Origin: Flavobacteriales bacterium
GTDB lineage: Bacteria > Bacteroidota > Bacteroidia > Flavobacteriales_D > Crocinitomicaceae
Direction: 5' to 3'
Length of the DNA stretch: 55,497 nucleotides
NCBI GenBank assembly: GCA_947470515.1
Contig: CANITF010000017.1
Location: forward strand, 1-55,497
The position numbers and the translations under genes were made by a program. This document shows, one piece after another, positions 1 to 55,497 of this stretch (position 1 is the first letter of the stretch; every line of letters starts with the position of its first letter). Below the pieces are notes generated by a model. That model had not been told where the DNA came from. It was given only the letters and a program-made list of their open reading frames with translations, and did no database searches.

Positions 1-447
1 GCTATCAATTAATTGATGTTTGACATAACTTGATTGAGTTTCATTTTCTCTAATATGCAATGGTTCACCGCAACAAAATACAATTCCAATTTCATGTGAA
101 ATTGCTGCGTCAACCTTTTGTTTTATAAGCTCTTCTGATTCATGAAAAATTTCTCGACGTTCGCTATGTCCAATTAGAACATGACTTGCACCGCACTTCT
201 TTATTTGTGTAATTGAGATTTCACCTGTAAACGCACCACTTTCTTTTGGATAAAAATTTTGAACGCCAACAGTTAATTGATTTTTGATTTTTGCTATTTC
301 CAATAAAAATAAAGCAGGTGGAAAAACCATTAGCTCAACGGCGGATAAATCTTTGGAATTATCTACTATTTCATCTATAAGCTGAATAGCATCATTCAAC
401 TGTAAATTCATTTTCCAGTTTCCTGCAACTATTTTTTTTCTTGTCAT
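1..447 (-). CDS. tpiA: Triosephosphate isomerase, N-terminal part (cut by window edge)
   Basis: Glycolytic enzyme that interconverts dihydroxyacetone phosphate and glyceraldehyde 3-phosphate in the cytoplasm. The 149 visible residues begin MTRKKIVAGNWKMN, with the substrate-binding Asn/Lys of the GNWKMN motif, and later contain GHSERR with the catalytic His. The catalytic Glu region lies beyond base 1. The start codon overlaps the stop of the upstream gene as ATGA (444-447), so translation is probably coupled. It is the third gene of a DUF1599, BT_3928-like, tpiA operon. This gene order recurs in Bacteroidota, as far as I recall. Confidence 0.96.
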   Translation of the reverse strand, partial: MTRKKIVAGNWKMNLQLNDAIQLIDEIVDNSKDLSAVELMVFPPALFLLEIAKIKNQLTVGVQNFYPKESGAFTGEISITQIKKCGASHVLIGHSERREIFHESEELIKQKVDAAISHEIGIVFCCGEPLHIRENETQSSYVKHQLIDS

Positions 448-2207
448 TTTTTTAAAACATTAATTTTTAACCAATCAACTGTTGGAATAGATCGATGAGG
501 ATATTTTGCTTTTACTATTCCTTTTTGAATAATTAAGAGGGATGGATTTGAGCGACCAATTGATTTCAAACCTGTTCCATCATTTAAGAGAATTGGAACA
601 TTGAAACTGTTTTCTGCCCGAAAATTATTAATTTCATCTCTACTGGCATTTGAAATCATAACAAAGGGAATATCATTTGATTTACAATAGTTAAAGACTG
701 ATTTAAGATGGGCAATATTTTTAAAATTTGCAGTTTCCAAATTTTGAACACTTAATATAACCACTTGTTTTTCTCGCACAATTTCTTTCTTGAAAGAGAG
801 TTGCGTTTCCTCTGGATTCTTTTTTAACTTGTCCGAAACGAAAGAAAGATTGCGCTCTGCATTTTTCAAGTCTTTCACATTAATAAAAGGATCAAATTGA
901 TCAGAAATTGTTGGATCAGTAGAAGCAATTATTATTTTTTCGGTTTGATCAACAATTGAATATTTTTTATCATCCCACAATCTTGCGTTTGAATTTGATG
1001 TATATGCTTCTTTAGAATACGTTTTTTTCACACCTGTTTTATTGTTCCGAACAACATAAAAAATATCTTTTTTACCTTCCTTTCCATCATTCATTTCCCA
1101 CATTAAATTTTTCCCTTCGGCAAAAGGACTAAAATCTTTTATTGGTTCGTATCTCAATACATAGCCTATAAAAATGGAACAAAGAATAATTATGAACAAA
1201 ACACTTCCCCAATGATTACCGAGGAAATAACCACCTCGATTATACATCCACAAGGCTCCCATTAATGCAATAAAACTAAATCCAATTGGGAAATACCATC
1301 CAAAAACAAAAGATAAAGCAGTAATTAAAAGCAATGATAGTGTAATAAATTTAACATTTTGCTTTTTCGTGTTTGGTTTGATAATCCATTGAGCAAGGAA
1401 AATCCAAAAAACTAAATAAACTAAAACAATGTCTTTCCATAATGATTCAGAAGGTGTCAATGATCTTCCGACAGAACCTTTAAGTGCATCACCAAAACAC
1501 CCACAATCAGAAACGCATTGCGGATGTTTTCTTTCATCAACAACCACTTCATCTGAAGATTTTGAAACTATTTTGATTGATTTATTTGTTTTGGCGGTTT
1601 GAATTTTAAGTTGGGCTATTGAACTCGTAATAGCATACGTATCCCTATCTAAAAACGTTGTTTTTGGATTGCAACTAGCAGTATGCCAAGTCAAAAAAGT
1701 AAAAAACACCATCATTAGTGCTAGTAAATAGGAAACTAATTTAATTTTCCCACCAATAATTACTAATACACCAAGTATAATCTCAATTACACAAATGAGT
1801 ATCGCTATTGTTAACGCTGAATCAATTAAAAAATTGAAGGAGAAACTGGGCATTCCAAACAATTCCTTGATTCGATATGCCAATGCGCCATCTTCAAAAT
1901 ACTCTTCCAATTTATATGCAAAACCAATTGGGTCGTTTGCCTTAACTAAACCAGAAACGATGAATAAACTTCCTACCAAACCACGCGCAACATTCGCCAA
2001 CATTAAACGCCCTTGAAAAACAAAAATTCCCGCGGCACTTAATGCAATTATGATATAACCTAAAAAGTTAAACACTAAAAAATAATCTTGAAATGCAGCA
2101 TGAGAGCCTATGACAACTAATGCAAGTCCACATAAATTCAATATCACAAACAAGATATTAAATAACATTGATCTACCTTGAACAGTTGCTTTTTGTTTCT
2201 TAATCAT
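444..2207 (-). CDS. BT_3928-like DoxX-family membrane protein with C-terminal thioredoxin-fold-like region
   Basis: Protein of 587 aa. It has two N-terminal membrane segments (about residues 15-60), a DoxX-like four-helix membrane region (about 70-200) with the motif SGLVKANDPIGFAYKLEEYF, a loop bearing CVSDCGCFGDALKG, more membrane segments (about 270-370) and a soluble C-terminus (about 380-587). The C-terminus reads like a TlpA/thioredoxin-type fold but has no CXXC. DoxX proteins are linked to quinone or thiol redox chemistry in the membrane, and the Cys-rich loop suggests a redox or metal role; this is inference. It lies 1 nt after DUF1599 and overlaps tpiA by 4 nt. Exact function unknown. 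Confidence 0.85.
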   Translation of the reverse strand: MIKKQKATVQGRSMLFNILFVILNLCGLALVVIGSHAAFQDYFLVFNFLGYIIIALSAAGIFVFQGRLMLANVARGLVGSLFIVSGLVKANDPIGFAYKLEEYFEDGALAYRIKELFGMPSFSFNFLIDSALTIAILICVIEIILGVLVIIGGKIKLVSYLLALMMVFFTFLTWHTASCNPKTTFLDRDTYAITSSIAQLKIQTAKTNKSIKIVSKSSDEVVVDERKHPQCVSDCGCFGDALKGSVGRSLTPSESLWKDIVLVYLVFWIFLAQWIIKPNTKKQNVKFITLSLLLITALSFVFGWYFPIGFSFIALMGALWMYNRGGYFLGNHWGSVLFIIILCSIFIGYVLRYEPIKDFSPFAEGKNLMWEMNDGKEGKKDIFYVVRNNKTGVKKTYSKEAYTSNSNARLWDDKKYSIVDQTEKIIIASTDPTISDQFDPFINVKDLKNAERNLSFVSDKLKKNPEETQLSFKKEIVREKQVVILSVQNLETANFKNIAHLKSVFNYCKSNDIPFVMISNASRDEINNFRAENSFNVPILLNDGTGLKSIGRSNPSLLIIQKGIVKAKYPHRSIPTVDWLKINVLKK

Positions 2208-2208
2208 T

Positions 2209-2754
2209 TTATTTTTTTTGATTATTCAGGTGTATCAATGCAAAAACAGCATAATTAAGCATATCGAAAAAATTAGCATCAATCCCTTCACTAATTAATG
2301 TCGCACCTTTATTATCCTCAATTTGTTTAACTCTTAGGATTTTCATTAGAATTAAATCCGTTAAAGAACTTACTCTCATATCTCTCCATGCTTCGCCATA
2401 ATCATGGTTTTTTTTCGCCATTAATTCTTGAGCTTCATCCACATATTTAGTGTATAATGAATTTGCCATATCTTCAGATAATTCAAGATCTTTTAATTCA
2501 TCTTCTTTAATTTGGATTATTGCCATGACACAATAATTGACAATTGCTATAAATTCACCTTCAATATCTTCACCAACTTTATTTTCGCCAGTCTCCTGTA
2601 TTGTACGAATTCGTTGCGCTTTAATAAAAATTTGATCTGTCAAAGAACTTGGTCTTAAAATGCGCCAAGCAGTTCCATAATCTTTTGTTTTCTTAGAGAA
2701 AATATCTCTGCAAACATTGATTACATTTGTATATTCTAAATTCGTTTGATTCAT
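2209..2754 (-). CDS. DUF1599 domain protein with two tandem copies of the domain
   Basis: Protein of 181 aa starting at ATG 2754 (MNQTNLEY). The open frame runs further upstream only from a TTG. Two similar halves are visible: residues about 10-90 contain SKKTKDYGTAWRILRPSSLT and residues about 105-180 contain AKKNHDYGEAWRDMRVSSLT, each followed by a K-I-R-x-x-Q/I segment and a conserved LNYAVFALI-type helix. As far as I recall the family has been renamed nucleotide modification associated domain 1, but no reaction is established. It is the first gene of the operon with the BT_3928-like gene and tpiA, and is divergent from folP. Confidence 0.88.
   Translation of the reverse strand: MNQTNLEYTNVINVCRDIFSKKTKDYGTAWRILRPSSLTDQIFIKAQRIRTIQETGENKVGEDIEGEFIAIVNYCVMAIIQIKEDELKDLELSEDMANSLYTKYVDEAQELMAKKNHDYGEAWRDMRVSSLTDLILMKILRVKQIEDNKGATLISEGIDANFFDMLNYAVFALIHLNNQKK
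2722..2729 (+). promoter_or_regulatory. -7 box TACATTTG upstream of folP
   Basis: Exact match to the Bacteroidota -7 consensus TAnnTTTG, 36 nt before folP ATG 2766 and inside the 5' end of the divergent DUF1599 gene. No well-spaced -33 TTTG is visible, so confidence is limited. Confidence 0.4.
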
Positions 2755-2765
2755 TATATTTATCA

Positions 2766-3620
2766 ATGGGCTTTTCAAAGGTTGAAGATACACATTTTCC
2801 AAAAAACAATTACCTTCGGGTGAAGGATAAATTAATTGACTTAAGTCAACCTAAAATAATGGGGATAGTCAATGTTACGCCAGATTCATTTTATTCCAAT
2901 AGCAGAAAAACGAATGAAAGCGAATTGCTTTCTACTGTTAATCAAATGATTAATGATGGCGCTGACTTTATTGACATAGGAGGTTATTCTACAAAACCTG
3001 GGGCGGAAATTGTCTCGCTGGAAGAAGAACTCAAGAGAATTTCAGAACCAATTTCTTCCATAAAAAAGGAGTTTCCAACGGTACTTTTAACACTTGATAC
3101 TTTTCGTGGAAAAGTTGCAAGAAGAGGTATTGATTTAGGAGTCGATATAATAAATGACATTAGTGGTTTTCATTACGATACCGAATTGTTAGATGTTATT
3201 TCTGAAACTACGACACCTTATATTTTAATGCATGTAAATCCTGAATTTGATCAAATGCATGTTGCTCGTATCAATGAAAATATTTACCGCGATATGATTT
3301 ATTATTTCTCGAATAAACTAATACAATTAAAGAATAGAGGAATTGTTGATGTAATTATTGACCCTGGATTTGGATTTGGAAAAACACTCGAACAAAATTA
3401 CTCAATCCTTAAGAATTTAGAATTGTTTCACATTCTTGAACGTCCTATTCTGGTTGGTATATCCAGAAAATCGATGATTTATAATAAATTAAATTTATCC
3501 GTTAATGACTCTTTGAATGGCACAACAATTCTTAATACTCAAGCAATTTTAAAAGGTGCTTCGATACTTAGGGTTCATGATGTTAAGGAAGCAAAACAAA
3601 TAATTCAACTTATTTCTTAA
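2766..3620 (+). CDS. folP: Dihydropteroate synthase
   Basis: Folate pathway enzyme that condenses p-aminobenzoate with 6-hydroxymethyl-dihydropterin pyrophosphate. About 284 aa from ATG 2766. The frame opens earlier with a TTG at 2727, and a GTG at 2820 is also possible. Family motifs: MGIVNVTPDSFY (pterin and phosphate loop), DIGGYSTKPGAE, DINDISGF-type strand, IIDPGFGFGKT and VGISRKSMI. This is a normal full-length form. The ATG codons of folP and the divergent DUF1599 gene are separated by only 11 bp, so the two promoters must overlap the neighbouring coding region. Confidence 0.95.
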   Translation: MGFSKVEDTHFPKNNYLRVKDKLIDLSQPKIMGIVNVTPDSFYSNSRKTNESELLSTVNQMINDGADFIDIGGYSTKPGAEIVSLEEELKRISEPISSIKKEFPTVLLTLDTFRGKVARRGIDLGVDIINDISGFHYDTELLDVISETTTPYILMHVNPEFDQMHVARINENIYRDMIYYFSNKLIQLKNRGIVDVIIDPGFGFGKTLEQNYSILKNLELFHILERPILVGISRKSMIYNKLNLSVNDSLNGTTILNTQAILKGASILRVHDVKEAKQIIQLIS

Positions 3621-3698
3621 CCTTTTTACTTATAATGCGTATTGCTAATTGAAAAGTTGTTTTTTATATTCATAATTCGTTAACTAAACACTACTTGT

Positions 3699-4826
3699 AT
3701 GAGGTATATTTTTACACTACTCTTTATAGTTACAATTTGCAATGTTTTATTTGCTCAACCGATTGCAATTATTGCTCCTTCCTCAACAACTGTTTGTGCA
3801 GGACAATCATTGATTTTCAATGATGCAAGTACGGGAACCAATGTTGATGCTTGGACTTGGTCATTTGGAAGTGGATTACCAGGAACAGCAAATACTGCAG
3901 GTCCTCATAGCATTTCTTTTCCTGCTGTAGGAACGTTTAATGTTTGGTTACAAGTAGCTGATGATTTTGGAATAGATGATACTACCATTCAAATTACAGT
4001 AACAATGTGTAGCACACCAACCGCAGCATTTTCCATTTCTGACATTACGATATGTCCAACAGACTGCATTACTTATACGAACAACTCCACTTCGGTTGGA
4101 GCAACAACCTATTTGTGGACATTTAATGGTGGAACCCCTTCTAGCTCCACTGCTCAATTTCCAGGTAATATTTGCTACAGTACTCCTGGAACTCATAATA
4201 CATCGCTTTTTGTTACGAATGCATTTGGAAATAATACTTATTCACAAAACATAACTGTTGTTGTTCCTCCTACTATTACGGCAAGTGGAACTAATGTTAT
4301 ACCAGTTGATCCTGGCACATTGGTTTCAGTTACAGCAGCAGTTGTTCCTTTGTCTGTCGGTAATTTAACTTGGTCATCCAATCCTGTAAGTCAAATTACA
4401 AATTTAAGCTGCACATCTTCGGATTGTTCAACGGCAGATATAACAGCAGTTTTAACAACAATTTACAGTGCTACTTTTACAACAAGTGAAAATTGTATTG
4501 TAACTGATACGGTTAAAATTACGATCAATACTCCAGTTGGTGGTTTCAAAGTTGGTGTACCAAATATGTTTTCACCTGATGGAAATTCTGAAAATGATAT
4601 ATTATATGTCCGAAGTTTCCAAGACAAACTGATAACATCTATGACATTTAGAATTTTTAACCGCTATGGGCAATTAGTTTTTGAATCAATTGACCCTACC
4701 ATAGGTTGGGATGGCAGTTTTAATGGTAAAGATGAAAACGCTGGGGTGTTTGTTTATACTTTGGACTATGAACTTTTTGATGGAACAACGGGTTCAACAA
4801 ACGGTAATGTAACACTAGTAAGATAA
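3699..4826 (+). CDS. PKD-domain secreted protein with gliding-motility-type (T9SS type B) C-terminal domain
   Basis: Protein of 375 aa with a Sec signal peptide (MRYIFTLLFIVTICNVLFAQ), two PKD-like beta-sandwich repeats (about 25-100 and 105-190, with the typical WSFG and YLWTFNGG strands), a bridging region and the CHU_C/type B sorting domain (about 285-375: PNMFSPDGNSENDILYVR, FRIFNRYGQLVFES, WDGSFNGK, AGVFVYTLDY). Type B domains direct export by the type IX secretion system and usually need a co-encoded SprF-like outer-membrane partner, which here is the next gene, 5 bp downstream. Likely a small surface or secreted adhesin-like protein; ligand unknown. Confidence 0.9.
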   Translation: MRYIFTLLFIVTICNVLFAQPIAIIAPSSTTVCAGQSLIFNDASTGTNVDAWTWSFGSGLPGTANTAGPHSISFPAVGTFNVWLQVADDFGIDDTTIQITVTMCSTPTAAFSISDITICPTDCITYTNNSTSVGATTYLWTFNGGTPSSSTAQFPGNICYSTPGTHNTSLFVTNAFGNNTYSQNITVVVPPTITASGTNVIPVDPGTLVSVTAAVVPLSVGNLTWSSNPVSQITNLSCTSSDCSTADITAVLTTIYSATFTTSENCIVTDTVKITINTPVGGFKVGVPNMFSPDGNSENDILYVRSFQDKLITSMTFRIFNRYGQLVFESIDPTIGWDGSFNGKDENAGVFVYTLDYELFDGTTGSTNGNVTLVR

Positions 4827-4831
4827 GAGTT

Positions 4832-5881
4832 ATGGGAACAAGAATAATAAATATAAGTTTTTTGACATTCATTTTGTCAATGAATACTCTTGCGCAACAA
4901 GAAAAGCATTTAAGCATGTGGAATGAAAATGCTGCTCAGTTTAATCCCGGTGCTGTTGGTGTAATGGATGAAAATGCACGTTTATTGACAAATTTCAGAA
5001 TGCAATGGCTACCCTTGAACGGAAGTGCTATGCGTACAAACACATTTTCGTTTGACACTCGAATAACTACTAGCCAAGTTACTGAAAGTCATTTGGGAAT
5101 TGGAATTAATTTTTCAAATGATCAAACTGGCGATTCAAAGTTAACAACAACAAGTTTTTCTGTTCCAATCGCTTATAATATTCAACTTGATAGAAAAAGC
5201 TCTTTATCAATAGGTATTTCACCAGGATTTTATTCTCAATCTTTTGGAGGGAATCAAACATGGGACAACCAATGGAATGGGACAACATTCGATCAAACAT
5301 TACTTAATGGCGAGACATCTTTACAAGAAGCTTTTTCATTCGATTTAGGTTCAGGTATGCTTTTTAAACACAAATTTGATGCAACCTCATATATATCAGC
5401 AGGATTTTCTGTGAATCACCTAAATCCATCGGCTATAAATTACTCTTCGAACGGAAATGGAATGTTCAGACAGTTCAACTTTCACGTTAGTGCGACAAAA
5501 TTTGATTCCCAAAGACGTTTCGGAATTTCACCTCAAGCATTAGTGACTTTAATGGGACCTAATTATAATATTTTAGTTGGTACTTATTTTGACCACGAAT
5601 TATTTGAAAGTTCACAGCGGACTAATTATGTTCAACGTTCCTTTATTTCATACGGATTTTTCATGCGCTGGAAAGATGCCTTTATTATTTCAGCTGCTTT
5701 TAAAACAAATGGTTTTAAATTCGGTGTAAGTTATGATGTCAATTTATCTAAGTTGAGCGCAGCAACAAGATCTTCCGGAGGAGTTGAATTATTCTTAAAG
5801 TATTCAATTATTAATGATCCAAATTCAAAAATAGGTGACAAAAAGTTATTCCGTTGGAAAGGCGGAGGTGGAGGATTGTAA
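4832..5881 (+). CDS. PorP/SprF family type IX secretion outer-membrane protein
   Basis: Protein of 349 aa with a signal peptide ending near LAQ, then the family hallmark HLSMWNENAAQFNPGAVGVMD and a 14-strand-like alternation of amphipathic segments (RLLTNFRMQW, SVPIAYNIQLDRKSSLSIGI, FMRWKDAFIISAAFK). PorP/SprF proteins are outer-membrane beta-barrels that work with T9SS cargo carrying a type B C-terminal domain. It sits 5 bp behind such a cargo gene and almost certainly forms a dedicated cargo-partner operon with it. The Gly-rich end GGGGGL is unusual but short. Confidence 0.92.
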   Translation: MGTRIINISFLTFILSMNTLAQQEKHLSMWNENAAQFNPGAVGVMDENARLLTNFRMQWLPLNGSAMRTNTFSFDTRITTSQVTESHLGIGINFSNDQTGDSKLTTTSFSVPIAYNIQLDRKSSLSIGISPGFYSQSFGGNQTWDNQWNGTTFDQTLLNGETSLQEAFSFDLGSGMLFKHKFDATSYISAGFSVNHLNPSAINYSSNGNGMFRQFNFHVSATKFDSQRRFGISPQALVTLMGPNYNILVGTYFDHELFESSQRTNYVQRSFISYGFFMRWKDAFIISAAFKTNGFKFGVSYDVNLSKLSAATRSSGGVELFLKYSIINDPNSKIGDKKLFRWKGGGGGL

Positions 5882-5924
5882 ATTCATCTTTTAACCAGCG
5901 TTTCATTATAAAATTGGGCAGGCA

Positions 5925-6854
5925 TTAACTAAATGTTCTGCCCTCTTTTTTTGCAATCATTTTACCGCCTTGAATTCCACCTGTATGAATAAAAAGAATG
6001 GAGCAATTTGAAATATTGAATTTATCGATCCAGCCAAACAACGCATACATGGTTTTTCCAGTATAAACAGGATCAAGTGGAATTGTTGTTTGTTCATAAA
6101 ACGTTTCCATAAAGTCGAGGAGTTCTGACGTGTACTTCCCATATCCTCCGAAGTGATAATCTGTTAATACCTCTACTCTATTCAACAGCTCTATAGCAAA
6201 AGATGCTTCTATTCCCGAATAATTAAACAGATTTTTCATTTCAGCTATAGCATCAAATCCTTTTAGGACTGGCACAACATTCATTTTTGTTTTTTCAGGA
6301 ATAGCCAATAATACCCCTGCACTTGTAGTTGTTGTTCCTTGAGCAATGAAGATATAATCATAATCGTTTGGTGTTTCAAGAAGTAGTTCTTGACAGCCGA
6401 TTAACCCATAATAATTACTTCCACCTTCAGGAACAATATGAAAATTGGAATATTTAAACGATAATTCTTCTTGAAATGCTTTTTCGTTGCGCAAAGAATA
6501 ATGTTCTCTAGAAACAAAAACTAATTGCATTCCCATTAATGAACAATTCTTTAATGTATCGTTGGAATCAATGGATAACTCCTCACCTCTTACAATTCCA
6601 ATTGATTTTATTCCAATTTTATGACAAGCAGCTGCAGTTGCAAGTAGGTGATTTGAAAATGCTCCACCGAAAGTCAATATTCCCTCGTTTTTCATTTGAA
6701 TGGCATAATCCACATTGTATTTCAATTTTCGCCATTTATTGCCAGAAACATGTTGATCAATAAGATCATCTCTTTTTATAAATAAGTCTATTGAACGCTT
6801 GTTTAAGGTTTCTAACTCCACTTTTTGTGTAATCGAATTTTCTAAGTCAAACAT
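5925..6854 (-). CDS. PLP-dependent ACC deaminase / D-cysteine desulfhydrase family enzyme
   Basis: Protein of 309 aa. The fold-type II PLP lysine is in HVSGNKWRKLKYN (about residue 42), followed by TFGGAFSNHLLATAAAC (phosphate or carboxylate binding) and IPEGGSNYYG-type residues. The C-terminus has FIHTGGIQGG, the PLP-phosphate Gly loop. Family members deaminate 1-aminocyclopropane-1-carboxylate or desulfhydrate D-cysteine. Bacteroidota homologues are usually annotated only to family level, and substrate cannot be read from the sequence. D-cysteine or a related amino acid is the more likely choice given cysteine metabolism genes nearby. Divergent from the DUF5522 gene by 39 bp. Confidence 0.85.
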   Translation of the reverse strand: MFDLENSITQKVELETLNKRSIDLFIKRDDLIDQHVSGNKWRKLKYNVDYAIQMKNEGILTFGGAFSNHLLATAAACHKIGIKSIGIVRGEELSIDSNDTLKNCSLMGMQLVFVSREHYSLRNEKAFQEELSFKYSNFHIVPEGGSNYYGLIGCQELLLETPNDYDYIFIAQGTTTTSAGVLLAIPEKTKMNVVPVLKGFDAIAEMKNLFNYSGIEASFAIELLNRVEVLTDYHFGGYGKYTSELLDFMETFYEQTTIPLDPVYTGKTMYALFGWIDKFNISNCSILFIHTGGIQGGKMIAKKEGRTFS

Positions 6855-6860
6855 TCTGAA

Positions 6861-6889
6861 TTGAGTCGTTTATAAAATTGGTAACTTTG
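6861..6889 (+). promoter_or_regulatory. Promoter of the DUF5522 gene, placed for a leaderless mRNA
   Basis: TTG at 6861-6863, 18 bp, then TAACTTTG at 6882-6889 (exact TAnnTTTG). The box ends 4 nt before ATG 6894, so the transcript should start at or next to the start codon. Confidence 0.6.
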
Positions 6890-6893
6890 TTAG

Positions 6894-7085
6894 ATGGAAA
6901 ATGATATGTCAGGCTTTTCAAAAAAATCACAATTAACTGAAGAAGATTATTACTTGAGTCCTGAAGGATATGTTGTTTTTACTGAAAAATATCATTTAAA
7001 AAGAGGTTATTGTTGTAAAAGTGGCTGTAAACATTGCCCTTATGGTTACGATAAAAAGACAGGTAAAATTAAAAAAAATCAGTAA
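6894..7085 (+). CDS. DUF5522 small cysteine-rich protein
   Basis: Protein of 63 aa. The conserved core is YYLSPEGYVVFTEKYHLKRG followed by YCCKSGCKHCPYGY, with four Cys residues spaced CCxxxCxxC. This suggests a zinc or iron-sulfur site; metal identity is inference. The family is common in Bacteroidota and has no assigned reaction. ATG 6894 is preferred because the -7 box sits just before it; an in-frame second Met lies at codon 5. Its 3' end overlaps the convergent acyltransferase gene by 7 bp. Confidence 0.88.
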   Translation: MENDMSGFSKKSQLTEEDYYLSPEGYVVFTEKYHLKRGYCCKSGCKHCPYGYDKKTGKIKKNQ

Positions 7086-7621
7086 ACTCCATTTTCAGGA
7101 AATCTTCCTTTGAATTGTCCCATCACACTTTTTATGTATGCAATATCGGCATCAACATTTCCTGTAGGATGAAAAATACTATGAAATCCACCTGTTTTCT
7201 TTTCATAATCCATGTAACAGATATAAATTGGCACTTTAGCTTTTATAGCAATATAATAAAAGCCTTTTTTCCAATTTGGATTGTAGCTTCTCGTTCCTTC
7301 AGGGGTAAAAACCATATATAATTTTTTGTTTTCGTTGAAGAGTCTTACCGCCAAATCTGTAATGTTGTTATTTTTCTTTCTATCAACTGGAATACCACCA
7401 ATTGCTCTCAACAACCATCCTAATGGTGGAAAAAATAATTCTTTTTTAATTAATATTTTTGGTCTCAAGCCATACATCACAAAAGCCATTCTACCAATAA
7501 TAAAATCCCAGTTTGAGGTATGTGGACCAACAACAATCACACATTTATCTATACCTGCGGGTGAATGTTGGTCTATTTTCCAACCGAATAATTTTAAAAG
7601 AAAGCGCACTAAATATTTCAT
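7079..7621 (-). CDS. Lysophospholipid (1-acylglycerol-3-phosphate type) acyltransferase
   Basis: Protein of 180 aa. It contains the acyltransferase HX4D motif as GPHTSNWDF (about residue 34), the FPEGTR-type block as FTPEGTRSYNPNWKKGFYYI (about 108) and VPIYICYMDYEKK. Family members move an acyl chain to lysophosphatidic acid or related acceptors at the inner membrane. The Asn-Trp between His and Asp is typical of the small PlsC-like branch in Bacteroidota. Divergent from the next gene by 42 bp. A near-consensus -7 box (TAACTTTA, 7625-7632) lies 3 nt upstream of its ATG. Confidence 0.88.
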   Translation of the reverse strand: MKYLVRFLLKLFGWKIDQHSPAGIDKCVIVVGPHTSNWDFIIGRMAFVMYGLRPKILIKKELFFPPLGWLLRAIGGIPVDRKKNNNITDLAVRLFNENKKLYMVFTPEGTRSYNPNWKKGFYYIAIKAKVPIYICYMDYEKKTGGFHSIFHPTGNVDADIAYIKSVMGQFKGRFPENGVY

Positions 7622-7624
7622 ACG

Positions 7625-7659
7625 TAAAGTTAAGGATTAAACAAATACTTTTACTTTTA
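7625..7659. promoter_or_regulatory. Divergent pair of near-consensus -7 boxes with short leaders
   Basis: On the minus strand TAACTTTA (7632 down to 7625) lies 3 nt before the acyltransferase ATG. On the plus strand TACTTTTA (7652-7659) lies 4 nt before ATG 7664. Each differs from TAnnTTTG only at the last base. No clear -33 boxes. Confidence 0.4.
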
Positions 7660-7663
7660 CCCC

Positions 7664-9031
7664 ATGTATTTTAGAAAAAGGTTTTTTCAATTCTTATCAA
7701 TTTTTGTTCTATTAGTTTTTGCTTGGCTTTTGCTGTTTTTTAATCAAGCTATTTTAGCTGAAAAATCAAACAATAATACACTCCACGTGCCTGATAACGC
7801 AAGTTTTGCTATAAGAATAGATGGCCGAGAATTAGCTGAAAAAACACTCTTCTCAATTTTTCTAGAATCAAAAGATGAAGTTGTTATTTCTTTATTACAA
7901 AGTTCTATTTCAAAAAACATGAATACTGAAGGGCAATTCAAGAATTATGGAATTGATTATTTGTCTGACATCGTTATTTTTGAAATTCCATACAAAAGAT
8001 CAACTATACAAGGAATTCTTGTTAATGTGAATAACAAGCAACTTTTTAATAAAAATTTAAATGGTTCAAAAAGTGTATTCGCTTGTCACGATGATGTCGG
8101 TGTCATTTTTAATTATTCCAACTTCAAAGATCAAGTTCCAAGTTCAGAATTAAAAAAAATTGCAGTTAACATTGTAAAAACAACTTCTAAAAATACTCCA
8201 GAAAATTTCATCGCTCATCATGGGCCTGGGAAATTTGTTGAAACGTATTCTAAAATTAGCAACTTTGGAGAATCTACCTATTTTGGAAAATCCACGGTTT
8301 TGTTTGAATTACAAGAAAAAAGTTTATTGCTATCTGGCAAACTTGATATCAATTCAAAAAATACAACTGCAATTAACCCATTAACAAAAATTATTGAACC
8401 GAAAGGAATTCATTTTTCAAGTACAATTATCCCGACCGTTCTTGTTGATTCACTTAATGGATGGTTGAAACAATTTTCGCTCACAATTCCTTCAATTAAT
8501 ACCATTTCATTGAACCACATTGAAACAAAGATAATTAATCATTCTTCCGGTTTTGTTGTAATTCCACAAATTGAATTATTGATTCAGTTTAACAAAGATT
8601 TCTCAATTCAAGAACTTCTTTCTTCCCCAGAATTAATTACGTATTTAGCTTATTCACTTCAAAAAAATCATATCTCTTTTCAAGAGGAAAAAATATTTTT
8701 CAAACAAATTAATTCAAAATCAATTTACATTGGAATAACTGAAAACCCCACTTTCAAAACAGTTAATTCAAATGAAGTAGTTAAGATTGAAGGTAATTTA
8801 AAAGCCCTTACGACCATCAAAGGAGGAGGAATGATGACTGCATTTCTGGAAATGCTACCAATTTATAGTGCAAGTAAGAATTTAGTAAAGCACACCGAAT
8901 CATTAAATTTAAGTTTTGTAAAGACGAATAAAAATAATATTGATTTAAAAGGTGAATTAAAATTCACAAAAGATCATTATCCAATGAATGAGCTAATCAA
9001 GTTTTTACTAGTCGGTCAAATATTCAATTAA
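7664..9031 (+). CDS. Hypothetical membrane-anchored protein
   Basis: Protein of 455 aa that I do not recognise by name. It has one N-terminal hydrophobic segment (FFQFLSIFVLLVFAWLLLFF, residues about 8-28) and then a long soluble domain predicted to face the periplasm. The domain begins VPDNASFAIRIDGRELAEKTLFSIF, resembling DUF3352/DUF4836-like Bacteroidota proteins in which VPxxAxxVxxIDxxxL opens a large alpha/beta domain; this likeness is by eye only. No Cys lipobox and no catalytic motif is obvious. Its 3' end overlaps the convergent metal-receptor gene by 24 bp. Confidence 0.7.
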   Translation: MYFRKRFFQFLSIFVLLVFAWLLLFFNQAILAEKSNNNTLHVPDNASFAIRIDGRELAEKTLFSIFLESKDEVVISLLQSSISKNMNTEGQFKNYGIDYLSDIVIFEIPYKRSTIQGILVNVNNKQLFNKNLNGSKSVFACHDDVGVIFNYSNFKDQVPSSELKKIAVNIVKTTSKNTPENFIAHHGPGKFVETYSKISNFGESTYFGKSTVLFELQEKSLLLSGKLDINSKNTTAINPLTKIIEPKGIHFSSTIIPTVLVDSLNGWLKQFSLTIPSINTISLNHIETKIINHSSGFVVIPQIELLIQFNKDFSIQELLSSPELITYLAYSLQKNHISFQEEKIFFKQINSKSIYIGITENPTFKTVNSNEVVKIEGNLKALTTIKGGGMMTAFLEMLPIYSASKNLVKHTESLNLSFVKTNKNNIDLKGELKFTKDHYPMNELIKFLLVGQIFN

Positions 9032-9790
9032 TTCAATAAAATAATTAGGCGCATATTTCAATCGTGAACCATACCAAGAAAACATTTCGCCGTCAACAAT
9101 TACAACTTTTGAATGAGGAAATTGTATTTGAATTTCAATAACATCTTCTTTTTTAAACGGATAGGGCTCTGAACTCAAGAAAATATAATCTGGATAACTT
9201 TCACTATTATTTTTCAATTCGGGATAACGCGCTTCTCGACAAAAGTTTTCGAATCCTAATTCGCTTATTATTGAATTAATAAATGTATTTGTTCCAGCTA
9301 CAAAATAAGGGTTTTTCCAAATCAAATAAAGTACACTTATATTAGAATTAGATGCTTGTATTTTTGAGAATTCTCGCTTAATTTCTGTAACAATTTGATC
9401 CGAAACACTGCTAGAGTTTGTCAAATCGCCAAGTTGATTTATCATTTCATACGATTCCTCCAAGGTTGAAATATCACTCATCCAAACGGTTGCAATCTTT
9501 TGTAACAATTCAATATCTTCTTTCGTGTTTTCTTCTTTGTTTCCGATAATTAGGTCTGGATTCAAGGAACGAATCACATCAATATTGAGTTGCTTGGTTC
9601 CTCCTACTCGTGTTTTATTTTTAAACCAACTTTCCGGATGAATACAAAATTTTGTTATTCCAACAACTTTGTCTCCCAATCCCAAATCATACAACAATTC
9701 TGTTTGAGAAGGCACTAAAGAAACAATCCGACATGGAAATTCTTCCAGTCGGATTGTATTATTCATTTGATCGGTGAACTGTTTTGCCAT
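9008..9790 (-). CDS. Helical-backbone metal receptor (BtuF-like) without signal peptide
   Basis: Protein of 260 aa. The periplasmic-binding fold is recognised from CRIVSLVPSQTELLYDLGLG, VVGITKFCIHP, KTRVGGTKQLNIDVIRSLNPDLIIGN and the C-terminal WYGSRLKYAPNYFIELI. These are class III (cobalamin or siderophore) binding-protein traits. No signal peptide or lipobox precedes them: the protein opens MAKQFTDQMNNTIRLEEFPC, so it is predicted cytoplasmic. Its ATG overlaps the TAA of the upstream CBS-domain cysteine synthase by 1 nt (TAATG), indicating translational coupling. Ligand is unknown; the link to a sulfur and heme-type enzyme suggests a cofactor or metal role (inference). Confidence 0.85.
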   Translation of the reverse strand: MAKQFTDQMNNTIRLEEFPCRIVSLVPSQTELLYDLGLGDKVVGITKFCIHPESWFKNKTRVGGTKQLNIDVIRSLNPDLIIGNKEENTKEDIELLQKIATVWMSDISTLEESYEMINQLGDLTNSSSVSDQIVTEIKREFSKIQASNSNISVLYLIWKNPYFVAGTNTFINSIISELGFENFCREARYPELKNNSESYPDYIFLSSEPYPFKKEDVIEIQIQFPHSKVVIVDGEMFSWYGSRLKYAPNYFIELIEYLTD

Positions 9791-11151
9791 TAAGACATTG
9801 CAGAAATTATATCGTAGCGGGTTACAATATGATATCCGCCTTCTGGCATTTCAACCAAGACCGCTGGTGTATTTTTGTTGATCAATTTACACAATTCATC
9901 CAAATGTGTTGCGGCCTTAACAATTGGAAAAGCAGCATTCATAATCGTAGATATTGGCGCATTTCTCAATTCAGGATTTTCAACTAACAATTGATAGACA
10001 TTACTGTCGTCTATCGATCCCACAAATTTTCCATCTTTCATAACTGGAATTTGAGAAATTGAAAATTTACGCATTGCAGCAATTGCATGAGAAACCAATT
10101 CTTCAGCATACAATGTTACTAAAGGTGTATTTCTATGTTGCGCTACTAGTTCGCCTGCAGTTTTAAATTCTTCATCTAAAAACCCTCTTTCACGCATCCA
10201 ATCATCGTTGTACATTTTTCCGACATAGCGACTTCCATGATCATGGAATAATACGACAACAACATCATCTTCTGTTAATTGATCCTTTAATTGAAGTAAT
10301 CCTTTAATTGCGGAACCAGCAGAATTACCGACGAAAATTCCTTCTTCACGAGCAATTTTACGCGTGTAAACAGCAGCATCTTTATCGGTTACTTTTTCAA
10401 ATAAATCAATCACATCAAAATCTACATTTTCAGGAAGAATATCTTCACCAATTCCTTCTGTGATATATGGATAAATCTCATTTTCATCAAAAATACCTGT
10501 TTCTTTATATTTTTTAAATACAGATCCATACGTATCAATTCCCCAAATTTTAATATTTGGATTTTTCTCTTTCAAATACTTTCCAACTCCAGATATAGTT
10601 CCTCCTGTTCCTACACCAACAACAAAGTGTGTAATCTTACCATCTGTTTGTTCCCAAATTTCTGGTCCCGTTGATTCATAATGAGCAGTTCTGTTGGATA
10701 AATTATCATATTGATTCGCATACCATGAATTCGGCGTTTCTTCTGCCAATCTTCTTGAAACTGAATAATATGAGCGTGGATCTGTTGGCTCTACCGCTGT
10801 TGGACAAACAACTACCTCTGCCCCTACGGCTCTTAAAATATCCATTTTTTCCTTGGATTGTTTGTCGTTTAATACGCAAACTAATTTATATCCTTTAATT
10901 ATACATCCCAATGCCAAGCCCATTCCTGTATTTCCAGAAGTTCCTTCAATGATTGTTCCACCCGGTTTTAAAAAACCAGCTTTTTCAGCATCTTCAATCA
11001 TTTTTATAGCCATTCGATCTTTTACAGAATTTCCTGGGTTGGTTGTTTCTACCTTTGCTAAAACAGTCGCTTTAACGTCCTTCGTAAGTACATTTAACTT
11101 GACAAGAGGAGTATTTCCAATTGTTTCAAGAATATTATTGTAAAATTTCAT
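9790..11151 (-). CDS. Cystathionine beta-synthase / cysteine synthase with C-terminal CBS domain pair
   Basis: Protein of 453 aa. Fold-type II PLP enzyme domain (about 1-320) with the PLP lysine in PGNSVKDRMA, the substrate loop EGTSGNTGMGLA and the phosphate loop VGVGTGGTISG. CBS domain tandem follows (about 335-453: SHAIAAMRKFSISQIPVMKD and MEGGYHIVTRYDIISA-type ends). It makes cystathionine from serine and homocysteine or cysteine from O-acetylserine; which one cannot be told here. CBS domains usually bind adenosyl ligands and regulate activity. A 7-bp inverted repeat at 11193-11213 lies about 42 bp upstream and may be an operator. Confidence 0.93.
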   Translation of the reverse strand: MKFYNNILETIGNTPLVKLNVLTKDVKATVLAKVETTNPGNSVKDRMAIKMIEDAEKAGFLKPGGTIIEGTSGNTGMGLALGCIIKGYKLVCVLNDKQSKEKMDILRAVGAEVVVCPTAVEPTDPRSYYSVSRRLAEETPNSWYANQYDNLSNRTAHYESTGPEIWEQTDGKITHFVVGVGTGGTISGVGKYLKEKNPNIKIWGIDTYGSVFKKYKETGIFDENEIYPYITEGIGEDILPENVDFDVIDLFEKVTDKDAAVYTRKIAREEGIFVGNSAGSAIKGLLQLKDQLTEDDVVVVLFHDHGSRYVGKMYNDDWMRERGFLDEEFKTAGELVAQHRNTPLVTLYAEELVSHAIAAMRKFSISQIPVMKDGKFVGSIDDSNVYQLLVENPELRNAPISTIMNAAFPIVKAATHLDELCKLINKNTPAVLVEMPEGGYHIVTRYDIISAMS

Positions 11152-11167
11152 TGTGTTTTATTTTGTG

Positions 11168-11175
11168 TAAAGATA
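11168..11175 (-). promoter_or_regulatory. Near-consensus -7 box of the CBS-domain gene
   Basis: Reads TATCTTTA on the minus strand (7 of 8 consensus positions), 16 nt before ATG 11151. The inverted repeat 11193-11213 falls where the -33 region would be. Confidence 0.35.
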
Positions 11176-11192
11176 TATAACCAAAATTCTAA

Positions 11193-11213
11193 TTCCGAAT
11201 TAAGTTTTCGGAA
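11193..11213. promoter_or_regulatory. Operator-like perfect inverted repeat TTCCGAA-N7-TTCGGAA
   Basis: Left arm 11193-11199, spacer TTAAGTT, right arm 11207-11213, all seven bases matching. It overlaps the expected -33 region of the cysteine synthase promoter, fitting a repressor or activator site. Not followed by a T-tract, so it is not a terminator. Confidence 0.45.
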
Positions 11214-11269
11214 ATAATATTTAATTTAAGTACGATTACTGTTAAAGGATTTTGCCTTAAAACTTATTA

Positions 11270-11398
11270 ATGAAACCATTCGTATCACTACTTTCAATTG
11301 TATCGTTTATCTTTTTGATTAATTCTTGAGCGGAATTAAGTAATGCTGCATATGATGTTAGTAGCAATAAATTGTTCAGATATTATCGATTGAGGTAA
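11270..11398 (+). pseudogene. Possible broken small lipoprotein: signal peptide with TGA at the lipobox position
   Basis: From ATG 11270 the frame reads MKPFVSLLSIVSFIFLINS, a good lipoprotein signal peptide, then TGA (11327-11329) exactly where the lipobox Cys codon TGC/TGT would stand, then 22 more open codons (AELSNAAYDVSSNKLFRYY...) to TAA 11396. One base change would restore a 42-aa lipoprotein. It could instead be chance; no promoter match is seen. This is the only gene-like content of the 11152-11438 gap apart from the CBS promoter region. Confidence 0.3.
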
Positions 11399-11438
11399 CA
11401 AGGTAAGTTGAAAGGGCAAAAGGGGGAATAAGTTGAAC

Positions 11439-12194
11439 TTATTTCTTCTTGAAAAATTTTACCGACACAATCGGTAGAACAAAAATCATCAAGGTAAGAA
11501 CCGAAATGAATAAATCGAACTCTTCAGATTCGATCCATTTGTAATTCGGGTTAAAATGCACCAACATGGAAAAACACAATTTTAGTCCCAAAATACCAAT
11601 CACAATAAATGCTGACTTTTCAAGAAACGCATATTTTTCCATTAGCACCACAAATGATTTTGCCACATAACGCATTGCTAGAATTCCAATAAAAACACCA
11701 ATACAAATAAGAAAGTAATTTTTTGACATGGAAACGACAGCAAAAATATTGTCAATTGAAAACACAATATCCATGAATTCTACAGCTAACACAGTTGACC
11801 AAAAAACACCAATTAATCCAACAGTAGAACGATAGATAATACTTTTTTTCGTGTCCGAAACTGTTTCTTTCGCTTCTGATGCTGAACTTTTACTAAAGAA
11901 ACTAAATGCCATCCAAATTAAATACAAGCCACCAAGAGGTTTTAACCACCAGATTTCTAAAATTGATTCTACTAAAACAAGTGCAATTCCTCGAAAAACA
12001 TAAGCTCCTACAATTCCATATCGCAAGGCTTTTGATTGTTGTTCTTTGGGTAAATCCTTCACCATTGTTGCTAAAACAGCAGCATTGTCGAAGGATAAAA
12101 TTACTTCCAATAAAAGGATACTTAAAATTAAAAAAATAGCATTCAACGGCTTTGTCGCGAGCATTGTGACTAAATCGTTCCATTGTTCTATCAT
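11439..12194 (-). CDS. TerC family integral membrane protein
   Basis: Protein of 251 aa with about seven hydrophobic segments. The TerC hallmarks are the two acidic membrane motifs LEVILSFDNAAVLA (helix 1) and VEFMDIVFSIDNIFAV (central helix), which hold Asp/Asn pairs thought to bind a metal. TerC proteins act in metal (Mn) homeostasis, tellurite resistance or membrane-protein metalation. Substrate is not readable here. Monocistronic. An exact TATCTTTG -7 box lies 24 nt upstream (12219-12226, minus strand). Divergent from uvrB. Confidence 0.93.
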   Translation of the reverse strand: MIEQWNDLVTMLATKPLNAIFLILSILLLEVILSFDNAAVLATMVKDLPKEQQSKALRYGIVGAYVFRGIALVLVESILEIWWLKPLGGLYLIWMAFSFFSKSSASEAKETVSDTKKSIIYRSTVGLIGVFWSTVLAVEFMDIVFSIDNIFAVVSMSKNYFLICIGVFIGILAMRYVAKSFVVLMEKYAFLEKSAFIVIGILGLKLCFSMLVHFNPNYKWIESEEFDLFISVLTLMIFVLPIVSVKFFKKK

Positions 12195-12218
12195 CCTATT
12201 TAACTATTTTTTGGTTTA

Positions 12219-12226
12219 CAAAGATA
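12219..12226 (-). promoter_or_regulatory. -7 box TATCTTTG of terC
   Basis: Exact TAnnTTTG on the minus strand, 24 nt before ATG 12194. No clear -33 TTTG. Confidence 0.45.
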
Positions 12227-12269
12227 GTTTTTCTGAACTTTAAAAAGACTATTTATTCTATAAATTCAG

Positions 12270-12277
12270 TAGTTTTG
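12270..12277 (+). promoter_or_regulatory. -7 box TAGTTTTG of uvrB
   Basis: Exact TAnnTTTG, 16 nt before ATG 12294. No -33 match at the usual spacing. No LexA-like dyad seen. Confidence 0.45.
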
Positions 12278-12293
12278 TTAGAAACACAAACCC

Positions 12294-14324
12294 ATGGATT
12301 TTCAGCTTGTTTCAGACTTTCAGCCTACCGGTGATCAGCCCGAAGCAATTCGACAATTAGTTGAAGGATTAAATGCCGAACAACCATATCAAACGCTACT
12401 TGGTGTGACCGGAAGTGGAAAGACATTTACTATTGCGAACGTCATCCAACAGGTAAACCGACCAACGTTAATTTTATCACATAATAAAACATTAGCGGCT
12501 CAATTGTATGGTGAATTCAAGCAATTTTTCCCAGAAAATTCAGTTGAATATTTTGTGTCCTATTATGATTATTATCAGCCTGAAGCATACATGCCTGTTA
12601 CAGGAACATATATTGAAAAGGACCTTCAAATCAATGATGAAATTGAGAAGTTGAGACTTTCAGCATCCTCCGCACTTTTATCTGGCAGAAGAGATGTGAT
12701 TGTGATTGCGTCTGTTTCTTGTATCTATGGAATTGGTAATCCAAATGAATTTGCAAACAGCATAATTAGCTTAAAAGTTGGTGAAAAAGTTTCGAGAAAT
12801 AAGTTTCTTTTCAAATTAGTAGAGAATTTATATTCACGCGCCAATGCAGAATTTAAACGTGGAATGTTCCGTGTGAAAGGAGACACCGTTGATATTCATT
12901 TGGCGTATGCCGATTATGCGATTAGAATTGAATTTTGGGGTGATGATATTGAAGCAATTTCGTCCATTGATCCAATTTCGAATGCTAGGATAGAAACCTT
13001 CAACGATATTAATATTTACCCCGCAAACATCTTCGTTTCAAGTCCTGAGACAACACGTAAAGCTGTTGATATGATTGGTGAAGACATGGTGATTCAAGTT
13101 GAAAACTTCAGGAAAGAAGGTAAAATTGAAGAAGCAAAACGCTTGGAAGAAAGAGTCAATTATGACTTAGAAATGATTCGAGAATTGGGCTATTGTTCGG
13201 GAATTGAAAACTACTCTCGGTATTTTGATCAACGTCAACCGGGCGAGCGTCCTTTCTGTTTATTGGATTATTTCCCTGATGACTTTTTAATGGTCATTGA
13301 TGAAAGTCATGTTACAATACCTCAAATTAGAGCGATGTATGGTGGCGACAGAGCGCGAAAAATAAATCTAGTAGATTATGGTTTTCGCTTGCAAGCTGCA
13401 GTAGATAATCGTCCATTGAAGTTTGATGAATTTGAATCAATGATAGAGCAAATCATTTATGTTTCTGCCACTCCAGCTGATTACGAAATGGAAAAGTCAG
13501 AAGGAATTATTGTTGAACAGGTTATTCGTCCAACAGGACTTTTAGACCCAATTATTGATGTTCGACCAAGTTTGAATCAGATTGACAATTTAATTGAAGA
13601 AATTCACATTCGAATAGATCGAGATGAGCGAACATTGGTTACTACTTTAACGAAGCGAATGGCGGAAGAACTGCAGAAATATTTGGATAAACTTGGGATT
13701 TTATGTCGTTACATTCACAGTGAAGTAGATACTATTGAACGTGTTGAAATCCTGCGACAGTTGCGATTAGGTACTTTTCACGTTTTGATAGGTGTGAACT
13801 TATTGCGAGAAGGACTTGACTTGCCTGAAGTTTCACTTGTTGCAATTTTAGATGCAGATAAAGAAGGTTTTTTGAGAAATGAGCGTTCCCTTGTTCAAAC
13901 AACAGGAAGAGCCGCGCGAAATGTAAACGGAATGGTTATCATGTATGCTGATAAGATGACTAAATCGATGCAGCGAACAATTGATGAAACTGCTCGAAGA
14001 AGAAATTTGCAAATCAAGTATAATGAAGATCACGGGATGGTTCCAACTGCACTGAATAAATCCAAAGAAAAAATAATGGATTCAACTTCGGTTGCAGATG
14101 GAAATCCGAACAAGCGTCAAGTCAATTACGAATATCCAGAAGCACTTCCATTAGCAGCCGATCCAGTTGTAGAATTCATGTCAATAGAACAATTAGAAAA
14201 AGCAGCAACTTTCACTAGAAAAGAAATGGAAAAAGCGGCAAAAGAGTTAGATTTCATTGAAGCAGCAAGATTGAGAGACGAATTGTATGCACTGGAAACT
14301 AGAAGGAAAGAGAAGATGAAGTGA
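12294..14324 (+). CDS. uvrB: Excinuclease ABC subunit B
   Basis: Nucleotide excision repair helicase-like subunit that verifies damage and loads UvrC. 676 aa, normal length. Walker A GVTGSGKTFTIANV (about residue 38), beta-hairpin region YYDYYQPEAYMP (about 90-101), DESHVT box (about 340), helicase motif IYVSATPADYE, motif VI QTTGRAARN and a C-terminal UVR domain (AKELDFIEAARLRDELYALE, about 645-665) for UvrC or UvrA contact. Start MDFQLVSDFQPTGDQPEAI is the standard one. A heptad repeat begins immediately after its TGA stop. Confidence 0.98.
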   Translation: MDFQLVSDFQPTGDQPEAIRQLVEGLNAEQPYQTLLGVTGSGKTFTIANVIQQVNRPTLILSHNKTLAAQLYGEFKQFFPENSVEYFVSYYDYYQPEAYMPVTGTYIEKDLQINDEIEKLRLSASSALLSGRRDVIVIASVSCIYGIGNPNEFANSIISLKVGEKVSRNKFLFKLVENLYSRANAEFKRGMFRVKGDTVDIHLAYADYAIRIEFWGDDIEAISSIDPISNARIETFNDINIYPANIFVSSPETTRKAVDMIGEDMVIQVENFRKEGKIEEAKRLEERVNYDLEMIRELGYCSGIENYSRYFDQRQPGERPFCLLDYFPDDFLMVIDESHVTIPQIRAMYGGDRARKINLVDYGFRLQAAVDNRPLKFDEFESMIEQIIYVSATPADYEMEKSEGIIVEQVIRPTGLLDPIIDVRPSLNQIDNLIEEIHIRIDRDERTLVTTLTKRMAEELQKYLDKLGILCRYIHSEVDTIERVEILRQLRLGTFHVLIGVNLLREGLDLPEVSLVAILDADKEGFLRNERSLVQTTGRAARNVNGMVIMYADKMTKSMQRTIDETARRRNLQIKYNEDHGMVPTALNKSKEKIMDSTSVADGNPNKRQVNYEYPEALPLAADPVVEFMSIEQLEKAATFTRKEMEKAAKELDFIEAARLRDELYALETRRKEKMK

Positions 14325-14345
14325 ACTGAGGATTGAGAATTGAGG
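14325..14345 (+). repeat. Heptad repeat, three units (ACTGAGG, ATTGAGA, ATTGAGG)
   Basis: Period of 7 bp, starting on the first base after the uvrB stop codon. It shares the GAGAATTGAG word with the reverse complement of the element at 30740-30780, so it appears to belong to the same dispersed family. Confidence 0.6.
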
Positions 14346-14414
14346 AGGTGATAGATTATAACTGATAGCGATGTCCTGAGCATTTGCCGAATGGTTTATA
14401 GTTTATTTTCAAGT

Positions 14415-14460
14415 AAAAAAATCGAGCGACAGTTGAGCTAAAGTTCAACCATCGCTCAAT
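14415..14460 (-). terminator. Hairpin terminator after the vWA gene
   Basis: Arms ATCGAGCGACAGTTGAGC (14421-14438) and GTTCAACCATCGCTCAAT (14443-14460) pair around the loop TAAA with only a few mismatches or G-U pairs. On the minus strand the stem is followed by seven T (A run at 14415-14421). It starts 5 nt after the vWA stop. It may also stop uvrB transcripts from the other side. Confidence 0.85.
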
Positions 14461-14465
14461 TTAAA

Positions 14466-15581
14466 TCACATTTGAACAAATTTTCCACCTGTCATTTTGA
14501 ACTTCATCCCATTCAATTTCACCGTTTTTCCCTCCCCTATTTTTGCAACATCGATTAGATCTTGTTCCATCGTATGGATTGATCCTCCGGTTGCGTAGGC
14601 AATATCTAAATACAAGGTATTCATACGATCTGTCACACCGCAAACAATTATTTTAATCGGGATTTTCTGACTTTTAAGAAAACTCAAAAGTGCCATGTCA
14701 CATGGGTCTTCCCAATTATCCGCAATAAGAACAACATTCTGTTTGTTTTCAGGATATTTCTTTATCGCATAACAAATCGCTTCTAGGTCATTTTCAATAT
14801 GCTCACCCTTTTCCATTGCTTCGAAAGCGGTTTCTATTACTTTTTTCGAATTCCCGGATTCTATGCTCCACATCCCAGATTGATCTGATGTTATTAATTG
14901 GTTGGTGCTTTTTTCATCATTGTCATTAAAAAACACAATTTGTTTAAAAGTTTTCAACGTTTGATTGCTCTTTATCCAAAGTAAAATTTGCGCTGTATAA
15001 GGCGACATACTTCCTGTTACATCGCAAACAACTAGCATATCTTTCCAAGTACTATTGCGACTCACAACTTTTAATACAGTAGAATCTTGTGGTGGTTTTT
15101 TTCCTTCAATTATCTCTGTAATACTAGCATTTTCAGATTGATACGTCAGCATTGGTCTGTAATAAACAACAAAGCCATGGAAATAATTTTGAATATTACC
15201 TGTTTGTTCCACTCCCGTTTGTTTCACGAGTTGCCATTTAATAATAGTACTATTAAAAGCTTCAGGTAAATTCATGTGTAATTCTAAAATGCGATTGCGG
15301 TTCAATTCTGAAAAGTCATCCCCAACAGGATAATCCGAATAAACCAAATCAACTCCAACAATTGTTTGATTGCTTAATTTTTGAATGATTTCTGGGTTGT
15401 TAATTTCAAACTCACCGGGGTCCATTTTGATTTTTAAATTTGAAAAACCATTATTATCGGGGACATATTTATCGACAACAATGGTATCCTTGAAACGAAT
15501 ATTGACTTTAATATTTACTTGAGCTGCGACAGACCCTTTTATCAAAAGAATCAATGTCAAAATGGAGAGAGAAGTTTTCAT
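14466..15581 (-). CDS. Secreted von Willebrand factor A domain protein
   Basis: Protein of 371 aa with a signal peptide (MKTSLSILTLILLIKGSVAAQ). An N-terminal region of unknown fold (about 25-185) is followed by a VWA domain (about 190-350). The MIDAS motif is visible as VVCDVTGSMSPYTA (DxTxS form). ENKQNVVLIADN and IKIIVCGVTDR are the later strands. Likely periplasmic or surface-exposed and ligand-binding through a divalent metal. No operon partner: convergent to uvrB, with a terminator right behind it. Confidence 0.85.
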   Translation of the reverse strand: MKTSLSILTLILLIKGSVAAQVNIKVNIRFKDTIVVDKYVPDNNGFSNLKIKMDPGEFEINNPEIIQKLSNQTIVGVDLVYSDYPVGDDFSELNRNRILELHMNLPEAFNSTIIKWQLVKQTGVEQTGNIQNYFHGFVVYYRPMLTYQSENASITEIIEGKKPPQDSTVLKVVSRNSTWKDMLVVCDVTGSMSPYTAQILLWIKSNQTLKTFKQIVFFNDNDEKSTNQLITSDQSGMWSIESGNSKKVIETAFEAMEKGEHIENDLEAICYAIKKYPENKQNVVLIADNWEDPCDMALLSFLKSQKIPIKIIVCGVTDRMNTLYLDIAYATGGSIHTMEQDLIDVAKIGEGKTVKLNGMKFKMTGGKFVQM

Positions 15582-15764
15582 ATTGCTATAATCACTTCTA
15601 AATGAAAAGTAACAAAAAGAATCAAAACGGATTTATTGCTATTAATTATTTGAATTCAATTTGATGTAATCATGTGACTAGTCAAATAATATATCAAATT
15701 TTAAAATAAAGCTGCAGTCAAGCTAAAATTATAAATAGTACAATTTTCAAACACAAATAAATTA

Positions 15765-15834
15765 TACATTTTGTGTAATACATTTTGTGTAATACATTTT
15801 GTTTAATACATTTTGTGTAATACATTTTGTGTAA
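15765..15834 (+). repeat. Five tandem copies of a 14-bp iteron TACATTTTGTGTAA
   Basis: Copies start at 15765, 15779, 15793, 15807 and 15821. Only the third differs (GTTTAA for GTGTAA). Each copy holds the dyad TACA-N5-TGTA. The last copy supplies the TTTG that fits a -33 element for the gene at 15862. The rest of the 15582-15861 gap shows nothing else recognisable. Confidence 0.9.
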
Positions 15835-15857
15835 TTTAAGAAAAAATTGTATATTTG
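15826..15857 (+). promoter_or_regulatory. Promoter of the ATPase gene, TTTG-N20-TATATTTG
   Basis: The -33 TTTG (15826-15829) lies in the last iteron, followed by 20 bp and then the exact -7 box TATATTTG (15850-15857). The box ends 4 nt before ATG 15862, predicting a leaderless mRNA. One of the best promoter matches in the window. Confidence 0.7.
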
Positions 15858-15861
15858 GACT

Positions 15862-16995
15862 ATGAGAAAAGAGTTTAATCCATTCATAACTTCATTATAT
15901 GAAGGTCCGGAGCATTTTTGCGACAGGAAAAGCGAAACACAACAATTGATCGATTATGTTGAAAATGGCACAAATGTAACGTTATTTTCTATCCGAAGAC
16001 TCGGTAAAACTGGATTAATTCAACATGTTTTCAATCAATTAACAGAAGAAAAAGATACAATATGCATCTATATTGACATACTTCCAACTCAAAAATTAGA
16101 AGATTTTACTAATCAATTAGCCACAGCTATTTATAATATATTTCCGCCAAACAAAAGATTAGGAAAGAAATTACTAGCGTTTATACAACAATTCCGTCCA
16201 ACAATTAGCTTTGATGAACTTTCAAGCAATCCAACACTCAGTTTAGCTAAGGCATCCCCTATTCAGCAAAATAAAACAATTAATTACTTATTTAATTTTT
16301 TAGATTCTCAGAATTTGAAGGTTGTATTTGCAATCGATGAATTTCAACAAATTTTAGAGTATCCTGAAAAAAATACTGAAGCGCTATTAAGGACGTACAT
16401 TCAGCAATTAAAAAATACTTCTTTTATTTTCTGCGGTAGTAATCAGAAAATGATGCATGAGATTTTCAATTCGAGCAAACGACCGTTTTTTGCAAGTTGC
16501 TCTAATATGCAGCTAGATTTTATTCCAACTACTGTTTATTCAGAATTCATAAATAACAAATTCACGGAACGAAAAAAAGCTATTACTCCTGAAAGTATTG
16601 ATTTCATTTGTGAGTGGACCAAATGTCATACTTTTTACACACAGTTTTTTTGTAATGTATTATTTTCTAAAAATCTCAAACATAACGATATAAAAGATGC
16701 GCACGATGTTGCTATTCACATTTTAAAAATAAATGAATCCATTTTTTATCAATATCGAAATCTATTATCAGAAGCTCAATGGCGTTTATTAAGAGCTATT
16801 GCAAAAGTTGAAAAATTACACCAACCAAACGCAAAAGATTTTATTCAAAACCATTCACTTGGCACACCTTCATTAGTTACAAGAGGAATGGATGCACTTT
16901 TAACGAAAGAAATGATTTTTCATAATAGCTCTGTTGAAAAACCTTATTACGAAGTATATGACAAATTTTTAATGCGCTGGCTTCAACAGCACTAA
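15862..16995 (+). CDS. AAA/archaeal-ATPase-like ATP-binding protein
   Basis: Protein of 377 aa from ATG 15862. An upstream TTG at 15847 is inside the promoter and is rejected. Walker A is SIRRLGKTGLIQ (about residue 48), Walker B VVFAIDEFQQI (about 160) and sensor-like SFIFCGSNQKMMHEIF (about 195). The C-terminal third (about 290-377) looks like a winged helix, with the NHSLGTPSLVTRGMDALL helix pair. It resembles Pfam archaeal ATPase (PF01637) proteins, a P-loop family of scattered distribution and mostly unknown role. Only this gene in the window has an iteron array. Its stop overlaps the convergent TonB receptor gene by 4 bp. Confidence 0.85.
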   Translation: MRKEFNPFITSLYEGPEHFCDRKSETQQLIDYVENGTNVTLFSIRRLGKTGLIQHVFNQLTEEKDTICIYIDILPTQKLEDFTNQLATAIYNIFPPNKRLGKKLLAFIQQFRPTISFDELSSNPTLSLAKASPIQQNKTINYLFNFLDSQNLKVVFAIDEFQQILEYPEKNTEALLRTYIQQLKNTSFIFCGSNQKMMHEIFNSSKRPFFASCSNMQLDFIPTTVYSEFINNKFTERKKAITPESIDFICEWTKCHTFYTQFFCNVLFSKNLKHNDIKDAHDVAIHILKINESIFYQYRNLLSEAQWRLLRAIAKVEKLHQPNAKDFIQNHSLGTPSLVTRGMDALLTKEMIFHNSSVEKPYYEVYDKFLMRWLQQH

Positions 16996-19619
16996 AACCT
17001 CAATATCATCTTTAAATTGAACCTGCGTTGGGTTAAATAATTTGGGATTGCATAATATTTTCCTTCAACATCTTGAATCCATTGTTTAGATAACACATTA
17101 TTGATTCCCAGTAAATTAAACACTTCAAAGGAAAGCATGGCAGTAGTAAAATTCTTATTCCAGAACGTTTTTTCAGTTTTTTTCTTGTAAAGAAAATCGT
17201 AGGACATACCGATATCGACTCTAAAATAAGATTTCATTCTAAGTGTATCTTTATAACGATTTTTATCTGGTGGTCCATACGGCAAAGATGATCCATATTG
17301 CATTCCCATTTGCACACTGAAACTTTCAAAACCTGGCATTCTATCTTGAACTAAAGCTCCAAAATTGATCATTTGATCTGTTGGACGAGGAACATATCCT
17401 GGAAAAATAGTAGCACTATCAACAACCATCTGATCTTCACTATAACCGAAGATGATTTTTTCACCAGCAGCATTATAAAATTCTTTGTACGAGTCATTCA
17501 AGATGTCCTCTTTGGTAGAAAGAAATCCAACTTTGAAGAAGGATTCAATACCTTCCACAAATTGTCCATGCACATTTAGATCTAATCCATACGCATAAGC
17601 AATTGCATTATTTTCAGCATAATAGCGCGTGCGTACATTTTCAACTTCATATGGGTTCACATCCCATAAATATTTATAATATGCTTCTGCAGTGAATTTA
17701 AAGGGTACTTCTCTATTCCATAAATTGAAATAAACGTCGGTTCCAGCTACAACGTGAAACGATTTTTGAGACTTAACATTCAAATTTAATTGCCCATCAA
17801 AAGTTCTGAATTCACGGTAAAAAGGCGGTTGATAGTACATTCCTGAAGCTAGTCGGACGGTCATGTCACGACGTGTTACTTTACCTTTGTTTAACATATA
17901 AACTCTTGGGTAATAAATAACTGAAGCTCGAGGCGTAATAAATAGCTCATTGTTTATCGTTGTATAACCACCACGAGTTCCAATATTCAATGCCCAACGA
18001 GAAGTTGATTCAAAAATAGTATCACTAATAATTCGTGTTTCCTTCTTTTTGTTGACTTTATATTTGTCTTCTAATGTTACAATAAAATCTTTTTTTGTTT
18101 TAGACCAAACAGAATTCAACTGAATAAAACCTGTAATTCGATTGGATTGCAAGTTTAATTTACCTTTAATCGTTTCATAAAGTTCAACAGTATGGTCATT
18201 GCTTTGGGGCAAACTATAACCAGCAGAATCGATCATTCTCCATTCGCTTAAAACGTCATTAAATTGGTCATGCTGAAAATTTATTCCCCAATTAAAAACT
18301 TGGCTTTGAAATTTTGTCCTTTCTTCATTTACAAACTTATTTTTAATTGTGAACTGGCCATTATGGTAAACATTAAAAATAGTAGCATTCAATTTATTTC
18401 TGGCGTGATTTAAAAATGTTCCAATTCCGAGAACAGCAATTGAATCGCCGTAAGTTTCTTTAGATGGATCAGTTTCTAATTGATTGATATAATATTGCCC
18501 TTGTATATCAAAATATTCACGTTCAACAGTATTAAAAACTGTTGCGTAAAAATCTAAATTCGTTTTTTTGTTTGCTTTAACTTTGATAGAAGTTCCTCCC
18601 ATCATTGTTTGAAACTTGGTTTGTTCTTGACCGTCAAAATAAATTTTAAACGAATATGCTTCATTGGCAGTTCCGAAATCTGTTTCAGCTGTTTGAGGTG
18701 TAAAACGGTAATTATTGCTAGAAACATGGCCTAATACCGACCACGTAACTTTTTCTGTAATAGCATAATTCGTTAAAAATTGTGCGTCCCAAAAAACTGG
18801 ATTATAAGCACCTTTTGTTGGTAAAGCATTTAATAAATAGCCATTTGATCGGTACCTTGCACCAATTAAATAATTAAAACGAGTCGTAGGATTATGTTCG
18901 ACATGTGTTTCTACTCCCAATAACGAAGCCATTGCTGAAGCCTTAAATTTTGTAGGTGTTTTGTAATCTATATCTAAAACTGAACTTAATTTATCGCCAT
19001 ATTGAGCATTAAATCCACCACCAGAAAAACGAATCGATTGAACAAGCGCAGAATTGATAAAACTCATTCCTTCCTGTTGTCCACTTCGAGTTAAAAATGG
19101 TCGGTACACTAGAAAACCATTTACATAAACCAAATTTTCATCATAATTTCCACCGCGAACATTGTAGTTGGATGTTAATTCATTATTCGATGTTGCCGCT
19201 GTAGTATATACTAAATATCTTTCAACGCCTCCCAAGGGAATCGTTTGCACATCTACCAAGGGTAATTTTTGAATTTCAAAAGGATCAATTCTTTCAGCCC
19301 TAATAATTACGGTGTTTTCAAGAATGAATGGAAATTTAACATCATTAATAAATTGAACTTGCTTTTCTGTTACTTTATAACTAATTGATTCAGAAAATTC
19401 TGCAATTTCAAATGTCAATTGAAGGGTGTCAAATGGCTTTGAAAAAAGTTCAAAAACTCCTTTATTATTCGTGTAAACAGGATTGAGCGAATCTTGATTT
19501 AAAATCACCTTAACCTGATCTAAACCGTTGCTTCTTTTATCGATACATCGCCCAATAACTTTCACTTCTTGAGAAAAGCAAACTAGATTAATGAAAAGAA
19601 AAAAGAAAATTAAACGCAT
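16992..19619 (-). CDS. TonB-dependent receptor with carboxypeptidase-regulatory-like N-terminal domain
   Basis: Protein of 875 aa. Signal peptide MRLIFFFLFINLVCFSQ, then a beta-sandwich (about 20-95: VIGRCIDKRSNGLDQVKVIL), a plug domain (about 100-240: SNYNVRGGNYDENLVYVNGF) and a barrel to the C-terminal aromatic residue (LKMILRF). No TonB-box letter match is certain and no SusD-like partner follows, so it is not a clear polysaccharide locus; substrate unknown. The exact -7 box TACATTTG lies 4 nt upstream of ATG. Confidence 0.92.
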   Translation of the reverse strand: MRLIFFFLFINLVCFSQEVKVIGRCIDKRSNGLDQVKVILNQDSLNPVYTNNKGVFELFSKPFDTLQLTFEIAEFSESISYKVTEKQVQFINDVKFPFILENTVIIRAERIDPFEIQKLPLVDVQTIPLGGVERYLVYTTAATSNNELTSNYNVRGGNYDENLVYVNGFLVYRPFLTRSGQQEGMSFINSALVQSIRFSGGGFNAQYGDKLSSVLDIDYKTPTKFKASAMASLLGVETHVEHNPTTRFNYLIGARYRSNGYLLNALPTKGAYNPVFWDAQFLTNYAITEKVTWSVLGHVSSNNYRFTPQTAETDFGTANEAYSFKIYFDGQEQTKFQTMMGGTSIKVKANKKTNLDFYATVFNTVEREYFDIQGQYYINQLETDPSKETYGDSIAVLGIGTFLNHARNKLNATIFNVYHNGQFTIKNKFVNEERTKFQSQVFNWGINFQHDQFNDVLSEWRMIDSAGYSLPQSNDHTVELYETIKGKLNLQSNRITGFIQLNSVWSKTKKDFIVTLEDKYKVNKKKETRIISDTIFESTSRWALNIGTRGGYTTINNELFITPRASVIYYPRVYMLNKGKVTRRDMTVRLASGMYYQPPFYREFRTFDGQLNLNVKSQKSFHVVAGTDVYFNLWNREVPFKFTAEAYYKYLWDVNPYEVENVRTRYYAENNAIAYAYGLDLNVHGQFVEGIESFFKVGFLSTKEDILNDSYKEFYNAAGEKIIFGYSEDQMVVDSATIFPGYVPRPTDQMINFGALVQDRMPGFESFSVQMGMQYGSSLPYGPPDKNRYKDTLRMKSYFRVDIGMSYDFLYKKKTEKTFWNKNFTTAMLSFEVFNLLGINNVLSKQWIQDVEGKYYAIPNYLTQRRFNLKMILRF

Positions 19620-19623
19620 AAAA

Positions 19624-19631
19624 CAAATGTA
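19624..19631 (-). promoter_or_regulatory. -7 box TACATTTG of the TonB receptor gene
   Basis: Exact TAnnTTTG on the minus strand, ending 4 nt (TTTT) before ATG 19619. A leaderless or nearly leaderless mRNA is predicted. Confidence 0.5.
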
Positions 19632-19664
19632 GTACTAGAAACGCAATGTGAATGAAATTATTTC

Positions 19665-21251
19665 TTATTCTCGAATAATAATAAAATCTGGGTCAAATGG
19701 GTCAATCGCGCTATAAATATATTCTAATTTAGAAGCAACTTTGCCATCTGAACAAAGTGAAAACAAATTCAAAGTCCGCTCTTGCATTCCACCATTTGGA
19801 AAAAGTTTATCATAAATTTGATCAATTGTCTTCATGGCATTATCATGTCGCTGTTTCACTGTTTTGACCAGCTTTTCTTTGATAGCATCCAATTGTTTCG
19901 TTAATTTCACCGCCTCTGCCTGAGCATATTGTTCGAGATTCACATCAATTTGTGTGATTTTATCAATAATAGAATCCTTTAACACATCAATCTTGACATC
20001 AAGCGATGTGAAATCTACCTCATCTGCGGCAAATTCTTGTAAATACCACTTTTTCACTTTTGAAATATCTTTGAATAAATCCTCTAAAACGAGTGATACT
20101 TTCTCAATTTTCTTTGATAGAATTGGATCAATCCATAAGATTGAAGTGCGAACTTGAATCAGTGGGTAAGGCAAATCAAGCGCATCAAAAACACCTTTAA
20201 GCTGCAACCAATAGGAAATCTCACCAATCCCACCAACATAGCATAAATTGGGTAAAATTGTTTCTTGATAAACTGGTCTCAAGATAACATTTGGAGAAAA
20301 CCGTTCTGGAAATTCATTCACTTCTTTTATTAATTCTTCAAGTGAAACCGTTCCTTTTCCTTCAATAAAAAAACCGTTTTCAACATGTAAAATTCTTTCA
20401 CGTGATTGATTTGACAAATAAAACAGATTGATTTCACGTGCATTAACTTGTAATTTAAAACCTTCTTTAATAATTTGCTCATTTGTTTTGTGAAGCGCTT
20501 TGAAAGAAAATTGAGTCGTCAATTCCTTTTCAATTGCTGGAATGAACGCTCTTTTAAAATTTGAATTATCGCCATCAAGAATTATTAAACCGAATGAATC
20601 AAATAAACGATGAATCAATTTAAAATTCGCTTCACTTAAATTCTTGCCGTCATATTCATCCAATATTGCTTTAACTTCACTTTCGGACTGATTATCAAAG
20701 AAAGAACTAATTTCAGCTTTTACTAAGTCCAAACCTTCTAAGTCAAATCGTCCAACAGCGCCTTTTTGATCTGAATCCCATTTTAAATTCTTTGAAAAAA
20801 TCTCAACAGATTGAATTTCTTCAAAATCATGATCTTCAGATGCCATCCAAAAAACCGGAACAAAATTGTGTTCAGGATATTCCTTTTTTAATTCTTCCGC
20901 CAAGCGAATAACATGAATGATTTTGTAAATTAAATACATTGGACCTGCAGCTATAGAAAGTTGATGTCCTGTAGTAATTGTAAAAGTATTTTCGTTTTGA
21001 ATTAGTTGAATATTGTTTTTCACTTTTGACGAATGCGAATATTGCGCGTATTTATTTAATAATTCAGTAAATAACAGCTCACGGTTTTCTTTAGTAAAGC
21101 AAGCTTCCTTTTGCTTAATTTGCTTTTCAAAATTCTTAATAGAAAAAGGCAAATTGATAAAGGAAAATAATTGTTCTTGATTATATGCCAACTGATTCTC
21201 ATGATCGGTAAAAAGTTCAGTAAGTTGTCTGTGAAAATTGAATTTTTGCAT
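19665..21251 (-). CDS. bshC: Bacillithiol biosynthesis cysteine-adding enzyme BshC
   Basis: Last step of bacillithiol synthesis, adding cysteine to GlcN-malate. 528 aa from ATG 21251; the frame opens from a TTG at 21287, but the promoter and leader lie there. Family motifs: FTITTGHQLSIAAGPMYLIY (the GHQxxxxxGP core), VPVFWMASEDHDFEEI, VILRPVYQETILPNLCYVGG and a coiled-coil (about 375-480: VNLEQYAQAEAVKLTKQL). Neither bshA nor bshB is in this window. Divergent from the cyclophilin gene. Confidence 0.95.
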   Translation of the reverse strand: MQKFNFHRQLTELFTDHENQLAYNQEQLFSFINLPFSIKNFEKQIKQKEACFTKENRELLFTELLNKYAQYSHSSKVKNNIQLIQNENTFTITTGHQLSIAAGPMYLIYKIIHVIRLAEELKKEYPEHNFVPVFWMASEDHDFEEIQSVEIFSKNLKWDSDQKGAVGRFDLEGLDLVKAEISSFFDNQSESEVKAILDEYDGKNLSEANFKLIHRLFDSFGLIILDGDNSNFKRAFIPAIEKELTTQFSFKALHKTNEQIIKEGFKLQVNAREINLFYLSNQSRERILHVENGFFIEGKGTVSLEELIKEVNEFPERFSPNVILRPVYQETILPNLCYVGGIGEISYWLQLKGVFDALDLPYPLIQVRTSILWIDPILSKKIEKVSLVLEDLFKDISKVKKWYLQEFAADEVDFTSLDVKIDVLKDSIIDKITQIDVNLEQYAQAEAVKLTKQLDAIKEKLVKTVKQRHDNAMKTIDQIYDKLFPNGGMQERTLNLFSLCSDGKVASKLEYIYSAIDPFDPDFIIIRE

Positions 21252-21254
21252 GTA

Positions 21255-21283
21255 CAAATTTAAGGAAGGATTCTTTATTTCAA
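21255..21283 (-). promoter_or_regulatory. Promoter of bshC, TTG-N18-TAAATTTG
   Basis: On the minus strand, TTG (21283 to 21281), 18 bp, then exact TAAATTTG (21262 to 21255). It ends 3 nt before ATG 21251, another leaderless-type arrangement. It also supports the shorter start. Confidence 0.6.
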
Positions 21284-21303
21284 GCAAATTAAAAGAGAGA
21301 ATG

Positions 21304-21311
21304 TATCTTTG
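21304..21311 (+). promoter_or_regulatory. -7 box TATCTTTG of the cyclophilin gene
   Basis: Exact TAnnTTTG, 17 nt before ATG 21329. No -33 match visible. Confidence 0.45.
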
Positions 21312-21328
21312 TCAAAAATTATCGAAAA

Positions 21329-21781
21329 ATGGAAGCAATAATTAAAACGAATAAAGGAACGATGAAAGTTTCTTTATATACTGAAGATGCACCGATTGCG
21401 GCTGCAAACTTTGCTAAATTAGCGAAACAAGGATTTTACAATGGGCTGAAATGGCACCGTGTAATTCCAAATTTCGTAATACAAGGTGGTTGTCCAAACT
21501 CACGTGATGGTGAAAAAGGTATGGCTGGAACTGGTGGACCAGGATACAAAATTGACTGTGAATTAAAAGGAGGAAATCAACACCATGATCGTGGTGTACT
21601 TTCAATGGCGCATTCAGGAAGAAATACAGGTGGTTCTCAATTTTTCGTTTGTCACTCTAGAGAAAACACAGCTCATTTAGATGGAAATCATACGTGTTTT
21701 GGAAAAGTTATCGAGGGAATTGATAATGTTGACGAAATCCGAGAAGGAGATTCTATCGAATCAATTGAGATTATAGACTAG
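21329..21781 (+). CDS. Cyclophilin-type peptidyl-prolyl cis-trans isomerase
   Basis: Protein of 150 aa, single cyclophilin domain without a signal peptide, so cytoplasmic. Active-site residues are visible in WHRVIPNFVIQGG (catalytic Arg and Gln), GSQFFVCHS and HLDGNHTCFGKV; the usual Trp before LDG is His, as in many bacterial forms. Single-gene unit with its own -7 box and a strong terminator 10 nt past the stop. Confidence 0.95.
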   Translation: MEAIIKTNKGTMKVSLYTEDAPIAAANFAKLAKQGFYNGLKWHRVIPNFVIQGGCPNSRDGEKGMAGTGGPGYKIDCELKGGNQHHDRGVLSMAHSGRNTGGSQFFVCHSRENTAHLDGNHTCFGKVIEGIDNVDEIREGDSIESIEIID

Positions 21782-21791
21782 AATTAAATTA

Positions 21792-21830
21792 AAAACCGCC
21801 CCTCGACAAGCTCGGGGGACGGTTTTATTT
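21792..21830 (+). terminator. Rho-independent terminator after the cyclophilin gene
   Basis: Stem AAAACCG (21792-21798) with CGGTTTT (21820-21826), continued after one mismatch by CCCTCGA (21800-21806) with TCGGGGG (21812-21818), loop CAAGC. Followed by a T-rich tail. One of the few GC-rich stems in the window. Confidence 0.9.
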
Positions 21831-21895
21831 TTATTTATTTAAGACAATTGAAAAATTTATTAATTGAGGCGCAATTAAAATTTAATACCAGAATT

Positions 21896-21903
21896 TACCT
21901 TTG
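21896..21903 (+). promoter_or_regulatory. Orphan -7 box TACCTTTG with no gene behind it
   Basis: Exact TAnnTTTG, then taa and ATG 21907, but the frame closes after six codons (MRMLNI). It points into the 3' end of the convergent lipoprotein gene. Could be a decayed gene, an antisense transcript or chance. Confidence 0.25.
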
Positions 21904-21960
21904 TAAATGAGGATGTTAAATATTTAGAAGCAACGAAGAGTAATGGGTTTTACAACAGTC

Positions 21961-22266
21961 TTATTTTGAGTTTTTTACATACGTATCATGTAAAGGCTTC
22001 AAATCAGGACACTTTTCTTCAAGTGCTTTACCCATTTGAGCATCAAATGGATCAACATCTCCCAAAACATCTAAAGCGCACAAAGAGAAATCTAAATCTT
22101 TCATATCCATTTTAAAACTTGAAGTGTCTGCTTCGCTTTCCGCAGTTTTCTTACTCATACAATCACAAATAGTTTGAGCTGATTTGTCAAATTCTTCTTT
22201 TCCCGAACCACCACAAGAAGCAACAATAAGAGCAACTGCAGCAAATCCTAATATTTTACTTTTCAT
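21961..22266 (-). CDS. Small lipoprotein
   Basis: Protein of 101 aa with signal peptide and lipobox ALIVASCGG (Cys about residue 18), followed by an acidic helical domain carrying three Cys (ICDCMSKK, FSLCALDVL, EEKCPDL). This kind of DUF-less small lipoprotein is common in Flavobacteriales, and I know of no function. Predicted to sit in the periplasmic leaflet or on the surface. No -7 box is seen close to the start. Divergent from dnaX. Confidence 0.8.
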   Translation of the reverse strand: MKSKILGFAAVALIVASCGGSGKEEFDKSAQTICDCMSKKTAESEADTSSFKMDMKDLDFSLCALDVLGDVDPFDAQMGKALEEKCPDLKPLHDTYVKNSK

Positions 22267-22307
22267 ATTACTATAATTATATTTTACTTAAAATTATAGA
22301 AAATTGT

Positions 22308-22316
22308 TTATCCACA
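22308..22316 (+). promoter_or_regulatory. DnaA-box-like nonamer TTATCCACA upstream of dnaX
   Basis: Exact match to the classical DnaA box, 98 bp before dnaX ATG 22415 and 41 bp from the divergent lipoprotein start. A single box could occur by chance in this AT-rich DNA, so a regulatory role is a suggestion only. Confidence 0.3.
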
Positions 22317-22400
22317 TCCAAGAAAAGTATTTTATTTTTCAGTATAAAATTAAGTTTTTAACAATGTGATATTTTACATGGAAAAATGATTTCTATACAT

Positions 22401-22408
22401 TAACTTTG
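22401..22408 (+). promoter_or_regulatory. -7 box TAACTTTG of dnaX
   Basis: Exact TAnnTTTG, ending 6 nt before ATG 22415, so the leader is at most a few nucleotides. It overlaps the TTG at 22406, which is therefore not the start codon. Confidence 0.5.
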
Positions 22409-22414
22409 TTTCTC

Positions 22415-23530
22415 ATGAGTGATTTTGTTGTTTCAGCTAGAAAATATAGACCCCAGACCTTTGATACGGTTGTGGGACAAAAGTCGATTACTTCTACTTT
22501 AAAAAACGCAATTAAAACAGGTCATTTAGCACAATCATTTTTGTTTTGTGGTTCAAGAGGAGTTGGTAAAACAACAACGGCTAGAATTTTGGCAAAAACG
22601 ATAAACTGTTTTAATAGATCTGAATCGATTGAAGCATGTGACCAATGTGATTCTTGCCTTTCATTTAACGAAGGTGCTTCTCTGAACGTTTATGAGCTAG
22701 ATGCTGCTTCCAATAATGGAATTGAGGATATTAGAAATCTAATTGACCAAGTTCGAATAGCACCTCAATTGGGTGAATATAAAATCTATATTATTGATGA
22801 GGTTCACATGCTCTCTAATTCAGCCTTCAATGGTTTTTTGAAAACCTTAGAAGAGCCGCCAAAACACGCTATTTTTATTCTTGCAACGACTGAAAAATAT
22901 AAAATAATTCCTACGATTCTTTCCCGTTGTCAAATTTTTGATTTCAACAGAATTAAAGTAAAAGATATTGCTGATCATTTGGCTTACATTGCAACACAAG
23001 AAGCAATAACAGCCGATCCAGAATCATTGCATTTAATTGCCCAAAAAGCAGATGGTGCGTTGCGTGATGCTTTGTCGATATTTGATCAAATCGTCACATT
23101 TACTGGAAATAATTTAACGTACAAGAGTGTTATTGAAAACCTTAACATTCTTGATTATGATTATTACTTCAGAATAGTAGACAGCGCGCAAAAACAAGAT
23201 ATCCCATCATCTTTGTTGCTTTTAAATGATATTTACGAAAAAGGTTTTGACGGACACAATTTTATTGTTGGCTTAGCTGATCATTATAGAAACTTATTGG
23301 TTTGTAAAGATATTCGAACGGCAGTTTTACTTGAAGTTGGTGATGCAATTGAACAACGTTACATTGATCAATCGAAAGAAGTTGACGGTAATTTAATCTT
23401 ACGCGCATTGGCCGTGTTGAGTAAATCGGATGTCGATTATAAGTCATCAAAAAACCAACGTTTACTGGTTGAAATGGCGCTGATGCAATTGTGTTCTTTA
23501 TTACAAGAGCAAGAAAAAAAAAATGCCTGA
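22415..23530 (+). CDS. dnaX: DNA polymerase III gamma/tau subunit, reading frame of the gamma-like form
   Basis: Clamp-loader ATPase. 371 aa: start MSDFVVSARKYRPQTF, Walker A FCGSRGVGKTTTARIL (about 47), zinc site CDQCDSC preceded by CFNRSESIEAC, Walker B IYIIDEVHML (about 125), SRC motif LSRCQIF (about 172) and collar domain to about 365. The frame closes with TGA (23528-23530) right after a run of ten A (23514-23523). The missing tau C-terminus continues in the -1 frame. Either ribosomal or transcriptional slippage makes gamma and tau, or the gene or assembly has an indel here. Confidence 0.93.
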   Translation: MSDFVVSARKYRPQTFDTVVGQKSITSTLKNAIKTGHLAQSFLFCGSRGVGKTTTARILAKTINCFNRSESIEACDQCDSCLSFNEGASLNVYELDAASNNGIEDIRNLIDQVRIAPQLGEYKIYIIDEVHMLSNSAFNGFLKTLEEPPKHAIFILATTEKYKIIPTILSRCQIFDFNRIKVKDIADHLAYIATQEAITADPESLHLIAQKADGALRDALSIFDQIVTFTGNNLTYKSVIENLNILDYDYYFRIVDSAQKQDIPSSLLLLNDIYEKGFDGHNFIVGLADHYRNLLVCKDIRTAVLLEVGDAIEQRYIDQSKEVDGNLILRALAVLSKSDVDYKSSKNQRLLVEMALMQLCSLLQEQEKKNA

Positions 23531-24141
23531 CGGATCCCGTTGATTTAATTCCATTTCCAAATCAAAATTTAAGAGACAAGATTTCGTCTGTTCCAAAACC
23601 GATTGCTCCTCCAGTTCGACAAGCATCAATTCCAGTTGAACCAGAAAAAAAATTGACTACTGTTTCATCGGCTGATTTGAATACCACCTCACTTTCTATC
23701 AAAAAGATGATGGAGAAAAAGGAAGATGACAAATCTGGTTCAGAACAACTGCATGAAAACCTTCCTAGAAATCCATTTACGTTTGATCAAGTTAAAAGGC
23801 ATTGGAGATCTTTTGCTTTTGAAATGAAGGAGCAAGGTAAGGAAACATTCTACAATGCAATGATTAAGCGTGAACCAATTCAAAAGGAGGAAACGCACTT
23901 TGTTATGGATGTTGACAACCAAACACAAGTTGACATGATTACACCACACCTTTTGGATCTTGTTGGATACTTTAGAAAAGAATTAAAAAACTATTCAATC
24001 GATATTAGTTTTAAGCTAAATGATAATCCAGAACACGAAGTGAAATTTCTTACTGGAAAAGATAAATTTGCTGCAATGGCAAGGAAAAATCCGAATTTGC
24101 ATACGTTGAAGAGTACGTTTAATTTGGATATTGAGTTTTAG
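23515..24141 (+). CDS. dnaX: DnaX tau-specific C-terminal region in the -1 frame
   Basis: 209 codons continuing dnaX after a -1 shift in the A10 tract. The joined protein would read ...EQE-KKKCLTDPVDLIPFP... A Pro-rich linker (about the first 60 residues) leads to a conserved domain (PFTFDQVKRHWRSFAFEMKE, NQTQVDMITPHLLDLVGYFR, NYSIDISF) typical of the Bacteroidota DnaX C-terminus, which in tau binds helicase and polymerase core. No plausible independent start: the open frame begins with GTG 23491 inside the collar domain. A small dyad ACGG-ATC-CCGT (23530-23540) lies 6 nt after the A run. Confidence 0.88.
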   Translation, partial: KKKCLTDPVDLIPFPNQNLRDKISSVPKPIAPPVRQASIPVEPEKKLTTVSSADLNTTSLSIKKMMEKKEDDKSGSEQLHENLPRNPFTFDQVKRHWRSFAFEMKEQGKETFYNAMIKREPIQKEETHFVMDVDNQTQVDMITPHLLDLVGYFRKELKNYSIDISFKLNDNPEHEVKFLTGKDKFAAMARKNPNLHTLKSTFNLDIEF

Positions 24142-24144
24142 AGA

Positions 24145-24172
24145 AATTGCTAGTTACAAATTGCTAGTTGCA
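24145..24172 (-). repeat. Heptad repeat of the YTNGYAA family, inverted orientation
   Basis: Two 14-bp copies, AATTGCTAGTTACA (24145-24158) and AATTGCTAGTTGCA (24159-24172), starting 4 nt after the dnaX stop. On the minus strand they read as heptads CTTGCAA, CTAGCAA, TTTGTAA, CTAGCAA, matching the arrays at 27668-27730 and 55255-55289. Confidence 0.65.
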
Positions 24173-24192
24173 AGTTTTGCATAGTAATAAAT

Positions 24193-26268
24193 TTAAAACT
24201 TCACCCTCAATTGCACTGTAATATCTGATTTTTTTGAGCCTGTAATTTCTTCGGCACCTGAACCAATGGAAGAACGGTTATTGTATATAAATACGCCATA
24301 TCGTACCCACAAATCACAATGACGTAAGAAGGAATAACGGATCATTGCGTATGCCCTACTTCCTTGATAATAATAGGAAGGAACAGCAAATACGTACAAT
24401 GCATTATTTTCATAGGAATAAATTCGTGTATCGTAACTGTCTGTATCGAACAAAACATATCTCAAGGCAAGATCAAAAGGTAATTTTTTCGGTTTGAATA
24501 ATACATCTTGACTGATAATCAATCCTTTTTCAGGTGTATTACTTTTTCGGTTGATGGTAACATATTCAATTCTACTTTTGATGGTGAAAAATTCACTCAC
24601 TGCATAGGAGATGTTTAAACGGTAATTGCGCTGAATCACATCTTCAATTGGTGTAACTGTTCCATCAGAATCTCGGCTATTCTTTTGTCGTAATTGCTCA
24701 CGGAATCGGACATATATCTCCAATTGTTTATTAGGTTTATAAGATGGTTGAAACATGAATTCATGCCCTGTTGAAGGGGAATCAACTTGGTATTTCATCC
24801 AAGGAAATTTGAATAAATCAACATAACTATTTACAGTCCATGCTGGTGATAATTTCATTTTTAGTCCAGCATAAATTCCACTTTCATTCTGCGTATTACT
24901 TCCTTCAGAGAAACCTGTATTATACAATGTTTGATATCCTCGTTGATAATTTCGGTATAGAATACTGAAAGATGCTCGAGAGTCCAACGAAAACAAAACG
25001 CCATGTAAATTTGCCCATGAACCATTGTAGGAAGAGCGAGAAGTTTCACCGAAAAAATTAAAATTCTTGATTACCCAACTGTAATCGGCACTCAATGAAA
25101 ACATGTTTTTGCCTCTAAAATCAAATTGATTGTATGGCTGAATTGCTTTACTATAATCCTTATCATAACCTTGAAAAATTCCTGCAATTCCAACTTGAAA
25201 GTTTCTATTTCTAAAGCGCAAATTTGATCCCACGATTTTTTCTGTCAGCGCATTTTTCTTGGCAATTTCAGAATTCGTTCGATGCAATCCTGTTAAATTA
25301 ATACTGGTTACAAATTCCAAATCGTCAAAAAGTGAATCAGAGAGCAATGAAGCATCCACTTTTTTCACAGATGCAAAAGAAGTTAATGAGAAAGCTTTAT
25401 ATCCAATGTCAATTGCTGCTCCACGCATAAAACGTGTTTCATCAACTGATGTATATGGTTTTAATGGATTAGCAGTTTTTTTCACATTCGTTACATCAGC
25501 AGTTTTACCGAAAGCATATCCCGACCATAAATTCAACCCTTGACCAATTTGAATTTGATAATCTCCAAGAGCAACAGCTCTAATGTATTTTCCTCCTTTG
25601 AAAAAGGCATGAACCGAATAAAAATCGAATCCATTTTTTTGAGCCCCTTTGAAAAATTGTTCACCAGCGTCTTTATCACCAGTGATTCCTATACTTATAT
25701 TGGTTCGATAACTGTAGCGTAAACGGGTATAATAATGGTCAGAATTCCCGTAATAAAAGGAGTTACTTGTTTGTTGAATTGAATCTGGAACATTCGCATA
25801 ACCACTTTTTGCTTCTGGTGTCGACTGATAACGCAAGAACGCTTCATAATTCCCTTGATTTAATGCTTCTTTCCAAGAAACATGAAGGTTATCTAATTTG
25901 TCATCCACTCGAATAAAAGGCAATACTAATTGAATTGTTTGTAAATCCCAATATTCTAAACTTTGCAGCTCATAAACAGAAATTAATTTCCCAAACAATT
26001 TTACATGAAGTAATAGATCATTGATTTGGACTGACGACAATAAATTTAATTCTTCTAATTCCTCTGCTGTTGCGCCATTTAAGTTTAAAGGGTGGTCAAA
26101 GTAATAATTGAGTTGTTCAACAACGTTGGTTAAATCGATTTCTTCTGTTTCCAATTGCTCTGCTATGAATTCGATACGTTGCTGTACTACTTCACTTTTC
26201 TCCTGAGAAAACACTTGAAAACTTATAAAAAAGCAACTTAATATTAAGATATGTCGAAAATAGATCAA
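24193..26268 (-). CDS. Outer-membrane beta-barrel protein with N-terminal helix-hairpin-helix region
   Basis: Protein of 691 aa. Signal peptide MIYFRHILILSCFFISFQVFSQ, then a ComEA-like helix-hairpin-helix segment (about 55-115: LNLNGATAEELEELNLLSSV and SVYELQSLEYWDLQTIQLV). A long region with alternating beta strands (about 140-691) ends KSDITVQLRVKF, with the terminal Phe of outer-membrane barrels. Bacteroidota homologues are annotated only as helix-hairpin-helix domain proteins. It is translationally close (3 bp) behind the gene at 26272, which encodes another small barrel. A role in DNA binding or uptake at the envelope is conceivable but unproven. Confidence 0.85.
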   Translation of the reverse strand: MIYFRHILILSCFFISFQVFSQEKSEVVQQRIEFIAEQLETEEIDLTNVVEQLNYYFDHPLNLNGATAEELEELNLLSSVQINDLLLHVKLFGKLISVYELQSLEYWDLQTIQLVLPFIRVDDKLDNLHVSWKEALNQGNYEAFLRYQSTPEAKSGYANVPDSIQQTSNSFYYGNSDHYYTRLRYSYRTNISIGITGDKDAGEQFFKGAQKNGFDFYSVHAFFKGGKYIRAVALGDYQIQIGQGLNLWSGYAFGKTADVTNVKKTANPLKPYTSVDETRFMRGAAIDIGYKAFSLTSFASVKKVDASLLSDSLFDDLEFVTSINLTGLHRTNSEIAKKNALTEKIVGSNLRFRNRNFQVGIAGIFQGYDKDYSKAIQPYNQFDFRGKNMFSLSADYSWVIKNFNFFGETSRSSYNGSWANLHGVLFSLDSRASFSILYRNYQRGYQTLYNTGFSEGSNTQNESGIYAGLKMKLSPAWTVNSYVDLFKFPWMKYQVDSPSTGHEFMFQPSYKPNKQLEIYVRFREQLRQKNSRDSDGTVTPIEDVIQRNYRLNISYAVSEFFTIKSRIEYVTINRKSNTPEKGLIISQDVLFKPKKLPFDLALRYVLFDTDSYDTRIYSYENNALYVFAVPSYYYQGSRAYAMIRYSFLRHCDLWVRYGVFIYNNRSSIGSGAEEITGSKKSDITVQLRVKF

Positions 26269-26271
26269 ATT

Positions 26272-27081
26272 TTATTTCCCTTGATACGTCAATGAAAAAT
26301 GAGGTGACCAACCTAATTGCTGGTGATAAGCACTACCAAGATCCAATTGAAAAGCTTTAAATTTATATCCAAAGCCAAAAGTGACTTCAACAGGTTGCGT
26401 TGCAAATCCAGCTCTAAAAAAGAAATTTTCCACGACTTGGTAATCCAATCCTGCTTTAAAACGCATTTTGTAATCCACATTTTTATCAATTTCTGCAGCT
26501 ACAACAACTTTTTTGGAGAACGAGTAACTTGTACCTAAGCGCATGAGGGTGGTAAACCGATCGTCTTCATAAGCGGAAAGTTTTGCTCTTCCTAGATTAA
26601 AAACACTCAGACCAATTTTCCAATTTTCGGTCAGTTTTGCTAAAATTCCAAATTCTGCTGTTACAGTATTTTTGGAACCGTAATTTTCCGATAATCGAAT
26701 TCCTTGGTAATTCAATTGTACACCTGCAGAAAATTTCTCGCTCAATTTCAAACTATAACCAGCACCGATTCGATAAGTTCGGTATAAATTATATCCGTAT
26801 GATTGAGCTCCAAAAGACAAAACACCTGTTTTTAATGGTTGAACATAAACTAAGCCTTGTGATTGTAATTCCTTTAACAAGAACCTGTTTTCATAACATG
26901 CGCCAATTGACATTTTTTCCACTTCAGCTAGCGCTCCTGGATTATGGTGATATGACCAAGGATCAGATAATGCTACTGTTGCGTTGGCCATAGAATTTGA
27001 CCTTCCTCCCATTGGAAGCCATCCTTGAGAAAAGCTTAGTAATGGAAATAGCACTAATAATCCGACAATAATTTTTATCAT
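26272..27081 (-). CDS. PorV-like small outer-membrane beta-barrel protein
   Basis: Protein of 269 aa. Signal peptide (MIKIIVGLLVLFPLLSFSQ), then GGRSNSMANATVALSDPWSYHHNPGALAE, the opening seen in PorV/UPF0164-type barrels (MGGRxxxMxxAxVAxxxxxWxxxxNPAxLA), followed by alternating strands. Probably a 12-14 strand barrel of FadL-like fold. It precedes the helix-hairpin-helix barrel by 3 bp, so the two should act together. Preceded by a lipoprotein gene 23 bp away on the same strand, possibly one operon of three envelope proteins. Confidence 0.83.
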   Translation of the reverse strand: MIKIIVGLLVLFPLLSFSQGWLPMGGRSNSMANATVALSDPWSYHHNPGALAEVEKMSIGACYENRFLLKELQSQGLVYVQPLKTGVLSFGAQSYGYNLYRTYRIGAGYSLKLSEKFSAGVQLNYQGIRLSENYGSKNTVTAEFGILAKLTENWKIGLSVFNLGRAKLSAYEDDRFTTLMRLGTSYSFSKKVVVAAEIDKNVDYKMRFKAGLDYQVVENFFFRAGFATQPVEVTFGFGYKFKAFQLDLGSAYHQQLGWSPHFSLTYQGK

Positions 27082-27104
27082 GAGTTAAAAATAATCAATT
27101 GAAG

Positions 27105-27560
27105 TTATTTTTTCAATAATCTTTTCAAATTAGGTAAAAGTTTATTGTTGAAGTAGTTTTCTTGATCAATAAAAAACCACGATTTACCATTGTCACTTGA
27201 GATTGCGACTAATTTATGTTTCGCCTCCAATTCTTCATTCGTTGCTTTATGGTAAGCGTCTAAGTCATATTCCACGTGAATTTCATCGTTTTCTTTAATT
27301 GTTTGACGCATCGTTGGATTCTCTAAATATAAACTATCTAAATTGCAATCAAATGCCCGTTGAAAAGCACTATCTCCTTGCGATTTATATGCAATTACCA
27401 TATCTGGGTAGGAAAATGCAACATAATTGACGAGTCGGCATTCATTTCTTGAGAACAGATACGCGGACAATGATTCGTTTAATTTCTTTTCTTGATCACC
27501 AGATAAAGTACAGGAAACAAGAACTAGAAGTAAGATGAGTAAAGAATAATATTTTTTCAT
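27105..27560 (-). CDS. Lipoprotein of unknown function
   Basis: Protein of 151 aa from ATG 27560. An upstream in-frame ATG at 27614 would put 18 residues before the signal peptide and reads through the heptad repeat, so it is rejected. Signal peptide and lipobox MKKYYSLLILLLVLVSC. The mature part ends with SSDNGKSWFFIDQENYFNNKLLPNLKRLLKK. No family recognised. It lies 23 bp upstream of the PorV-like barrel gene and is likely cotranscribed with it. Its own upstream region consists largely of repeats. Confidence 0.75.
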   Translation of the reverse strand: MKKYYSLLILLLVLVSCTLSGDQEKKLNESLSAYLFSRNECRLVNYVAFSYPDMVIAYKSQGDSAFQRAFDCNLDSLYLENPTMRQTIKENDEIHVEYDLDAYHKATNEELEAKHKLVAISSDNGKSWFFIDQENYFNNKLLPNLKRLLKK

Positions 27561-27566
27561 GCTGAA

Positions 27567-27594
27567 GGATTTGGGATTCGGGATTCGTGATGTG
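27567..27594 (+). repeat. Heptad repeat GGATTTG/GGATTCG, four units
   Basis: GGATTTG, GGATTCG, GGATTCG, TGATGTG in perfect 7-bp register. First part of a composite repeat (with 27632-27657 and 27668-27730) whose order is repeated at 55178-55289. Confidence 0.7.
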
Positions 27595-27631
27595 TAATTC
27601 AATTTGAAACACATTCATCATTTAATTTAAA

Positions 27632-27657
27632 CCACATAGGCACATAGGACACATGGG
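27632..27657 (+). repeat. Nine-bp repeat CACATAGG(N), three units
   Basis: CCACATAGG, CACATAGGA, CACATGGG. It corresponds to the CACAAAGG(N) array at 55214-55240, with A to T changes. Confidence 0.65.
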
Positions 27658-27667
27658 CTTTCCCATA

Positions 27668-27730
27668 TTTGTAATTCGTAGCTCATAACTTGTAATTCAT
27701 AACTTGTAATTTGTAACTTATAACTCGCAA
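27668..27730 (+). repeat. Heptad array of the YTNRTAA family, nine units
   Basis: Nine consecutive 7-mers: TTTGTAA, TTCGTAG, CTCATAA, CTTGTAA, TTCATAA, CTTGTAA, TTTGTAA, CTTATAA, CTCGCAA. The last two supply the stop codon and last codons of the minus-strand gene that ends at 27718. Confidence 0.75.
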
Positions 27731-27954
27731 CGCCTTGTGTATTCCGTTTCACTTGATAAAACAAATGGTTCTTGTAGTTCTAACATATCTTTAATTCGAA
27801 GCATTTCTGGATATTGTTCTGCAACGATTTTGTGCTTTATAAATTTGCTTCCCATTTGCTGAATTTCTTCAAAATTGCGATCATCGAGAATCTTATAGAA
27901 AGTCTTACCGTTAGAAAGCTTTCGGTATTGAGGAAAGTCCGTATTTTTATCCAT
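27718..27954 (-). CDS. Small conserved hypothetical protein
   Basis: Protein of 78 aa, MDKNTDFPQYRKLSNGKTFYKI... It resembles small Flavobacteriales proteins opening with FPQYRKYxNxKSFFKI; no function is known to me. Cytoplasmic by sequence. Its last codons (Cys-Glu-Leu) and stop are formed by the heptad array, so the C-terminus may have been altered by repeat insertion. Divergent from nth by 77 bp. Confidence 0.65.
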   Translation of the reverse strand: MDKNTDFPQYRKLSNGKTFYKILDDRNFEEIQQMGSKFIKHKIVAEQYPEMLRIKDMLELQEPFVLSSETEYTRRCEL

Positions 27955-28031
27955 CGTCTAACGAAAATAAGGATGTTTATCAAATTAAATAGTAGAAATC
28001 ACTTTAATTTTAGGCGCAAAAACAATTTGAC

Positions 28032-28676
28032 ATGACTAAGAAGGAAAAAGCACAATATATTATTGACGAATTGGAAAAATTATATCCTGAAACGCCTGTT
28101 CCTTTGGATCATACAGATTCGTATACCTTGCTGATTTCGGTATTGTTATCTGCTCAATGTACAGACATTCGTGTGAATCAGATTACCCCTATTTTATTTG
28201 CTCGTGCAAACAATCCGTATGACATGGTGAAATTATCTGTCGATGAAATTAGATTGATTATTCGACCTTGTGGACTTTCTCCTCGTAAATCTCAGGCTAT
28301 TTATGATCTTTCTCAAATTCTAATCGATCGTTATGATGGAATTGTTCCTGACAACATGGAACTATTAGAAGAATTTCCAGGTGTTGGGCACAAAACAGCT
28401 TCGGTTGTTATGTCTCAATCATTCGGGGTTCCAGCGTTTCCAGTTGACACGCACATTCATCGGTTGCTCACTCGTTGGGGAATTACCTCTGGAAAAAATG
28501 TTGTTGTTACTGAAAATGATGCAAAAAAAGCTTTTCCTAGGGAATTATGGAATAAGTTGCACCTTCAGATTATCTTTTATGGCCGGGAATATTCGCCCGC
28601 TAGAAGTCCAAAATTAGAAATAGATTTTATTACTAGAACTATTGGAACCAAAACTGCTTTGGCAGAATTGAAATAA
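28032..28676 (+). CDS. nth: Endonuclease III, lacking the iron-sulfur cluster cysteines
   Basis: Base-excision repair glycosylase and AP lyase for oxidised pyrimidines. 214 aa. LLSAQCTD and the helix-hairpin-helix LEEFPGVGHKTASVVM with the catalytic Lys (about 121), then FPVDTHIHRL with the catalytic Asp (about 139). The usual C-X6-C-X2-C-X5-C [4Fe-4S] ligands after GRE are absent: this protein reads YGREYSPARSPKLEIDF and has no Cys in the last 50 residues. Catalytic residues are intact, so it is likely an active clusterless form rather than a decayed gene. Confidence 0.93.
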   Translation: MTKKEKAQYIIDELEKLYPETPVPLDHTDSYTLLISVLLSAQCTDIRVNQITPILFARANNPYDMVKLSVDEIRLIIRPCGLSPRKSQAIYDLSQILIDRYDGIVPDNMELLEEFPGVGHKTASVVMSQSFGVPAFPVDTHIHRLLTRWGITSGKNVVVTENDAKKAFPRELWNKLHLQIIFYGREYSPARSPKLEIDFITRTIGTKTALAELK

Positions 28677-28717
28677 AAACAACTATTTATTTTCTTGCTA
28701 TTTCCATCCATTCCCTT

Positions 28718-28738
28718 GAACGTAAAAAACTTACGTTC
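28718..28738. promoter_or_regulatory. Perfect inverted repeat GAACGTAA-N5-TTACGTTC
   Basis: Eight-bp arms (28718-28725 and 28731-28738) about 190 bp before dinB and 42 bp after nth. No T-tract follows directly, so an operator for the dinB block seems as likely as a terminator for nth. Confidence 0.45.
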
Positions 28739-28764
28739 TCACACATTTTATTTGTATTAAATAG

Positions 28765-28808
28765 TGATTAATTTTTAATCTTTTGTTGATTACTTTTTAA
28801 TCTTTTAT
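28765..28808. promoter_or_regulatory. Two 22-bp direct repeats carrying a GATTAA-TTT-TTAATC dyad, upstream of dinB
   Basis: Copy 1 is 28765-28786 and copy 2 is 28787-28808, differing at three positions. The dyad is perfect in copy 1 (28766-28780) and has one mismatch in copy 2 (28788-28802). The 22-bp pitch is two helical turns, fitting paired repressor dimers. Confidence 0.5.
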
Positions 28809-28927
28809 TGATTTTAAACTGTATTTTTATGAAATAATTGGAAACAATTAAAGCAGTATTATCACTGTTTGAGCTTTTACATAGTTACGATATGCAGTCC
28901 AATAAAATTTAACTAACACGTTGAATA

Positions 28928-30145
28928 ATGGCTGATTTACGCTCAATTGTACACATGGATCTCGATACATTTTTTGTGTCGTGTGAACGCTTATTAGATA
29001 GTCGATTGAATGGAAAACCGATACTTATTGGGGGAACCAGTGATCGTGGTGTAGTTGCTTCTTGCAGTTATGAAGCCAGAAAGTTTGGTATTCACTCTGC
29101 CATGCCTATGAAAATGGCGAGAGAGCGTTGTCCAGAAGCAATAATTATAAAAGGAAATACGAATACCTATACCAATTACTCCAAAATGGTAACGGATATT
29201 GTACGGGAGGCTGCGCCAGTTTATGAGAAATCTTCCATTGATGAATTTTACATGGATTTCTCTGGAATGGATAAGTTTTTTGGGACAATGAAATATGCCT
29301 CTGAGTTGCGTCAAAAAATAATTAGAGAAACAGGATTACCTATTTCCTTTGGTTTATCGCAAAACAAAACTGTTTCTAAAATTGCAACAGGCGAAGCAAA
29401 ACCGAACAATGAGTTACTGATTAACTATGGAATGGAAAAAGGTTTTTTAGGACCATTATCTGTTCGGAAGATTCCGATGGTTGGACTCAAAACATACCAA
29501 ACACTTTGCAATTTAGGAGTTAGAAAAATTGAAACAATTCAAGAAATGCCTATCGAAATGATGGAAAGCGCATTGGGTCAGAATGGTGTGGGAATTTGGA
29601 AAAAAGCGCAAGGAATTGACAATTCAGCAGTAGAACAATACAACGAACGAAAATCAATTTCAACGGAACGCACTTTCGATATTGACACCATTGATGTCTT
29701 TAAACTCAAAGGAATCATGGCTGCAATGGTAGAAAATCTAGCGTACCAATTGCGTCGAGGAGATAAATTAACAGCTTGTCTTACAGTTAAAATTCGCTAT
29801 TCTGATTTTCAAACTCAAACACTTCAAAAGCATGTTCCTTACACCGCTGCCGATCATGAATTGATGCCGATTATTTCAGAATTATTTGATCGTTTATACA
29901 ATCGTCGACTACTTGTTCGATTAATTGGAATTCGTTACAGCTCTCTTGTTTCAGGGAATCATCAACTCAATCTTTTCGATGACGGCACACGTTATTCAGA
30001 ACTCTATGGCGCAATGGATACCATTCGTAAACGCTTTGGCGATCGTGCTGTGATGCGTGCTATTGGCTTAGATGCACGAACAATTGGAAGATACAATCCA
30101 TTTAGTGGAGAACCGCCACCGTTGTTGGCTAATCGAAGGCTTTAG
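28928..30145 (+). CDS. dinB: Y-family DNA polymerase (DinB / pol IV type)
   Basis: Translesion polymerase, 405 aa. Catalytic residues in HMDLDTFFVSCE (Asp, about residue 10) and the SSIDEFYMD motif (Asp-Glu, about 103). The fingers motif CSYEARKFGIHSAMPMKMA follows, with helix-hairpin-helix (about 175-200) and the little-finger domain (about 240-350). The last about 40 residues (NPFSGEPPPLLANRRL) do not end in an obvious beta-clamp motif; QLNLFDDG (about 340) is a good clamp-binding candidate. The neighbouring dnaE2 suggests a mutagenesis cassette, although no imuA or UmuD-like gene is present here. Confidence 0.95.
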   Translation: MADLRSIVHMDLDTFFVSCERLLDSRLNGKPILIGGTSDRGVVASCSYEARKFGIHSAMPMKMARERCPEAIIIKGNTNTYTNYSKMVTDIVREAAPVYEKSSIDEFYMDFSGMDKFFGTMKYASELRQKIIRETGLPISFGLSQNKTVSKIATGEAKPNNELLINYGMEKGFLGPLSVRKIPMVGLKTYQTLCNLGVRKIETIQEMPIEMMESALGQNGVGIWKKAQGIDNSAVEQYNERKSISTERTFDIDTIDVFKLKGIMAAMVENLAYQLRRGDKLTACLTVKIRYSDFQTQTLQKHVPYTAADHELMPIISELFDRLYNRRLLVRLIGIRYSSLVSGNHQLNLFDDGTRYSELYGAMDTIRKRFGDRAVMRAIGLDARTIGRYNPFSGEPPPLLANRRL

Positions 30146-30149
30146 AAGA

Positions 30150-30193
30150 GAGATTCGAGACCGCTCCGCTGGGAGAACCGAGAACCGAGATTT
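30150..30193 (+). repeat. GAGAAC-heptad element with core CGCTCCGCTG (copy 1)
   Basis: GAGATTC, GAGACCG, core at 30162-30171, then GAGAACC, GAGAACC, GAGATTT. Starts 4 nt after the dinB stop. Same architecture as copies at 30639-30682 (same orientation) and 30740-30780 (inverted). Confidence 0.7.
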
Positions 30194-30247
30194 GATTTTG
30201 GGAAATATCTCGAAATTGTAGTAGAAATTAATTAAACAATAAATTAT

Positions 30248-30601
30248 ATGCATAACCACAAAAATTTAAAAATTTGGCAACGATCAATGGATTTGGTAGA
30301 ATTGGTATACAGAGAAACTGCAAAATTTCCACAAGAGGAAAAATATGGCCTAACAAGCCAACTTCAAAGAGCGGCTGTAAGCATTCCTTCGAATATTGCA
30401 GAAGGGACAAGCAGAGCAAGTCAAAAAGAGTTCAAGTATTTCCTTTCAATATCCTTAGGTTCTTCTTATGAAGTAGGTACACAAATTGAATTAGCAAAAA
30501 GATTTTCTATTATAGATCAGCAAAAAGCAGAAGAAATACTTACTGAATTAGATCAAGTGGAAAAAATGATTATTGGATTTATGAAATCACTCCACATATG
30601 A
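30248..30601 (+). CDS. Four-helix-bundle protein (23S rRNA intervening-sequence protein family)
   Basis: Protein of 117 aa, MHNHKNLKIWQRSMDLVELVYRETAKFP..., with the family motif LTSQLQRAAVSIPSNIAEG (about 40-58) and KEFKYFLSISLGSSYEVGTQI. Members are often encoded in rRNA intervening sequences or beside repeats, and form pentameric bundles of unknown function. Here it stands between dinB and dnaE2, flanked on both sides by the CGCTNCGCTG elements, which suggests insertion as a unit. No promoter match seen. Confidence 0.9.
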   Translation: MHNHKNLKIWQRSMDLVELVYRETAKFPQEEKYGLTSQLQRAAVSIPSNIAEGTSRASQKEFKYFLSISLGSSYEVGTQIELAKRFSIIDQQKAEEILTELDQVEKMIIGFMKSLHI

Positions 30602-30638
30602 ATTTCTATACTTAAAAGAGCTGAAACAACTTAAAAAA

Positions 30639-30682
30639 GAACATCGACCGCTTCGCTGATAGAACAGAGAACATCGATTTGG
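30639..30682 (+). repeat. GAGAAC-heptad element with core CGCTTCGCTG (copy 2)
   Basis: GAACATC, GAC, core 30649-30658, AT, AGAACA, GAGAACATC, GATTTGG. Aligns over its whole length with copy 1, including the following GATTTG. Confidence 0.65.
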
Positions 30683-30739
30683 TTTTTTGAAACAATCTAT
30701 TATTTAGAATTGAGATTGGTAATAGTTCAATTGAACAAG

Positions 30740-30780
30740 TCTCAGTTCTCACAGCGCAGCGTTCTCAATTCTCGGTTCTC
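30740..30780 (-). repeat. GAGAAC-heptad element with core CGCTGCGCTG (copy 3, inverted)
   Basis: Plus strand reads TCTCAGT, TCTCACA, GCGCAGCGT, TCTCAAT, TCTCGGT, TCTC. On the minus strand this is the same order as copies 1 and 2, with the core at 30752-30761. It ends 6 nt before the dnaE2 ATG. Confidence 0.7.
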
Positions 30781-30786
30781 TATCCA

Positions 30787-33744
30787 ATGTTTTACAAATC
30801 ACACTATAGCATCAAATACGGAATCCTATCTCCGGAAGAACTCATTCAATGGGCGAAAGAAAAAGGTTACGAATATATTGCGCTGACCGATATTAACTCA
30901 ACAACAGCTGCATTGAGTTATGTTCGTAAAGCACAACAGCTAGATATTTCTGCAATTGTTGGAATAGAAATTCGAAACGGGATGGACCATTGCTATACAC
31001 TATTAGCGAAAAACAACCGTGGATTTCATGAAGCCAATCAATTTCTGTCAACACATCTACACGGCCATAAAGAATTCCCAGAACGTCCTCCTCATTTGGG
31101 GAATTGTTTTGTAATCTACCCACAAAACAAACAACCAAAGAAACTAGCCGAAAATGAATGGATTGGAATTCGTTTCGATGAATTGAATCGCTTGAGAATG
31201 CAAAAAGGAAAAATTCCTTTTGAAAAAATGCTCGCTTTTGAAACGATGCTTTTCAGAAATAAAAGGGATTTTAACACCCACCGTTTGCTCCGTGCAATTG
31301 ATCTAAACGTCTTGTTATCAAAACTTCCAAAAGAAGAACAAGCAGCTGAGAGTGAAAAATTGATTTCACCAGAAGAAATAAAACAACGATTTGAAGATTT
31401 TCCTCAATTGTTAGATAAAACGAAGAAACTACTTCGCTCCTGCTCTGTTCATTTTGAATTTGGAGAGGAAGCAACTCCTCAAAATGTTGCGACATACACT
31501 GGAAGTAAAACTGAAGATTTAGCGTTACTCAAGCAATTAGCGCAAGAAGGAATCCCATATCGTTATTCAACTTTGACAGAAGAAATCACATCACGAATTG
31601 CAAAAGAGATTGATATTATTGCTCAAAAAGATTACCTATCCTATTTTCTAATCACGTGGGATTTTACTTCTTACGCCCGATCAAAAGGCTATTTTTATGT
31701 AGGACGTGGAAGTGGTGCAAACAGTATTGTCGCTTATTTATTACGCATAACGGATGTTGATCCACTTGAATTGGATTTGTATTTCGAACGGTTTATCAAT
31801 TTATACCGTAAAAACCCACCTGATTTTGACATCGATTTTTCGTGGCGAGATCGAGATGATGTGACCCGTTATATTTTTCACCGTTATCCAAATGCAGCAT
31901 TACTTTGTACGTATAACACTTTTCAATATCGCGCTACAGTAAGGGAATTAGGGAAGGTTTTCGGTTTGCCAAAATCTGAAATTGATGTATTAAGCAGGCG
32001 GAAATTCGACATTTCAAAACTCGATCAACTCTCACAATTAGTCTTAAAATATAGCCAATACATCAACGGACTTCCCTCCTATCTAAGTGTTCATGCCGGA
32101 GGAATTGTAATCAGTGAAAAACCTATCTCTTGGTATTCTGGTACTTTTCTTCCTCCAAAAGGTTATGCAACCACGCAATTTTCAATGTTAGAAGCAGAAG
32201 ATGTAGGCTTGTTTAAATTCGATATTCTAAGTCAACGCGGTTTGGGAAAAATTCATGATGCACTAGAAATAATTGCCTACAATCAGCCTGATAACCCACC
32301 ACATGACATTCACGATGTTGCCCATTTCAAACACGACGAAAAAATCAAACAATTACTGCGTTCAGCAAAGGCGATTGGTTGTTTTTATGTGGAATCACCT
32401 GCCATGCGGATGTTGATGACGAAATTACAAGTAGACACGTATCTCGGATTAGTTGCTGCGAGTTCCATTATTCGTCCTGGAGTTGCACAATCAGGGATGA
32501 TGCGGGAATACATCTTGCGGCACCGGTTTCCTGAAAAACGGAAAGAAGCACATCCAATTTTGCAAGAAATCATGGCTGATACGTATGGCGTAATGGTATA
32601 TCAAGAAGATGTTATAAAAGTAGCGCATCATTTTGCTGGTTTATCCTTGGCTGAAGCCGATGTATTGCGCAGGGGAATGTCAGGAAAATTTAGATCCCGC
32701 GCAGAGTTTGACAAAGTAAGAGAAACATTCTTTGGAAATTGCAAAGCAAAAGGATTTACAGAAGCACTCACAACAGATATTTGGAGACAAATTGAAAGTT
32801 TTGCTGGATATGCCTTTTCCAAGGGACACTCTGCATCTTACGCAGTAGAAAGTTACCAGAGTTTATATTTAAAAGCCTATTATCCACTTGAGTATATGAC
32901 AGCCACGATTAATAATTTCGGAGGTTATTACCGTACAGAAATCTATGTACACGAAGCACGAACATGGGGAGCGATAATCACTGCACCATCCATAAACAAT
33001 GGCTCGTATGAATGTGTAATGAATGGAAAAGAACTCGTTTTAGGGTTTATTTTAGTCAGTGGGATTGAAAGCAAACTCATTGTCTCAGTTCTGGAAGAAC
33101 GTTTTAAATATGGGGAATTCAAGAACTTTGAAGACCTTGTGAAACGTGTATTTATTCCATTGGAACAATTGGTTCTAATTATCAGAATTGGTGGTTTAAG
33201 AGATTTCCCTGAAAACAGGAAAGCGTTGTTGTGGAAAGCACATTTATACCATAACAAAGCGAAGGAAAAGAATATCGTTCCTCTTTTATTTGAACAAGAG
33301 CAAAAAGAATTCAATTTACCCACATTGACAGAATCGTCCTTGGAGTTAGCTTTTGAGCAGATGGAATTATTGGGATTCCCCTTGTGTAACCCTTTTGAAT
33401 TGCTTGCAGAAGCGATTCCAATTCATACGTTATCAAAAGAAGTTCATCAATTTCTTGGACTACGAATTATAACTTATGGGTATTTGGTAGCGCTAAAACA
33501 ATCCAAAACAGGTAAAGGTGAACCAATGTATTTCGGAACATTCATCGATCGAAATGGCGATATCTTGGACACTGTTCATTTCCCGGAAACAGCCCGTAAA
33601 TATCCTTTTTATGGAAAAGGAATTTATCAACTGATTGGAGTTATTTCTGAAGAATTTGGGTATTACACGATTGAAATCGGTCAAATGGTCAAACTTGCTT
33701 TTATGGAAGACGTGAGGTTTAGTGAGGAGGAAATCAACTTTTAA
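30787..33744 (+). CDS. dnaE2: DNA polymerase III alpha subunit, DnaE2-like (error-prone type)
   Basis: C-family replicative-type polymerase of 985 aa, shorter than the roughly 1150-aa or longer replicative DnaE. Degenerate PHP domain at the start (HYSIKYGILSPEELIQWAK, ALTDINSTT; usual metal His residues replaced). Palm motifs FYVGRGSGANSIVAYLL and PPDFDIDFSWRDR (catalytic Asp residues), then GYAFSKGHSASYA and a C-terminal OB-like region. The length and the neighbouring dinB fit a damage-tolerance DnaE2. The ATG is 6 nt after an inverted repeat element, so expression may depend on readthrough. Overlaps the convergent phosphatase gene by 11 bp. Confidence 0.93.
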   Translation: MFYKSHYSIKYGILSPEELIQWAKEKGYEYIALTDINSTTAALSYVRKAQQLDISAIVGIEIRNGMDHCYTLLAKNNRGFHEANQFLSTHLHGHKEFPERPPHLGNCFVIYPQNKQPKKLAENEWIGIRFDELNRLRMQKGKIPFEKMLAFETMLFRNKRDFNTHRLLRAIDLNVLLSKLPKEEQAAESEKLISPEEIKQRFEDFPQLLDKTKKLLRSCSVHFEFGEEATPQNVATYTGSKTEDLALLKQLAQEGIPYRYSTLTEEITSRIAKEIDIIAQKDYLSYFLITWDFTSYARSKGYFYVGRGSGANSIVAYLLRITDVDPLELDLYFERFINLYRKNPPDFDIDFSWRDRDDVTRYIFHRYPNAALLCTYNTFQYRATVRELGKVFGLPKSEIDVLSRRKFDISKLDQLSQLVLKYSQYINGLPSYLSVHAGGIVISEKPISWYSGTFLPPKGYATTQFSMLEAEDVGLFKFDILSQRGLGKIHDALEIIAYNQPDNPPHDIHDVAHFKHDEKIKQLLRSAKAIGCFYVESPAMRMLMTKLQVDTYLGLVAASSIIRPGVAQSGMMREYILRHRFPEKRKEAHPILQEIMADTYGVMVYQEDVIKVAHHFAGLSLAEADVLRRGMSGKFRSRAEFDKVRETFFGNCKAKGFTEALTTDIWRQIESFAGYAFSKGHSASYAVESYQSLYLKAYYPLEYMTATINNFGGYYRTEIYVHEARTWGAIITAPSINNGSYECVMNGKELVLGFILVSGIESKLIVSVLEERFKYGEFKNFEDLVKRVFIPLEQLVLIIRIGGLRDFPENRKALLWKAHLYHNKAKEKNIVPLLFEQEQKEFNLPTLTESSLELAFEQMELLGFPLCNPFELLAEAIPIHTLSKEVHQFLGLRIITYGYLVALKQSKTGKGEPMYFGTFIDRNGDILDTVHFPETARKYPFYGKGIYQLIGVISEEFGYYTIEIGQMVKLAFMEDVRFSEEEINF

Positions 33745-35863
33745 TATCAACTAACAACATACACACATCATCAACTTGATCGTGCTTCCCTTTCCAAGAA
33801 TTGAAATTGGATTTCATAAAATCGACTTGGTTAGAAACTGACAAATTACCAGAGTCTAAAATAAAATCTAGCAAGGCTCCTTTTTTTAACTTTTTGGAGA
33901 AATCCCCGCCAATTTGATCAGCATAACCATCAGAAAATAAAACAATGCGATCTCCTTTGTGCAATTTGAAAATCACTTCATTAAAAGGTATTGTTGAATG
34001 AGATTTCCCAATAGGTCTTCGTGTTCCATTCAAAGATATTAAAGTCAATAAATCAGTTCTGCCTTTTTGTTGAACATATTCATTAAAAATATTTTCATCA
34101 ACAATTTTATTCTCTCGAATAATATAAGCCGTGTGATTTGCACCTGTGAAATGTAATAAATTATTTTCATGGTCTAAATGACAAAAACTCAAATCCATAC
34201 CGTCATTAATTTCTTCACTCCCATGTCCTAAACTCTCCAAAACATATTGATTCAAAGATTCAACCATTTCTCCCGTATCGATGTTTTTTTCGTCACGAAT
34301 AACTTTCTCCAAAGAATTCATCCCAACTAATGACACCATCGCTCCAGGCACACCATGTCCAGTGCAATCAGCGACGCCAAAGATTGATCGATTATACAAT
34401 TGATACGAAAAATAAAAATCACCGCTAACAATGTCTTTTGGAGCAAAAAACAATTCAAACTGCAACTTATCAGAGGTGTGTTGTGTGATATTTGGTAAAG
34501 TTGCCCGTTGAATATAAGTAGCATAATTTATGCTATCAATGATTTCTTTGTTCTTTTCTGAAAGTTCATTCAGTGCACTTTGCAACGCAGCGTTTGCACT
34601 ACCAATAATTTCATTTTTCGAATTCAACAAATCATTCGCTTTGCGGCGAGATTTATTAGCTTTCAAGAGTAATCCTACGCCTCCCAATAAAATCAATCCT
34701 GCAAAAATTGCTAAGGTTAATAAATTTGCATTTTTCTGAGCTTTCATTTCCAACCCTTGGCGCTTCACTTCTTCGAGTTCATTGGTCATCTTTAAGCTAG
34801 AAATTTCAGATTCTTTTTGTGCAGATTGGTATTTTGCTTCTAATGTTTTTAACAAATTAGCTTGTTCCACTAAATTCAAGGTGTCTTTTAATTTGATGTG
34901 CAATTTTAAAAATTCGTATGCATCTTCAAAATCATTTACTTTTGCATAAGCAGAACTTAAACTCTCGTAACCTGCAATAAGCGATAGAGAATCTCCGATC
35001 TCAATTTTTATATCATTTGATTTTTTAAAAAACTCAATGGCTTCATTGAACTGTTTCATATCTTCATAAGTCATCGCAATATTATGAAGATTGAAAGATT
35101 GCCATTGTTGATTATTGCTTTTTAAATTCATGTCTAAAGCCTTGAAAAAATAATCCAATGCTTTTTTATAATTCTTTTGTCTACGCTCTATACTTCCTAA
35201 ATTGTTATAATTACCTGCAATTAATCGTTGATTATTTAACTTTTTTGCTAGATCAAGACTCATTTGGTAATATTTAATTCCTTCTTTTAGATTCTCTTGT
35301 GCTTTCATTGCATTTCCAAGACTAATAGCAGCATTTGCCATTCCCAAAGAATCATTTATTGATTTATAGGATGAGAGTGATTCCCTTAAATATTGCTCAG
35401 CAGTTTTGTTTTGGACTAATTTTAAATAAGACGTACCAATCAATCTTTGAAATGAGCCAATTGTTTTAATATCCCTGAATTTCAGTCCAATTTTTAACCC
35501 AAAATGATAATAAGAAATTGCTTTTTTGAACTCGTTATTTTCAACTTCAATATTTCCAAGTCGTGCGTAAATTTTTGATGATTCTAAGTATTTATATGCA
35601 ATCTCACTCTTAACCAATTCCATTGAAAGTGTATCCGCTTTACCTGTAATTTTTAGTGAATCATAAATATATAGCTTCCATAATTTAAGATTCAGTTCTT
35701 CTTTTGGATTGCTTTTAAGTTTATTACGGTATATGTTTTCAACTCTTTTCTCTAATATTGGTGCTTCATAATCACCTATTTTAGATGTCAATTCAGGATA
35801 GATTCCTTGTGAAAAGCACAATTGAACAATTAAAATAAAACAGCATGTGAAAACTACTTTCAT
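33734..35863 (-). CDS. Tetratricopeptide-repeat SpoIIE-type protein phosphatase
   Basis: Protein of 709 aa from ATG 35863, where a signal peptide starts (MKVVFTCCFILIVQLCFSQ). The frame runs upstream only through the tRNA and is not coding there. Six or so TPR units (about 100-340), a coiled-coil, one membrane helix (LLTLAIFAGLILLGGVGLLL, about 385), a second coiled-coil (KNEIIGSANAALQSALNELS) and a PP2C/SpoIIE domain (about 470-709: SGDFYFSYQL, VADCTGHGVPGAMVSLVG, LFSDGYADQIGG). Topology suggests periplasmic sensing with cytoplasmic phosphatase output on an anti-sigma-factor antagonist or similar. No partner gene is in view. Confidence 0.93.
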   Translation of the reverse strand: MKVVFTCCFILIVQLCFSQGIYPELTSKIGDYEAPILEKRVENIYRNKLKSNPKEELNLKLWKLYIYDSLKITGKADTLSMELVKSEIAYKYLESSKIYARLGNIEVENNEFKKAISYYHFGLKIGLKFRDIKTIGSFQRLIGTSYLKLVQNKTAEQYLRESLSSYKSINDSLGMANAAISLGNAMKAQENLKEGIKYYQMSLDLAKKLNNQRLIAGNYNNLGSIERRQKNYKKALDYFFKALDMNLKSNNQQWQSFNLHNIAMTYEDMKQFNEAIEFFKKSNDIKIEIGDSLSLIAGYESLSSAYAKVNDFEDAYEFLKLHIKLKDTLNLVEQANLLKTLEAKYQSAQKESEISSLKMTNELEEVKRQGLEMKAQKNANLLTLAIFAGLILLGGVGLLLKANKSRRKANDLLNSKNEIIGSANAALQSALNELSEKNKEIIDSINYATYIQRATLPNITQHTSDKLQFELFFAPKDIVSGDFYFSYQLYNRSIFGVADCTGHGVPGAMVSLVGMNSLEKVIRDEKNIDTGEMVESLNQYVLESLGHGSEEINDGMDLSFCHLDHENNLLHFTGANHTAYIIRENKIVDENIFNEYVQQKGRTDLLTLISLNGTRRPIGKSHSTIPFNEVIFKLHKGDRIVLFSDGYADQIGGDFSKKLKKGALLDFILDSGNLSVSNQVDFMKSNFNSWKGKHDQVDDVCMLLVDIKS

Positions 35864-35958
35864 ATCACTGCGAAGATAGTTGATTTTTTTTAGTGTCAAG
35901 AGACAGGACAATTTTAGATAAGTAAAAGAATTTTCAATTAAAAACTTCCAAAATGGGT

Positions 35959-35966
35959 TATATTTG
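35959..35966 (+). promoter_or_regulatory. -7 box TATATTTG of the tRNA-Leu gene
   Basis: Exact TAnnTTTG, 27 nt before the tRNA 5' end. No clear -33 match. Confidence 0.5.
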
Positions 35967-35993
35967 TAGACGCAATTCAATAAAATTGACAAT

Positions 35994-36077
35994 GCCCACG
36001 TGGTGAAATTGGTAGACATGCCAGCTTGAGGGGCTGGTGCCTTCAGTGGTGTGCTGGTTCGAATCCAGTCGTGGGCA
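35994..36077 (+). tRNA. tRNA-Leu, anticodon GAG
   Basis: 84 nt class II tRNA. Acceptor arms GCCCACG and CGTGGGC pair perfectly, with discriminator A. Anticodon stem CCAGC/GCTGG encloses loop TTGAGGG (anticodon GAG). Long variable arm TGCCTTCAGTGGTGTG. T arm CTGG-TTCGAAT-CCAG. The CCA end is not encoded (genomic CTC follows). Confidence 0.97.
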
Positions 36078-36092
36078 CTCTGATGAAAGTAT

Positions 36093-36119
36093 CTTTTGCA
36101 TTGCAAAAGGTGCTTTTTT
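36093..36119 (+). terminator. Likely terminator after tRNA-Leu
   Basis: Inverted repeat CTTTTGCA / TGCAAAAG (36093-36109) followed by gtgc and six T (36114-36119), 15 nt downstream of the tRNA. Confidence 0.6.
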
Positions 36120-36241
36120 CATTTTAAGTGAATCCGTGAGCGATAGCGCACGAGTGAAACATAAATGGAAAAAGCAAATCGTTGTAAATAAATGGTTTAG
36201 ACTTTTTATTTCCCGTACACGTTCCGACTAGAATAATGTCG

Positions 36242-36574
36242 TTAATATTTCCAGATATCTGTTAAACAGTTTTGAATTCCTTTCAACTCTAAAGCTGATA
36301 TTTTACCTACTTTTTGTTTTAGACGATCTTTTGAAAGTGAACGGATATGAAATGTCAGAATTTCTGAATTTGTGACCAAACCATTCACTTTAGTTGGCTC
36401 TAAAATAACATTTCCGTGATAATTTTTGATTTTTGTAGTCAGAGGACAGCAAACAACCAAATTCGTTAAATCATTCATTAAATTCCCACTGATAATTACA
36501 ACAGGTCTAAATCCCGCTTGTTCACTTCCTTGAATTGGATTCAAATTAGCATTCCAAATTTCTCCTTGTTTCAT
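36242..36574 (-). CDS. MazF/PemK-family toxin (endoribonuclease)
   Basis: Protein of 110 aa. MKQGEIWNANLNPIQGSEQAGFRPVVIISG carries the family opening (GEIWxxxLxPxxGSEQxGxRPVVI), with the active-site Arg. VCCPLTTK and the Ser-containing RSLSKDRL helix follow. Family members cleave mRNA or tRNA at specific short sequences. Its ATG overlaps the antitoxin stop by 4 bp (ATGA), typical of coupled toxin-antitoxin pairs. Sequence specificity cannot be predicted. Confidence 0.93.
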   Translation of the reverse strand: MKQGEIWNANLNPIQGSEQAGFRPVVIISGNLMNDLTNLVVCCPLTTKIKNYHGNVILEPTKVNGLVTNSEILTFHIRSLSKDRLKQKVGKISALELKGIQNCLTDIWKY

Positions 36575-36804
36575 GCATCTAAATCCTTCAAGTAATCTTC
36601 CATTCCTTCTTCTGCAATTTGAAGAATATCAGCATCATCAGCTAATCGTTTATATGACTTAACATAAGCCGCACGATTTAACTGATCTAAATAGATACGC
36701 AATGCTTTTTCGATTAATTTATTTTTGGGTATAGACAGTGCTTTTGCTTTTTCGGCAAGAACATGCAATAAATCATCAGGAAGAGTACTTGTAAACGTAG
36801 CCAT
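36571..36804 (-). CDS. Ribbon-helix-helix-type antitoxin
   Basis: Protein of 77 aa. The N-terminus has a ribbon-helix-helix pattern (TSTLPDDLLHVLAEKAKALSIP, KNKLIEKALRIYLDQ), and the acidic C-terminal part (DDADILQIAEEGMEDYLKDL) would bind and block the toxin encoded next. Such antitoxins also repress their own operon. The AT-rich segment 36805-36829 between the -7 box and ATG could hold the operator (inference). Confidence 0.85.
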   Translation of the reverse strand: MATFTSTLPDDLLHVLAEKAKALSIPKNKLIEKALRIYLDQLNRAAYVKSYKRLADDADILQIAEEGMEDYLKDLDA

Positions 36805-36829
36805 GTTTGTATAATATATTTATAAAACA

Positions 36830-36837
36830 CAAATATA
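36830..36837 (-). promoter_or_regulatory. -7 box TATATTTG of the toxin-antitoxin operon
   Basis: Exact TAnnTTTG on the minus strand, 25 nt before ATG 36804. Confidence 0.45.
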
Positions 36838-36879
36838 AAATATATTTACTTAAAAATCAACAAATAAGTTATGTAATTT

Positions 36880-39800
36880 CTAAATTTTCACAAACGGCAA
36901 TTGCACAGTTCTACCCGCTTGAATAATTTTGATAAAATACATCCCATTTCTCAAGGCATTAACATCTAATTCTTTTCCTACCGTATCCTCAATTTCATAA
37001 ACTGTTTCAAAATAAACTAACCTTCCATTCAAATCCATAATTTGTAAATCAGTACTTTTCGATGAATTATCTGCATTGTTAAAAACAACATTGATAAAAT
37101 CATTCGTCGGATTTGGGTAAAGGAACCCATTTAAATCATTCGGTAAAACTGGACAAGGAGTATAAGCTCTACCTGGAGAACCTCCTTCACAACCCACAAA
37201 CCATGAAGTTGAAATAGTTGGATCCATATATCCATTCATATAGTTATATTCCAACGTATAATCACTATTTGAAGGTTCTGTTGGCCATGGTTCTGCAGAA
37301 TTATACAACACACTAGCAATGAGAATTCCTTGATCATCAAATAGTCTTAATACATCTTTATTCGCTAAACCAAAATCAAAGATCCCGGAAACATTTTCTA
37401 CCATATCATGACGTGCAGAAAAACGATTAAGATTATTTCCCATTACCCAAAAACCACCTGGTTCGATTGTCACATTCGGTAATTCGTAAATATGATCGTT
37501 TTTAGAATCTTTGAAAGTATACAAGCTCAGGTTTATTGATTGATTCGTATTGTTTCTAATTTCAGCCCAATCACCAGTGCTGTAATTCGTCTCTACACTA
37601 TTGTAATTGACTTCAGAAAATGAAATTGGTTCTTGACATGGCGAATAAGCTTTACCGGGTGAGCCACCAATGCAACCACAATACCAACTGCTCGAATCCA
37701 GTTGCATGCTTTGAGTATATTTATTTTCCAAGGTTCTACCCCATCCATCAGCACATTCAGGAAATGGAGCACTATCGTGGTAAATTGCATTCAAAACAAC
37801 TTGATTAAAAGCATTATAAACTTGAATTGAATCATATTTATTACTCCAAGGATAACCTGTTGCACCAACATAATTAGTCACAGTTGGATAAATTGCAGAA
37901 AAAGATGCTGTATCTTGGCAAACAACCAAATAGCCTCCAGCTGGAATAACGGTTTGATCAACAAAACTGTATTTATCCCAAAAATTCTTTGACTTAACCG
38001 ACCAACTTGTTAGATCCAAATCTGTCGAACCATAATTATGCAATTCAATCCAATTCCCCCCATCAATTGTCATATCTGGATTGTAATGAATTTCAGAAAT
38101 TGTAACAGCTAATGGCTCTGTTGTTCCAGTAAAAACAGCAGTGAATGTATCATCATTAGGAATATTCAGAAGAATACTACTACTCAATAAATCTCCAGCA
38201 GGTATACATGTGTTATTTTGCCAATTCATAAAGGTATATCCTGGATTTGCAACAGCTGTAATTTTAACTGGAACACCATCAAAATATACTCCTGTCCAAG
38301 GAAGTCCATCGGGCACAATTGTAGATATTTTAATGTAACCAGCTCCAGCAGGTGAAACATCCAATGTAACATCAACAGATTCTGCTAATCCATATTCCGT
38401 AACTATTTGATCGCGCACTACTGCATTTCTATTAGCAAATTGATTTAACAATTCTGTATGAATGTTTGCATAGTTTGCCATACCACCTGTTACATTTCCT
38501 GTCCAAGTTTGAAAATGTCTTGGTAATTCAGGTAACAACTGGTTATACATTGAATCGACGATAGGCGTATAATAATCCGGTTGAAATGTCATGTTCATCA
38601 AATCAGCATATCTATTGACAAAATAATTCTTGAATTCGGTATTTTGCAGCAATCCATTATAAATTTCCCAGTAAGGATTCGGTTGATTATTATTTCTGAA
38701 ATAGTCGAAAATATTTGAATTAAAATCACTCCATCCACCAAGTCCTAACTCCATATCCTGCAAGAAAAAACGCCATTTATTACCTGCCGTTTGACACCTT
38801 GCAATTTTCATGTTATTATAAATCCAATCAAAATTTGCAAACCAATTTTCTGCAGATAAATAATCTGTAAAATTATATAAGTCTAATTGCTCATTGGTTT
38901 TTGCAAAATAATCAGGAGCTGCTGGACTATATGACGTAACGAAATTTTTCATATTGTAAAAACCAGTATCCGAACCTTTAACAGTTCTAAGAATTCCTGC
39001 TCCATAGAAGTAACTAACAGAAAGTAGATCTAAACTATCCGGATTATTTCCATAATTTTGCTCAAAATATCCTTCATTTGCTTTTTCTCTTAATTCATAT
39101 ACTCCAAAATACTGTCCATTAACAAAAGCAATTACGGGAGAATATGCTTGAGAATTAGCATTAGACTCTCTCATTATTCGCATAAGCGTTGCATCTTTTT
39201 GGGGATACTGATTCCAATAATTACTACCGTTTCTTAAATAGAAAGCATCATAATCATGAATAAAACTTTTCTCATCAATCAATGGATAATGAACAGGGTC
39301 TCCTTCTCCATATAAAACATGGGCTGGTTCAATAGTGACACTATGCTGCGGATTCGAGCGACTTCCCCCTGCTCCACCATCTGGTTTAATGGATGCGCGA
39401 GATTCGAATTGTTTCTGTCCATCTTCATCAAAATATTCAATCACACATGGTTTTCTCCAGTCGGTATTATAATTATCAAAAATTCCAGAAGCACCATATA
39501 AATTAACTGGATCAGTGGAGATTGAAATTACAGGCAAAGTGAAATCTTCAAGAAAAAAGAATGTTTCAACAGCCATTTCACTTGGAAGAAGATTAAAAGT
39601 ACTTGAGAAACATCTCACTTTTAAAACGGTATTCGTATTCAAACTTAAAGGACCAGTATATAAAGTAGATGTCGAAACTGGATTTGTTCCATCCAATGTA
39701 TACCTTAATTGACCTCCTGAAACTGCCGTATTCGTTATACTAACATTCATCGATGTTGTATAAAATCCACCTGGTAAATTTATGATTGGTGTGTTTTCAA

Positions 39801-40875
39801 ATCCGACATAACCTACAGAGCCATTATTTGTTGCTCCAGGAGTTGGTAAATTGAACAGCATAGCATTTGGCGTACCGTCAACTAATTTACCTACTGACAT
39901 GTCAGGATTTAAATCAGGAACAACTAGCGAATCAATAAAAAGTCCAAGTGGATTGCTTAAATAAATAGTTTCACCTGAAGTTTTAATTGTGAAATTCGTT
40001 TCAAATATTCCTCCAGAACTAGGGCTAATAAAATAAGGATGCGTTGTTCCAGCATAATATGTTGTCCCTTGGTTAAACCCAAAAGTTAAAAATGGAATCA
40101 ATGATAAATCAGACCCATTCACAGCATTATTGTGCAACTCAATCGCTAGAACATTTGTTCCGTTTTGAATTGCGGCCATTAAAGCGATGCTGTCAATTGC
40201 GAAAGACGATATTAAACCACCTGCATACAATTGTGCTTCATGTCCAGGTGCATATTCATCCCAATTTGGTGGAGTTCCAATTAATCCATCTCTGGCAATT
40301 TCAATCCCATTTAAATAAGCTACAAAGCCATCATCATAATCAATATCTAAAATTGCAGAGCTAATAGCATTAATATCAGAAATATTAAATGTTTTCCTTA
40401 CATAAACGGTAGATGTTGGATTTGCAATTGTCGTAGCATCATCTCCATCAGCGTATCCTATTCCTAAAGGCGCAGTTGTCCATGAAACATCAGAAAATGA
40501 AACTGCTTTCCAATTCGGAACAAGATTCGATACAGGTATAAAATATTTCCATGAATCACTAGCATTTACTGCGGTTTCATAATGATCAATATATGCAGTT
40601 TGTAATTTTTTAGAAGCTAATACCGTTAAATATGAATTACCAGGAAGAGAAAAACTAGGGAATATCCATTTCAAAGGTTGCGTTCTATCATCACTTAAAC
40701 CATATCCACTTAAATTTATAGGAGAACTTGTTGTATTGTACAATTCCAACCAATCTGGACTACTGCCATCGGGCTGAATAAGCGTTGTTCCATTTGCATT
40801 AGAAGCTTCATTTATAACAACTTGTGATAATAATAGTGTTGGAAAAAATAAAATAGCAAAGTAAAATAATTTCAT
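36880..40875 (-). CDS. Giant secreted CotH-kinase / lamin-tail-domain protein with T9SS sorting domain
   Basis: Protein of 1331 aa. Signal peptide MKLFYFAILFFPTLLLSQ. First lamin-tail domain (about 18-130, SPDWLELYNTTSSPINLSG), a beta-rich region with the fragment YVRKTFNISDINAISSAILD, chitobiase-like C-terminal domain (about 360-440, RYTLDGTNPVSTSTLYTG) and CotH-like kinase (about 450-800, GVYELREKANEGYFEQNYG, FLQDMELGLGGWS). Two more lamin-tail domains (about 930-1050 and 1085-1200) and a T9SS type A C-terminal domain (about 1240-1331, LYPNPTNDFINVVFN, NGMYFIKII) follow. CotH proteins phosphorylate secreted proteins; substrate here is unknown. Single gene. Confidence 0.92.
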   Translation of the reverse strand: MKLFYFAILFFPTLLLSQVVINEASNANGTTLIQPDGSSPDWLELYNTTSSPINLSGYGLSDDRTQPLKWIFPSFSLPGNSYLTVLASKKLQTAYIDHYETAVNASDSWKYFIPVSNLVPNWKAVSFSDVSWTTAPLGIGYADGDDATTIANPTSTVYVRKTFNISDINAISSAILDIDYDDGFVAYLNGIEIARDGLIGTPPNWDEYAPGHEAQLYAGGLISSFAIDSIALMAAIQNGTNVLAIELHNNAVNGSDLSLIPFLTFGFNQGTTYYAGTTHPYFISPSSGGIFETNFTIKTSGETIYLSNPLGLFIDSLVVPDLNPDMSVGKLVDGTPNAMLFNLPTPGATNNGSVGYVGFENTPIINLPGGFYTTSMNVSITNTAVSGGQLRYTLDGTNPVSTSTLYTGPLSLNTNTVLKVRCFSSTFNLLPSEMAVETFFFLEDFTLPVISISTDPVNLYGASGIFDNYNTDWRKPCVIEYFDEDGQKQFESRASIKPDGGAGGSRSNPQHSVTIEPAHVLYGEGDPVHYPLIDEKSFIHDYDAFYLRNGSNYWNQYPQKDATLMRIMRESNANSQAYSPVIAFVNGQYFGVYELREKANEGYFEQNYGNNPDSLDLLSVSYFYGAGILRTVKGSDTGFYNMKNFVTSYSPAAPDYFAKTNEQLDLYNFTDYLSAENWFANFDWIYNNMKIARCQTAGNKWRFFLQDMELGLGGWSDFNSNIFDYFRNNNQPNPYWEIYNGLLQNTEFKNYFVNRYADLMNMTFQPDYYTPIVDSMYNQLLPELPRHFQTWTGNVTGGMANYANIHTELLNQFANRNAVVRDQIVTEYGLAESVDVTLDVSPAGAGYIKISTIVPDGLPWTGVYFDGVPVKITAVANPGYTFMNWQNNTCIPAGDLLSSSILLNIPNDDTFTAVFTGTTEPLAVTISEIHYNPDMTIDGGNWIELHNYGSTDLDLTSWSVKSKNFWDKYSFVDQTVIPAGGYLVVCQDTASFSAIYPTVTNYVGATGYPWSNKYDSIQVYNAFNQVVLNAIYHDSAPFPECADGWGRTLENKYTQSMQLDSSSWYCGCIGGSPGKAYSPCQEPISFSEVNYNSVETNYSTGDWAEIRNNTNQSINLSLYTFKDSKNDHIYELPNVTIEPGGFWVMGNNLNRFSARHDMVENVSGIFDFGLANKDVLRLFDDQGILIASVLYNSAEPWPTEPSNSDYTLEYNYMNGYMDPTISTSWFVGCEGGSPGRAYTPCPVLPNDLNGFLYPNPTNDFINVVFNNADNSSKSTDLQIMDLNGRLVYFETVYEIEDTVGKELDVNALRNGMYFIKIIQAGRTVQLPFVKI

Positions 40876-41023
40876 AGAGCGTAATTTTCGAAGAACAAAA
40901 TACGGAAATTAAACGTTAAAAAATAAAATAATTTTAAAAATTCCAACATGAAAACACACAAGAATTGGAAGCCTATGCTGCTTAATTGCCGGAATAATTT
41001 AATTAAGAGATCTAATGTAATAA

Positions 41024-41914
41024 TTAGTTTTCCCACAAAAGAATGCGCTTATCATCCGATCCTGAGCAAAACATATTCCTATTTATTTCAAAAAGGCAAT
41101 TGACAGAATGGCGATGTCCAGCAAATTTAAAATCAATTTTTTGCTGAAAAGCGAAATCTTCTGATTCCCATATTTTTATAGACTTATCTCTGCTGCAAGA
41201 AGCAATAGAATCACCATTATTAACAGAAATAATATCGTATATCACAAAATTATGGGCTGGAATTTCTTGCATTAATTGAGCAGTTTTCCAATCCCAAATT
41301 TTGAGAAGTGCGTCTTTTCCACCTGTAATTATTTGACTGTCATTTTTAGGATGAAAAAGTAATGCAGTTGCACCGTTTTTATGGGCAACGAAACGTGATA
41401 TTTCGTTAAAAAAAGTAGTATCAAAAACTCTAACTATACCATCTTGTCCAACAAGGGAAAAATAAGCACCATTCGAAGAAGATTTTATGCGTCTTATTTT
41501 CCCACAATCTAATGGCAAATAAATTAGCAAATCCAATGTCTCTGCATTCCAAATTGCTAAATTTCCATCTGCATCTGCAGTATAAAATTGTTTTTTTAAT
41601 GAGTTTTCAGAAATAGCAAAAATTGCCTTAGTATGTTGGGTGAAATATTTTATTTCTAATCGACTTTCCAAATCAAAAATATGCAAATCACCATTTGATA
41701 GACCTGCAACTAATTGTTTCTTATCATTGATTAGGCAAATTGAATAAACAGGATTATCGAAACGAATTGCAAACTTATCTTGAATACCTAAAGTTAAATT
41801 CCATCGGGTAACAAAACCGTCTGCGCTTCCAGAATAAAGAAAATCGCCATCAAATGCCAAAGAATAAATACCAGCAGAATGACCAGTTAATTCTTTTAGC
41901 TTTTTAAATATCAT
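41024..41914 (-). CDS. WD40-repeat protein
   Basis: Protein of 296 aa forming a seven-bladed propeller by eye. Repeats carry GHSAGIYSLAFDGDFLYSGS, GHRHSVNCLF, IITGGKDALLKIWDW and SIASCSRDKSIKIWES. No signal peptide, so cytoplasmic scaffold. The start overlaps the comA stop as ATGA (41911-41914), so it is coupled with phosphosulfolactate synthase and the TPR gene in one operon. Partner proteins unknown. Confidence 0.93.
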   Translation of the reverse strand: MIFKKLKELTGHSAGIYSLAFDGDFLYSGSADGFVTRWNLTLGIQDKFAIRFDNPVYSICLINDKKQLVAGLSNGDLHIFDLESRLEIKYFTQHTKAIFAISENSLKKQFYTADADGNLAIWNAETLDLLIYLPLDCGKIRRIKSSSNGAYFSLVGQDGIVRVFDTTFFNEISRFVAHKNGATALLFHPKNDSQIITGGKDALLKIWDWKTAQLMQEIPAHNFVIYDIISVNNGDSIASCSRDKSIKIWESEDFAFQQKIDFKFAGHRHSVNCLFEINRNMFCSGSDDKRILLWEN

Positions 41915-42741
41915 TCGTTTTCTTCTTCCTCAACTTCTACTTCTTCGTCGTCATTGACTTGCTTCAATCTTTCAGCATAGTCTTTCGGTAAGAAATCGAA
42001 AAAAGTATCACCTCTTAATCCTAATCTCAAACATTCTAAAGGAATCATTTCATTTGGCCCAATATTACCTAGATTCACTTCAGCGCCAAACAGTTTTATA
42101 AACCAAACTTGTTGATTCTTTTGAGGTGCTTCCCAAAGAATTTTTTCAGGAGCAACTTTAGCAATAATTCGATTGATTAGCATAGTATGTGCAGTACCAT
42201 TTGGTCTAAAAACACCAACATTACCTGCTTCTCTGCCTTCAGCAATAACCTTCCAACTTCCAGCTTCCAATTCAGTACTCATCATTTTGATCCACTTTGC
42301 TGGAGAAATCATGATACCTGCATCTTTAGAACCTACTTCAGATAGAACTACAAAATTCTTAGCCATTCTCTGAATTAACTCACATTTTTCGTCGTGATCA
42401 ATTATAATTGATCCATCAGAAATTTCTGCTGTACCAACTTTATATTTATCTAATAATCTCAGATAATCTTCAAATTTACCGCGTGCATAGAATGCCTCAA
42501 ACAAAGTACCTCCGAAATATGGATTTATTCCAGCAGCTTTATATAAATCAATTTTAGCTTGTAAATCATTTGTGACATAAGCAGTTCCAAATCCAAATTT
42601 GATTAGATCCGTTAAATGACCAGAAGCTGCAATAAAGTCTGCTGTTTCATTCAGACTCAAGCCTTTATCCATCATCATTGTCACACCCTTTTCTCGCGGT
42701 TTAACGCTTCTTTCAGGTATATAAGGTAATTCGAAATTCAT
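41911..42741 (-). CDS. comA: Phosphosulfolactate synthase (ComA family)
   Basis: Adds sulfite to phosphoenolpyruvate to make (2R)-phospho-3-sulfolactate. 276 aa from ATG 42741; an upstream start at 42783 would add 14 residues of the TPR gene region. Motifs: IPERSVKPREKGVTMMMDKG, LTDLIKFGFGTAY, NPYFGGTLFEAF, VGTAEISDGSI, WIKMMSTELEAGSWKVIAEGRE and FRLGLRGDTFF-type end. An acidic tail (VNDDEEVEVEEEENE) is added. In methanogens this leads to coenzyme M. In Bacteroidota sulfolactate or cysteate for sulfonolipids is possible (inference); comB and comC are not in the window. Confidence 0.93.
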   Translation of the reverse strand: MNFELPYIPERSVKPREKGVTMMMDKGLSLNETADFIAASGHLTDLIKFGFGTAYVTNDLQAKIDLYKAAGINPYFGGTLFEAFYARGKFEDYLRLLDKYKVGTAEISDGSIIIDHDEKCELIQRMAKNFVVLSEVGSKDAGIMISPAKWIKMMSTELEAGSWKVIAEGREAGNVGVFRPNGTAHTMLINRIIAKVAPEKILWEAPQKNQQVWFIKLFGAEVNLGNIGPNEMIPLECLRLGLRGDTFFDFLPKDYAERLKQVNDDEEVEVEEEENE

Positions 42742-42745
42742 ATAG

Positions 42746-44149
42746 TTAAGTTTCTTCCGACAAATGTACAAATTCTTGAACACTTAAAAGGCTCGGATTA
42801 ATTTCAAAGATTTCTTTTGCCTTTTTTCTGTCCTTTGATATACATGTCTTAAATTTTGAGATTGCTTCTTCTTTACTTCCGAGCAACCATAATAAATTCA
42901 CTTCTAATACTGGTCCAATGTCATTTGTTCCAATTTTCTCATTGAAATCAACAAGATAATTATAGCTATTAATCAGTGATGCTTCAGAAAGAAGCTCGAT
43001 ATAATTAGTCAAACATTCTTCATCAGAAGAATCAAGAGCGAGTGATAAAAGGTAATATTCTTCTGCTTGTTTCAGGTCATCCAATTTTTCATAAGCTCCA
43101 GCTAACACATGATATATGCCGGCATTTTCAGGATCTAATTCAGCTGCTTTGTGCAATAAAACTAAACCTTCTTTTGTTCGACCTTCTAAATCTTCTATTA
43201 TTCCTAATCCCAACCAGGCATCAGGTAAAAGAGGTGCTAGTTCAATACTTCTTCGGTAAAATTTCTTTGCAACTTCAAGATCATTTAATTGCTCATGTGC
43301 TTCGCCAATATAGCAAAGCGCCATCGGATCTTCACCATCCAATTCCATGCATTTATTGAAATGTTCGATAGCTTCATTATACTTCTCCTGAGATAAGAAC
43401 GCATTTCCCAAGTTAAAATATACAGGTCCAAAATCTTCGTTAATTAAAACGCAATATTCGTATGCCCAAATAGCTTTCTCGAAATTTTCTAATTTAGAAT
43501 ATGCATTACCCAAATTATACCATGCTGTAAATGAATAAGGGTTTTCATCAATGAAATCTGAATAACATTTTATGGATATCTCATATTCACCTAACTGATC
43601 ATAGCAAAATGCAATTTCATAAATAGCACCTTCGTTATGTGGATTATAGATTATTGCTTCTCTTAAAACTGCTACCGCTTTTTTGTATTCATTTGCATTT
43701 TCATACTCCATTGCAAGATCCAAATAGATCTCATCACGGTCTTCAGGTTCAGAGAGAATTAATGCTTCTTTGAAATATTTAATAGAATTTTTACTATCTC
43801 TTAATTGACTGAAAATTGATGCTTTTGTCAATAAAAACTCACATGAAGGAGTTTCCCATTTTTCAATTTGGGCTAACAATCCCAACGCTTCTTTTAATTG
43901 TCCCATTGCTGAAATTGCTTGCGCTTTTCTTAAATGGAATACTGGATTAAAAGAGAATTGAGCAATTGCATGATCTGCACACATCTTAGCTTTAGGATAT
44001 TGACTATTAATCAAATAATGGTCAATGATTGCCTCTAACCGATCACTGTCTAAAAAACCGATTGAATCGCCTTTTAAATGTGCTTCGAAACGCTCAATAT
44101 CTTCACTTAGATTTCCTTCGAAATAATCTTCGTCTTCGTCGTCAAACAT
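42746..44149 (-). CDS. Tetratricopeptide-repeat protein
   Basis: Protein of 467 aa. Acidic N-terminus (MFDDEDEDYFEGNLSED), then about ten TPR units from residue 50 to about 390 (consensus W-LG-A-F-Y and A-P, for example YNLGNAYSKLENFEKAIWAYEYC and LGIIEDLEGRTKEGLVLL). No signal peptide or membrane segment, so cytoplasmic scaffold. It ends 4 nt before comA, which has its own -7 box inside this gene's last codons. Partner unknown. Confidence 0.93.
   Translation of the reverse strand: MFDDEDEDYFEGNLSEDIERFEAHLKGDSIGFLDSDRLEAIIDHYLINSQYPKAKMCADHAIAQFSFNPVFHLRKAQAISAMGQLKEALGLLAQIEKWETPSCEFLLTKASIFSQLRDSKNSIKYFKEALILSEPEDRDEIYLDLAMEYENANEYKKAVAVLREAIIYNPHNEGAIYEIAFCYDQLGEYEISIKCYSDFIDENPYSFTAWYNLGNAYSKLENFEKAIWAYEYCVLINEDFGPVYFNLGNAFLSQEKYNEAIEHFNKCMELDGEDPMALCYIGEAHEQLNDLEVAKKFYRRSIELAPLLPDAWLGLGIIEDLEGRTKEGLVLLHKAAELDPENAGIYHVLAGAYEKLDDLKQAEEYYLLSLALDSSDEECLTNYIELLSEASLINSYNYLVDFNEKIGTNDIGPVLEVNLLWLLGSKEEAISKFKTCISKDRKKAKEIFEINPSLLSVQEFVHLSEET
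42761..42768 (-). promoter_or_regulatory. -7 box TACATTTG of comA inside the TPR gene
   Basis: Exact TAnnTTTG on the minus strand, 19 nt before ATG 42741. May add a comA-specific promoter to the operon. Confidence 0.35.
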
Positions 44150-44223
44150 AAAGGTTGCTTTATAACTCTAAATTACAACAATTAATGTTGCCAAATAGAT
44201 GCATGCATTTTTTTTTTGAACAA

Positions 44224-44268
44224 AAAACAAACACCTTGTATACAAAACGGATGCAAGGTGTTTGTTTT
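44224..44268 (-). terminator. Terminator of typA
   Basis: Eighteen-bp arms AAAACAAACACCTTGTAT (44224-44241) and ATGCAAGGTGTTTGTTTT (44251-44268) with one G-U position. On the minus strand it starts 14 nt after the typA stop and is followed by T-rich sequence. Confidence 0.9.
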
Positions 44269-44282
44269 ATTTCAATTAGGTG

Positions 44283-46079
44283 TTATTTCCCTGATCTTTT
44301 ACGGTCTGCTTCTTTCAAATACACTTTACGAATACGCAAACTTGCTGGAGTAACCTCAACATACTCGTCACCTTGAATGTATTCTAAACACTCTTCAAGA
44401 CTAAAGATTTTTGGTGGAACCAAACGAACTTTATCATCTGCTCCAGAAGAACGCATATTACTCATTTTCTTTGTTTTAGTGACATTCACACACAAATCAC
44501 CTGCACGTGAATTTTCACCAATAACTTGACCTTCGTAGATGCTTTCGTTTGAGTTGATAAAGAATTTACCTCTATCCTGAAGATTATTCATCGAGAATGG
44601 AATAGACGTTCCTAATTCCAATGAAATCAATGATCCATTTTGACGTCCAGGAATATCTCCTTTATACGTTTGATACTCTAAGAAACGGTGAGTCATAATA
44701 GCTTCACCACCAGTTTGAGTCAATAAGTAATTTCTTAAACCAATTATTCCTCTTGAAGGAATTTGGAATGAAATAATCATTCGAGCTCCTTTTGGTGTCA
44801 TGTTGGTCATTTCACCTTTTCTCTTCGTTACAGCTTCTACAGCAGTTCCAGAAAACTCTTCCGGTAAATCGATTGTCAATTCTTCAACTGGCTCACATTT
44901 TTTACCATCTATTTCCTTCAAGATAACTTGTGGTTGTCCAACTTGCAACTCATATCCTTCTCTTCTCATTGTTTCAATTAAAACAGATAAGTGAAGCACA
45001 CCTCTACCAAAAACAACCCATTTATCAGCTTTATCTGTATCAGAAACACGCATTGCCAAGTTTTTCTCTAATTCTTTTTGCAAACGCTCTTGAATATGAC
45101 GAGAAGTTACAAATTTTCCTTCTTTACCGAAAAAAGGTGAATCATTGATTGAGAAAAGCATTGACATTGTTGGCTCATCCAATTGGATAGTTGGAAGTGG
45201 TTCTGGATTTTCGAAATCACAAATACAATCTCCAATTTCAAAACCTTCAATTCCTGTTATTGCACAAATATCTCCAGCTTGAACAGCCGTAACTTTAAGA
45301 CGTTCAGTTCCTTCATAGACAAAAATCTCTTTAATTCTATGTTTTTCATGCGTTCCATCGCGCTTAGCTAAAATCACTTGTTGATTTTCCTTTACTTCAC
45401 CGCGGGTTAAACGACCTATAGCAATTCTTCCAACGTACGTTGAAAAATCCAAAGAAGTGATGAGCATTTGTGTATTTCCTTCCTCAATTTTACGCGGCGG
45501 GAATGTTTCTAAAATTTGATCTAATAATGGTATAATCGATGTAGTAGGTTGTTTCCAATCAGTTGACATCCAACCATTTTTTGCAGAACCATAAATTGTA
45601 GCGAAATCCAATTGTTCTTCGCTTGCATCTAATTCAAACATTAAATCAAATACTTTTTCGTGAACTTCTTCTGGCGTACAATTATCTTTATCAACTTTGT
45701 TTATTACTAACAAAGGCTTTAAACCTAAAGACAATGCCTTTCCAAGCACGAAACGTGTTTGTGGCATCGGACCTTCAAAAGCATCAACTAATATACAAAC
45801 TCCATCAGCCATGTTGAGCACTCTTTCAACCTCACCTCCGAAATCGGCGTGACCTGGAGTGTCAATTATGTTGATTTTAGTTCCTTTGTAAGAAACAGAA
45901 ACGTTTTTAGAAACGATCGTAATTCCACGCTCTCTTTCCAAATCGTTACTATCCATGATTAAATCTCCTGTTGGACGATCACGTTCATTCAAAACCATTC
46001 CAGCTTCAATCATTTTATCTACCAGAGTAGTCTTACCGTGGTCAACGTGTGCAATAATTGCAATATTTCTAATTTCCAT
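44283..46079 (-). CDS. typA: Translational GTPase TypA/BipA
   Basis: Ribosome-associated GTPase of the EF-G/LepA superfamily that helps ribosome assembly and stress adaptation, notably in the cold. 598 aa, normal length. G1 [15 protein letters not shown], switch RERGITI, G3 [13 protein letters not shown]4 NKVDKD, then domain II and the TypA-specific C-terminus ([33 protein letters not shown]). Ends at a strong terminator. Lies 23 nt behind the DEAD-box helicase gene, so the two may be cotranscribed. Confidence 0.97.
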
Positions 46080-46102
46080 ATAAATTAAGGAATTCTAGTT
46101 AA

Positions 46103-48157
46103 TTAATCTTTTTTATTGAATGGTTTTCCGAATGTTCTTGGACGGCTTCCAGCACCAGAGCTGCTATTTCCACCTTCTCGACTGCTTCCTCCTTCACGAC
46201 GGCCTGAACCTTCACTACGTGATGAACTATTTCCTCCTCGGTATCCACCTTCAGATCTTCCTTCGCTTCTGTTTCCGCCTTCACTTCGACCTTCACTTCT
46301 GTAGCCACCTTCACTTCGGCTACTTCCACCCGAACTTTCACGTCTTGGTCTATCGTCACTTCTGTTTGAACTGCTTCCACCTCGGTATCCACCCTCACTG
46401 CGTCCGCCACTTTCGCCACGACGCGCTCCACCATCTCTACCACCTTGGAATTTACCTCCAAAAGAATTTCCTCCTCTTCTATCACCACCACTGCGTTCAC
46501 CTCCGCCACGATTTCCACCGCCACTAGGTTTATCTTTTGTGATTTCAATACTTACAGCATTTCCTTCATATTCAGCTCCATTTACCTTTTTCAAGATATT
46601 GTCTGAATACTCATTGTCAGCTTCAAAGAATGAATAAGATGTCATGATATCGATACGTCCAACATTTCCAGAATTCAATCCAGTTGCATCGCAAATCAAA
46701 CGCAACAAACCGCCCGGGTTTAAACCGTCACGACGACCGATACTCACGAAGAAACGTGTTTTACCACTTTCAGTTTCATTCGTTTTGCGCTCACGTCTAT
46801 TTGGACGATCGTCATTTCTATCATCTCCTTTCGAAGCTGAAGCATTCAAATCACCTGCTCTTTCGTAATATTCAATAAAACGATTGAATTCAGTCGAAAC
46901 AAAATGTTTGATAACTTCTTCTTTAGAAAGAGCCTCAAATTCAGCCATAATAGTAGGCATGAACTTTTGAATATCTTTTTCACGAACATCAGTAGAAATA
47001 ACCTTATGAATTAATTTCAATAATTGAATTTCACAAATTTCTTCAGCATTAGGAACAGTTCCTAATGTGAAAGTTGTGCGCATTTGTTTTTCAATAGCTC
47101 TAATTTTTCCTGTTTCACGGGTATTAACCAAAACTAAAGATTCACCTTTTCGTCCAGCACGAGCTGTTCTGCCACTTCGGTGCGTATAATTTTCAATATC
47201 ATCAGGTAAATTATAATTGATAACGTGTGTAATGTTATCAATGTCCAATCCACGTGCGGCAACATCCGTTGCAACTAATATTTGTAAATCTTTTTTACGG
47301 AAGCGATCCATAACGCGGTCACGCTGTACTTGAGATAAATCTCCATGCAACGGTTCTGCATTATATCCTTCTTTCGCTAATTTATCTGCTACACTGCCAG
47401 TTTCCTGACGTGTTCGGCAAAAAATCAAACCATATATATTAGGATTAAAGTCAATTAGACGTTTAACAGCAGCATAACGATCTTTTTCTTTCACAACATA
47501 GTAGATGTGATCAATGTTCTCGTTACTTTGGTTTTTATGTCCAATTGCAACCTCTAGAGGGTCGTTCATGTATGTTTTCGCGATACGAGCTACATCAGCT
47601 GGCATTGTTGCAGAAAACAACCAAACATTTTTCTTTTCAGGAGTTGTTTCCAATATCGCATCGATATCTTCTTTGAATCCCATGTTAAGCATCTCATCAG
47701 CTTCGTCTAATACAACGTATTCTACATCTGATAATGAAATAGCTTTTCTATTAATTAAATCCATTAAACGTCCTGGAGTCGCAACGATCACAGATGCCCC
47801 TCTTTTAATGTCAGACATTTGTTTACGAATATCCGTCCCTCCATATACTGCTACAATACTAACTTTCAAGTATTTAGAGTAAGAGTCCAGATCTTTTGCA
47901 ATTTGCAAGCAGAGTTCACGCGTTGGGCAAATAATTAAACCTTGCGGTGTTTTTGCGTGATTTTCAATATTGTTCACTAATGGTAGACCAAACGCTGCGG
48001 TCTTACCTGTTCCTGTTTGAGCTAATCCAACGAAATCGCTATCCTTTCCTAATAGGTGTGGAATTGCTTGTTCTTGGATGGGAGTCGGTGCTTCAAACCC
48101 CAGTTCTTTTATCGACTTCAGCACCTCACTCTTTAACCCGAGTTCCTCAAATGTCAT
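46103..48157 (-). CDS. DEAD-box RNA helicase (CsdA/DeaD-like) with DbpA-type RNA-binding domain and RGG-like tail
   Basis: Protein of 684 aa. Helicase motifs: Q motif FEAPTPIQEQAI, Walker A AQTGTGKTAAF (about 47), PTRELCLQI, DEADEML (about 155), SATMPAD and HRSGRTARAGR (about 330). A DbpA-like RNA-binding domain (about 470-550: TRFFVSIGRRDGLNPGGLLR) follows. The last about 130 residues are low complexity (GGNRGGGERSGGDRRGGN, SEGGYRSEGRSEGG). The repeats make a long open frame in other phases, which is not a gene. Likely unwinds structured RNA during ribosome assembly or cold stress. Confidence 0.95.
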   Translation of the reverse strand: MTFEELGLKSEVLKSIKELGFEAPTPIQEQAIPHLLGKDSDFVGLAQTGTGKTAAFGLPLVNNIENHAKTPQGLIICPTRELCLQIAKDLDSYSKYLKVSIVAVYGGTDIRKQMSDIKRGASVIVATPGRLMDLINRKAISLSDVEYVVLDEADEMLNMGFKEDIDAILETTPEKKNVWLFSATMPADVARIAKTYMNDPLEVAIGHKNQSNENIDHIYYVVKEKDRYAAVKRLIDFNPNIYGLIFCRTRQETGSVADKLAKEGYNAEPLHGDLSQVQRDRVMDRFRKKDLQILVATDVAARGLDIDNITHVINYNLPDDIENYTHRSGRTARAGRKGESLVLVNTRETGKIRAIEKQMRTTFTLGTVPNAEEICEIQLLKLIHKVISTDVREKDIQKFMPTIMAEFEALSKEEVIKHFVSTEFNRFIEYYERAGDLNASASKGDDRNDDRPNRRERKTNETESGKTRFFVSIGRRDGLNPGGLLRLICDATGLNSGNVGRIDIMTSYSFFEADNEYSDNILKKVNGAEYEGNAVSIEITKDKPSGGGNRGGGERSGGDRRGGNSFGGKFQGGRDGGARRGESGGRSEGGYRGGSSSNRSDDRPRRESSGGSSRSEGGYRSEGRSEGGNRSEGRSEGGYRGGNSSSRSEGSGRREGGSSREGGNSSSGAGSRPRTFGKPFNKKD

Positions 48158-48179
48158 TATATATTTTTAAAATTGGGTG

Positions 48180-48187
48180 CAAAGGTA
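48180..48187 (-). promoter_or_regulatory. -7 box TACCTTTG of the helicase gene
   Basis: Exact TAnnTTTG on the minus strand, 22 nt before ATG 48157. The 48158-48348 gap otherwise shows nothing recognisable. Confidence 0.45.
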
Positions 48188-48348
48188 CGTATAAAAAGGG
48201 GAAAGGCGAAATTTATTTTTTATTGAAGACTAAACAAGTAATTGACTAGACGAAAGTCACAATTAAACAGATTGCCGTGTTTTTTCTCTTTCCAAAACAA
48301 CAAGAATAGATACGATTGTGCTTTTTTAAACTACTGAATTTAAATAAC

Positions 48349-48741
48349 TTAATCTTTCAAGTTGTTTTCGTTATTTTCTATTTTCGGTTCAGGCTCACTA
48401 GGAGTTTCAACATCTAGAACAGGTGTTGATTGAATCTGACTGTTTCGATTAGGTTTAAATTCGATTGCATTATCTAAATCAGATACATATTGATCCATTG
48501 GTTGCTGAATATCATTTTTTGTCTCAGCAATTAAACCAGTTAGATTGAGGTCTTTTTTAATATCAAGGCCGGATTTCTTGATTTCATGTTGTAAATCACT
48601 GGACGCTTCTTTAATTTGACGAATTGTTTTCCCCATTGTTCTAGCGATACTTGGGATACTTTTAGATCCAAAGAACATTAGAATGAAAACTAAAATCACA
48701 AGAACTTCTGAACCCGCAATGTCATTTAAAAATAACAGCAT
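48349..48741 (-). CDS. tatA: Twin-arginine translocase TatA/TatB-type subunit
   Basis: Protein of 130 aa. One membrane helix (EVLVILVFILMFFGSKSIPS, about 10-30) ending in the FGSKSIP hinge, then the amphipathic helix ARTMGKTIRQIKEASSDLQHE and an acidic Pro-rich tail (STPVLDVETPSEPEPKIE). TatA oligomers form the pore for folded-protein export. In Bacteroidota single TatA/B-like proteins work with TatC; tatC is not in the window. Confidence 0.93.
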   Translation of the reverse strand: MLLFLNDIAGSEVLVILVFILMFFGSKSIPSIARTMGKTIRQIKEASSDLQHEIKKSGLDIKKDLNLTGLIAETKNDIQQPMDQYVSDLDNAIEFKPNRNSQIQSTPVLDVETPSEPEPKIENNENNLKD

Positions 48742-48763
48742 TTATTTCTTTTTTTTCTGATTA

Positions 48764-48771
48764 CAAAAGTA
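48764..48771 (-). promoter_or_regulatory. -7 box TACTTTTG of tatA
   Basis: Exact TAnnTTTG on the minus strand, 22 nt before ATG 48741. Confidence 0.45.
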
Positions 48772-48809
48772 AGTATAAAATAAGTGTTCGGAGAAATACC
48801 TTTTTTATT

Positions 48810-49586
48810 TTATTTAATCGTCTGCATGTTTTGAATCATTTTCAGAACCAACTTCCTTGGGGCAAATGGTAAAACCCAATTCAGAGCAAATTTCAAACTA
48901 TTATCCGATATAGCAATTAATTTACCTTTATCCATTGCTCGATATCCTTTTCGAGCAGTTGATTCAGCAGTTGTTGCTGATTTAAACAAACTACTTCCTT
49001 CCATTCCTGCTGCTTTTTCAAATTCAGTTTTTACAGGTCCTGGGCACAATGCGGTTAAGGTAACACCATCGTTACAAACTTCTTGTGCCACTCCCTGTGT
49101 AAAAGAAACAACAAAAGCTTTTGTAGCAAAATAAACACTTTGCATTGGTCCAGGTAGAAATCCGGCTGTACTTGCTGTGTTCAATATTTTTCCTGATTTC
49201 CGTTGAACCATTCCTGGTAAAAATAAATGTGTAAGCTCCGTTAAAGCTATAATATTGAGTTGAATCATTTCACGCTCTTTTTTCAAGTCACGCTCATGAA
49301 ACTTGCCGTAACCACCTAAACCAGCGTTATTGAATAAATAATCAACCTGAATATTTTTTTCTTGGACAAGTTGAAATAAGGAATCTGCTGCATTTTCTTT
49401 CATTAAATCCATTGGGAGAACTTCAACCTGAACATTATAGGCGGTTTCTAATTCGATTTTCAACTTCATTAATTCGTCAACTCGTCGGGCAACCAGAATT
49501 AAATCTCGTCCTTTTAACGCATGAATCTTGGCTAATTCCATTCCAATTCCACTTGATGCTCCAGTAATTAATCCTACATTTTTCAT
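48810..49586 (-). CDS. Short-chain dehydrogenase/reductase
   Basis: Protein of 258 aa. Rossmann NAD(P) motif GLITGASSGIGMELA (TGxxxGIG), NNAG at LFNNAGLGGYG, catalytic Ser in NTASTAGFLPG and Tyr-Lys in VYFATKAF. ARRVDEL after the second strand suggests NADP(H). Substrate unknown. It is 27 bp behind a TetR regulator gene, which probably controls it. The C-terminal extension (NWVLPFAPRKLVLKMIQ) may attach to membrane. Confidence 0.92.
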   Translation of the reverse strand: MKNVGLITGASSGIGMELAKIHALKGRDLILVARRVDELMKLKIELETAYNVQVEVLPMDLMKENAADSLFQLVQEKNIQVDYLFNNAGLGGYGKFHERDLKKEREMIQLNIIALTELTHLFLPGMVQRKSGKILNTASTAGFLPGPMQSVYFATKAFVVSFTQGVAQEVCNDGVTLTALCPGPVKTEFEKAAGMEGSSLFKSATTAESTARKGYRAMDKGKLIAISDNSLKFALNWVLPFAPRKLVLKMIQNMQTIK

Positions 49587-49613
49587 TGTTGTTATTTTTG
49601 ATTTTTTTATTGT

Positions 49614-50174
49614 TTATTTTTTAATTGCATCCCATGCTATTTCGAATAGCTTATTTTTAAATTCCACATCATTTTGAAATGTTGGATTATGCTTTAGAAA
49701 TTTCACATTCGTTTCTACTAACCTTGACATTATTTGAAATAATAACAACGTATTAATATCTTTAAAAACATTTTGGATGCGACCTTGTTCAGCTAATTCG
49801 ATACTCATTTGAACATATTTATGTTTTTTCTCAATTTCAGTTGAAAAATAGGGGGAATTTTCAAATTGTAGCGTAAATTCAAAATCTTCAGCATTTTCTA
49901 GATTCCATTCAACAGCTGCTAACCAAAGTGTATAAATACTTTCCTTCAAAGTTGCTTCTTTGTATATCTGGCTGACCGAATAAATAAAAATTCGATCTTT
50001 TATATCATAATACATTGCATGAATGAGATCCGCTTTTGTGGGGAAATAATGAAACAAAATTCCATTACTGACTCCTGCTTCTTTGGCAATTTTAGCTGTT
50101 GGAGTTGCATAAAACCCATTTTCAGAAAAAAGCACTTTTGCAGCGTTCATTAGTTTGGTTCGCTTATCTAACAT
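49614..50174 (-). CDS. TetR/AcrR family transcriptional regulator
   Basis: Protein of 186 aa from ATG 50174 (MLDKRTKLMNAAKVLF). The ATG at 50207 would place the -7 box inside the gene. DNA-binding helix-turn-helix is TAKIAKEAGVSNGILFHYFPTKADL (about 28-52), with the usual ligand-binding helical domain. It probably represses itself and the SDR gene through the dyad at 50211-50226. The inducer is unknown. Confidence 0.93.
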   Translation of the reverse strand: MLDKRTKLMNAAKVLFSENGFYATPTAKIAKEAGVSNGILFHYFPTKADLIHAMYYDIKDRIFIYSVSQIYKEATLKESIYTLWLAAVEWNLENAEDFEFTLQFENSPYFSTEIEKKHKYVQMSIELAEQGRIQNVFKDINTLLLFQIMSRLVETNVKFLKHNPTFQNDVEFKNKLFEIAWDAIKK

Positions 50175-50185
50175 TCTTTTTTTTT

Positions 50186-50193
50186 CAAATATA
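50186..50193 (-). promoter_or_regulatory. -7 box TATATTTG of the tetR-SDR operon
   Basis: Exact TAnnTTTG on the minus strand, 11 nt before ATG 50174. The operator-like dyad lies just upstream. Confidence 0.5.
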
Positions 50194-50210
50194 AGATAAA
50201 AATTCAAATT

Positions 50211-50226
50211 GACTGATTAGTCGGTC
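50211..50226. promoter_or_regulatory. Likely TetR operator GACTGATTAGTCGGTC
   Basis: Sixteen-bp imperfect palindrome (12 of 16 positions agree with the reverse complement), containing the perfect GACT-GATT-AGTC dyad. It lies in the -33 region of the tetR promoter, as expected for an autorepressor site. Confidence 0.5.
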
Positions 50227-50356
50227 TAATTATTTTTTTTTTAAATTTAAACGACCAAATAATTTAGCTGTTGGGTCACGATGGAAACATTTATCGAAAT
50301 TGGATTTAGGAATTAACGAATTTACAAGGGTACTTTAGAATTCCAAATAGATGTAT

Positions 50357-50797
50357 TTAATAACCTGCTTTTTCTTTGGGATAAGCATTTAGAATCGCTG
50401 TTGCTTTTGCTATTAGCGCACCATTTTGGTTAACAACTTTAGCCTCCATAAAAATCAATTTATGACCTAATTTTACTAATTCAGATGTTGCGGTTAACTG
50501 ATCATTTAAAAACGCTGGAGATAAATACGAAATAGATAATTCGACTGTTGAAACAACTTTTTCAAGTTCACAAACTGCTGACAGCGCACCTGCACCAACT
50601 GTAGCATCCAATAACGAAGCAACAACTCCACCATGAACAGCAACGGGTGTCGCCAAGTGAGATTTATTTATACTTAATGAATATGAAACAATTCCTGGAG
50701 ATAAAATAGTGAAATTCATTCCCAACAACCTTCCAAAATTATTTTGTAAGATGTAATCAATAATCAAAGGATGCTTGTTCAAATCAGGCATTTCCAT
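50357..50797 (-). CDS. PaaI-type hotdog-fold thioesterase
   Basis: Protein of 146 aa. Hotdog-fold signature AVHGGVVASLLDATVGAGA (about 55-73) with the active-site Asp and backbone Gly pair, and STVELSISYLSPA. It hydrolyses acyl- or aryl-CoA esters; substrate unknown. Its start overlaps the mechanosensitive channel gene by 14 bp, implying coupling. Confidence 0.9.
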   Translation of the reverse strand: MEMPDLNKHPLIIDYILQNNFGRLLGMNFTILSPGIVSYSLSINKSHLATPVAVHGGVVASLLDATVGAGALSAVCELEKVVSTVELSISYLSPAFLNDQLTATSELVKLGHKLIFMEAKVVNQNGALIAKATAILNAYPKEKAGY

Positions 50798-51620
50798 TCG
50801 GTTTTATATGCACATCCATTTGTGGGTAAGGAAAGTGTAATCCGGCTTTTTCGAATTCATTGTAAACTCTTTCATTCAGATCATAAAACACAGGATTTAC
50901 ATCATCTGTTTGAACCCAAACTTGAACAGTAATATTTACAGAAGAATTCGCTAACATCTGAATACCTATAAATAACTCAGGATCAGTTAATATTCTAGTA
51001 TCTTCTTCAATAAATTGTTGAAGTAAATTCTTTGCTTTTTCGAAGTCATCCCCATAAGCGATACTAAATAGCCAATCTACTCTTCTAGTATCTGCTTTAG
51101 TGAAATTTGTAATATTCCCATTTGCAACAGGTCCATTTGGCAATATGATTACTTTATTGTCTGTTGTATATAAATAAGTGTTAAAGATTTGAATTTCTTT
51201 TACAATCCCCTTTTCACCTTGAGTAAAGATTATATCACCAACCCTAAAAGGCTTCAAAACCAAGATCATAATTCCACCGGCAAAATTTGAAAGTGTTCCA
51301 GAAAAGGCCATACCAATTGCCAAACCCGCTGCACCTAATAATGCAACAAAAGAGGTCATCTCAATACCTAATTGACTAATTGCGGTAACAACAACTAAAA
51401 TCTTGAGAACCATAGAAATAAAGCTTGTTGTAAACGTTACTAACCCTTCATCAGTATTGCTTTTTCTTAATACTTTCCTTAATGCTTTTGAGATAACTTT
51501 TGCCAACCAAAAACCTACTATTAAGATTACGATACACATCAATAAATTCGTTCCAATTTTTACTAGAAACTGATTTACATCTGTATAATTAATACCAAAA
51601 ACATCTTCAAGCCACGTCAT
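50784..51620 (-). CDS. MscS-family mechanosensitive ion channel
   Basis: Protein of 278 aa. Three membrane helices (about 20-120), with the pore helix LGAAGLAIGMAFSGTLSNFAGG and the beta domain GDIIFTQGEKGIVKEI. Cytoplasmic vestibule domain ends LHFPYPQMDVHIK. Small MscS channels release solutes after osmotic downshock. Overlaps the thioesterase gene downstream. Confidence 0.94.
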   Translation of the reverse strand: MTWLEDVFGINYTDVNQFLVKIGTNLLMCIVILIVGFWLAKVISKALRKVLRKSNTDEGLVTFTTSFISMVLKILVVVTAISQLGIEMTSFVALLGAAGLAIGMAFSGTLSNFAGGIMILVLKPFRVGDIIFTQGEKGIVKEIQIFNTYLYTTDNKVIILPNGPVANGNITNFTKADTRRVDWLFSIAYGDDFEKAKNLLQQFIEEDTRILTDPELFIGIQMLANSSVNITVQVWVQTDDVNPVFYDLNERVYNEFEKAGLHFPYPQMDVHIKPNGNA

Positions 51621-51639
51621 TTTTTATCTTTTTTAAGCA

Positions 51640-51647
51640 CAAAAATA
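51640..51647 (-). promoter_or_regulatory. -7 box TATTTTTG of the mscS-like gene
   Basis: Exact TAnnTTTG on the minus strand, 19 nt before ATG 51620. Confidence 0.4.
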
Positions 51648-51700
51648 ATCCTTCTTAAGTAATCCGACCATAAAATTCTTTTAAATGCAAACAAAGAAGT

Positions 51701-51708
51701 TATTTTTG
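51701..51708 (+). promoter_or_regulatory. -7 box TATTTTTG of the ElyC/SanA-like gene
   Basis: Exact TAnnTTTG ending 4 nt before ATG 51713; leaderless geometry. No -33 match. Confidence 0.45.
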
Positions 51709-51712
51709 TACT

Positions 51713-52480
51713 ATGTTTTTTATTCTATCAAAAGCTTTACTATTCTTATTATCTCCTTTTACCTGGTTGGTTATTGCCATTCTTGGAGCCTTTCTTTGGA
51801 AAAAAGAGAAAGGTAGAAAAAGGTTTAAATGGACAGCTTTAATTCTTTTTTTGTTTTTCACTAATTCTGTTATATTTTCAGAATTTTGTCGCTTGTGGGA
51901 AGTCCCCGGAAAAAAGATAACTGAGGTTCAAAATTTTGAAGTTGGTATAGTTTTAACTGGCATGGCTGAATATAATACTGATTTAAATATCATTAGTATT
52001 CGAAGAGGAGGAGATAGAATTTGGCAAGCGATAACACTCTATCACAAAGGGAAAATTAAAAAAATACTCATCAGTGGAGATAGTGGTTATATAACAGATA
52101 GAGGTTTGCACGAAGCTAAACAAATGAAGGAAGTTTTAATTGGCTGGGGAATTCCTGAAAAAGATATTATTACTGAAGAGATCTCTCGTAACACGCATGA
52201 AAACGCAGTTGAAACAAAGAAAATATTAAACCGTTCATACCCGCATTTATCTAAATTCATTTTGATAACTTCAGGTTCGCATATGAAGCGTGCAAAGGGG
52301 TGTTTTGATAAGGTTGGGCTCAAATGCGAAACATATTCTACTGATTTATATACTGGACCATCTAGAAACTATTTCTGGGATCAATATTTCATTCCTTCCG
52401 TAAGTAATTTTGATAGTTGGAATCATTTAATGAAAGAATTTATTGGTTATCAAACGTATGATTTGATAGGCTATATTTAA
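51713..52480 (+). CDS. ElyC/SanA/YdcF family (DUF218) protein
   Basis: Protein of 255 aa with two N-terminal membrane helices (LLFLLSPFTWLVIAILGAFL and WTALILFLFFTNSVIF). The DUF218 domain (about 75-240) has VGIVLTG, KILISGDSGYI and EISRNTHENAVETKKIL, plus LITSGSHMKRAKGCF. Family members act in envelope biogenesis, such as lipid carrier or peptidoglycan-related steps; the exact reaction is unknown. Single gene. Confidence 0.92.
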   Translation: MFFILSKALLFLLSPFTWLVIAILGAFLWKKEKGRKRFKWTALILFLFFTNSVIFSEFCRLWEVPGKKITEVQNFEVGIVLTGMAEYNTDLNIISIRRGGDRIWQAITLYHKGKIKKILISGDSGYITDRGLHEAKQMKEVLIGWGIPEKDIITEEISRNTHENAVETKKILNRSYPHLSKFILITSGSHMKRAKGCFDKVGLKCETYSTDLYTGPSRNYFWDQYFIPSVSNFDSWNHLMKEFIGYQTYDLIGYI

Positions 52481-52682
52481 TGTTTTTCTTTCTAAATTTG
52501 GAGTTATTAATAAGTATTGCACACCCAATTCGCAGCGAATGGTTGATGAAATCATTCTTAAATTACTAAATCAAAAAACACTAAAGCACTAATTTTATTT
52601 GATAATTGGAAAAATATACTTGACCAATTAGCCGTTGTTTGTGTAATTGATAAACGTGTATAACCATTCATATAATTTTCTG

Positions 52683-52711
52683 TTTGAAAAATCCTCGTAC
52701 CGTTATATTTG
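52683..52711 (+). promoter_or_regulatory. Promoter of the DUF5916 gene, TTTG-N17-TATATTTG
   Basis: TTTG 52683-52686, 17 bp, exact TATATTTG 52704-52711, then 6 nt to ATG 52718. The 52481-52717 gap otherwise shows only a weak inverted repeat near 52528-52540. Confidence 0.65.
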
Positions 52712-52717
52712 TTCTCA

Positions 52718-55177
52718 ATGTTTAAAAAGGCACTTTTCTTTAGTTTATTGTTATGTTTGAACTCCTCGTTTGGGCAGAAATCAATTGCTGCATTTTCTAC
52801 TGTTGAAAAAATAACCATTGACGGGCAAATTATTGAAAGTGATTGGGCAAATGCTCAAACCATTCAAGATTTCACACAATTCAAACCTCAACCTGGAGTA
52901 GCTTCAACACAGCAGACACAAGTAAAAATAATGTACGACAAAAGTGCGCTATATGTCTCGGCAATATGCCATGACAAAGCTGAACACATTTCAAACGTAC
53001 TTTGTGAAAGAGACGATTTTAATGCAAACATCGATAATTTCCAGATAATCCTTGACACCTACAATGATGATCAGAATGGGTTCTCATTTGGGGTAAGTAG
53101 TATGGGCGTTCAATTCGACTCAAAAGTATCTGCTACAGGTGAAAGTGTTGAACTAAATATGGTATGGAGCAGTGCTGTTAAAAGAACTGAAAATGGATGG
53201 GAGGTAGAAATGCGTATTCCCTACTCTGCTTTCCGATTTCCAAAAGTGGATGTTCAAAATTGGGGAGTAAATTTTTATCGGCAAATTAGTCGTAACAGAG
53301 AAGAAACCACTTGGAGTCCAATAAAACCAGATCTAGATAATTGGCTTGTACAATGCGGAGTTGCTACTGATATTAAAGACATTGAACCTCCATTAAGACT
53401 TGCTTTTATGCCCTATTTATCTGCTTATGCCGATCATTATCCATCAAATATAGCTGGTCAAAGTAATTGGTTAAGCTCGTTCAATGGTGGAATGGATATA
53501 AAATTAGGTTTGAATGAGGCTTTCACTTTAGACATGACGTTGGTTCCCGATTTCGGACAAGTTGTATTTGATAATAAAGTGTTGAATTTGAGTCCATTTG
53601 AAATACAATTTAATGAAAACAGGCAGTTCTTTACTGAAGGGACTGAGTTGTTCAATAAGTCAGGATTGTTTTATTCAAGGCGAATCGGAATTCAATCACC
53701 ATACAGTGTTTTAAGTACGAACTTAACATCAGATGAGTACTTGACAAACACACCTTCTTCTTCGAAATTATATAATGCTTCAAAACTTTCAGGAAGGACT
53801 AAAAAAGGCTTAGGTATTGGCGTATTTAATGGCATAACAGCGGAACAAGAATCAACAGCTGTAAATTCATTGACAGGAATAGAAAGGCAAATTATATCAT
53901 CACCTTTAACTAATTACAACGTAGTTGTTTTAGATCAAAATCTAAAAAATAATAGCTCGATTACTTTAACCAATACAAATGTTATGCGAGAAGGCATTTT
54001 TTACGATGCCAATGTTACTGGATTGAACACAAAATTAAATACTGTTGATAATAAATATTTTGTCGCGGGAAGAACTACTCTTTCCAATAAATTCTTTTCT
54101 TCCAACACAAGTACTGGCTATAATTATGGTCTTTCTTCAGGAAAACAAACTGGTAACTTTATCTTTCTCGGGTCCTATTTTGAAGAGTCTAACACCTATG
54201 ACCCAAATGATCTAGGATTTAACTACAACAACAATAAACGGGTAGCAGAAGCATCAGTTTCCTACCGTGTATTCAAACCTTTTTGGAAATTGAATCAATT
54301 TTCAAGCACCTTAGGTTATTCATACAACAGATTATACAAGCCAAATGTATATACTTCAACCTACGTCAATTGGAATTCGTTCATGCTACTTAAGAAATTT
54401 CATGCATCGGGAATTAGAATGAATGCAAGTGTAACAGATAGCTACGATTATTTTGAACCGAGAACTGAAAACATGTATTTTATCCGACCTAAATGGCTCA
54501 CAATGGGTGCCTGGTTTTCATCGAATTACCAAAAGAAATTTGCTTTGGATTTAGGGTTAGATTACACGTTTGTAACCAGAGAAGGTTGGAAAGATTATTC
54601 TTTTAATGTAAGTCCTCGATTTAGATTAAGTGATAAAATGTTCCTGGTATATGAATTTGAACAAGGATACTCTATTAATAGTCAAGGTTATGCTATTGCA
54701 TTTGGAGAACCTCTAATCGCTTCAAATACAATTGTTTTTGGATCACGTAACTTGATAAATACAACTAATACATTAAATTTCCGCTATACCATGACAAATC
54801 GCATGGGCATTACTTTCAGAATGCGACATTATCGTTCTGTGCTTTCGTATAACTCATTCTTTGATTTAAATTTGGATGGAACATTGACTCCCAATACTTT
54901 GGATGGGCTAGATGTTAATGGTGAATCTGTTTACAATACAAACTTCAATGCTTTTACAATTGATTTGGTATACCGTTGGGTTTTCCAACCGGGGAGTGAA
55001 ATAAATATTGTTTGGAAGAATTCGATTTTTTCGGATGATTCAAATATCAAACAAGCCTATTTCGCCAACCTATCTTCAATGTTTGAGTATGCTCCATTGA
55101 ATAGTTTGTCCATAAAGGTGCTATATTGGCTAGATTATCAAAGTTTAAAGCGCAAGAAAGAAGTCATCAAAAAATAA
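52718..55177 (+). CDS. DUF5916 protein: CBM9-like domain plus outer-membrane barrel
   Basis: Protein of 819 aa from ATG 52718; the earlier TTG lies inside the promoter. Signal peptide MFKKALFFSLLLCLNSSFGQ. Carbohydrate-binding module 9-like domain (about 25-215: ITIDGQIIESDWANAQTIQD, WEVEMRIPYSAFRFP) is followed by a DUF5916 beta-barrel (about 225-819: DFGQVVFDNKVLNLSPFEI, FNENRQFFTEG, GLFYSRRIG). Family members are frequent in Bacteroidota; ligand unknown. Heptad repeats begin right after the stop. Confidence 0.9.
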   Translation: MFKKALFFSLLLCLNSSFGQKSIAAFSTVEKITIDGQIIESDWANAQTIQDFTQFKPQPGVASTQQTQVKIMYDKSALYVSAICHDKAEHISNVLCERDDFNANIDNFQIILDTYNDDQNGFSFGVSSMGVQFDSKVSATGESVELNMVWSSAVKRTENGWEVEMRIPYSAFRFPKVDVQNWGVNFYRQISRNREETTWSPIKPDLDNWLVQCGVATDIKDIEPPLRLAFMPYLSAYADHYPSNIAGQSNWLSSFNGGMDIKLGLNEAFTLDMTLVPDFGQVVFDNKVLNLSPFEIQFNENRQFFTEGTELFNKSGLFYSRRIGIQSPYSVLSTNLTSDEYLTNTPSSSKLYNASKLSGRTKKGLGIGVFNGITAEQESTAVNSLTGIERQIISSPLTNYNVVVLDQNLKNNSSITLTNTNVMREGIFYDANVTGLNTKLNTVDNKYFVAGRTTLSNKFFSSNTSTGYNYGLSSGKQTGNFIFLGSYFEESNTYDPNDLGFNYNNNKRVAEASVSYRVFKPFWKLNQFSSTLGYSYNRLYKPNVYTSTYVNWNSFMLLKKFHASGIRMNASVTDSYDYFEPRTENMYFIRPKWLTMGAWFSSNYQKKFALDLGLDYTFVTREGWKDYSFNVSPRFRLSDKMFLVYEFEQGYSINSQGYAIAFGEPLIASNTIVFGSRNLINTTNTLNFRYTMTNRMGITFRMRHYRSVLSYNSFFDLNLDGTLTPNTLDGLDVNGESVYNTNFNAFTIDLVYRWVFQPGSEINIVWKNSIFSDDSNIKQAYFANLSSMFEYAPLNSLSIKVLYWLDYQSLKRKKEVIKK

Positions 55178-55198
55178 GGATTCAGGATTTGTGATTTG
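55178..55198 (+). repeat. Heptad repeat GGATTCA/GGATTTG/TGATTTG
   Basis: Three units starting on the base after the DUF5916 stop codon. Corresponds to 27567-27594 as first part of the composite element. Confidence 0.65.
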
Positions 55199-55213
55199 TA
55201 AGTCATTTTTTTA

Positions 55214-55240
55214 CCACAAAGGCACAAAGGGCACAAAGAC
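55214..55240 (+). repeat. Nine-bp repeat CACAAAGG(N), three units
   Basis: CCACAAAGG, CACAAAGGG, CACAAAGAC. Second part of the composite element, counterpart of 27632-27657. Confidence 0.65.
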
Positions 55241-55254
55241 GCTTCAGTTTGGGG

Positions 55255-55289
55255 TGTGCAACTAGTAATTTGTAATTTGTAGTTTGTAA
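55255..55289 (+). repeat. Heptad array YTNGTAA family, five units
   Basis: TGTGCAA, CTAGTAA, TTTGTAA, TTTGTAG, TTTGTAA, ending 1 nt before the stop codon of the minus-strand flavoprotein gene. Third part of the composite element, counterpart of 27668-27730. Confidence 0.7.
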
Positions 55290-55290
55290 T

Positions 55291-55497
55291 TTACCCTACA
55301 CTTTTTCCTGCCACAAAACCCGTTGTCCATGCAGCTTGGAAGTTGAAACCTCCGGTGATTCCATCAATATCCAGTACTTCTCCCGCGAAGAACATTCCTG
55401 GAACAATTTTACTTTCCATCGTTTTGAAGTTGACATCTTGCAAGGAGATTCCTCCTGCCGTGACAAATTCTTCTTTGAAGGTAGTTTTTCCACTTAC
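55291..55497 (-). CDS. BaiN/YhiN-type NAD(P)/FAD-dependent oxidoreductase, C-terminal end (cut by window edge)
   Basis: The 68 visible residues contain [40 protein letters not shown] and [15 protein letters not shown], the C-terminal FAD-binding signature of HI0933/YhiN (BaiN-like) flavoproteins. The N-terminal FAD motif lies beyond the window. Substrate in this family is generally unassigned. The stop codon abuts the heptad array at 55255-55289. Confidence 0.9.

Follow-up and report, generated by a model that had tools for sequence, protein, structure and literature searches.

The window, by which we mean the whole stretch of 55,497 nucleotides that was analyzed, is contig C17 of a Flavobacteriales genome of 2.99 Mb that is spread over 58 contigs. 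On direct sequence reading, two sites in this window (27567-27730 and 55178-55292) exhibit the same arrangement, wherein an array of heptads is followed by a block of CACAWAG units and then by more heptads, all on the plus strand. An earlier note on this DNA had proposed that the two sites share a three-part order and orientation, and this proposal is confirmed both by the reading and by shuffled sequences, which yield almost no such motifs. The features are as follows.

27567..27600, plus strand: left heptads of site 1, GGATTTG GGATTCG GGATTCG TGATGTG TAATTC
27633..27656, plus strand: 24-bp triplet of site 1, CACATAG-G-CACATAG-GA-CACATGG, spacing 8/9, third unit degenerate
27667..27730, plus strand: right heptads of site 1, ATTTGTA ATTCGTA ... 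AACTTGTA AACTTATA AACTCGC
55178..55200, plus strand: left heptads of site 2, GGATTCA GGATTTG TGATTTG TA
55215..55238, plus strand: 24-bp triplet of site 2, CACAAAG-G-CACAAAG-GG-CACAAAG, spacing 8/9
55259..55292, plus strand: right heptads of site 2, CAACTAGTAATTTGTAATTTGTAGTTTGTAATTT
24145..24175, minus strand: heptads only, no triplet, AACTAGC/AATTTGT type, between the dnaX 3' ORF and a minus-strand gene (24193-26268)

The ends of these elements frequently abut the ends of coding regions. At site 1, the left heptads are overlapped by the longest ORF called mechanically (27105-27614), and a minus-strand ATG at 27558-27560, 6 bp from the heptads, is the probable start of the lipoprotein-like neighbor gene. 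The right heptads overlap the 3' end of a 78-amino-acid minus-strand ORF (27718-27954), of which relatives carry homologues. The left heptads of site 2 open at the base directly 3' of the stop codon of a DUF5916 gene (52709-55177), and the last right heptad enters the stop codon of a convergent gene of the aminoacetone oxidase family (minus strand, coding part from 55294). The same site-2 element, together with the same flanking gene end, is present at the end of contig C8, with one composite in the window (55215-55497) versus three at the C8 locus (L083). For this reason C17 and C8 are likely to be neighbors, with a copy number of the element that probably differs between assemblies or strains.

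The heptads behind dnaX had been reported as a reverse-oriented array, and they are real, albeit weak. Separately, dnaX itself extends over two frames (22406-23530 and 23491-24141) with the break at a run of ten A residues (23514-23523). The first ORF ends just past this run and the tau tail lies in the second, and the run looks like a slippage site that yields gamma and tau from one gene. The top-scoring tandem array of the window is another one altogether, consisting of five copies of ATACATTTTGTGTA at 15764-15835, just before an ORF at 15847-16995.

The component motifs are far more frequent than chance predicts. CACAWAG pairs and GGATTYRGGATTYG each occur three times in the window (mean 0.00 in 100 dinucleotide shuffles), and YTNGTAAYTNGTAA occurs twice (mean 0.06). 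Genome-wide, there are 25+19 CACAWAG pairs, 14+23 copies of TTNGTAAYTYGTAAYT, and 3+2 GGATTYG unit pairs at a distance of 14 bp, versus 0+0, 0+1 and 0+0 matches, respectively, for the reversed patterns. Three phased heptads match at 25+40 places versus 0+0 for the control, and these 7-bp tandem arrays are dispersed and intergenic. We took 42 stretches of this genome around CACAWAG-pair and heptad matches and read them. They contain 26 block loci, which represent 25 sites because one site was assembled twice, as L083 and as L091. These numbers apply to stretches picked by the two kinds of pattern, and only some of the blocks interrupted by a hairpin cassette are counted.

The three parts had been described as distinct, and the layout in three parts holds. 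However, the outer GGATTYG and YTNGTAA units prove to be a single in-phase heptad family with drifted forms, which also takes in AACTTGTA, AACTATA, CACTCAT and others. No one heptad is constant: six classes were counted next to the blocks, and they are mixed within the loci that we read. A test that makes no use of heptad motifs, applied to the sequence up to 120 bp from the blocks, gives one clear peak, which lies at lag 7. Lag-7 identity in this genome is 0.392 upstream and 0.424 downstream (shuffles 0.296 and 0.292, standard deviation about 0.007), and in the close relative G005 it is 0.340 and 0.394 (shuffles 0.298 and 0.295). Heptads of the strict classes are absent at 14 of the 26 loci, and yet the flanks, taken together, have a period of 7.

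The middle part had been read as an array of CACAWAGG nonamers. The CACAWAG block is real, but in most cases it takes the form of a fixed 24-bp triplet, CACAWAG-R-CACAWAG-NN-CACAWAG, rather than an array of free length. By regular expression, 31 of the 47 arrays in this genome have three units at 8/9 spacing, another 3 also comprise three units but are spaced otherwise, 13 consist of two units, and none has four or more. The corresponding numbers for the 57 arrays of G005 are 42 with three units at 8/9, 14 with two units, and a single array with four. The 8/9 triplets have G or A as their first spacer and an almost unconstrained second spacer, and the triplet is preceded by an AT-rich lead, within or beside the heptads. 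Several blocks also contain a 24-bp hairpin cassette that belongs to a family with the core TTCGAYAARCTCA (38+50 matches genome-wide in G000 versus 0+0 for the control). In the 30 places that were read by eye (L390-L419), only two core variants are found, and the 3-5 bases next to the core covary (CACT/AGTG, CCCT/AGGG, GGCT/AGCC).

Orientation within the composite is strongly biased. Among the 26 loci, the heptads share the strand of the block at 11 and oppose it at 1, the remaining 14 having no heptads of the strict classes or equal numbers on both strands (p=0.006). Counted as units on the same versus the opposite strand, the classes give 30:7 (R2), 75:6 (R3), 22:1 (R4), 47:0 (R5) and 38:5 (R6), and R1 exhibits the weakest bias (15:9); in these counts, flanks between neighboring arrays were entered from both sides. 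The order of the parts is a tendency and not a rule. TA-type heptads are in excess downstream of the block at 10 loci and upstream at 2 (p=0.04), and GG/TG-type heptads are in excess upstream at 6 loci and downstream at 1, which is not significant (p=0.125). The full GG-type, block, TA-type order, which had been put forward as fixed, is found at only 5 of the 26 loci (4 sites, with L083/L091 as one) and the reversed order at 1.

None of the 26 block loci has its block cluster within an ORF, as judged by a mechanical ORF caller. The gene to the right of the block turns its 3' end toward the element at 21 loci and its start at 4 (p=0.0009), whereas the left-hand gene exhibits no orientation bias (13:12). 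The total over all clusters is 31:11, and tandem gene pairs taken alone give 11:3 at block loci (p=0.057) and 16:8 (p=0.15), neither of which is significant. This count covers clusters outside ORFs and heptad-only clusters of at least 21 bp, with the sub-clusters of L095 and of L098 merged and L083/L091 entered as one convergent site. At L090 the left gene picked by the caller is a more remote one of the same strand, and the class of this locus is unaffected.

Two close relatives, G005 and G007, allow the sites to be followed between genomes (at the protein level, 99% identity for endonuclease III, and 97% and 94% for the gene beside site 2). Site 1 is common to both, with altered numbers of heptads and, in G005, a different insert. 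In G009, G002 and G022, the same two neighbor genes (protein matches of 45-62%) nearly abut without the element, and in G040, G006 and G017 the small ORF of site 1 lies opposite another gene, likewise without the element. The convergent gene pair of site 2 nearly abuts in G006, G017 and G040. The site-2 element was not seen in G005 or G007, where the DUF5916 gene is not adjacent and the site itself is thus not preserved. Downstream of the aminoacetone-oxidase-family gene, at the place that the site-2 element occupies in our genome, G005 carries a different repeat with CCCGCAAATAACGCAGAAAAA units (L196). The element-free orthologous sites are too diverged for a check of target-site duplications.

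Differences at other orthologous sites affect every level of the composite. Heptads number five at one site and nine at its ortholog (L073/L164), the gain or loss of a single CACAAAG unit distinguishes another pair (L078/L116), and in G011 the same two convergent genes lack approximately 250 bp between them (L100/L144). By-eye alignments add further cases. G005 has a 42-bp stretch with a triplet inside the heptads where our genome has 3 bp (L354/L077), the 24-bp hairpin cassette inside the triplet is present versus absent at two sites (L066/L365 and L102/L360), and single composites stand opposite double or multiple ones (for example, two versus one at L089/L359). Each of these cassette differences may be a gain or a loss. 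Of the 27 block clusters in G005, 16 are orthologous to one of the 42 stretches of our genome; the other 11 have no ortholog among these 42, except that one of them (L366) has a partial flank match.

Different loci within our genome likewise have segments in common. L106 and L107 are 96.7% identical over 92 bp, and L067 and L095 are 93.5% identical over 92 bp. The likeness of the first pair predates the split from G005, given that the orthologous loci L361 and L355 have the same block in common. These are two of 481 inter-locus matches, which include many simple repeats and whose top match, L083/L091, is a single site seen twice. With copies reaching about 97% identity over about 90 bp, and with presence or absence between species, the proposal of the earlier note that these arrays form a dispersed family of fixed orientation and drifting sequence is borne out.

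Beyond the close relatives, the parts separate. Among 40 genomes (our own, its genus and its order), three phased heptads are found in 19, the triplet pattern in 7 and both in 5, which leaves 14 genomes that have phased heptads without the triplet and 2 that have the triplet without heptads; the reversed control heptad matches in two of the 40 (3 matches in G028 and 1 in G038). Because the parts also occur apart, heptads and triplet are separate modules, whose combination in this genome follows a strand rule that is strong and an order rule that is weaker, and the notion of a single obligate three-part element is not upheld. The independent occurrence of the motifs elsewhere, which the earlier note would have taken as a refutation, is thus partly observed: they do occur separately in other genomes, but in this genome the strand rule and the order tendency hold. 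In a wider set of 395 genomes of the phylum, heptads are found in 44, a number that is only weakly specific because the reversed control heptad matches many genomes as well (for example, 21+9 in G119).

A search of named genomes for ATTCGT followed by CACAWAG pairs returned 76 stretches (L225-L300) in many phyla. The pattern demanded a nearby ATTCGT, and so the set is not a census, and about five chance matches are expected by arithmetic. At least two phased heptads lie upstream of the block in only 4 of the 76, all from records CAMDNE and CANNKP, which match G005 and G007; the printed parts of L276 and L280 are identical to L166 and L167. The record of L276 (CAMDNE010000001.1) is titled Chitinophaga pinensis, and its printed sequence is that of G005, so this title may be wrong. 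An inverted arm is present within 200 bp in 29 of the 76 stretches, versus 45 of 2000 random windows. Twenty-four of these 29 hairpins fold at z < -3, as measured against mononucleotide shuffles in a set preselected for the inverted arm, and their arms match at 38 of 71 units (0.54 versus 0.39 when shuffled, with 1 of 1000 shuffles as high). Direct-repeat blocks of the general form CACNNAG, often as hairpins, are found in Bacteroidota, Chloroflexi, Desulfobacterota, Cyanobacteria, Planctomycetota and others.

Similar blocks occur on predicted viral contigs of IMG/VR, where 8-spaced pairs were found in 13 stretches for CACATAG and 46 for CACAAAG (L420-L478), although with a 16-base pattern such matches are partly due to chance. 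An inverted arm lies within 200 bp at 4 of 15 CACATAG places and 14 of 47 CACAAAG places, in DNA that is either viral or flanking host, and a third unit is present at 5 of 15 and 17 of 47, respectively. Contigs L421, L429, L440 and L441 are among those with CACNNAG blocks, and several hairpins are clear. None of the 62 places has phased heptads beside the pair. The rarer 9-spaced CACATAG pair was found at 13 viral places, none with a third unit or an inverted arm; viral carriage is nonetheless possible, because the 8-spaced scan gave hairpins on predicted viral contigs. Phages gave two weak partial matches to site 1 of the window (E values of 1e-3 and 4e-3), and plasmids gave no match to one Bacteroidota hairpin.

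Several known repeats resemble parts of this element. The STRR heptamer repeats of heterocystous cyanobacteria are dispersed 7-bp tandem arrays between genes, as here, with other sequences and in another lineage, and we know of no CACAWAG triplet in them. We likewise know of no name for the CACNNAG blocks. The blocks of other phyla and of viral contigs have the same CACAAAG and CACATAG units, mostly at 8-10 bp spacing, but often as two opposed arms and mostly without heptads, whereas here a single arm lies beside heptads. REP, BIME and REPIN elements, as characterized in published passages, are likewise intergenic mosaics of short modules in high copy. According to the same passages, however, REPs are palindromes, often tied to RAYTs and alternating in orientation within BIMEs, whereas the element described here consists of direct repeats in one orientation.

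Passages of one study describe arrays of the heptad TAACTGA in Beggiatoaceae, cyanobacteria and five Bacteroidetes, and state that in certain relatives the intergenic regions are shorter and lack the repeats (MacGregor, 2015; PMC4679880). As portrayed there, these repeats are like our element in being intergenic arrays of direct heptads in scattered phyla, with other heptads in the same gaps (PMC4679880). They differ in that one heptad is fixed, related heptamers are rarely repeated in the genome concerned, and the arrays are mostly just upstream of start codons; an order of triplet and cassette does not appear in those passages (PMC4679880). Intergenic heptads and interspersed mosaics such as BIMEs are therefore known, whereas searches of one open-access full-text library gave no account of either the triplet or the composite, and the motif letters returned only unrelated work there. 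With its separable modules, its presence or absence at orthologous sites and its inter-locus copies, the element has the properties of a mosaic interspersed repeat; it differs in make-up between close relatives and resembles known bacterial interspersed repeats.

We find it somewhat more probable than its opposite that the composite is a non-coding mosaic intergenic repeat, which enlarges through slippage and tandem duplication, is disseminated by a homology-driven exchange of cassettes, and needs no host function. Copy number, orientation bias, 7-periodic flanks, orthologous presence and absence, tandem amplification, inter-locus sharing and element-free sites are all direct observations. Heptad numbers would change through replication slippage, whole composites would be amplified through unequal recombination, and cassettes would be copied between loci by gene conversion or template switching, with the heptads serving as homology arms. 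If copying uses the homology of flanking heptads, the triplet would keep its strand, and roughly its order, without a transposase, and selection against insertions in genes would account for the intergenic position. The simplest competing idea, that simple repeats arise independently by slippage in any intergenic space and share their order by coincidence, fits the drift in heptad numbers and the occurrence of each motif alone in other genomes. This idea is very improbable, and is largely refuted by the 11:1 strand rule and by inter-locus copies at 93-97%; furthermore, the triplet is not an array of variable number, and it is present or absent as a discrete cassette.

The discreteness of this cassette at the same orthologous site would also suit a non-autonomous transposable unit of the MITE or REP/REPIN type, mobilized by a transposase in trans and perhaps carried by phages, with the heptads being incidental or the target. 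The inverted arms, which occur across many phyla as well as on predicted viral contigs, speak for such a unit, as does the presence of two Y1-transposase genes in this genome (L314 on C8 and L315 on C33). However, in our genome the units are not palindromic, with an inverted arm within 200 bp downstream in only 1 of 46 arrays. Terminal inverted repeats are at chance level, given that inverted matches of at least 7 bp are found in 11 of 97 arrays (8.7 with shuffled partners, largest 17). By eye, the palindromes on either side of the two Y1_Tnp genes (RAYT or IS200-like) are different ones, such as GTCCCTACGGGAC and GACTTCTCTGAAGTC, and neither gene is flanked by a CACAWAG block. The lack of a plasmid match to the one hairpin also counts against mobility of this kind, which we regard as unlikely. 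We are slightly more doubtful still of a functional cis element, such as an mRNA element near the 3' end or the start, bound by protein as three direct repeats. The fixed geometry of the triplet, the lack of block clusters in ORFs and the one-sided bias of the right-hand genes are consistent with it, and translational regulation has been proposed, in the passages cited above, for the TAACTGA heptads upstream of starts (MacGregor, 2015; PMC4679880). Against it stand the fast gain and loss between close relatives, the bias that falls short of significance in tandem gene pairs, and the fold at the window sites, which is no better than that of shuffles (z of 0.97, -0.32, 1.11 and -0.09). A structured RNA, for which the earlier note had suggested a check, was rejected as a candidate on this z near 0 at the two sites, and Rfam at its gathering score reports only one tRNA in the window.

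The reading as a mosaic repeat spread by cassette exchange leaves some observations unaccounted for. Neutral slippage does not explain why the units number a constant three, or why they recur, frequently in hairpin form, on predicted viral contigs and in other phyla; both points suggest constraint or mobility. The 21:4 gene-orientation bias is not predicted by the mosaic-repeat reading unless start regions are avoided, and together with the constant triplet it may leave room for a function. As a more tentative extension, which we consider improbable at present, the CACNNAG block could be one unnamed dispersed element that extends over many phyla, resides partly on viral genomes and often forms a hairpin. 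Here a single arm of it would have been captured by heptad arrays, which would act as homology landing pads and permit a transposase-free spread in one orientation.

The close trio G000, G005 and G007 offers orthologous sites at which unit slippage, cassette gain or loss and composite duplication can each be read. The CACNNAG motif ties the flavobacterial element to intergenic repeats in several phyla. If its fixed orientation and rough order do arise without a transposase, then the homology supplied by their own tandem flanks would allow short bacterial repeats to multiply.
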